Below the pieces are notes generated by a model, which made no database searches, was not told the DNA's origin, and saw only the letters and a list, made by a program, of their open reading frames with translations. Made by a program: the position numbers and the translations under genes. DNA of 64,000 nucleotides, taken from contig NC_092672.1 of assembly GCF_964355755.1 (NCBI RefSeq), positions 4,092,001 to 4,156,000 on the forward strand. Direction: 5' to 3'. The stretch is from Antedon mediterranea. Lineage: Eukaryota > Echinodermata > Crinoidea > Comatulida > Antedonidae. Positions 1 through 64,000 of the stretch are shown here, piece after piece (position 1 is the first letter of the stretch; each line of letters starts with the position of its first letter).

Positions 1-449
1 AATAACAGAATCATCTAAACTATGGAATTCTCTACCAAACAATATAAAATCAGAACTCCATAATATGTCTTTGGCAACTTTTAAATCTTCACTATAGATA
101 ACATATATCTTTAACCTTTTTACCTTCACAATTGTAAATAGTTTTATATCTGTTTTCTTTCTTTTTGTTTTTCTTTTATATTTTACTTTTTTTGTAAATA
201 TGTTTACTGAACCACTTTGGAAATCAGTACATTTGTATTGAAAGTTTATTTCAGTTTAAAGAAAGAACAAATAAAAATAAATAAAATCTGAATAAGAAAC
301 CCTTGGAATATAAATACATGTACAGTATTCCTAAACAAAGTGTTCCACAATTGAATATGGTGCGAACAATGTGAATTACACTAATAATGACCCAAAGGTA
401 GGATCTACTGTTGTGTAAATATATAAATTTGCATATTAATTATACTAAC

Positions 450-3400
450 CTTAATAGCGAATATACTAGATGGTTCATTTGACTTGAACACTTTGAGAAC
501 CTCTCCATATGCACCTTTGTTTATGTGGCATTGAATCTACAGAAACGAGATAAATTATAATTACAACATTTGAAAAGAATACAAGATTTCTAAACATTTA
601 TTGTCTGAAACATGATAGCTTTAAATGCACTTTTGTGTTAATGTTACGACATTACACTCTCACATGTCGTAAAGACAACATGAAATTTACGTCGTTTATT
701 TCTACTGGAACTGTAGGTACCATATAAACGATAATAACTTGCACCCAAGAAAGCAATTATGAAAGATATATAAGAAAGCAAGTGTAAGTTATACTGCTAC
801 ATTGTATTATCAATGCTTTTAGCAGTATTTAACAAATTCTTGTCCTTTTAAGCTCTGTCTACACTATCAAACTTTGTGTTATGTAATATGCCCATACAGT
901 AGATATGATGATGATGTAATATCACTACTATATTTGGGCATATCACTACCATATTTGTGCACATCAAACTAGATCGCTTTAGCAGTATTTAAAAAATTCT
1001 TGTCCTTTTAAAGATTTCTTTTAAAGATTACTACAGTATATTTGGGCATATCACTACCATATTTGGGCATATCACTACCATATTTGGGCATATCAGACAG
1101 GGCCTTACTTGTTGTTCTACAACCTCCTTAAGTACAATAAAAGCTGAACTACCATAAATGACACATTTCACCAAAAAAAATAAAACATACACATAATTAA
1201 TAGAGAATTAATATATCTTACAATATAATAAAAAATAATATAAATATAAATAAATAAAACATTATAAATATTAAAAATAAATTAATATTGTAGAATTACA
1301 AACTAACATTTTTAAATATATTATTGTTAATAATAATAATAAATAAATAATAATATGTTTGATCATATAAATATGATATTATAATTTAAAATATATTTAC
1401 AATCAAGTAAAAAATATGTAAAAATGTTTTATCAAATGCAGGGTGTCATTTTGTAAAAAAATCCCTGTTTATAGTTAAATTGTAAAATATACCATTAAAT
1501 ATCTATAAGCGACACTATACATTACAAATCCCTAATGTACACTGTCGTACATAATGACATCCGCAATTATTGTTCGTTAAATTTTTGAATGCAATTAGCA
1601 ATGAAAATTATTATATTTCCTAAAATAACCTGATTATTTTTCCTCTTGCGGTTCTACAATCACATGAAAACTCACTGATAATTAATCAACATCTTATTAC
1701 TTCCTTAGCTGAGGTAATTAACATAATTATGATCCAAACTATAAACACAGAAATAAAAAAAGTGATATTATTTTAATTTAAAGATGTATTGTCCCCCTGA
1801 AAAAATAATTTGTAAACATTTTTTTGTTAAATATACCATTTTAATGTCACATAATAGTTATCCACTTTGACCAAAAATTAGATCGAAAAAAAAATGTATT
1901 TACCTGAAAAAACTGTAATTTAAAGCAAAAAATAGTCAAATTGGCTGCCAGCAAATGGATTTTTGGTTAAATTTAACCATTTATTTTGTCATTTTATAAG
2001 TGAAAACGTTGAATTTTTTCTTTTTTTTTCTACGGAAGTGATTAACTTTATTAAAACTACAAAATAACCTATTCAAAGTCTGATTTAATTAATCTTCATT
2101 TTTCATGTTTTTAGGGGACAATACATCTTTAAGTTTATTAGACACAGTTAGTACGTTCAAGCATGGTGAGGTAATTATTTTTTCATCCATGATTCAATAT
2201 ACAGGCTATTTTTAGTTTTAGATTTTTTAGACTTTTTATTCAAAGATTCTTCTCCAAAAGCCACTTTCTTGTACATATACAAAAGAAACACTATTATGTT
2301 TTACTTTACTATGGCTTAAGTCAAGAGAGGGTACAACAATATAACATTTGCTTGTACACAGTTATGTAAACAGAAGAGAGGTCATGTTGAACCAAAACAT
2401 CATTTATCAAAAGAGGAAACTATGAAATGGTTCCAGCAAAAGTATAGTATGATGGTGTTCTGCTTCCAGGCCAATAATTTCTGACACTGACTAATATTTT
2501 TCAGTCAAACGTCGACAGTAATGAATGCACACAGTTGGACCTACGGTTTATAGTTCTTATCTTATCCACCACCAGAACTATGAGTCGGCATTGAACCCCT
2601 GCTGATATTGTAGGCTCTTTAGGTACTGTAAACAGCGCCCCTGCCTTAACAGCTCAGCTATTTGACTCACTTACCCTGGTATATAAGCTCAAATTTTACA
2701 ACATTTGGAGAGGCTTTCATGCTAAATTAAATCCAAGTAAAGTTCTGATCTAGGACACAGAATATGCAAGCAAGACCTTCGAATGAGATGTATTAGTCAC
2801 TGGTTCGATGTACATACATATCAAAATAAAGAACTTGGTACACATTAAAAAAAGAGTACAGTAGGTGATGATCTCCTGGTGTGCTAATCTTGCTGAATAC
2901 TGAATACTGAAAAATGCTTTATTTGTCCATTATCATAATATAATAACAATTAGAAATTCTTCTTAAAGATTGGCAAATCATCTTGTTCCTGTACTGGGCC
3001 TTCTGGGAGAACAGCTTTGAATTGAAGAGGTCACATCGTGTAAATAAATTATTAAAAATTGGTCCTACAAGGAAGTTTCTAATTATAGAAAAATGAAATA
3101 TGAAAGATTTATCTTCTGCTGGATAAAAAAAAAAGCTGAAGAGCTAAAGATGTTAAATGCACATCATTTGTGAGAATAAGTAAATGTTTCCCAAGCTATG
3201 TGATAGCGCAATAGTGCAATTATTCATCTTAATAGACCACCGCTGCATAAATTTGTTCGCTGTACAAGAAAATTGCAAAATCTATCAATACACAGAAATT
3301 CCAAATGTTTTACTGAGAAGTTAAAAAGAAGTTATGATTTATTGTAGCATTCCAGTGTAGTTGTATTTAATAACTTAAAATTTAATATTTTTGGTAATTA

Positions 3401-6400
3401 TCTTTAATTTAATTTATTTTTTTTGTTTTGCGTATTTTATTTATTTTGTATAATAATAGTTTTTTTTTTTATATACACATCAAAATAACTGTTTATTGTA
3501 AATTTATTTTAGTTATGGTCATGGGACTGCGGACTCTTGTAGTTATTGTAATCTTGTTTACCTTAGCAGTTCCTGGCCAATTCCTCTCTTATATTTAAAA
3601 TTATGGTTTTTTGGTCAAATAAATAAATGAAACATAAACAGTTATAATATAATTTTAGCTTTTATTGAAGGTGACCAAACATCTGGTTCAATTTAGCCTA
3701 CTTATTTTTTATTTTCTTTTGAATGTTTACTTTATACTGTTATATACTGGTATTCTAATTTCTAATTTCTTTCATATATCTACACTGTACTATATTATTT
3801 ATCACTAAATTTTTGTTAAATAAATTGTCTGGAATTTTATATTTTATTTTTATTTTTTTTATTCAATACGCTCATCAAAATCTGTTATCACATTTAAAAC
3901 TAAACTCAAAACTCATCTCTTCAGAGAAGCATAATCGCACGCTACTACTTGCACTGATCTTGGAAAACACAGCGCTTTGAAACCTTTGTCTCTTGCGCTT
4001 TATAAATGTTATTTATTATTATTATTATTATATAAATAATAATAATACAATAACACCCTATTCAGGGGACACCACTATTAGGAGACAGTTTTCTTTGAAA
4101 TAAAGATGGGCAATTATGTTTAAACACTGCAAACCTTTGTCCGGGGGATATTCCTATTAAGGGGTTCATTCCTATTAAGGGGTTCATTCCTATTAAGGGG
4201 TTCATTCCTATTAAGGGGTTCATTCCTATTAAGGGGTTCATTCCTATTAAGGGGTTCATTCCTATTAAGGGGTTCATTCCTATTAAGGGGTTCATTCCTA
4301 TTAAGGGGTTCATTCCTATTAAGGGGTTCATTCCTATTAAGGGGTTCATTCCTATTAAGGGGTTCATTCCTATTAAGGGGTTCATTCCTATTAAGGGGTT
4401 CATTCCTATTAAGGGGTTCTATGGTAATAACAAATAATAATAATAATACATTAAATATTTGTTATTTATACTATAGTATACCTGTTATTTTGTGTTCATT
4501 GTTTATATATTACTGTTGTCTTTAAACATTTATCTAATTTCGCTAAATATTCCGCAGTTCTATTAAACTATTTTCCAGTAATTGGCCAGATCATTCTTGT
4601 CTACTTCTCCATCATCTAAGCTGATCTTGAAAATCTCAAATAGTTATTAAAAGCACTTTTTCATGATTACGGCCGTAACATTTTAATCAAACGACAGCAT
4701 TCAAGACTCTTGTATACAGTAACCTTAATTTCCGTACATCTTTCAAAGAAACCTAATTTTCAGAGAATTTGAACTAAATTGCTTTTTGTCATGAACAAAT
4801 CTGTAGTGTAAATACCATTGACTTTAAATAAAAATGTCATAACTTATCATTTTTATATAATAGCAGTAGCAGTTTTTTCACAAAAAAGCTGGTCTTAAAT
4901 TTATCAACTAATCAAAAGTGCTAATTTATATCTAGAGTATTGTCATAAACAAGCATAACTTTATACATATCATTCAAAAAAGATATATTGCCATCTTAAA
5001 AAATGTGTTAATAATGTTGAATATGCCATTTTAGTGCAACATAATAGTTTTTCACTTTCACCAAAAATTGGATTGAAAAAAAAAAAAATGTATTTACCTG
5101 AAAAACTGTAATATAAAGCAAAACATAGTCAAATTGGCTGCCATGCCAGCCAATGGGTTTTTGGTTGATTTTAACCATTTATTTTGTCATTGAAAACATT
5201 TTTTTTTCTATAGAAGTGATTAACTTTATTAAAATAACATATTCAAAGTCTGATTTAATTAATTCCTCATTTTTCATGTGTTTGGGGACAATACATATTT
5301 AATTAACAAAAAAAATTATTTTGGATCGGTGGAACTCACAAAATGTAGTGCAAAACAAAACAGAAAATGATGATACAATAAAGAAAACATAAAACTAAAT
5401 GAAACTAAAAATATTTACAAGCAACTATACAATAAATCAATCAATCATTGGGAATAAAAAAATACTGTTTTTGCTAAACAGAAGAACATAAATAATTTTT
5501 ACAGAATTTGTCAAAGACATTGTTTGATTTGTCGGAAAGAAAGACAGGCTCTCCTCCTCAAGAGGAAGAAGATTCGCATTGCTTTCAAGTGTAAAATTGA
5601 TTTCAGAAATCTTTGAAAAAATCCATATTATATTGAAGAAACAATCAGTGGGGTATTGAGATGATAGCCTAACCAAGGTGCATGTCAAATGAGAGACGCC
5701 TTGAGTGATACTATCACCTGAAACGTTAGTAATGTCTGAATCGCATAATGAATTGCACATTAAAGGTAAAATCATTCAATATATAGAGGATGGTAAATAT
5801 TAGTAATAAAATCTTTTTATTAAAGATGTATTGTCCCCCAAAAACATGAAAAATAAAGATTAATACAATCAGACTTTAAATAGGCCATTTTGCAGTTTTA
5901 ATCAAGTTATTCTGAAAAAAAAAACCCCAAAATTATTAATTTACTTAAAACAAAAGAATTCACTTATTTTTAACCAAAAATCATTGTCTGACAGAATATT
6001 TTTGCTTTAAAATTACATTTTTTTTCACAGTATTTTTTTGTGATGTGATGTGGTATTAATATGTATGTGATATTGAAATGGCATATTCAACAAAAAATTT
6101 GAAAAAAAAAAGAAATTTCATATATCAATATATGGACAAGGAGCTTCTTATTGTCTCTTTTAGAAGTCTCCAGTTTAAAGTTACGTCAAATAATTATCTA
6201 AATATTTACCTCGTTGTAAGGAACGGTAAGGGGGAAATTTTTTAAAGCGCATCAGAAATCTAGGGGCATATTTTTAAATTGTTTATTAAGCAGTAACGGT
6301 AATACAAATATAGAAATCTATGCTTATGACCATTTACACACACAACGCATAGAGGACATGTGGGTAAGCGCATGATACAGATTATACATGGGACAAGCTA

Positions 6401-9400
6401 CGCGGTCTTCCGCTTACCGTTACTGCTCGTCTGTGTAAATTGGGTTTTAGAGCTTAGGATGTGTTTTTCATAATATAATAACGCATATAATAAATTTGCT
6501 AGCCTGATATTTTATGCTAGGCTAGTAGTACTAAACTAAGCCTTGCACAGACGTGGACAAACTTCAAAATAAGAATAATATATTCACATATAAAGTCGTA
6601 GGTCTACTTTCCTCTGTAGTTAACATGAACAGTTTGAAGGAGACAAATGCACTTGATTTAAAATTTGTGATAGAGCAGGAATAGCGGCATTAGAATGTAA
6701 TGTTATAAGGTATTTATTATTCTTTGCATTGCTAATGGCAACGATGTTGAAAATTGATCTCTGTTGAGATGGATAAGCTGCAAAATTTATAATGCAATAA
6801 TCGGTGGGATTCTCCCGTGGGAATAAGCTTTCAGAAGGGATTTATAGGGAATGCATTTGCATGTACATTTAGTATCTTAGTACAGCTTGTTATAACTGAA
6901 CTGTTAAATGCATTTATTGTTTAAGATTATTTGCAAACTATAAATTATAATTTTAACTAAATTATGTTTGGGTAATGCTGATGCTTGGCGTTGACTACCA
7001 GTATTATTATTAATCAAAAATAATTCAGTGAACATTTTAAAGTATAACCATCACCATATTGGTGCTTTCATAAATTGAAAAACAGTTCTCAAAACAGGTA
7101 CACTATCAAACTTTGTGACAAAAAAATGTGGTGTGCCCATAGATGGACATGATGATGTCATATCATTACCATATGTGGGCATATCACTACTAGTTTGATA
7201 GTGTAGACAGAGCCTTATGCCTTTTGGCAGAATACACATGTATTGCATAACAGAGACAAATCTGCCATGTCTTGAAAAGATACGCCCACTTGGGGCAGAG
7301 TACACTGTTTAATAGGGGTCTTTAATGAAATTAAATGAAAAAGAGAAATAGTCCAATGTTGGGTTATCCAGGTATAAAATAGGCACGAAGTAGATAATAT
7401 AAGGTAAAGTTTATGGAAAAAGGACTGAAAACCATTTGCAAACGACTAGTAGAGATACTGTATTTAGAGAAAATTATGTTGTTGAGCATTGTTCTTTTTA
7501 AAAACCTTGGCTTAAGGCACATTGTTTAAAACTACAAACTTCTGATGAAGTATAATTCATATTGCCTTAAGCTAAAATTGAATTGTCATTAGTGAAAATG
7601 AAGATTAAGAATTGTAAAATTGCACAACTTGTTTTTGGTACAATATCTTTAGAATTATGATTTATTAAAATGACAATAAAGATAAAGTTGAGTTATATCA
7701 TGTACAACAGCATTAATGGAAATACTAAAATCAAAAACACTAATTTCACTGAAATTGGTATTAATTTATTTACCAAAACTGTTGGTGCTTAATATTTCAT
7801 AGCTTACAGCTATTGCTAATGTACCTGTATTGGTACTTAGCGAAATTGGAATCTTAAAGAACAGAGCGTGTACAAATTGTCTTAAAACACACTAGTGATA
7901 ACCAAATCACTGTATTAACAAAAGTAGCAGAAAAAGAATTAGTATAGTAGCAGTTGTTAAGCACTATGTAAAATTAGTGACATGGGAACAATTGGTGGTT
8001 GGTAGTCTGTGTGTTTATGAAATTTGTAAAGCTCTGTCTGCACAATCAAACTTTATGTGATGTGCCCATATATGGACATGATGATGTCATATCATTACCA
8101 TATTTAAGCATATCACTACCATATTTGGGCACATCACACTTTTTTGTCAAACTGGTTTTGCTGAAGGATTCTTCTCTATTTTGCTATAAAATTACACAAA
8201 ACAACACTGGTGACGTTACAGTACCTGGATAAAACGACATTAGCCCTCTCCCAATAAAGACAGTATAAACTAGTATAATACCCGCTCCTTTGGATAATGG
8301 AACCGTTCTCACATTTACCAATTATTTTCATTTAACAAATACACTATAACTTTTTTAATAGTATCAATTGCTTTGGAGTGGGCTATTTTTATCAAGGTAC
8401 ATACAGTATTTAATATTATAGCTAGGCATGAAATAGACAGTCCATAATTACTGTATAACCATTACAGAGTGTCAGTCACCTCATATGCTGGGAATGATTA
8501 CATCACCTCAATAATTAATGTTAATGATACAAGAGAATCACTGAACCATGAAGGATGCTATGGATCACTTGCCAGTAAGTAAGCTCAACATGGCATATAC
8601 TCTTGTGTACTGTATTTGTTTAATCATTATTTCCATATAAAAAATTAGCATATTTTATTCCCTATATTTTGTTAAAGTTCCAATTAAAAAATGCGAAATA
8701 GAAATTGTAGTTTTGTTTTCCTTTATATTTATTAGTTTATGTAATTTTTTTTTTTCGTATTTAATGTTATATTGGGGTGATTTATTTATTGGAAGTTTAT
8801 CTAATTAACTAACTTGTTTATCATAATATTTTATTGTATATTATTATTACAAAATGATGACGCTACTACGTTGGATGGCTCCCTCATTATCCGATAGGGG
8901 TGCTATTTTATATATACGGATTTTCTTTTTTCGTAATTGTATCCTCTCTTGGGAAAGAGAGGCTATATTGTCGGTTTATCCAGGTAAGCAGGCACGAAAT
9001 AGACTATGTTGTTATATAAATAGAAATTAAAATGAATATGAATGTATGTATGTATTTAGGATAATTGATTTTTTAACAGAAAAGATCAAATAGATCCAGT
9101 ATGATAATAATCACTGCTTTACTGCGTTCAATGTTTGACTAAGTAACAGCAATACAAAATATTATTAGAATATGCATGGGTGTGCATTATAACGATTTAA
9201 AACCATTATAACCTTGCACTATTAAACTATAAAATATTAATACTGTACATTGCTATGTTAAGAGTGAAAAAGTGGTCTAATGGTAGGGTGCCTGGAATAT
9301 AAGCACACGTATCAGGGTTTGAATCTCATTGATCTTTTTTCACCAAATAAAGTTCTCTTAATAGTACAGCACATTGCACAACAATTCAATTAAATAATGT

Positions 9401-12400
9401 AACTTCATTTCACAAACTGACTGATATAAGAGTGATATTACATCATCGATCAATTCCTGTCGAGACATTCATTCAAATCCCAGGGGAGACAGACATATTA
9501 ATTTCTTATCATAACTTTCAATTATTTCAATTATGTGGCACAATGTTTGCAATTCAGACCATAGAAATTTATGTCATTTAATCAACTGACTGATTCACTA
9601 TCTTTAATTAACAAGCTAAACAATTGTTGTCCAAATTAATGAACACATCTTGAAGATGCATCATGATTACAAAGATGATGGTGGTGATGATGAAAAGTGA
9701 AGATGTTGAAAAATGATGATGATGATGATGATTGAAAAAAATGATGAAAAATGATGATGTTAAAAAGTGAAGATGCTGATGAAAATTGATGATGATGATG
9801 ATGGTGATGATTGAAAAAATGATGATGATTGAAAAAACATTTTTTTTAATTTATTGATGATTGAAAAAACCCACAATGAAACATGATGATGATAATTAAA
9901 AAATGACGATTGAAAATAATGATGATGAAAAATGATGATGATGATTGAAGAAAATGATGATTAAAAAAAATGATGATGATTAAAAAAATGATAATGAAAG
10001 ATTATAAATATTGATGATGATGATGATAAAGATGATGACGATGATAAGGAAGTTCATCCATCATTTCGGGCCCTGTTCCTTTGGACAACCTTCTCCCACT
10101 CTAATTTAACCATGAGCATACACCCTAGAAAATTCTGGTTTACTATTTCATTTTCCCCACCCACCCTTGTATGTTTGGTCCCATCCCTAGAACCCTAGAA
10201 GATAATGATGATGACCATTACAAATGATCTCTTAGGCACACTTAAGTATAAAAACCAAACAAACGCCAGAATGAAAGAAACTCATTATTCGTTATTTACT
10301 CAGTGGTGGTAGCCAATTTATTCCAATCAATATCATTTAAGTATCTATTCTCTACGATAAAGCATGTACTTAATGTTCAATGGTTATTGATTAATATGCA
10401 ATGTGTATATCGTAACTGTGATACTGTACTATTTGTTATACATAGTCAACATAGCGATAATGGTATAAAAAGACAAAATACCGAAAGTAAAATACCAAAA
10501 ACTTTTGTTGAATATAACTTTTTTTTTAAATATTTCATTTTAATGTAACATATAGTTATCCACTTTGACCAAAAATTTGATCCAAAAAAATTGTATTTGT
10601 TCCTGAAAAAATATAAATTAAAGCAAAAAATGGTCAAATTGGCTGCCAGCCAATGGATTTTTGGTTGAATTTAACCATTTATTTTGTCATTTTATAAGTG
10701 AAAACATTTTTTTTTTCTATGGAAGTGATTAACTTTATTAAAACTACAAAATAACATATTCAAAGTCTGATTTAATTAATCTTCATTTTTCATGTTTTTG
10801 GGGGACAATACATCTTTAAGGTTTAAGAACACAATGACATGGAATACAAATTGAAACTACCCTGACTCTGGAAGTGCTCAATATATGTAAATATAAGTCA
10901 AGTCATGGAGGTTCCTCCATGGTCAAGTATAGTCCCAGGAAGGGGGGGGGGGAGGTGCCTGAGTACAAACTTCTGTGAAAATTAGGGAGTGGGATTATAC
11001 TCAGTGGCATAAACAATAGATTTACCAAAGTCTTGTGTCTTAATTTACCCAAAATAATTAGAGGTTAGGATTATACTCAAACATAGAATTATATTTCATC
11101 ATATTTTTAGAAATGCCAGAATGATGAAACCGGTACTTTAAAATAAAAACACGTTTTGATATTGAGTGCTGTTGTCATGTACAATACAGCAACTGTCGCC
11201 CTACAATGTTGTGTACATCCATGAAAAACAATTTTTTGCTTTAAGGGCTGATATTGCTAGTAAGCATGGTTGTCGGTATACAGATGCCTTCTTTATATTT
11301 TCTAAAAGCAGACATGCACACTGCTCTATATTAATAGCGGTTTGCACAGCTCGTGGCGAATGCTAATTACCGAAATGCAAAATATTTCTACAATAATCGC
11401 GATAGTTGTCATATTTTATGATTTATTAAATACTTAAAATTCCAATTGCTAGATCAATTATACATGCAGCCAGTTGATTGAACAATTAATTGGTTGGATA
11501 GATAATTAAGCTATCAACGAGCCTTTTAATGAGCCAATCAATTATTAATTACAAATCCTATTGCTGCTATTGGAGGGCATCCACTCAATAGAAATCATTG
11601 TTTGTTTTTAGAAAAAATTACAGACAATGATATAATTATTTGTGAATCATTATCGCCTTATAAATAAAACTATATAATATTATATATAATTTACCGTTAC
11701 AGTATAGTGACATAAATGTTATCAAAGTATAAATATTTAAAGCACACGTTATATTATTATTATTATTGTATTGTTAAAACTGTCAAGATACTATAAGTTT
11801 TCTTTAATATAGGACATGATAATTATGATGTAAAATGTATATGCTTGCTGTTTTACAGTAAATTTAAATATGTTATTACAATATTGCCAATGACAGTTTT
11901 ATGCTTGCATCTTATCGGGGATTATTGTTGCTGTGACCCAAACCTATAACCTTAAAGATAATCTCAGTAGGTGCGAAAATGCAGTAGCATCATACCATTG
12001 CATCTTACCTTATATTCCGACTCTAGCCTATTGTGTTTGACTTTGTATTCTGGAAGGAACATAACCTCACTCTGTGGAATTGGCCATGATGTTTGTGAAG
12101 CCTGGTAAGGGTCCCTTAGGACGGATGCCTTCCGACAGTGTCTAGTAGCTTTGGACCATGTTCTCTGAAAGCCTTGCTCACTGACGCTTTTATGCATGTA
12201 ACGGTACGCTATCTGCAAATGAAAGAAACAAAAGAAAGATGTAATAGCAAATGGCCATTTAAATGGTTAAATTAAATTGGGTGGATGACTGGGTGTTGGT
12301 GGTGGTTGTAGGTTCGGTGGTGTTTGAGGGTTGGTGGTGGTGGTGGTTGTATGGTTGGTGTTGGTGGGTGTATGGTTGGTGGAGGTGGGTTGGTTGGTGG

Positions 12401-12876
12401 TGGTGGTGGTGGTTGTATGGTTGGTGGTGGTTGTAGGGTCGGTGGTGGTTGTAGGGTCGGTGGTGGTTGCAGGGTCGGTGGTGTTGGATGACCGGGAGTT
12501 GGTGATAGTTGTGATGGGTTGGTGGTGGTTGTTGGATGATGTAGGACTAGCTAGACCCATTAAAAAAATAAAAACATATTAATTTATATATACACACACA
12601 CAACACAATACTTTTTTAATACCAAAAAGATAAGTCTATATAAATCTTAAAGCCTACACGTCAGAAATATTCATTCCCTTTGTGTAGTGTTTGTTGCCTG
12701 CCAGCCACACACACACACTCTCCTTTCCCCACTCCCTCCCCAGTCCACACCCGGCGTGAGATGAGTACGGCTTAGACTCTAGAGCAGACAAGAGCGCTAG
12801 GCAAATTGTGGTGGTGTGGCGGGTTTTTTGTTCATCTTACCTTTTGCCCTTCCTTGCCTGATTGTCGGTTCCCCAT
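450..12876 (-). CDS. RSKR: RSKR/SGK494 (S6KL)-like protein kinase, 5' part, runs off left edge
   Basis: Three coding exons join in phase 0 on the minus strand: 12876-12841, 12212-12009 and 536-450, all with GT donors and AG acceptors. The first codes MGNRQSGKEGQK, a short start with Gly2 and Ser6 that fits N-myristoylation. The second carries SWPIPQ and FLPEYKVKH, which match the conserved pre-kinase segment of human RSKR (WPVPQ, FLPEF). The third starts the kinase domain with the glycine-rich loop INKGAYGEVLKV and ends at FAIK, holding the ATP-binding lysine of lobe VAIK type. The remaining catalytic exons lie left of base 1. The family is AGC-like, related to ribosomal S6 kinases; its substrates are poorly known. 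Intron 2 is about 11.5 kb and full of repeats. The gene shares a short bidirectional promoter with TMX2. The assignment rests on motif order and the myristoylation start. Confidence 0.85.
850..1106. mobile_element. family A MITE, copy 1 (rearranged)
   Basis: It starts AAGCTCTGTCTACACTATCA and ends with the degraded mirror GACAGGGCCTT. The inside repeats ATATTTGGGCATATCACTACC. A host segment TTAGCAGTATTTAA...TTCTTGTCC found just left of the element is repeated inside it, so the copy has been rearranged. Confidence 0.65.
1778..2132. mobile_element. family C MITE, copy 1
   Basis: The ends TTAAAGATGTATTGTCCCCC and GGGGACAATACATCTTTAA are mirror images. The inside has diagnostic words TTGGCTGCCAGC, TTTTTGGTTAAATTTAACC and CATTTATTTTGTCATTTTAT. 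No coding capacity. It lies in RSKR intron 2. Confidence 0.8.
3505..3632 (+). mobile_element. LINE-like 3' UTR fragment, same family as 20006
   Basis: It matches 20006-20110 over about 100 bases (GGTCATGGGACTGC, ACTCTTGTAGTTATTGTAAT) and ends in an AAATAAATAAAT tail. It lies in RSKR intron 2. Confidence 0.6.
3885..4035 (+). mobile_element. LINE 3' remnant (CR1/L2-like)
   Basis: The end of a reverse-transcriptase frame is visible as FKTKLKTHLF followed by a stop, then GCGCTTTATAAATG and a TTATTA-type tail. This is the same kind of 3' end as at 14486-14942. It lies in RSKR intron 2. Confidence 0.6.
4150..4420. repeat. 18-bp minisatellite, about 15 units
   Basis: The unit CCTATTAAGGGGTTCATT repeats about 15 times with almost no divergence. 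Because 18 is divisible by three it keeps a frame open on the minus strand (MNPLIG repeated), which is an artefact. The near-perfect identity points to recent expansion. Confidence 0.95.
4977..5303. mobile_element. family C MITE, copy 2
   Basis: It shares the family C interior (TTGGCTGCCATGCC, TTTTTGGTTGATTTTAACC) and the right end GGGGACAATACATATTTAA. The left end is degraded. Confidence 0.7.
5819..6110. mobile_element. family C MITE, copy 3, truncated
   Basis: The left end is TTAAAGATGTATTGTCCCCC. The interior is recognisable but diverged and the right inverted repeat is missing. Confidence 0.65.
6283..6441. mobile_element. family E inverted-repeat element, copy 1
   Basis: AGCAGTAACGGTAA on the left is mirrored by TTACCGTTACTGCT on the right. 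It shares GACCATTTACACA and ACAAGCTACGCGGT with 24298-24455. RSKR intron 2. Confidence 0.6.
7098..7216. mobile_element. family A MITE, copy 2
   Basis: The left end is shortened to TACACTATCAAACTTTG; the right end TTTGATAGTGTAGACAGAGC is full. The interior is the CATATCACTACC-type repeat. RSKR intron 2. Confidence 0.75.
8029..8153. mobile_element. family A MITE, copy 3, right end missing
   Basis: It starts AAGCTCTGTCTGCACAATCA and carries the family interior, then stops at TTTTTTGTCAAACTGG without the right terminal repeat. Confidence 0.7.
9268..9342 (+). repeat. tRNA-like fragment, probable SINE remnant
   Basis: GTGGTCTAATGGTAGGGTG resembles a tRNA D-arm with A box, and GGGTTTGAATC a B box. 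Stems do not pair cleanly. Confidence 0.35.
9655..10060. repeat. ATG/GAT microsatellite
   Basis: About 400 bp of imperfect ATGATG and TTGAAAAA units. It is non-coding low-complexity DNA in RSKR intron 2. Confidence 0.9.
10505..10821. mobile_element. family C MITE, copy 4
   Basis: The interior words TTGGCTGCCAGCCAATGG and GGTTGAATTTAACC and the right end GGGGGACAATACATCTTTAA are present. The left end is diverged. Confidence 0.75.
10897..10928. mobile_element. ultra-short palindromic insert with 7-bp flanking repeats, copy 1
   Basis: An 18-nt perfect palindrome-like hairpin CATGGAGGTTCCTCCATG (10904-10921) is flanked directly by GTCAAGT on both sides (10897-10903 and 10922-10928). The flanks look like a target-site duplication. 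See also 26782-26819 and 37674-37713. Confidence 0.7.
12270..12548. repeat. TGG-rich minisatellite in RSKR intron 1
   Basis: Imperfect tandem repeats of TGG and GGTGGTTGTAGG type fill this stretch. They keep long frames open on both strands (a Val/Trp-rich frame on plus, a Thr-rich frame on minus). These low-complexity frames are not genes. The repeat lies inside RSKR intron 1. Confidence 0.9.
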
Positions 12877-13192
12877 TATTTGGCATTTCACGGCCGTAAT
12901 CTACAGCTGATTTTCAAATGACAGTACTCTTCACCTTCAACGGAATACGCTTTTACATTTGATTATTTTTATCCATTTACATTCTTTACTTCTAAGTGTT
13001 CCAGCAGACTTTTAACTACCAAAACAAAATCAAGACCAGTCTGTTCAATTCAATTCTGTCTTCTAATTTTTCTCTCTCTCTCTGTGTTTTTAAATACCGC
13101 CCTCAATCACAAACACATGGAATTTCATTCATAAATTTTCAGTGTGAAGAATTGTCAACAAGAAAAGAAGAGATACTTATTTATTATAAACA
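12877..13192. promoter_or_regulatory. bidirectional promoter between RSKR and TMX2
   Basis: Only 316 bp separate the minus-strand RSKR start codon from the plus-strand TMX2 start codon. No other gene fits between them, so both 5' UTRs and core promoters must lie here, or a non-coding first exon lies elsewhere. I see no convincing TATA box. There is a short pyrimidine-rich TCTCTCTCTCT run near 13070. The assignment is inferred from gene arrangement. Confidence 0.6.
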
Positions 13193-16100
13193 ATGAATTT
13201 ACGAAATAGATTGCAGTATATGAAACGTTTATGTACCGCTCATTTTGTAGCAAATGCCGTCCTAAGTGTGCTTTTTCTGGTTCTAAGAACGATTCGTCCG
13301 TTTTGTACTATTGTTTTTCCTAGAGCTGAGCCTGAATGTAACCTGGAATGGGTAGGCCTATGTATTACTTAATTATTTCCCCGAGTAGAAGCTTATTTCG
13401 GTGGCTTCATAACATTGGTGACCGCTTAGCTTAGGCCTAGGCCGGTATCTATCTTTCAGTTCCCCTATGCAGGAAATGAGTCTTAGGATATGACATAACA
13501 GTAAACTCTTTGTTGATGGTATAGACATTAGTTTTGTTAATAAATATGCAATAAAACAAAATTATTAAATTCAATTTTAAAAAACCCAATATTATTTATT
13601 TGATAATGTTTTATTAATTATTATGTTAATTTCTTGCTATGACTATGTTTGTTATTATTAATGATTTGTTTGTTCTTTTTCAGCGTGAGAGTAATATCTT
13701 AATGTTTCTGATTTGTGTTGTGGTCATCAAAAATAGAAAGTTTCCAGACGTGATGCAGTTTGTCAAAATCTTGTTTTCTCTGTCAAAAGTCGCTAATTTT
13801 CTGCTTTTCTTTTATTCTGACCTACGACTAGCTATTGTTTATAGCGTTTTATGTCTATGTACGTTTATTAAAATTTCTTTTTATTCACCCACAAAAGCCC
13901 ATTAAATTTTTACAAATTTAATTGTTTGTTCATTCTGAATGGAAAAGTCTAAAGATTATTCTACCCAGCCTCATGTTTAGCTTAAAAAAACTAGCTTTAG
14001 GTTCAGTTTTAAAAATCTTTTTAACAGTAACACCAAACCCACCAACACTCTGGTAAAGTAACTAAAATTTGGCATATTTTAACTTAAATTAGTTCCTATG
14101 TTTTTTTTTTGCAGTGGTAGTGCTAATATTTCCTGAACCCGCTTTTAAAGGACCTGAAAATATTACATATTTTAAAGGAGAACAATTTTTTGTAAGTCAT
14201 ATTGTAAAATAGAGGGCGATAGAATGTTTATTTTGATTGTCATCCTTATATTATATCTTATAATTCCTGTGCAATAATAATCTCTGTAATTATATTAAAT
14301 ATATACTGACAATAAATATTGAAAATAGTATTAATTAAAATATCAGCTGATTCTCGGTACTGTTTCTATCTCCGAAGTATCATAGGAATATTTGGTAATA
14401 CAACATCACATCTAGTAATAACCTAACCATTAACCTAACCTAACATGAGATATAAATACTTAATATTCCTATGATACTTTGGAAATATCAATCAATCAAT
14501 CGTTCGATTTATATAGCGCCATTCCAACATTCATTGCTCATGGCGCTGTAAAAAATCAGAAAAGGTGAGTTTTGAGTAGTGACTTAAAGTGACTCAATAA
14601 TGATGTGTGTTTAATGTTCAAGGGTAGGTGGTTCCAGAGCCTAGGTCCAGCAACACTGAAAGTCCGATCTCCCCAACTATGTTTGCTCCTTGGAATGTCC
14701 AGTAGCACCTGATGACTAGATCTTAGTTCTCGCTTTCCCTTCTTGACTGTCAACAATTCTGAGAGATATTTTGGAGCGCAACTATTTAGGCATCGGAACA
14801 CCAGCAGCAGGATCTTAAATTTAACATGTGACTCCATGGGTAGCCAATTTAACTCTTTGAACAATGGTGTGACGTGATCATACTTCTTGGCACACATCAC
14901 CAAGCGAGCTGCCCAATTTTGCACCTTCTGGAGAGTCCGCATAGATAGTATGTGGAAAACAGATCTGGAAATCGGGTGAAAATATTACTTCCAGAGCTGT
15001 AACCGATACACTACACAACTCTGAATAATTATACAGTATTTAAAACATCTTTGCCCATCTGTTTTTAACCTCTCAATATGACCCAGCGACCTCTGTTGCT
15101 TGCTAGAACATTTAACGGATTTTATGCTCGACTAATTTGTAGGAGGAATTAGAGAACAACCCACGTACCACTTGGATGTTAGAATGCTATGCCGCATGGT
15201 CACCGACCTGTCAACGATTTGCATCAGTTTTCGCAGACCTCTCATTAAAGTAAGAAACAGAAATGAATTTGCCATTTTGACATCTCCAGTGACGGATAGT
15301 AACAATGTTAACATTAAAAAATTTGGCTTTAAAGCTCAGGTACAGGCATGAATTTTAAATATAATATCTGGTTAATTGTACATAAATCAAATATTTGTAA
15401 CAGAAATCAAGACGAAAAAACATGAATTCCCCTTAATATAGTCAAATACAAAATTTGGCAAAATTCTTCCATAAAAACCAGGAAGACTTTTTTTCAGTAG
15501 TTAGGTAGTTAACCTAATGTAATGGTGACTCCCTAGAAAGTGAAAAAGATGGTGGATATACGGTGGATAATTTTTGCTATAGCATGAAAATAAAATTCTG
15601 AAGTTGAATAAAAAATACCAGAAATGTAAAATTCAAGTTATATTACCTATATTTAGTCATCTGATTTTTTACCACACCGTTTATTTTTCATAGCTTTTTA
15701 AAATGCCTCTCTATTTTCAAAATTTGTGTACAAAAGAATAGAGATTTTACTGTGTAATTTGAACTATCCCCCCAGCTGATAAGAAAGTGCTAATTTTCAA
15801 CAAGCTCCTGTAACACAAATAAAATCCCAAAAATTATGAAACATAGGAGAAACTATAGATCAATAATTATTGGAATGTATGATCAATAGAAATTTTTTGC
15901 CCGCACCTCACCTGGCCTTTAATGTAGTGAATCTGACCCGGCGGCAATAAAGCAGACTAAGTCTCTGTCTACACTATCAAACTAGTTTGATAAAAAAGGT
16001 GTGCTCAAATATGGTAGTGATATGCCTAAATATGGTATGGTAACATTTTTTTGTCACATAATGTTTGATAGTGTAGACAGAGCTTTACAGTCTCTTTTCT

Positions 16101-17197
16101 GATGTAAAACTATTACTATTGTACTCATAAATAGATTTTTTATTTTTTCTTTTCAAGTTATTCGCATAATCATTTCAAATTTGGTAAACTAGATGTTGGA
16201 ACCAATGATAAACTTGCAAAAAGGTAAGTAATAGATTGTCTATTTCAGGCCTGTTCTATTTGATTCTAAGTCATATTCAGAGGGTGTGATCAGAGACCTA
16301 TTTTAATTGCAATTTCTTGCAATAAAATAAGTGGGGAAGTGTTCAACAGATACAGATCTTTTATTATCATACAAACCAAAAAAATACAGTATGAAATTTG
16401 TCTTCTTGTTGCAAAAAAGACTTGCAAAATACCAACAATTTTATCAACAATGAAAATTCTAATTATCTTATCCAGGTTTGTTTTTATTAAATATACTGAC
16501 TGCTGAAGGTAGAAAGGAATTCCTAAATCGAGATGTTTTAATACGCATCATTCTTAATCTACCAGACTTATTAACTATAAACTCTCCATGCAAGGGATGC
16601 GTATCATCAGCGATAATAGATTTTTAGCTCTAATTTATTTCAGTTATTCTTTTCATTGTCTATGTACTTTAGGCTTGGAATAAATACAAGTGGTACAAGT
16701 CTAGAGCTACCAACACTCATCTTATTCCAAAATGGTAAACCAGTGATTCGTAGACCCGTCAAGAACAACAAAGGAAAAGTCATACCTTTTCAATTCACAA
16801 TGGTAAATATAATATTTTGCCAAATAATTTTAAAATTTAACCAACAGTGATATTAAACATACACAATACTGAATCTCATTAGAAACTAAGAAATTGCAAT
16901 TATAAGAAAAAAAATGATTTTATATAGGATTTGAACCCACGACCTTGATATAGTAAGATGAGCACTTTACCACTAAACCATTTACAAAACATTTTCTAAA
17001 TTTAATGTATGGCAGAAATAATGGTAACAACTATTGATTAATATTTGAATTCGATTTTACAGGGCAATATGATAAGAGATTTTGATATGAAGGTTATTTA
17101 TGAAGAAACGAAATCAAAGGCACAAAAGAAACAAGAGAAGAAAGCAGAAACCTTAGGAAACAATGAAAATGCTGAGGAAGAAAAGAAGGACAAATGA
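13193..17197 (+). CDS. TMX2: TMX2, thioredoxin-related transmembrane protein 2
   Basis: Seven exons join in frame: 13193-13351, 13684-13858, 14115-14191, 15143-15249, 16158-16223, 16673-16802, 17063-17197, giving 282 residues against about 296 in human. The N-terminal exon has a hydrophobic segment. Exon 2 codes ILMFLICVVVIKNRKF and LFSLSKVANFLLFF, hallmark TMX2 segments. Exon 4 codes the thioredoxin-like core with AAWSPTC (Ser157-Pro-Thr-Cys160), where vertebrate TMX2 has SNDC, so only one active-site cysteine is present. Exon 5 has FGKLDVG and exon 6 LPTLILFQNGK. The C-terminus ends KKDK, an ER-retrieval KKXX motif as in vertebrates. TMX2 is an ER and mitochondria-associated-membrane protein linked to redox and Ca2+ handling. 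Intron 3 holds an antisense LINE fragment. An AATAAA signal lies at 17258. Identity is secure; small splice shifts are possible. Confidence 0.95.
14364..14489. mobile_element. family D palindromic element, copy 1
   Basis: The left arm CCGAAGTATCATAGGAATAT is mirrored near the right end by AATATTCCTATGATACTTTG. The inner part is unrelated to coding sequence. Similar pairs occur at 21666-21826 and 25737-25915. It sits in TMX2 intron 3, directly next to a LINE tail. Confidence 0.65.
14486..14942 (-). mobile_element. CR1/L2-like LINE, 5'-truncated 3' end
   Basis: A 128-residue minus-strand frame (14942-14556) codes the end of a non-LTR retrotransposon reverse transcriptase. Typical words are LQKVQNWAARLV, PLFKELNWLPM, FSVAGPRLWNHLP and FKSLLKTHLF. 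It ends in a stop and is followed by GGCGCTATATAAAT and an (ATTG)n-type tail (ATTGATTGATTGAT), the usual 3' end of CR1/L2 clades. The catalytic domain and endonuclease are absent, so the copy cannot move by itself. It lies antisense in TMX2 intron 3. Confidence 0.88.
15959..16085. mobile_element. family A MITE, copy 4
   Basis: The ends are TCTGTCTACACTATCAAACT and its mirror TTTGATAGTGTAGACAGAGC. It lies in TMX2 intron 4, about 70 bp before exon 5. Confidence 0.8.
16928..16984 (-). repeat. tRNA-like fragment, probable SINE head
   Basis: On the minus strand TGGTTTAGTGG resembles an A box and GGGTTCAAATCC a B box, about 35 nt apart. No clean cloverleaf is seen. It lies in TMX2 intron 6. A degraded tRNA gene is the alternative. 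Confidence 0.4.
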
Positions 17198-17257
17198 ATT
17201 CACTTAATGAATTTAAACTACTTTATGTGCTATATAGAACTGGTTATTCACCTGTCT

Positions 17258-17263
17258 AATAAA
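17258..17263 (+). terminator. TMX2 polyadenylation signal AATAAA
   Basis: A canonical AATAAA lies 61 bp past the TMX2 stop codon on the same strand. Confidence 0.6.
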
Positions 17264-17348
17264 CATGTTTCCTGAATTGTTACTGATAGGAAAGAACTAG
17301 GACCTTTGCAATGAAGTGTACTACTGAAAAAATCACCTAGCGATTACC

Positions 17349-17533
17349 AGGGGCGGATTCAGCATTATAGATTAGGGGGGGGGGGGGGGGGGGCTAAATA
17401 TTTCATAAATGATAAAAACGATCCGTCAGGTTGCAGAAAAATCCATTCAGTCATTATTTTATTTTAAAAAGGTTAAATTTGGGGGGGGGGGGGGGTGTCT
17501 AAAGCCTGTTTAGCCCTGCCTAAATCCGCGCCT
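17349..17533. mobile_element. G-rich non-autonomous DNA transposon, hAT-like
   Basis: The ends AGGGGCGGATTCAG and, inverted, AGGCGCGGATTTAG form imperfect terminal repeats. GATTAC occurs directly outside both ends (17342-17347, with one extra base, and 17534-17539), as a target-site duplication would. The inside has two long G runs and no coding capacity. The hAT assignment is inferred from end sequence only. Confidence 0.45.
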
Positions 17534-18555
17534 GATTACTATGCGTGAACATTACTACAAAAGATAAATAAAAATATATGCAATTATTGCTGTAAAACAA
17601 GTCTTATTTTCAAATAAATATCTGTGATATGGAAAGCAAATAATGTTGTGTAAAATGGTGCTACACCTGTGTCCTCAAAATTGCGTGCTCTGTTATAAAC
17701 AATAGTTAACAATATTATATACTGCTGGATATGTCTATTATTTTTTGTAGCCTTTATTGAGCGAATCATTACTGGCAACAATTTAAATTACAATGAATGA
17801 AAGTATGGTACCACCAGTAGGCTAAACATCAGGTTATAGTAAACTACATAAGTAGGCCAACATCACTTAATAAGCTTAATATAGGGAAAACCCCTACTTA
17901 CTTATAGGACTTAAGTTCAGTATAACAGTAGTGGATTACAAAATAAAACGGATAAACAGAAATGTGTGTGTTTTATTTCTACCAATCAAATTGAGTGTGG
18001 TATGATGAGACAAGCAGTTGCTACCAAATTAAACAAATATTAATTGGTCTGATAATAGTAGCGTTACTAGTATTTCGTAGGGTCAGGAAGATGTACGATT
18101 TACGCTCACGTACTAAAAAAACGTCGGCGTTTGAACAAGCGTCGAATTTATGTCTACTGCGATACAATAAAAACATACTACACAACAATCATAGGTTATC
18201 ATAAAAAAAAAAACATTGTTGTCGGCTGGTACTATTATATATATATATACTACTATATACGCAACTGTTGGTCAATCTAAGACGATCTTTGGCATGGTAT
18301 ACAACCCACGGTCGGTCAAGTGTAGACAACTGTTTTCTAAAGAAACGAAATACGGTTAGGCGCCCGCTATTGTGAAAGACACAATTAACTTGCACTTGAA
18401 AAGCCGATACAAACAAATGTCATTGTTCACAACAGAACAAACAACCAACTGGGATACCAACCGAACACAAACAAAATGCGTACCAATTGAAAACATCCGA
18501 GGAGGAAAGAGCAGTGTTCGTGTAAGAGAACTTATAAATATCACATTTCTCACAG

Positions 18556-21500
18556 ATGACTTTTATAACTGTTATATACGGAGGTAAGCAAGATAATTTA
18601 ACTCAGGGACGGGCATGCTTAAATATAATTTAGGATAGATTTTAGGGTAGTTTTCAAAACGATGTTTTGAAAATGCATTGAATCACCTTTCAAATTCCAA
18701 TAGAAGCTATAACAATTATTGATTATAGAAATTTGATACTGTAGATAGACCGCTCCTAACGACCCTGACAATAGAAAAGCGGAACACGGAGTACTATCCG
18801 TATTTTTAATAATAAAAATATCACGGGGGACCTATATTATGTTGTCAAGCTAATTGGTATTTCTAAAGCTTTCTTTTATCATTTCGACCTACATTGATAA
18901 CCTTTAATCGAATGTCCCTGTCAGTAACGACCATGTCCGATCACATATACACAACGTTGTTATTCTTTTCTCATCGTCTCATCCCTCCGGGAGGTATTTA
19001 TATTATCTATTTCTAAATCTTCATCCTCTTTAAGTCTAAACTTAAAAGGAACATAAACCTAATTGAACATAGCCAGATAAAATTTAGAAAATTACAATGT
19101 AAATGATACGGTTGGTGGTCAGTACTTAATTTCACAATCAATTCGTGGGCCCTTACCCCTCCCCGCCCACCAACCACTCTATTTCTAAATCATGGATCCG
19201 ATTATTCGTCGAACGACGCAATGTCTCTCAACACAGTTCAGTGTTTTATTACGATTTAATACTATGGAAAAATAGGTGATGATTCTCCAGTTAATTAAAC
19301 AAACAATCATGAAGATATAATATAAGGTCTACGAAGTCCGCGACTCAAGTATCATGCGTTCTTTGAGTACACTAATACTAAAGAAATCAAGCAAAGTTAA
19401 TTATTGATCACTTGAACATTCTCAAGAGGCGGTAGTCAGGCCCCGAAGCTATTATAAATGTATTGTTATATTATTTAGTTTCAAGGGGTAACTAAAACGT
19501 CAACACAAGAACGCATATGTTTGGTTTTATGATAATGCTCAAATTAGGATTCTCGTTTTAGAGTCGATGGAAATGATCGTTAGATTTTGTTAACATTATC
19601 CTCAATTACTTTTAATTAGTTTAATTTAGTTATTTGCAGCCTGGGTCTGTTTATCTCAAAAGCCGCCATACTATCGTCTGATAAAAATAAATTATGTTTA
19701 AGACTAGACTATATGCCTAACGTAAATTATAAATATTCTCCCCCTCTCTCTCTCTCTCGATCTCGAGTTTCCACAACGAATATTTCTCAAAATGATTGTG
19801 CCTCAGTAAATGACTGACTTTAAAAGCATAACACAAACAAGAATCTTTTCCTCATCTTTTATCATCTATTGACTCTTTTCTTCATGATAATTATCTTTAA
19901 TTCTTTTTTTTGTTGTTGCATATTTAATTCAATTTTTGTTTGTATATAATAATTGTAATATTCACGGCTTAATACTTTCTTTGTTTATAAAATTATATAT
20001 TTATTTTAGTTAAGGTCATGGGACTGCTGACTCTTGTAGTTATTGTAATCTTGATTACTTTAGCAGTCCCTTGCCAATTCATCTCTGTATATTTTACATT
20101 ATGGTTTTCTTTATTCTTGTTATTTATTTATTCATATTTTATTTTCATTTATTTATTTATTGACTACTTTTGAAACATTTATTATATATACTTTTTGAAT
20201 TATATATATATTTTTTTCTGGTGGAACTAGCCTTAAAGCCCTCCGGGCTTATTTATGTTTCTCCAGCATAAGTGCATTCTAATTATAAAAAAAAAAACAA
20301 AAAAAACACTGTAATATTATTCCACAATGATGTATCTTATGAAAATAAATTGAATTGAATTGAATGGTTTGTTAAATAAATTAATAAATTAAACGAAAGA
20401 CTAGGCCTTCATTACAATATTAGTCATACATCTGCTTCTTCTTCCTATTGTACTTCTGTATTAACAACCCGTTACCCGTACTTACGTTTCTATTCATAAA
20501 AAACAACGATTTACTATTATTATTTGCGCCTGTTTAGTCCAAATGAAGGCCTTAGAATCCTATATACACACGGAGGAAAAAATACTAGCCTAACACGCAA
20601 TGAAATTCGAATATGTAGAAATTAATTTAAATAAAACAAATGAAACGGCTTAGGCCTATATTATTGAATCACAGTGGGGGTGTGTGAATTGGAGGAAGTG
20701 TTGCACCTGCTGAACCGTCAGTGGGCCCGTTGTACACCTGTCTCAACGACTACCAATGGATTTTACTCACATGTTTCCTAATTATATATTAGGTGAATAG
20801 GTTAAATTGACAAGCACAATTATTATAGGCCTAGATTTAGTTTGTTGTGGTGGTCGTATCCAGAGAGACAGAACCTTATAATTAATGTTACTACTCATGT
20901 TGTAGTGTATTCCGCGGGAGAGAAACGTGCAGTAACGCGCAATCGGCTGAACAACAACAGACCACTTTGAGACCGATGGGATATGAATTTTACAATTGTT
21001 ATTCTAGGTCTTTAAAATATTATTATTAGTAGGCCTGTGGCCGCGCTTATAGCGTAGGCCTACTATTTAACTGTAAGCCCAAGTTATCTCTCGTACGAAT
21101 AAAATAAGATCCACGACAAAAAATCAAAACAAGAGTGGCCGTATTCACAATACCTAAGTGAGACATTTCCATTAGTATTAATTGTATTTCACCTAACTCA
21201 ATAAATATTTAAGTATTTAGGCCTATTCACCTAGACTTCATTTTAAGGGTAGGCCTATGTGTTTCCCTTAGCCAAAGTGTGAATGGTGAATACGGCCACT
21301 GGAGATTACAACAATTTGTACACTTTCATACAGTATTAGGCCTATGTATTTTGCTTTTTTTTAAAAAAAAATTTCAGACAATGAGAGACGGCTGTTTAAT
21401 CCCCAGTGCTCGAGTTTAGTGTTACTGGAATCGATCCGAAAACACTGTATCAAAGAACTAGAAAATGAAGGTAAAACTATACGCAATATTTAAACAATCA

Positions 21501-23691
21501 TTATCATCATCGTCATTATCTTTTATCAGTATCATTACCTGCTTGATTACCATATCAATTGTGTTAATTGCCATCATACGTCATATCACAAATTGATACC
21601 TTTGATTGATTTCCAATCGTTCCCCTCCTGCACCCGATTCCAATTCATCTATCACATGTACCATCTATTTCCGAAGTTGCAAAGGAATATTTGGTAATAT
21701 ACACGTGGAGCCTGTATCATGTACCGGCAAGGTTGTTTAAGGGGTTACTAGGCCTACTACCTACAGTAGATGTGAAACACAAGTGATGTCCGACAAAATA
21801 TTCCTATGATACTTCGTAAATAATCATTTGCAGTACTAAAATTCGGTTGCTCCTCGTTAACCTAATAGTTGAAATTTGTTTTATAATATTTCAGAATTAA
21901 TTTTGGATTTATCCGACGTTGAAGGGAATATCAAACATTTACCCGACAACCTACATACATACGCCAGCGGATTCCTAGACGGCAGAAAGCAATACTATTT
22001 AATTAAAGTAACTAGGCATAGTAAGTGAATACCGTATTTATTCGAATAAACACCCCGTTTTGAATAAATGCCCCGCTTTGAATAAACTCCCCCTCCCCCA
22101 TAGAACATCATTTTGAATAAACGCCGCCCCTCGAATAAACTCCCCCTCCCCCCATAGAATATAATTTCGATTAAAAGATAAGATAGGATATTCACATTTT
22201 TACTTCTTGGTGAGTAAATGAGTTTGGTTTAAAATGACCCTCGTGAAAATGTAATAAATAATGATGGCATATCCTCGATCGTCACAAAACATAAAAGAGA
22301 GGATTTTTACGAGTTAAAATCTCTAACAATAAATACAATCGCAATTGTCTATTTAAACAACATAGCAACCTTCCGAAGTCATTAAATTTAAAACTAATAT
22401 TAATATTAACTATTAATTAAATTTACGATTTGTAAACAAACGATAAGATTAAAAACGTGACCAAACCGTTTACGCGAATTAATTTAGCCGGTATTATCCG
22501 TAACATGTGAAGTGGTAATAGAAATATTGGTCTTAGTGGTGTATTGTAAATTCCACGGTCGCAATTAAGTACTTTAATTAAAAAACGTATAATATGAAAA
22601 AGTTACTAGAGAAGAGTGAAATTACTTCCCTGATGTTACGAATCGAATCACAATTGTCATTTCCTCTTTAAATAAACCAGGAAGGTGTCATATCAATAAT
22701 ACTAAACTTCGTGATTTAACTAAAGAGACAATACATTCTATAGTCACGGTAGGCCTATTTCTCCGTGAAAAACCAATTGTTCAGTTCCTATAGTTTTTAC
22801 CATACAATTTGCAAGGAAAAACCCCTAAATCAAACCTATTAAATTGCAACATAAAACACTGTACTGGGGCAAGGAAAACCCCCGTTAAATAAAACCTGTT
22901 GATGGCAACTCTGACGCGCGCGATCAGTAAACGTCGATGAACAGGAAGTGCCACCATTATTTTACGAAATTTGACAGATGTTTTGTGCTCTAAACATTGT
23001 TAAATTCGCATTAAATGTTTATTGATTTTATCAGAATTGTCAAATTATGATGTAATGTGTTGATGTTCCTTTATTCTAAATTCATGAGCCGGCAAATTCA
23101 TTACAAACATTATTTCCACGTTGATTCTGTAAAGGAATCACAATCGACACGAAACGAAGCGTGTACATTATCAACAATTATGCGATTCTCTGTTAATGAT
23201 TGTGGTATTAATAATCCTACAAACGGAAAGATGCCCACTCCCGTCTTCAACACCAAAACATTTCATAAAACTACTGTAATATCATGAATATATATCAAGT
23301 ATATTTTCATATCTTTTAAAAAGAAAATGTCGACAACCAACAACCACCACAATACACATTGATGCTGGAAAACGGAGACAAACTCTGTCCGGAGCTTACA
23401 AGTAAGATGGCTTTATGACCAAGTACCTTAAAACGCCTCAGAAAGTAAAATATATTTAGTCGTATTCAACGATAAGTATTATAGTAAGTTGAAAACCATG
23501 TTTTTTCTGAATGCTACTATTAATGAATATGTTTATTCACTACTTTAGAACATCTTCAGAATTTATCAAAACCAGTGATACGCCAGAGACGAGAATCGCA
23601 ATGGACAACGCTGCGTAAAAAGCTTCCAAAATCAATGAAGTCTGGGGAAAGAGTACGGCCTCGGGGGAGCGCTGGAAAGAAACACCGGTGA
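18556..23691 (+). CDS. CXorf65-homologue, conserved protein of unknown function
   Basis: Five exons join in frame: 18556-18583, 21378-21470, 21895-22020, 23324-23401 and 23549-23691, giving 155 residues (human CXorf65 about 183). The start codes MTFITVIYGDNERRLFNPQC, like the human N-terminus with FIKHGDNQ and NTNCS. Exon 3 codes ILDLSDVEGN and YASGFLDGRKQYYLIKV, matching human IDLCDETG and YASKFLTARKTYYVCKV. The C-terminal exon is basic (RQRRES, LRKKLPKSMK, RGSAGKKHR). No signal peptide or catalytic motif is visible. A longer open frame overlapping exon 1 (18372-18587) is in another phase and would meet a stop in exon 2, so I chose the ATG at 18556. The family's function is not established. 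Family D element 21666-21826 lies in intron 2. Confidence 0.85.
20006..20372 (+). mobile_element. LINE-like 3' end with TTGAA tail
   Basis: A stretch with GGTCATGGGACTGC and AGCAGTCCCTTGCCAATTC is shared with 3505-3630. It continues through a hairpin AAGCCCTCCGGGCTTA and a poly-A-rich stretch to a tail of TTGAA units, typical of non-LTR retrotransposon 3' UTRs. No reverse transcriptase frame is present. It lies in intron 1 of the CXorf65-like gene. Confidence 0.6.
21666..21826. mobile_element. family D palindromic element, copy 2
   Basis: ATTTCCGAAGTTGCAAAGGA on the left is mirrored by TCCTATGATACTTCGTAAAT on the right. It lies in intron 2 of the CXorf65-like gene. Confidence 0.65.
22040..22165. 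repeat. GAATAAA-CCCC tandem repeat
   Basis: Several irregular units of GAATAAAC plus C-rich spacer (CGCCCC, CTCCCCCTCCCCC). It lies just after exon 3 of the CXorf65-like gene, in intron 3. Confidence 0.7.
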
Positions 23692-23787
23692 CAGTATAAA
23701 ATGCCAGCCGATAATCAGGATACGTCACTAACAAAACATTGACGAGAATTCACTAAAAGACATCATTCGTAGACCCGTCAACATCTA

Positions 23788-24012
23788 AAGCTCCGTCTAC
23801 ATTATTAATGTGTAAAAAAATGTGATGTGCCCATATATGGTAGTGATATGGTCAAATATGGTAGTGATGTGCCCATATATGGTAGTGATATGGTCAAATA
23901 TGGTAGTGATGTGCCCATATATGGTAGTGAGATGGTCAAATATGGTAGTGATATGACATCATCATGTCCACATTTTGTTGACACATACAGTTTGATAGTG
24001 TAGACAGAGCTT
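23788..24012. mobile_element. family A MITE, copy 5, with expanded centre
   Basis: It has AAGCTCCGTCTACATTATTA at the left and TTTGATAGTGTAGACAGAGC at the right, with TA outside both ends. The central ATGGTAGTGATATGGTCAAAT unit is repeated several times, longer than other copies. Confidence 0.8.
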
Positions 24013-24297
24013 TAAAGAAAACTGTGTCCAAAGACTTTACTTTTAACGGATATTCATTCGAGAGCGAAAGAACATGATGGAATTTAAATATACAAGGCAT
24101 ACAGTTTCCGCGACAAATGATAAAATATGGTAGCAGAAAAAAGGCCTGAAGGAATTAAATGGTCGATCGCAACTTAAACTAACCTATGGAAGGATTAGGA
24201 ATCACAGAGAGAAACGAATTAGTTTCCTGAATTCATAAGGCATATATCGGCTACGCAATATGGCGTTGGAGAATATAGTCATCACATCCTATTTTAA

Positions 24298-24455
24298 GGC
24301 CAATATACACAGACGAGCGGTAACGGTAAAAAAAATGTAAAATCATGTTATTTCTTATGACCATTTACACAAAGCGTGGAGCGAACGGGCTGAGGATAGA
24401 TACATTTTCCACGTGAGACAAGCTACGCGGTTTTCCGCTTTCCGTCACCTGGCCT
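24298..24455. mobile_element. family E inverted-repeat element, copy 2
   Basis: It carries ACACAGACGAGCGGTAACGG at one end and GCGGTTTTCCGCTTTCCGTC at the other, with GACCATTTACACA inside as in 6283-6441. Confidence 0.6.
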
Positions 24456-24467
24456 TAAAGCTTGGTT

Positions 24468-24638
24468 CCCACTAGAACGTAACGCAAGGACGTAAACGCA
24501 ACGCAAGCGTTTTAACCAATGACAAGCGAAGTTATAGACAGTTAGCAATCACAAGCGAATAAGCCATCGCTTGTGATTGGTCAATTCACTTGCGTTGCAT
24601 TACGTCCTTGTGTTGCGTCGCTAGTGGGAACCACGCTT
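24468..24638. mobile_element. family B MITE, copy 1
   Basis: The ends are AAGCTTGGTTCCCACTAG and the mirror CTAGTGGGAACCACGCTT with TA outside each. Inner arms GTAACGCAAGGACGTAA pair with TTACGTCCTTGTGTTGC. No coding capacity. Confidence 0.85.
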
Positions 24639-25450
24639 TATAGGCCTACAATGTGACGTTTTACCATGTATCAAGAATTGCAGAATTGCCAGTATGTACT
24701 CTATGACTGAACTACTAGTAGATTAAAAAAACCGAAATCAGTACGGATTCGGGTAACAACTCAGAATCCTACCAACTTAGAAAAATACAATTACTCATAA
24801 AATGTTTTACGGTTTCTTACAATTCGGTTTAATAATTGAAAGTGAATAATGAACTTTGACTGGTAAATAACGTGATCTTATTTACTGTTCAATTCAAGCG
24901 ATGTAGGCCTACAAACATATTTTCTAAAATGTAAATAAAGTAAAATGGGTTTAATGTAGGCTAAAATAGACATGATGCTTCAAGAGCGAGTAACATGCAA
25001 TAGATGGAATACCAGAGATTGCACCTAGGCTAAATAGTGGTTCAGTAATACCAGTAGAACATTAGACAAACAGGTAGCCTACCATAATTATGAACAAGAT
25101 ATTAAAATATTATTTTATAATAAATATTGACCACTTTACCTTGACCTTTATTTATTGTTAAACTGATAAACACGAAATTGGCCCTGTATCGAAGTTCGAT
25201 ATCACACACGCGATACAACTCGGACATAGTAATAATTAGATTCGGACATTCATTTACTAAATGCAAATCGTGTCATAGTTCATCATTTGCATAAAACGTG
25301 CATGGGACCGGCCACCTGGATATATTTTCTTTTAAATTATTTATACATTTATTTATATGAGAATGTAGATTTGTTATATGGTAAAATATAGTTATGATTT
25401 TGTATAATTTTATATTTTTGTCGTATTGTCGGTTTGATGGAATTTAAAAC

Positions 25451-25612
25451 CACTGTCCACACTATCAAACTAGTTTTAAAAAAAATGTGATGTGCCCAAA
25501 TATGGTAGTGATATGCCCAAACATGGTAGTGATAGTGATATGATATGATATGTCCATATATGTGCACATCGATCTTTTGTCACATAAAGTTTGATAGTGT
25601 AGACAGCGCTTT
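25451..25612. mobile_element. family A MITE, copy 6
   Basis: ACTGTCCACACTATCAAACT at the left and TTTGATAGTGTAGACAGCGC at the right bracket the usual ATGGTAGTGATATGCCC interior. Confidence 0.8.
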
Positions 25613-25736
25613 AGATTGAAAATAAAAAAGTTATTCACACCATTATAATGGAATAAAATTTATTAAATTTATTTTAGCAAAATAAAATTATGAAAGACTT
25701 ATTTAATTGATTAAATTAACCAAAAAGCTAGCCGAT

Positions 25737-25915
25737 TCTCGGTATTGTATCTAAATCTGACCAGTATCATAGGCAATTTCCATGCCACACGGTGAAGCAA
25801 ATAATTTTAAAATTTGCATCATACACCCTAATCTAACCCATTAACCTTCGATATAGGCGTCAGTGATGCTTTAGTACGGACTTTTCCTACGATACTGGGC
25901 AAATATTGAGATACA
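25737..25915. mobile_element. family D palindromic element, copy 3
   Basis: Diverged arms CCAGTATCATAGGCAATTTC and, at the other end, CCTACGATACTGGGCAAATA. Weaker than the other two copies. Confidence 0.5.
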
Positions 25916-26335
25916 GCACTGGGAATCAGTAAACATCAACTGCTGATAATCTTACAATATTATTAACACATCTCTTATTGCTTTATAAACACACAATTTA
26001 TACTATGCATATTATCTCAATAAAGGTTCTATACACTAGTTATTTTCTGAAAACCCAGTATTCCTACTATTAGCATGGAATATAATTCACCCGTTCGTTT
26101 CAATACAAAGAAAAGTTCGCTTAATATGGGTGTCCCCATAAACAGGGGGTCCCCCCTAAACAGGGGTGTCCCAAGGGGTTCTATTATAGGCCTACTGCAG
26201 TTAAATCAGGGAGGTATATTTTATATCTCCCTGGTTAAATTTCAACTTGTCACCGGGACGAGAGAACCTTATGCAAATAGACGATGCGGATTTCGAAAAG
26301 TCCGGAAGTAAACTTTACTAAATGCAGGCCACCGG

Positions 26336-26500
26336 TTTAATACATGGTCACCTGTTAAAGCCACGCGGTTACCTGTTAAAAGACACACGGTCACCTGTTA
26401 AAGACACACGATCACCTGTTAAATCCACACGGTCACCTGTTAAAGCCACGCGGTCACCTGTTTAAACCACGCGGTCACTTGTTAAAACCACAGATCACTT
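26336..26500. repeat. 20-bp minisatellite, about 8 units
   Basis: The unit CACGCGGTCACCTGTTAAAG and variants repeat about eight times. Non-coding. Confidence 0.9.
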
Positions 26501-26781
26501 GATATTAAAATAAGTACCGGTAAAGTACAGATCACCAGGTAAAAAGAATGGTCTCCAGTTTAAAAAAAAAACAGGGGTACGTCAGTTTTGTTAATATAGA
26601 AGTATATAATTAAATCTGACTATGTTCCCACGGTTAACACTGCCAATACCTAATTAAGCCTCATATTTAAACGGGATTTTCGCCAGCATGAACCAGAAAG
26701 CATTGGTTTAGTATAAATCGCTGTTGGGTGTTAGATAAAATAACATAGCCGCATACAAATACTGTGATTTTAAAGACCTTG

Positions 26782-26819
26782 GGTAGAGCATGGAGGTATT
26801 TATACCTCCATGGGTAGAG
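26782..26819. mobile_element. ultra-short palindromic insert with 7-bp flanking repeats, copy 2
   Basis: Arms CATGGAGGTAT and ATACCTCCATG with a TT centre form a 24-nt perfect hairpin (26789-26812). GGTAGAG lies directly on both sides (26782-26788 and 26813-26819). Confidence 0.7.
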
Positions 26820-27019
26820 CTACATACGAAAATGTAACAAAGAGGTAATTTAAGAATCATAAATAAGAAAGTCGTATTACGCAATTCTGGTATATTATTA
26901 TTTTCGGCAGACGAAGTGTGCAGCGAATAAAAATAAAATATTCGACGCCACACACTACAAAATGAAGTAGTGTGACACAGCAGTATATTGGCACACCAAT
27001 AAAACGATTGAAAAAATGA

Positions 27020-27166
27020 AAGATTTCACGAACGATTCTCCGATTTCACGAACGACTTTCCGATTTCACGAACGACTTTCCGATTTCACTAACGACTTTC
27101 CGATTTCACGAACGACTTTCCGATTTCACGAACGACTTTCCGATTTTACGAACGACTTTCCGATTT
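27020..27166. repeat. 20-bp minisatellite, about 7 units
   Basis: The unit GATTTCACGAACGACTTTCC repeats about seven times with few changes. Non-coding. Confidence 0.9.
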
Positions 27167-27749
27167 CCGAATTTACAGAGAGTCGCTATTAAAATTAAAT
27201 TCTTTACATGTAACATACAACTTAGTGGGGAAATCCGTGTGGAAAACCATCGAGAAGAAACTGCATGTTTCTTTCTTTGCAGAAGAGACAATCTAACTTC
27301 TGTAATAATAATACGTCACTAATAAAATAAATACCAATTGTCAGCCTACATACATCATGATCAATAGGCCTACATTAAAAAATATATATTATAACATTTC
27401 TTTTTAAAATTATAACTGTACTTAAATATCTTTTTTGGTCTTTTTATAATTACATAATTAAATAAAACTTAATTCAGTTAAAAAAATCTGAAGTATGTAA
27501 AATATTGATAAGTTTTTATAACGTAATTCAGCTGGTAAAAATATTCAGATTACATTGATTTGTAAAAATAGTTTACCCAGTATTTGAATACAATAGATAT
27601 ATAAATATCGACTGTTGTTGGATATCGAAGTTATATAAATAATCTACAATTCCTACAATTAAAATAAACCTCTTGTTGGCTAATTGAATGCAAACAAATA
27701 TTTATACAGTCAGTTCTTTGATCTTATGTCTGGCTGCGACAAATACCAA

Positions 27750-27885
27750 TAGTACTGTACTCTGTACAGTCTCCGCGGCGCGCGGTGTCTGTTTAGGGGC
27801 CGTGAAACTGATTGTGTCGCAGGCACAGATAAACCCTTTGATCTCCGGAGCTCACCTAGCGACATTTACGGAAGGTAGGTGTAAA
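27750..27885. other. isolated GC- and CpG-rich island
   Basis: The stretch includes CTCCGCGGCGCGCGGTGTCT and is far richer in G, C and CpG than the DNA around it. On plus it lies between an acceptor-like TTTATACAG and a donor-like GGAAGGTAGGT, with an open frame across. I recognise no family. It could be an exon, a promoter of a non-coding RNA or an old insertion. Confidence 0.3.
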
Positions 27886-28917
27886 TTAAGTTTATTAGGT
27901 GGAGTTTTAATGCACCGTCGTACAGAACGGATGACAGACTTTTACGCTAACTAATCACACTACCTTCTATGAGGTATCTGAATTTGCATTGGTGAAATAT
28001 CTATTAATTAATATATATATACATGTACTTATTATAAAAATAAATGTCAGTATTAAAGTCTATTTAAACACATTAATATTAACATTAATTTATCAAACAA
28101 AATAAAATATATAAATAAAATTGATATTCATTTTACAAGATTAGCAAAAAGTTAATTCCATGATTATTTACATTCTTTTCTATAAAAAATATTGAAGTAC
28201 TGATAATATCTCACAAATCTGTGTACATTTATAACATTATTTTGTGGCAGTCGATCTATGATTTTAATATATTTAATTTCAGTTTGAAATTAAATACAAT
28301 TTCAAACATTTTAACTTAAATTACTAACATGCGAACATTTCTGTTCCTCAGTTTATCCCATAAAGTTATTTTAGTGATGGTGAAAAAATGTTTTTTTAAA
28401 TAAATTTTGTACAACTTTTATGTATTTTGCATTCTGTTTGGTCCCTAGTACTTGTTCCTGATACATTATAATGCACTTTTCAAAATTGCTGAGCAATATT
28501 ATTATTGTTCATATCTCTCAATTCAAATTCCAAATCCCTTCTATTGCTCACGAATTGCTTGAATTTACCATTATCAACCAGATACAATTTCAAATTTTCT
28601 TTGGTAGTTATTAAATTGTTATTATTCGTATTTGGCAGTTATTAAATTGGAAATATCTAATAATAATAATTATTATTATGTTACTTATTTAAGTTACTTA
28701 AGTACTGTACTTGGAAATTTGATTGATGTAATATATTGTTTGAAGGTTTGCATGGCGAAATCAAATTTTGATATAAAGTTTGCGGTACACCACATATGTT
28801 AGTTCTGAAAGAAACTGTTGAGTTCTTGGATGTTTAGATCAATATACTTTGATCGTTTCTGATTGGTTTGGTCTAAAATTTGAATTCACATGGGTTTAAA
28901 GTGGTTCTTAAAGTTTG

Positions 28918-29229
28918 CTTTAATGATATATTGTCCCCCAAAAACATAAAAAATAAATATTAATTAAAACAGACTTTGAATAGGCTATTTTTTAGAAAAA
29001 AATGTTTTAACTTATAAAAAAAAAACATAAACAGTAAATTTAACCAAAAATCCATTGGCTGGCAGCCAATTTGACTATTTTTTGCTTCAAATTACAGTTT
29101 TTTCAGGTAAATAATGTTTTTTTTCGATCCAATTTTTTGTCAAAGTGAATAACTATTATGACATAAATAGCATATTCAACAAAAAAAATTTCAAAAGCTA
29201 TATTTTCAGGGGGACAATATATCTTTAAC
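28918..29229. mobile_element. family C MITE, copy 5
   Basis: The ends are ATGATATATTGTCCCCC and GGGGGACAATATATCTTTAA, with the inner TTGGCTGGCAGCCAATTTGA. It lies about 220 bp past the NCLX stop and may be part of its 3' UTR. Confidence 0.8.
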
Positions 29230-29452
29230 TTAAGCAAGCTTCAATAGTATGTTAAAAAAAAAAATTAATCTACAAAAGCGCGTGGCATTGTTTCACCACA
29301 TTTGCTCAAAAAATGCGTGCATAAATTTCTAAAAACCTTTGGTTTACATAAATCCAAAAAAATTAAATCATAAAAAACATCGGTGTATGGAAACGTTTGA
29401 TTACCACACATGTTGAGAAATACTGTTTGTGTTGTATACATACCACTTCTTA

Positions 29453-32400
29453 TCACGCACTTATTTTGTAAGTCCAACATATGACCTTAGTCTCAACAAG
29501 GATGGCAAAGGTTAGAAACAATGCATATAGGATAAAAAGAAATATACTGTAAGGCCGCGAGGCCTTAAACCTTGCTATTAACATGAGGATAAGGGATGAG
29601 ATGAGACTTATCAACAGGAACAATGCCAGTATATCTTGTAGATTCGTGTGCTTGATCTGAAAGTAACAAAAACGATCAACATCAATTTAAAATTACTTAG
29701 TGTACTTACCTATACCACTACGCCAATTATTTCAAAACTACGTAGGGTCACCAAAACTGTTTTTATTTTATTTTATTCAATCGAAACCAACAGTGATAAT
29801 TACCGCCACTAACAGGTTTGATACAAACAAAGCCAGGACTGTTTAAAGCACCTTGATTGGTCCTGACATATATCAAAGGCTTCTCTCGTCCAGTGCCCAC
29901 CTTGACCAGAGGTCTGAGGCAGATACTAGATGCACGGCCTGCCATAAGTCAGCAGTGCTGATTTCAAATGCCTAACGGGATCCCAACTCCGTATACAGCA
30001 CCCGCTATTCCCAGATGGTCTCCTCCCATCCAAGCTCTAACCAGGCCCAACGTTGCTTAACTTCGGTAATCTGACAAGAACCGGTGTTTCAACGTGGTAA
30101 AGCCGTATTGTTTGTTTGGTCTGTCGCGGTTGTTTAGTTGGGACGCATACATGCAAAATCTTTGCGAAGGGTTTGCGATAATCACAATAAGTTCTATTTG
30201 TTATGTCGGTGTTTTTGGGATAATCATAATATGTCAAATTTGTTATTTAGATGTTAATGCTTGGAAAAGTCTTCTGTGTATACAATATTGTATGTATCAA
30301 CTATGCTATTTAAAGTCTACATATATTTTGTATATGTCAAACATGGTATTCAAAAAGTGCATTTTAAAAAGAATGGAATGAAATTGGCTACACCTTTACA
30401 TATAACATATTATAGTCTGTCAAAATAGATAATTAAAAGATAATTCATTATTTCATTTTAGCAGGGGGGGTGGGGGCGTTAGTCCCTTGGATCTCGTGAC
30501 AACGCCTGGTTGTAAACTTACATAAAAACTGCTCTTGACTGCTGCTATTTTAAAAATTGAAGAAAGTCCAATTCCAACGAGCATATCTTAGTAACAATGT
30601 GTAAGGAACTAATACTTATAGATAACAATGATTAAAAGACGTGGAACCATTTCTGTACCCTTGTGAAAATGTTACCCCAGTCCATTCAGTCCCTCTTGTT
30701 AATAACTATGCCAAGCTAACACTACCGATTCAATTAGTTTAATCATAAGAGTGGCTGAAAGAAGATTAAACTATAAAATAATACTTAAAGGATACTGAAG
30801 AAGGGGCCACCAAAGCATGCTGATATGGCCATTCTTGGGAATCCTTGCCGAGCCATTGTAGTATTTGAAATTAGATCTGAAAGAAATGGCAAGAATAACA
30901 AGAAGACTTTCTTACATATCACACACAATATATTATTTAAATTTGACTTTGGATTTTTTCCCCAAAAAACTATCTGAGACTTAGAGAAACTATACTAGAC
31001 TAGAAATACTGATATTAACAAATACAATTCTTCAGTATTATGAACTCTCTAGAAATGAACTAAATAATATTTAAAAACTCTCCCAAACACAGACTATTCT
31101 TACAGATTCAAAAAGTTGTTTTTTCTATTCCCAATGTATTCTTAAAATCAAGTGGATTCAATTCAATAGCATTTACCTTTATATGTGTTATAGTATACAA
31201 ATAATTTTTTTTGTATGCGGCAAGATATTTTTTCAGTAAAAAGTACTATTACACGATCGTTAAATAATATATACTATTGCACGCCACTTGACCCACAATC
31301 ATCCAATCAAATGACAGGAATTTATTTAGATGTTATATAATAATCATAATCTCCATTACCTCCAATACTATTTCCCCATGCCAGTAGCGTTAACCCTAAA
31401 ATAGCATCACTGATTTTGGTTACTGCTCCAAGTGTCTATAAATATCAGCAAAAGCAGACACATAAATATATCAAAAAGTTATATTAATATTACAGTTAAG
31501 GTTTTAAAATTTGCATATTCATAAAATTTAATGAATATTCATGTTACCTGTAGAACATTAACGATTTCATTGGCTATAGTATAAATCCAAACAACAGCTA
31601 CTAAGAAACCAAGATATGCATATGCCTAGAAAAAAATTTAGTTATTATTAGTAAATATATTGTTTAATATAAACATTGGTCTAAAATTAGAGGGAAATAT
31701 TATTTGAGCACTTCTATTTTTAACAAATTAAAATCAGCTGGTTAATATATATGATTCCGTCAACATCATATAGGGTCTTGATTGGCGGGGAGAGACAACA
31801 AGTTCTGAATCTCTATTTAGTGTTTTGTTATTAAATTTAAATTAACTCACAGAATGAAACCTTGGCTGTTTGTTTTGATTTGTTGTAACAAATACTATGG
31901 TTGCTAAGAGAACACTTATACAAAAGACTAAATGCCACAGAAGGAAACCGGAACCATTTATTTTAATACTGTTAACTGAAAAAAGAAACAACATGAAATA
32001 TATTGTTATTGGGGGAGCTGAAAAATGTATAGTACTGTATTATTGTTCATATAATGTGGTGGTGGAAGTAGGAATTTATTGCGAGACTGACTGACTGGTG
32101 AAACAAAATTATACTCTTATCATATAAAATTATTTATACAAACACATTGTTCATTGTTATTAATAATGTAACAATAATTGAATGTACTGTACACATAAAT
32201 TTTAATGAATCAAATCCATAAAATGACAATCTAATCTATATAAAAGATCATTACATCCAACTATTTATACTATAATTAAACATCATATATGTTTCGAAAT
32301 AAAACATTAAAGTGAAGTTTTAGTCTTTTTCAGGGATCTTTCTATAGTCATCACGGATAGACTTTCTTCATCAACGCTTCTATGAATGGATGACTAGTTG

Positions 32401-35400
32401 GGAGCACGAACGCTAGTAGACCAAACCCAGTACATTTTTTATTTTATGATCATTCGAGAAATTACCTCATGACGATTGGGAAAATGTGTGTGTCTATTGG
32501 AATAAATTCACACTTGTATAAATATTGATTAATATTTAAAATCCTCTGTTAACTAAATATTCAAATGTTACTAAACTGAAAGTCATTTATCGAATATGCC
32601 AATTGAAACTATTTTAGCATTTATCAGTGCCTGTCAAGTTATGATATGATATAGAAAATGAAAAATGTACTTTCTGGCGATGATATCCACTCAGCACTGG
32701 AAGTCCCATTCTCAACAACCAACATTTTTCAAAACACTCTTAAAAACCCATCTTTTTTCTTTGTAATTTCTTTTTGTTTTTTCTCTCAGTGCTTTGGGAC
32801 AATCTTCTGATTGTATAAGCGCTATATAAATCAAACAACATTACAGTACATGACATACAGAAATATGTCTATGTAACTCAGTTCCGCCAAATCTATAAAA
32901 CAAAAACAACTTGCCTTGTATAGCAAACACAAAGAACAATGGCCCTAGAACAATGTGTAGTATGTTTAAAGCCTTGTTCCAATTGTGATTGTGGACGTCG
33001 TAATCGACAACCGGTATGGTGATTTGAAGACAGAATTGAATTGGGGCCTAAAAAAAAAAAAATTTTTGTAAATTTGTTTATTGATTATTACACATAATAC
33101 CCTTTTCACATCTGTATAAATTTTAACCAGATATGATCTCTCGAGTTATTACACGTTTTCATACATGCATACACGAACCTTGAGAAATCTCAGGAAAAAA
33201 GCGTTGCTGCATTTGATTACTATTGGTCAGTTTAATACCAAGGCAATACATGCGTGTGCAGTAGGAACTAGGAACATCTCGGAACAAAAACAGGCATCTA
33301 TCCACAATATTGTATTCACACTATACAAACCTGGTTACAAGTTGTTAAATTTTGCACGTGTGAAAAGGGTATAAGTATTCATGTATCTTTGTGACTAATA
33401 GACATATACAGTGAACTTGCTCCATACCGGCCACCTATAGGCTGGCCTAATATGTTTTCTGGAAATTCTGTTATTTAGAATGTGTTTTTAATGGTAAAAA
33501 TGAATTTGAGACATTTTAGACCACAAGAGGTTTGGGATAGTTTCTGGTTTTCATAGTCCGATATTGGAATAGTTACTTATTTTGTGTCAATGCATATATT
33601 GTCCAGAAAAAAAACCCATTTATAAACAAATTTATATGAGTCAAGGCTTAGGCTTCTAATCTGTGATCATATAGCTGTTTTAAGCTTTTTCTACACTATC
33701 AAATTAGTTTGACAAAAAAATACTGCCAAATATGCACAGAACATATCACACAAAACTGAACTCACCTTAATAATCTCATAAATTTTATTAAGGCGTGATA
33801 GATCACCCCATTCCTCTAGGTTGATTGGACAAATACCCTCTAGTAATAAATGTTTCATAGGTTTGTCCACATGTTTCTTTCCACCACCAAGGAGTCTAGT
33901 TAATTCTGAATTGCTATCTGTAAAGTAAAACAAAAAAATTATCTCTGATTTTATATTTTTAATGGTAAAAATAATTGGAAATATTTTTATGCAAGATTAG
34001 ATAGATAAGATTGATAGGGAGCACTGAGGAGATACAAGAGCTATCAAAGATAACTATCGACAAAGGGCGTGTCTCTCCAACTTATTGGTTACCTTGGTTT
34101 TGAGTATTTTGAACTTCAGTGTTGGGGTTGACTGTATGCGGACTTGCGGATCGAGCAATGGTGGAAGACGCCACTAAAATCTGAGTTGCAGTTAAACCAT
34201 CTTAAAAAATTAATTATTTTAGTTGTCATTTTATCTTTTTGGTATGTAAATGATTAATAGATGACAGATAAAAATAATTATGACAATGGATATTAAACAT
34301 ATATTTATATTAACCATAAAATTCCACGTTTTTCTTCACAGATTTGACCTTGATTTGGTCTTGGTGCGGTGGAAATAACATGGCAACTGATCAAGGCAGT
34401 ATGCCATTTAGTTGATTTCCAAGGCCCTTTTTTCAGATCATACAATCTTGCAATTTTTAGTTTAGTAGTTAGTACTACCGCACTCTTTATTCTAAAACGG
34501 AAAACTTACTTCTAATATCAACTGTAGGTCCTCGGCCGTTGTGATGTTGATTTGAGGATGGTTTATTTGGGGCTGGTTGACTTGAGTCCGACTCTGTAAA
34601 TACTGTAGGGTCAGCCAAACTACTATTAATTGCTGTTAAAGTAAACAGTTTCTAACGTATAATGATAATGACATTAAGAATAATGAATGAATTACTCACG
34701 CTATACAGTAAGCAGATGGGTGAAGAATATTTAATTTAGTCCATTGCTAAATGAAAACGCTAAAATATTAAAAGAGTGATTTCTGAATAAGAATAGAGGC
34801 GGCGTGGCACATTTTTAAACAGCTGTAACTTTTAAACTAATGTGAATTTCGAAGTGAAATTTTGGAAATTATCATACAATCTATAAAGGTACATGTGATT
34901 CAATTTTTGGCGAAATCAGAGATGCTGAACATAGAGCCCCTAGTTGATTTGGCACGGAATGACCCAGCAATACGCTGTAGCGACAGTGTAGAGAATCTAT
35001 GGAAACCTTGAGTGATTAGATATAGCACCTAGATGATATGAAGATGAAAAATGATAATCAAAAAAATACAGTTCCCATCCACTAATAATATGTGTAAACT
35101 CGGATGGACAGGCTTTGGATTTCAGGGGCAAGGCCAGTTGTCCCCCGCTTCTTTGTTGATGGGTAGCATGGAGCCAATACTTATTGTGAAAAAGAAATCT
35201 ACATGATCAGACAGATATTGTTTAATACATTATAATATACACATCTCTTTATTTGTTGATAATATATCAACATATATGATAAGAAAATGATAGGCAGTTT
35301 TAATAAACTCAGATTTTAAAAATATTTTAACACAAAAATGAAATTTGAAAATTTACACCCTTACCTCCCGATTCTCGACGACGAAGCGCCTGTCGTTTTC

Positions 35401-38400
35401 TTTGCATTTGGTTGATCTTTCTTCCTACAATCACCACCACAACGTAGAAAGCATACAATGCCAACATACCTAAAACAAAACAAAACTGTTTAATGTCTTT
35501 ATATACCAATCTCAAGCTCGAGGTTAAAGTAATGTCTTCAATACAAGGTATGAACCATGATGATTATGGTCTATTCATATGTCAAATTCCTGATGTTGGT
35601 ACAATGTATATATTATTGTATATTTAAATCAATTGTGTTGCATAGCACTGTGTAAATTATATATAAATCATACTGTCAAATTATAGAAACAGTGCTCATA
35701 TTCGGAACATGATCTCATAATCGCATCGAGCAAAATTTCTCTGGCGGGATTCGAACCTGCGACCTCTCGCTTACAGGGCGAGTATAATACCACTAGACCA
35801 CAGAGCCATATATGGTATTATCACAGATTTTCACCCACCAGATACATTTTCTCAAACAACAAACGCCCTCACAATCAGTGATTGTTTTGTAAGTATGCTA
35901 CCTTTCTAGTTTCCATTACCCATTATATCATTAATATAACATACATTATTGTAATATATTATATACAATAAATTTAATTAAAATACAAATATTTTACCTA
36001 TAGCTGTCTTTAAACTAAGACACTGTTTCCATATTACAAAGTATACCCAATACACTGCAGCCATGTAGAAGATGACATCACGGAGAAAAGGTCGTTCGGC
36101 CATTTTGAAAGGAGACACCCAGGCAATTGCCCCAGTAACTATTGTGGTAACAAAAATCCCTGCACCTAAAATTGATAAAATAAAAATGTTTTGTAATAAT
36201 AACACTGTATATACACTTAGACTGGTATATTTACAGTATGTCACTCAAATAGTAGAAACATTGCTAAATGATCGATAAATGTTATAATCTTACCAAAAAG
36301 AGCACCGAATGCCAAGCCAGCATCGCCGTCATGTGATTCTTTGATTGCCGCCACCAAGCTAAAAATATCTGGAGCTCCATTGCCGAACGCAAGAAATGTA
36401 ACACCCTAGATTATAGATAACTGAGTGAAGGAAGGAGCAACACCACAACCTTACACAACTTTTGATATATTATTTTCTTCAGCCTAAAATTGTGTACTGT
36501 GTTTTTGCTAGAGATGGAAGGTGCCATATATACAGGGCTTACTCTGAGATGTTTCAGACTTTATTAGCCTTATGGAATGACCTATGACCTACCCTAATGG
36601 GTGGTCGGTCATCTGGACCTAGAAACCAGCAAACCTGTTCCCTAAAATTGAATGAGAAAGCATGCCCCAACTTTACAATGTGCACAATGAATTATACGTG
36701 ACCTAGCTAGGTCGTCTGAAATAGAAAGCTCTTTCCATTGTCTGTAATCTTATCTTTATACAAGGTTTTAAAGAATGTATTCAAACAACCAACAATAGGT
36801 AACAAACTGGAACAGGATCTGTAGTATAGTATTCTATACTACGATCATACAGTAAGTTACATTTAAAATTGTGAATAATAAAATAAGTGTCTAAGTCTTT
36901 AAACTGCACAATGTTGATGGGCATAACTTAACAGGGATTACTATAGGGCCTATAGGATTTAATATTAATGTAGGGGTTTTTTGTCATATTTTTTTCAACC
37001 ATGGAAGATTATCTACAAGGCTAAAATATAATATGTTCTTTATAAAAGTTTTTTTAAAAAAGATAAATATAGAAATAAAACAGACAGTAAAAAGGATACA
37101 GCTATATTTTGACTCAGTCTTAGCGTATGTGATATGACATTTAACGAAGGGCAAAAGCTGTAAAAAGAAATAAAAAAACATTTTCAAAATAAATAACATA
37201 AAATACAGTATAATATGTTATTGTAAAATAAAAAATTAACATAAATAATGAACTATTAACATAAATTTCCAAGTTAATTACCGTATTAGTACAATTATAT
37301 AATACAGTTTACAAACAGTAATTGAGTTTTAAAATTGACAATATAAACAATACAAATTTGTATGAGATTTTATATCATATATTTATATTATTTATCATTA
37401 AAAAAAAAAGTCTATTAACGTAAATGTATTAGTTAATTATTAGTACAAATATACACAGTTTACAAACAGTAATTGAGTTTTAAAATTGACAAAATACACA
37501 ATAAAAATTGTTAATTGTTATTAAGACATTATTATTATTATTTTTTAGGAAACTCAAATAAACATATATGCAAAAAAGTAAATAAATGTGAAACACTGAC
37601 ATTTTTAGAGTGTTTAATAAAGTCTCCTCACCCTCCCACCCAACCTTCCTGAAAACAACAAGCTTTTTTCTTAGTGGAGCCATAGAGATATCATAATATC
37701 TCTATGGTGGAGCACATTCAGACCACTTCATTTCATGTTAAAGTTTGGATATTTTCTCTGGTAAACTGGTAAATGTAATTATCTGCTTTTATACTCACTA
37801 ATCTTCTGCTGTGGCTCCAAGAGCTATAAACAAGTACAGGACCCAGCATAACTGAAAAAACAGAAGACATATGTTTAATAATTGTTATGGATAATATACA
37901 GTATATGTTCATTTTCCTATAGCTAAACACTGTAAAAATTAAACCTTTTGAAGAAAAATTGTCCCCGAAAAAGTAATTTAAAAAAAAAAAAATTTTATTT
38001 CACATAATAGTTTTGTTTTTTTTTTTTACCTGGAAAAACTGTAATTTAAAGCAAAAAATATCAAATTGACTGGAATTCAATTTGTTTTTGGTTGAATTTA
38101 ATGGTTTATTGTGTCTTTTTACAAGTGAAAACATTGTTTTTTTTTCTACAGAAGTGATTAACTGGTCTATTGAAATGGCCTATTCAAAGTCTTTTTAAAA
38201 TTATTCTTCATTTTTCATATTTTTGTAGGACAATACACATTTAAAGCTTTTTCATTTTTAATATGAACAAGCACAGTTCAATACCTAACAATTTAAAATA
38301 AATTTTTCTAAATTTTTCTCCATTTACATTTGTTTCTCATTCTAATTAAACTCATAGAAACTCTACAAAGGTCATAAAAAAGAAAATTAAACTTTCGATT

Positions 38401-39792
38401 AGCTACTGCAATTATTAATGTAATTAATACATTTCATTTACCAAAAAAAAGGTGATATGTTTATATTATTATACTCCATAAGAAATAATTGACTTACAAA
38501 AAATAACAATATTGGAATAACATATTTTTCATTAGGTGCTTTACAGTAAATGAATTGAGTATAAGCGATGAAGCCACCATCTGTCTGGCAAGCCGAAAGG
38601 TTTTTGATGTAGTCACAACGCTCATCAAACGGTAATTGATGAAAAGAACGGCACTGCAAAAACAAAAATGTAAAATAGATCAAAAGGAAAGGAGCTTCCA
38701 AATTCAAAGTACTGTTTGATTAATATTGATTAAAAAATATTGGTGATATAGAGTTTTATGATGTTTTATTTTTTAGATATAATTTACCCTTTTATTCCTT
38801 ATACTATCTTCAAAATGTCTATGATACCAAAATAACATTACGATTTTTGTTATTGAGGTGTACATATTTAATGTACTAATTAGTTAACATTACAAGGGCG
38901 AATCTAGCAATTGTATATGAGGGGTGAATTTAGAACAACAGCCTGAGGGTCTGGTTTGAGTATTATAAGAAGAGTGAGGATCTAAATCCTCTTCTGAATT
39001 AGGTAACCTCTTACTTCTATGTCATCATCTTCCTTTCCCAACAATGGTTTGATTGACGTTGCATTTTTTGATTCGCAATAGTCGGTATTCCGGTTGCGAT
39101 TCTTTTCAACTGCACATTGCTACCATCAGAACAAATGTATAAAATTTAAAATAAACTTTTATATATTAAACATGCAATTGTAACTGTAGATCTTCATACA
39201 TTAATATTTATTTCGGCCTACAGGTCTCACTGGAATGTGCGCTTGTTGAATGTAGAAACAGTTTTTTAAATAATTTTCCTATATTGAATTTATTCTCATA
39301 AAAAAAAACCATATTATTTATATTGGCTATAGGCCTAGAAAAGTATTTTAGTAATACAGTATTATATCATAGTCAAAACATCATACTCATAGTCAATAGT
39401 TGACTAGGATTATATCATAGAGATATTATAATATTATATCTCTATGTATGATTGTACTGTATAGTAAGTAAGGTAGGTATTATAATTTTATATAAAGTCT
39501 AAAATATTTTATTAATAAAATATTAAATTATCAATCTTACGTCTGTGTTTTCATTTCCTAACAAAGATTCAATTGAAAGCAAATTCCTGGAAGCAATAAT
39601 GGTATCGACTGTTTTCCGGTGGCGGTATCCGACGGCTCCATCTACCTGGTCGGCTAAACCAAAACGTTTTTCAGCGAAGGTAGGCCTACGATGAGCGTCG
39701 GGGAAAACACTTTTTGTTAGACAAATTAAAGCTAATGTAACTGCAAAAAACGATACTGCTGTAACGCTTTTAATTAAAACTCTTGTCGACAT
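29453..39792 (-). CDS. SLC8B1: NCLX, mitochondrial sodium/calcium exchanger
   Basis: Eighteen exons join in frame on minus: 39792-39541, 39119-39015, 38653-38498, 37851-37799, 37157-37100, 36405-36294, 36165-35998, 35469-35365, 34632-34510, 34200-34093, 33917-33766, 33047-32915, 31975-31851, 31625-31548, 31435-31360, 30876-30796, 30586-30522, 29656-29453. The product is 717 residues (human 584), longer mainly in the N-terminus and central loop. The alpha-1 repeat has GVTFLAFGNGAPDIFS and the alpha-2 repeat ILGLTLLAWGNSIG, then MARQGFPRMAISACFGGPF, all NCLX hallmarks. The family exchanges Na+ (or Li+) for matrix Ca2+ at the inner mitochondrial membrane. Residues RRRES (Ser335) match the PKA-type site known in mammals. 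Intron 12 uses a GC donor. Internal ATG 39792 is the first in frame. It is head-to-head with MORN3. Confidence 0.95.
29763..30110 (-). mobile_element. 5S rRNA-derived SINE (SINE3 type)
   Basis: Minus-strand 30110-29990 reads as a complete 5S rRNA-like sequence (GTTAAGCAACGTTGGGCCTG, TAGAGCTTGGATGGGAGACC, TGGGAATAGCGGGTGCTG), the right 121-nt length. It is followed by about 200 bp of unrelated body and ends in an AATAAAATAAAATAAA tail. Internal 5S promoter boxes would allow RNA polymerase III transcription. It sits in NCLX intron 17 in the same orientation as the gene. A plain 5S gene is unlikely because of substitutions in the 5' half, the extra body and the tail. Confidence 0.82.
32685..32838 (+). 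mobile_element. LINE 3' remnant (CR1/L2-like)
   Basis: A decayed C-terminal reverse-transcriptase frame is followed by GTATAAGCGCTATATAAATC, the typical CR1/L2 3' end. It lies antisense in NCLX intron 12. Confidence 0.55.
33682..33752. mobile_element. family A MITE, copy 7, truncated
   Basis: Only the left end AAGCTTTTTCTACACTATCA and the first 50 bp are present. It abuts NCLX exon 11 within intron 11. Confidence 0.6.
35737..35807 (-). tRNA. tRNA-Thr(UGU)-like sequence, possibly pseudogene
   Basis: The minus strand reads GGCTCTG, then TGGTCTAGTGG (A box), anticodon stem CTCGC/GCGAG around loop CCTGTAA (anticodon TGT), and GGTTCGAATCC (B box). Five of seven acceptor pairs form and one T-stem pair is mismatched. 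Loop position 33 is C where T is nearly universal. It lies in NCLX intron 7. A decayed tRNA gene or SINE head is as likely as a working tRNA. Confidence 0.45.
37674..37713. mobile_element. ultra-short palindromic insert with 7-bp flanking repeats, copy 3
   Basis: Arms CATAGAGATAT and ATATCTCTATG with a CATA centre form a 26-nt hairpin (37681-37706). GTGGAGC lies directly on both sides (37674-37680 and 37707-37713). NCLX intron 4 starts at 37798, so this is inside that intron. Confidence 0.7.
37950..38246. mobile_element. family C MITE, copy 6, degenerate
   Basis: Ends AATTGTCCCCGAAAA and AGGACAATACACATTTAAAG, with the interior changed (TCAAATTGACTGGAATTCAA). It lies in NCLX intron 3. Confidence 0.65.
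39416..39446. repeat. short palindrome, same arms, no clear flanking repeat
   Basis: Arms CATAGAGATAT and ATATCTCTATG, identical to those at 37681-37706, surround a 9-nt AT centre. The flanking bases are not a direct repeat. NCLX intron 1. Confidence 0.55.
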
Positions 39793-40523
39793 GTTAATGG
39801 ATTCACATTTAGTACAAAAAAAGAACAAGAAAACCTAAAATATTATATTTATTTTTAGGTCTTGCACCTTCCATTCCGACGGATCATGTGGTTTGTTTTT
39901 GTTTTTATTAGGGCTACCTTGTACCCGTCTTCCGCCCTCTTCGGTGATCATTAGAGCGTATAATATTTTGCCTTCACACACAGGTAAAAAATCTCTCGCG
40001 TGGTGACATTTGAAGAGGAGAGGGTGAGCATTATCTCTATAACAAATGCTTATACAATAATTTAAATCTATTTAATAGAGGTAATTATGTAATAATATAT
40101 GTTTAAGCTCTTGAACAACACAGTGATCCAATTATTATACAAATATAGGCTACGTATGCATCACTTAAAGTTACGCACACATGTTGCCATGGTGCTGTGA
40201 CACACAACAACTAATTTTCTTGATGTTGGTGGTGTTGTCCTATGTATGTTGTCCACAGAATCCGTTGTTGTATGCCTTTTTAGGCCTAGCCTAGTGTACA
40301 AGTAAACTTACTCAAGCCTATAAAAGGGCTAGGTCTAAAGAATTAACTAAAAATAAACTACTGTACATAGTATTCATATCTTGTGAAATTAATGATTGCA
40401 TTGTTGAACAATATAATTTTAATAAGAATACATAATTAATATATATATTTTAATTTTTTATTTCAGGCTAGCCTACTACCAGGCATCATCTTATCAATCT
40501 TATTAACAATAATACATATAAAT
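39793..40523. promoter_or_regulatory. bidirectional promoter region between NCLX and MORN3
   Basis: The two genes are transcribed away from this 731-bp stretch, so both 5' UTRs and promoters are expected here. I see no clear core motif. The MORN3 5' UTR may include the run up to 40523. Confidence 0.55.
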
Positions 40524-42878
40524 ATGCCTCATGTGAAACCAGCTAAAAAAGTGCAACCACTTTGGAAGGAATGGGACTACAAAGCACAAAAAAAAGGAAT
40601 CCATCACACAGTTTATGATGTCAATGGAAATGAGTATACCGGAGAGTGGCTAGATAACAAAAAACATGGTATATAATATAATTGAAACGGATTACATCAT
40701 TTAATATAATCAGGAATAACCACATGACTTAAAAAGCCAAACATATATCAACTTACTGGACTTAAATTATCAACATAACCTCTGAATAAATCTTCTAACT
40801 CTCTTGCATGGATTCAGTCAGGAAATATTAGTGTTAGACCTGCTATCCAAGAAAATAAAAGCCTAAAATAAAAGGCAGATCTAACTTAAAAATCTATTAT
40901 TTTTAAAAGCTAGTAATTTTTTAAAATCTAACTTTTGTTTTAGGGAAGGGAACACAGAAATGGAAAAAGAACAATTCACTTTATGATGGTGACTGGAAAT
41001 TTGGACAAAGGAATGGTTTTGGTACACTGAGCAGTCCGGCAGAGGGAGGAGGAACATATAAAAGGATCTATTCTGGAGGGTGGAAGAACGATAAAAGACA
41101 TGTATGCATAAATTTATCACCAATATTAAACAACACAAGAACATTTTAACACTCTATTCTATATTTAGGCAAATTACCAAGGATAACCATAAGCGAATTC
41201 ATTCACTATCCTTCTTAAGGCCGCTGAAAATACATTACATGGTTCTCGTCAGCACTTAAATGCCATAGGCAGAGAGGTAGCTAGGCACGACGATCGATCA
41301 CGAAATGTACGAGAGCAGCAGACCAAAAAAACCGCGGTAGACCTCATTCTGATCCAAGGTATGGATATCGCGTGTGGATATGACAAACACACGCTCACTG
41401 CCGTCTGGACTCCTAGAATAGGTTTCAGAAGGAGTCACAAAATACGGATTGATGGCGGTTCGCGATGATTAATATACACACTTTATGCTGCGAAATCGTG
41501 CGATCACATACACAATGGTTTGAACGTTCACGATCGACGGGAGGTGAGTCGGATTTTCATGAAAATATAACAAAATTTGTACTTTTCCCATATTTACCCC
41601 TGTTTTTTCTTAACAAATACACAAAGATGAAAGATGAACTTTTGTGGTGCGGGGCCTAAAATCGCGAGCGGGCGCTGACGAGAACCATGTAATGTATTTC
41701 CATCGGCCTAAAGGTGACAATACCGTTCACAAGACAAACATATACAAAAGATGCTCTACATAAACAAAGTCTTATTACAAGTCTTTGGGAGTGGATTTGT
41801 AATTTGTCATTAGAATTAGATAAAATCCATATGACAGGACTTGAACCCTGGACCGTTGGATTGGTAGCCAAGCATCATAACCACCAAGCCACAACTCCAC
41901 TCCATTTGTATCTGATATTTTTACAATGATTTTGTAATACTATAAATTAAAAATAGATTAACATATGTATTTTTTATTGAAGGGTTATGGAACTAATTTT
42001 TATACAGCGGAGGAATACTATGAAGGTGAATGGTACTGCAATAAAAGAAGTGGCTGGGGACGAATGTACTACGCTGATGGTAGTATCTATGAAGGAGAGT
42101 GGTATGATGATAAACGAAGTGGACAGGGCATGCTCAGATTAGGTACATTTGAACCAATCAAAATGATTGAAATATCAATAACTAAATTAGTGTGTCTTGA
42201 AAGTTTAATAAATTGTGCCTTGTGTAAAACATTGACGTTCAATACTATATATATATAAACAAATCAGGCAAAGAACATTCTAAACCGCCCAGTGATATAC
42301 TGAAATTGTAATTAATTAATTTGTATATATATATATTCGATATCAGGGCTTAATTTGATTCCATTAATAGCTACCGAAAACAGATATGAAGGTTCGTGGA
42401 AGTTTGGCAAAAAGAACGGTCCTGGAAAGTTTTTCTACCTCGACAAGGGACAGATGTACGAGGGAGTGTGGGTGGACGACATCCCGAAATGTGGAGAAGT
42501 GACAGACTTTGGAAGGGAAGGGGCACCTGATCCAACTGTTTATCCAATTCCTGAGGTAAGTAATGGGAACCAGGAAGGCATGTAAATTTCTGCTCCAAGG
42601 AGTACTCTTTATGCATATCTTAAGCTCTGTCTAAACTATCAAACTGATTTGACAAAAAAAGTGTGATGTGCGTGAATATGGTAGTGATATGCCCAAATAT
42701 GGTAGTGATATGACATCATCATGTCCATATATGGGCACATCACATTTTTTTTGTCACATCAAGCTTTATGAAAAAACCATAATTACAAACCATAATTTCT
42801 TATTTTTAGATTAAATTAATGGATGCAAAAGCTGTACTCGGTGAAGCGGAGCAAATATTTCTAAATGACCAAGAATAA
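40524..42878 (+). CDS. MORN3: MORN3, MORN repeat-containing protein 3
   Basis: Five exons join in frame: 40524-40668, 40944-41101, 41983-42142, 42371-42555, 42810-42878, giving 238 residues against 240 in human. The start MPHVKPAKKVQPLWKEWDYK parallels human MPVSKCPKKSESLWKGWDRK. Seven MORN motifs are visible (YTGEW, YDGDW, YSGGW, YEGEW twice, YEGSW, YEGVW), followed by DFGREGAPDPT and YPIPE as in the vertebrate tail. MORN repeats mediate membrane or protein binding; vertebrate MORN3 is testis-enriched and linked to sperm flagellum and acrosome scaffolds. Exon 4 must use the acceptor ending at 42370, because the longer open frame upstream breaks the repeat register. Polyadenylation signal at 43145. 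Confidence 0.96.
41213..41714. mobile_element. family F long-TIR MITE in MORN3 intron 2
   Basis: AAATACATTACATGGTTCTC near the left end is mirrored by GAGAACCATGTAATGTATTT near the right end, with GGCCG-type bases beyond each. The 500-bp interior has no coding capacity. It is the only copy I see here. Confidence 0.75.
41831..41904 (-). repeat. tRNA-derived SINE head
   Basis: On minus TGGCTTGGTGG (A box) and GGTTCAAGTCC (B box) lie 32 nt apart. The anticodon arm does not fold well, so a SINE or pseudo-tRNA is more likely than a tRNA gene. Confidence 0.55.
42622..42767. mobile_element. family A MITE, copy 8
   Basis: The left end AAGCTCTGTCTAAACTATCA is complete; the right end is reduced to TTTGTCACATCAAGCTTTAT. 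MORN3 intron 4. Confidence 0.75.
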
Positions 42879-43144
42879 TCAAGATATTATAAAACAATTG
42901 AATTTTCTCTAAGATGAACACAGATGTGGATATGGAACCTATTAATTGTACAAAAAAGGACTTATATCTTTTCATGACACTATGATCACATAGGCATTCA
43001 TAATATTATGTGCTATTATTTTGATCACGCATTATCAAGTTATTAAACTTAAAGAAAAACCATATATTTATAACACACTTGATCATATTTACCAACTCTT
43101 GGTTAGAGAATAGAACATTTTTGTATTTAATGTATATTTTGTAT

Positions 43145-43150
43145 AATAAA
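43145..43150 (+). terminator. MORN3 polyadenylation signal AATAAA
   Basis: AATAAA lies 267 bp after the MORN3 stop on the same strand. Confidence 0.5.
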
Positions 43151-43504
43151 TGTGTAACAGGAAAAGAAAATACAGATGTTATGTGTTCATATGTTTAATT
43201 GAAAACCCGGAAAATCATGGAATTTTACTAAAATATTTGGCTTTCATTAAAAAGTCATGACAAGAGACAAAAAGATAAAGAACATTTATTTTTTTATTGG
43301 ACATCATTTAAAAATCTTAATCAAACTTCCAAGCAAGTCTAAAATTTGAATTTGACCATATTTAAAATATTTGATTTATTCATTAACACCCATTATATAC
43401 ACATTCAATCAATCATTTCTATCCATTCATCCCTATTGAGGGGACTCTATCCCTGTGAAAATATTAATTCAACACTAAAGCCAACCCCTATCGGAGGACA
43501 ATCT

Positions 43505-43844
43505 ATTAAAGATATATTGTCCCTCTGAAAAAATAATTTAAACAAATTTTGTTGTTGAATATGCCATTTTAATGATATACATAATAGTTATTCACTTTGA
43601 CCACAAATTGGGTGGGAAACAAAATTATTTACCTGAAAAAAAAAAACTGTAATTTAAAGCAAAAATTAGTCAAATTGGCTGCCAGCCAATGGGTTTGTGG
43701 TTGAATTAAATCGTTTATTTTGTCATTTTATAAGTGAAAACTTTATTTTTCGGGGTTTTTTTTTGTTGTTAAAACTACAAAATGACCTATTCAAAGTCAG
43801 ATTTTATTGATCTTCATTTTTCTGGGAGACAATACATCTTTGAA
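43505..43844. mobile_element. family C MITE, copy 7
   Basis: Left end TTAAAGATATATTGTCCCTC, right end GGGAGACAATACATCTTTGA, interior TTGGCTGCCAGCCAATGG. Confidence 0.8.
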
Positions 43845-44648
43845 GGGAAATGTGTTTGGTTCCAAAGGTGTGTCCCCCCCAATAGGGGATGCTCTACTGT
43901 ACTCATCTGTCCATTACTTCATGTATTTATAACTTATTATTTATTCATATATCTCTTTCCATACAGCCATCATCAATTTATCTCTCTACATAAATACTTT
44001 CACTAATTTATACACCTTTTCACATATTCCTCATCCATCAATTTGTTCACTTTATTTATTCTCTCATCTATCTATTTACCAACATTTCAATTCATTCCAT
44101 ATTAACACACTGGTATACACATAGATTAATCAATAATTTTACCATCAAATCCTCTCAAAATTTACAGAAAATAGTATAAATATAACATTTTAAAATAAAA
44201 TTACAGGTAAACAATGATTATGCAAATGAAACTTCAAACAAAACAAACTTTTAGTAAGAAACAAAAGGGTTTTAAACATAAACTAAAAAATAGTGTACAG
44301 TAAATGGTCACACAACATTGCAAATACATATATTCCTCTTTTGATAATGCAACAACGTAAAGTTTAAGAACAATTATAAATGTAAAATGGTGCAATATTT
44401 ACAGGATACAGTTTGATAAACTGCATTTGCATAACAAATTAAAATTTTAGGAAATGAGTCAATAAAATTTAATGTTCATTAATCACCAATGTCTAAATAG
44501 AGATAGTCAGGTCAAAGGTTAGTATGATTTGTTTTCGATGCCATGAATGAGATAAAGACTAGTGCTAAGAAAGAAAATCTTAAATTAGTATGAGACGATA
44601 AACAGTTAACATCTTCAGTAGTCTCTAATGGGGTTTCCTAAATCGATA

Positions 44649-60412
<15,764 letters not shown>

Positions 60413-60471
60413 CTAAATTAATAATAGTAATATAGAAAGAAAAATTCTTAAAAAAATGTTTTAATTCCATT

Positions 60472-60757
60472 AAAAAGATGTACTTTCCCCCTGAAAATGA
60501 AAAAAATAATTCTTAAAAATGTTTTGATCTTTATGTCACAATAATATTATTATTATCCTTGACTGACCAATTGGACAAAAAAAAAAAAAAAAAATTTAAC
60601 CTGAAATTTTTTTATTTAAAGCAAAAAATAGTCAAATTGGCTACCATCCAATGGGTTTTTGGTTGAATTTAACCATTTATTTTGCAGGTGAAAACCCGTA
60701 ATTCGTTTTTCATTTTTTTTCTGATTAAATCAATCTTCATTTTCCATGTCTTTGTAA
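60472..60757. mobile_element. family C MITE, copy 8, degenerate
   Basis: AAAAAGATGTACTTTCCCCC at left; interior TTGGCTACCATCCAATGGG; right end weak. It lies upstream of KDM2 exon 60412. Confidence 0.65.
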
Positions 60758-62783
60758 CGTATAGGCCTAATTAATAATGATTTCTCAGCACGCCATAATA
60801 GATAGGCCATACTTCACGTAACAGGTTCGTATATTAACTAACACTATACCGGGTGTTTTCCCTCTTTGAAACAACCATAATACGTGCCATATCCGAAGGA
60901 TAGGCCCTACATGCACACAAGCATTTTATTACAATTCTAAACAATAAAATGTCGCAGCTAAAAGTACAGAGAACGAACCGTTTAAAAAAAAACTCAAATC
61001 GAAAAAAACAAACACACACGCACGACGTAAACAGACTATAGCCCGACGTATTATCGTATACAGTACATTACAAGGCCGGGATCACCACGTGACCACGTAG
61101 GATTGTTTAAAATTAATCTAGGCCTTATCGTAATAAATTATTTATCACAACACCTGAAGACGATATATACCTGAAAACATTTGCTTATAATAATTATATT
61201 ATAAATATTACGAATACCAAGCGACATTAAGACATTTTTCGGACATGTAGGCCTACTACTTCCGTAATGTCCTTTATACAATAGGCTTTACATTTAAATT
61301 ATACACTTTACTACACACACGTCGTCTATCGGCAGTTACCATTATTAAAATATGAATATAATTTAACAAAGAAACTAATATTCAAAATTATACTGTACAT
61401 ATTTTTTACATTTCAGAATTAATTATGCAAAACGTATTATATAACCTATCGTGTACGTGTAGGCCTATAATAATAAACGATATTTTATTGTCAGTATTTT
61501 AAGAAAAGCTATTCGATTTTCAAACAATCATAAATGTTGACTACAATTATTGATATAAAATAATTTGAAACAGTTAGACAATGCATTGGCAGTGTATATC
61601 TAATCTCGCAATCTTTGTTGAAAAAAGAAAAAAATAGTTAATAATTAGCCTATCAGTGTTTTTATTTATTTTAATTAAACTAGCACCTTGTTACAGCCGA
61701 ATCAATCTTTCTAAAAAACCAGAACATTATATACATATAGTTATTATTATATTAATAGGTGGCCTTGTTAGGATATGGAGAAAAACAAAAATTAAACAAA
61801 AAGCAAAATTGTCCACGATGTAATAAATAATATTAATATGTACGGTAGGCTACAGTAACTATGACGATTCAGTAGCAGTTGCTTAAACATGTTAAATAAT
61901 GCTAATCAAAATATAAAATAACAATAGAACTGAATAAATAATAATTTAAAATAACAAAATATATGACATGCAATTATAATTATTTGGTATATTATAAAAA
62001 ATACAAAATGTGATTTCTACAGAGTACAGTACAGCCTACAGATACAGGCCTTTGCCTTGTTTTTGTGGGATCACTAACAATTAAGTAGGTATAATTAAGT
62101 AGGTATAATTAAGCATAAAATAGTTCAAAACATAGATTATTAGATCTAAAAACACACAAAAACATTTTAAATCAAAATTATGCTGATAATTTTATTTGAT
62201 TAGGTGGTCTAAATAGTAAAATTAACCAACGGCAGTTTTACATAGTGAGCATATCACATGCACTTTGTTCACTCGTGGTAGCTAGATACAGAACCTAGAA
62301 ATTCGGTTCGGTTGTTAGGATTTATTCAAATTAAAGTTACCATATCACCTGGAATAGTTAGTTAAAGACATATATTTACTTAAAATGTAATATTAAATTA
62401 TAAAACAGTAATTGTGCGTAAGTTGGCGCAATTTTCAAATAGCCCTCATTGTGCACGATAGTTGAATCCACGAATTCACTTCACTTGTGATGAAAACATC
62501 ACGCATTTTTTAGATTTTTTCTGTTTTCGTTTTACTTTGATTAATTACAAATGAGGCAGTTAAGTCATAATAAAATTGTTTTTGCTTTCTATTAAACTTT
62601 TAAGATAAAAATGTCATTTTATGAAAAAGTCAAGGAGAATTTTAGTTGTAAATTGTGAAGCGCCGCCGAAACGTTTGAGTTGAATAGGCACAACAATGCA
62701 AAAATGGCTAGTTATTCATGAGGACTCCCATATTCACACAACCGAAATCGTTGTTTTTACATTGAAAAATGACTATTACAAAC

Positions 62784-62816
62784 CAATGAACGTCTTGTGT
62801 TTGACTCGTTAGACAT
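62784..62816 (-). CDS. KDM2: candidate KDM2 start exon
   Basis: ATG at 62816 opens MSNESNTRRSL and stops at a weak donor (GTTTGT) in phase 0, which joins to the 60412 exon as RRSL-RPKLRK. The basic run resembles the KDM2 N-terminus before the FDL/EEKL region. It is the best candidate I found on the minus strand between 60413 and 63400, but the donor is poor and no conserved family segment is encoded. Confidence 0.3.
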
Positions 62817-63416
62817 GTCTGAGTATAGGCCCATACAAATTGCAATCAAAAACAAGTCAGGAAGAAATCTAAAGTTAAAATTTCAAACGCCATTAATCCA
62901 GAATAGTCACGTCTATTTTACTGTACTCGAGCAACTTCATTATGCCACAAAACTACTCATTAGCATATCAGGTCATATCAAGGTCACGACAAAATCCCAG
63001 CCTTTGTCAAAAATATGCTGTAACAAAAGATTAATTATTGATATGACTACCGTTAGAAATTTATTAAATAGACAAATATAATATATTTAATATCCAAAAT
63101 TTATTTTACAAAATATTTGATTAATATTATTTAGAAATGTATTTTTGAAACTTACAGTAAAAGGTCATTAAATCCTAAATTCTTCCGTAAACATTTGGTA
63201 CACACACCGCCAGTGTTTTGTGTGGACCGTTTTGTGTACGTGCAATCAAGGAAACATATTAATATTATGTTGAAATTGTTTATTTTGTACAATATGTTTA
63301 ATTTAATGTGTAATTCTTTATATCATTAGTTAGGTAATCGTTCATCAAAATAGTACCACTTGAGTTGCTTTATTCTATATATAGAAATCCTGGCGAAAGT
63401 TAGTTATTCAGATTGG
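62817..63416. promoter_or_regulatory. region between KDM2 candidate start and ORAI
   Basis: If the candidate start exon is right, this 600-bp stretch is a shared promoter for two divergent genes. The sequence is AT-rich with no clear TATA or CpG island. Confidence 0.35.
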
Positions 63417-63551
63417 ATGTTCAAGCTATATGTTGAAGAAATGTCGAACCAGCACTCGGAGCAGGCTCTCTCATGGAGAAAATTATACCTCAGCCGGGCT
63501 AAACTAAAAGCTTCTAGTAGAACATCAGCTCTTCTAGCTGGCTTCGCCATG
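63417..63551 (+). CDS. ORAI: ORAI calcium channel, first coding exon, gene continues right
   Basis: The exon ends [30 protein letters not shown] at a GTATGT donor in phase 0, the same place where human ORAI1 exon 1 ends. The stretch is the cytosolic pore extension and the beginning of the first transmembrane helix; the basic residues that line the inner pore (human Arg77, Arg83, Lys85, Lys87, Arg91) are all kept. ORAI forms the plasma-membrane store-operated Ca2+ channel gated by STIM. The first in-frame ATG is at 63417; an internal one at 63441 is also possible, and the stretch between them has no family match. The remaining transmembrane exons lie past the window. ORAI paralogue cannot be told from one exon. 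Confidence 0.93.
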
Positions 63552-64000
63552 GTATGTTTTTGAAAATAAAACATATACTACTAACAGTTTAATTGTATTA
63601 TATTTAAACAATTAATAAATAAACAATTTTTACTAGATTTGATTTTATTTGGTTTCAACATAAGATTACAAGACAATCTGAATACAAACATTTTACAAGT
63701 ACTGTAAATACATAAATAAGAAACCAAGGATAGCCAAGCCCATAAAGAAAAATCAACTTGATTCCAATGGGGTCCTTTAAAAACAGCAAAGACAATCACA
63801 ACTAACAGCATAAACATACAAATCAAACGCGCATGACAATAATATATTTTAATGGCAGATGATATACAGTTTAAAAATATGAGACAATCGTCAATAGCCA
63901 GTGGATGACCTACTGTACAGCATGAACCTAGATTGGAATATAGTATTTGTTATAATGGCATAAGACCTGGCATAAGTGCTTTTTAACAGCATGTTTAAAA

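Follow-up and report, generated by a model that had tools for sequence, protein, structure and literature searches.

Short palindromes flanked by 7-bp duplications in the crinoid Antedon mediterranea are probably excision footprints of P-superfamily transposons

Short palindromes bracketed by 7-bp direct repeats occur at hundreds of places in the genome of the crinoid Antedon mediterranea, and we propose, with a probability of about 0.92, that they are natural excision footprints of cut-and-paste transposons of the P superfamily. Our analysis covered a window of 64,000 nucleotides (C3:4092001-4156000) and the genome around it (354 Mb in 18 contigs). A sequence-only reading of the window had described three palindromes of the form CATRGAGR...YCTCYATG with exact 7-bp direct repeats, and had taken them for insertions of a tiny palindromic element. 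All three were re-read exactly as claimed, and exact flanks throughout the genome bear out their interpretation as insertion sites with 7-bp target duplications. A tiny palindrome inserting by itself is nevertheless disfavoured, since a P element with the same ends resides in the genome and one-armed scars are found. Sites A, B and C below are the three palindromes of that reading; site D, absent from it, was found by an arm-agnostic scan of the window and has the same build.

10897..10903, unstranded (.), left copy of the site A target duplication, GTCAAGT, as read from the sequence
10904..10921, unstranded (.), site A scar, 18 nt, CATGGAGGTTCCTCCATG, made up of 9 + 8 nt of the two ends and 1 nt of filler
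10922..10928, unstranded (.), right copy of the site A target duplication, GTCAAGT
26200..26206, unstranded (.), left copy of the site D target duplication, GTTAAAT
26207..26233 (C3:4118207-4118233), unstranded (.), site D scar, 27 nt, CAGGGAGGTATATTTTATATCTCCCTG, with arms CAGGGAGRTATA, an arm type that has 31 places in the genome
26234..26240, unstranded (.), right copy of the site D target duplication, GTTAAAT
26782..26788, unstranded (.), left copy of the site B target duplication, GGTAGAG
26789..26812, unstranded (.), site B scar, 24 nt, CATGGAGGTATTTATACCTCCATG, made up of 11 + 14 nt of the 32-bp end with a 1-nt overlap
26813..26819, unstranded (.), right copy of the site B target duplication, GGTAGAG
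37674..37680, unstranded (.), left copy of the site C target duplication, GTGGAGC
37681..37706, unstranded (.), site C scar, 26 nt, CATAGAGATATCATAATATCTCTATG, of the CATAGAGATAT family (454 genome places)
37707..37713, unstranded (.), right copy of the site C target duplication, GTGGAGC
39416..39446, unstranded (.), fifth palindrome, 31 nt, with CATAGAGATAT arms and 7-bp flanks that do not match

Perfect 8-nt arms with an exact 7-bp repeat occur three times in the window, compared with two cases in total over 100 first-order Markov resamplings; when up to one arm mismatch is allowed the window has five cases, compared with 32 in 100 resamplings, and these five are sites A to D plus a case at 39368 that seems unrelated. 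Only 8-9 nt of each end remain at site A, which could have originated in another family. The fifth palindrome may be a CATAGAGATAT-family scar that is old or rearranged. Adjoining it, ATTATATCATAG is present twice about 50 bp apart (window 39349-39460), perhaps a rearranged older scar as well. Self-comparison of the five sites with 400 bp on either side revealed no empty site in the window. The genes of the window comprise KDM2-like F-box, PHD and CXXC exons and a MORN-repeat gene. It also holds an inverted-repeat pair, 48299-48484 and 24455-24640 (98% over 186 nt), with further copies near 54364, 55898 and 59753, which is perhaps a MITE.

Genome-wide, the same architecture is found with three arm types. 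The first, CATGGAGGT..ACCTCCATG, occurs at 599 places (pattern CATGGAGGTN{0,12}ACCTCCATG), the second, CATAGAGATAT..ATATCTCTATG, at 454 (pattern CATAGAGATATN{0,30}ATATCTCTATG), and the third (CAGGGAGRTATN{0,30}ATAYCTCCCTG) at 31, window site D among them; these counts take in copies within larger repeats and one tandem array, the latter included in the 454. The pattern CATGGAGGTATN{9,38}ATACCTCCATG, which has another gap range, occurs at 167 places that may overlap in part with the 599. Reversed-pattern controls gave 0 in all four cases. Two arm patterns had no match in a set of viral contigs from which records close to the window's genome may be absent. At L117:1159, GGTCCAT, CATGGAACTATCTTATATTATATTCCATG and GGTCCAT follow one another directly and may represent an additional scar family.

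Comparison of the flanking 7-bp repeats with chance, the genome-wide check that the sequence-only reading had proposed, came out clearly on the side of target duplication. Among 44 sampled places of the first type, taken from the first 50 matches listed and including two pairs that are copies of one locus, the duplication is exact at 30, has one mismatch at 5 and two to six at 9, while an exact 8-bp match is found at none. Random pairing of these flanks gave 0.79 exact 7-bp matches, about 0.68 of which is expected from self-pairing, leaving a chance expectation of about 0.1. Exact duplications also flank 14 of 19 single places sampled for the second type and 11 of the 20 fetched (of 31) for the third, where three more have one mismatch, so that over the three arm types together 55 of 83 sampled sites are exact. 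At the remaining sites (14/44, 5/19 and 9/20) some flanks differ by one or two mismatches and some are unrelated. Symmetrised over 29 distinct first-family sites, the duplications follow a motif of approximately GTTNAAC. At L046 a CATGGAGG palindrome has inverted rather than direct flanks (GTTATAT and ATATAAC), which lengthen the palindrome.

The sequence-only reading had also called for a longer element with the same ends and a transposase, and such an element exists. A Pfam search returned 35 genome matches to the P-type RNase H domain, and reading outward from one of them delimited an element of 6,324 bp (C11:13871856-13878179) with perfect 32-bp inverted ends, CATGGAGGTATAAAAATAGAAGGAGAGAGCTC, whose first bases are the scar arm, and with GATACCG, 7 bp, on both sides. 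Separate open-reading-frame pieces of the element match TNP-like_RNaseH_N (4.9e-24), the GBD (8.2e-06) and RNaseH_C (1.3e-05), that is PF21787, PF21788 and PF21789, all above the curated cut-off. One piece matches the solved Drosophila P transposase (PDB 6P5A) with an E value of 6.3e-05 over a stretch that includes SDxPHLxK; FDEMKV aligned in a weaker stretch that is non-significant by itself. In the five unspliced pieces no THAP domain was detected at E <= 0.01, and a zf-AD-like match fell below its cut-off (25.3 vs 28 bits). Judged from these domain matches, a P-type RNase H fold split by a GTP-binding insertion, the element is assigned to the P superfamily, and its ends agree with those of that superfamily, in which terminal inverted repeats start with CA and the duplication is 7 or 8 bp.

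Relatives of this parent are present as well. An 883-bp non-autonomous element on C1, flanked by CCCAATC, has a left end identical at 32 of 32 positions and a right end about 94% identical to the parent's, and C2 carries a right end that is 99% identical over 105 bp. For a second parent-like right end (L137), no matching left end was found in 401 bp at the expected distance (L173). On the strand opposite the transposase, the parent (L121+L012+L122) has open reading frames encoding a PHD finger and a 350-aa product with the look of a second gene; relatives of the latter are found in Anneissia, Acanthaster, Patiria and Lytechinus. Several transposase and accessory matches lie on contigs of the same length, which suggests a two-gene P-element lineage in echinoderms. 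A different P-like element, L031:195-2071, has ends CATGCGTCAAATCG and CATGTGTCAAATAG (CATG) and a 7-bp duplication, TAACGCG.

The first 17 nt of the 32-bp end occur at 299 places in the genome (151 + 148). Among the matches listed we sampled 38 arms, all of the CATGGAGG family and selected for having no listed partner arm next to them; not all of them count as independent, ten belonging to one host repeat and eight to another. Two of the 38, which extend over the full 32 bp, are ends of elements, and the other 36 stop at 17 nt (n = 6), 18 nt (n = 22), 19 nt (n = 4), 20 nt (n = 2) or 21 nt (n = 2), with none stopping between 22 and 31 nt. The matches of 19-21 nt (8 of the 36 scar arms) may reflect chance or copied bases. 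From scar lengths we infer a stagger of about 18 nt, 17 or 18 both fitting many junctions.

Some scars have one arm or strongly unequal arms. At L136 a single 18-nt end lies between two copies of CTGTGAA, and at L091 between two copies of GTTGAAT, in which case the match to the end extends one base further, into the first base of the duplication. In the CATAGAGATAT family, L193 consists of one 18-nt end followed by GG, and L192 and L197 of 18 nt, filler and 3 nt left from the opposite end; the first 18 nt of these three were set by the search pattern. L078 is a further asymmetric or one-armed scar. Scars would be expected to show such structures, whereas a palindromic element would not.

To describe the joins we assembled 52 distinct scars, requiring an exact duplication and dropping repeats of one locus, a non-random set, since we deliberately included long inserts and lone arms. 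Overlaps of 1-4 nt between the two ends are present in 30 scars, single-base overlaps being open to chance; in 8 the ends abut, and in 14 they are separated by filler (e.g. L089, L110). A 20-mer with a TATA overlap recurs at 7 targets and a 34-mer at 4. The palindromes thus keep at most about 18 nt per end and are joined by microhomology, bluntly or through filler. At L022:2578-2984 a 407-bp insert with TTATTAT flanks carries two inverted 17-nt arms, CATGGAGGAAATATACA; its interior, by eye, resembles a 5S-rRNA-derived SINE, which may have been captured when an excision break was repaired.

These observations can be accommodated by a model in which a multi-kb element with inverted ends CATRGAGR... 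inserts and duplicates 7 bp, with the preference for GTTNAAC-like targets that the duplications display. On excision, the transposase would make a staggered cut: one strand would be cut at the edge of the element and the other within the 32-bp inverted end, about 18 nt from the edge. Each donor end would thereby be left with a 3′ transposon tail of about 18 nt, as suggested by the largest retained length and by P-element biochemistry. End joining could then repair the break through microhomology, fill-in or filler, as the junction shapes imply. Because both tails would be the same sequence, inverted, the product would be a short palindrome between two target duplications, and arm changes would be paired in both arms because the arms derive from the two inverted ends of one element. 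The scars have the features expected of footprints: both duplications are kept at most sampled sites, retention in the sampled CATGGAGG arms is limited to about the length of the overhang, and joins are variable, one-sided ones included.

Empty sites, which the sequence-only reading had proposed to seek in other individuals or species, were found within the same genome. A host repeat with a single GTCAAAC at the site is present at 32 places (<=3 mismatches; control 0), and in other copies of this repeat the site carries palindromes, among them scars of several kinds together with GTCAAAC units in more than one copy (L076, L085, L087, L094, L095, L098, L099). Repeated rounds of insertion and excision at a single preferred target would leave such a pattern.

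The CATAGAGATAT family requires separate consideration. A 36-nt insert makes up 11 of 43 places among the matches listed when the tandem array is counted once, and at 7 of 10 single places fetched the identical 36-mer is flanked by different, exact 7-bp duplications. Its parent, which would have CATAGAGATATTATAG ends, was not found around further P-transposase loci or behind 20 of the 51 arms that have a base other than A at position 19, and therefore the parent of site C is one that we infer. In a tandem array at L147 (C1:19904560-19905260), 36-nt scars are split by GTCCAGG, giving a 43-bp period (36 + 7); the central two bases are flipped in two units, and one substitution is common to two neighbouring units, as tandem duplication would produce. 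At L156 the 36-mer has, by eye, an 8-bp duplication, CTACTTAC, as in some Galileo copies.

These properties raise the possibility that palindromes of 34-36 bp, composed of two abutting ends, are themselves mobile in trans through a P-type transposase, with shorter palindromes arising as later deletions; the 36-bp CATAGAGATAT-family palindrome, two abutting 18-nt P ends, would be the unit so re-mobilised. The identity of the 36-mer at different targets, the lack of a CATAGAGATAT-family parent among the loci searched and the 43-bp period of the array are all in keeping with this, and many of the other listed CATAGAGATAT inserts can, in our reading, be taken as a 36-mer with a deletion or insertion. 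However, 36 nt is 18 + 18, the length expected of a join with full retention, and the 34-mer is 18 + 18 - 2, so that 36-mers at different targets are also explained by a recurrent scar. One-armed and strongly asymmetric scars with exact duplications are present in both families (L091, L136, L193, L192, L197), the CATGGAGG family has a full parent, eight 38-mers that were fetched are one locus copied inside a larger repeat, and the substitution shared by neighbouring array units fits tandem duplication. We regard re-mobilisation as improbable, both for such palindromes in general and for the CATAGAGATAT 36-mer in particular. If this were true, no known transposon would be smaller than such an excision scar, and every P element that departs might leave a new mobile unit behind.

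It could also be argued that the palindromes are P elements with extreme internal deletions, produced by interrupted gap repair and not by the joining of tails. Internally deleted P elements are common in general, and the 883-bp relative is an example in this genome, but the ends of such deletions should scatter over and beyond the 32-bp end, and none of the 38 arms ends at 22-31 nt; we consider this explanation very unlikely. Chance palindromes or functional hairpins with no link to transposition might be anticipated in an AT-rich window with 65 hairpins of at least 8 paired bases. Yet Markov resampling produced only 2 cases in 100 windows, the genome-wide pattern controls produced 0, and exact 7-bp duplications flank 55 of the 83 sampled sites. 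On the strength of these three tests chance hairpins were rejected, and an origin unconnected with transposition seems to us hardly credible.

The proposed P-type footprints have close parallels in other systems. Repair junctions of the Drosophila P{wa} element comprise 17-nt tails, 8-bp duplications, and microhomology, blunt or templated-filler joins (PMC2895639), and a 17-nt stagger of the P transposase cut has been described (PMC7776569). The P{wa} products resemble the Antedon scars in the target duplication, the retention of no more than about 17 nt of each end, the palindromic outcome and ends starting with CATG, whereas they come from the laboratory, from one site and with 8 bp/17 nt, as opposed to natural scars at hundreds of places with 7 bp/about 18 nt (PMC2895639). 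Of the P{wa} junctions, 29% use microhomologies of 5-10 nt, and those listed remove most of the ends (PMC2895639), so that our arm-based search would miss junctions of this kind. Our data suggest that in Antedon a 7-bp duplication is paired with a stagger of about 18 nt, compared with 8 bp and 17 nt in Drosophila, and we speculate that duplication plus stagger equals 25 in both cases (8 + 17 and 7 + 18). Galileo, a P-superfamily element of Drosophila, likewise makes 7-bp, rarely 8-bp, duplications with a palindromic preference (GTATTAC, vs approximately GTTNAAC here), but has long inverted ends that reach thousands of bases in some copies; the word footprint is absent from the main text of that paper (PMC4168063). 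Zebrafish Pdre2/THAP9 shares CATA ends, a P-type transposase and excision products with end deletions, and differs in its 8-bp duplication and 13-bp terminal inverted repeat; according to the preprint, zfTHAP9 excision in S2 cells leaves larger flanking deletions (PMC10983969). Within the open-access literature searched, no report of genome-wide natural P footprints was recognised by title. MITEs are mobile units that are short, palindrome-like and flanked by target duplications; scars, in contrast, have no interior, and their length is limited by the offset of the cut.

Scarring by P-element excision is a known process, of which this echinoderm genome appears to preserve a large natural record. 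Repair after P-element excision has been studied mainly at engineered Drosophila sites. Annotation pipelines could take such scars for tiny elements. The scars count departures, which escape a census restricted to resident elements. The hundreds of natural repair outcomes can be used as an assay, on a large scale, of where the cut falls, how microhomology is used and how filler is synthesised in an echinoderm germ line.
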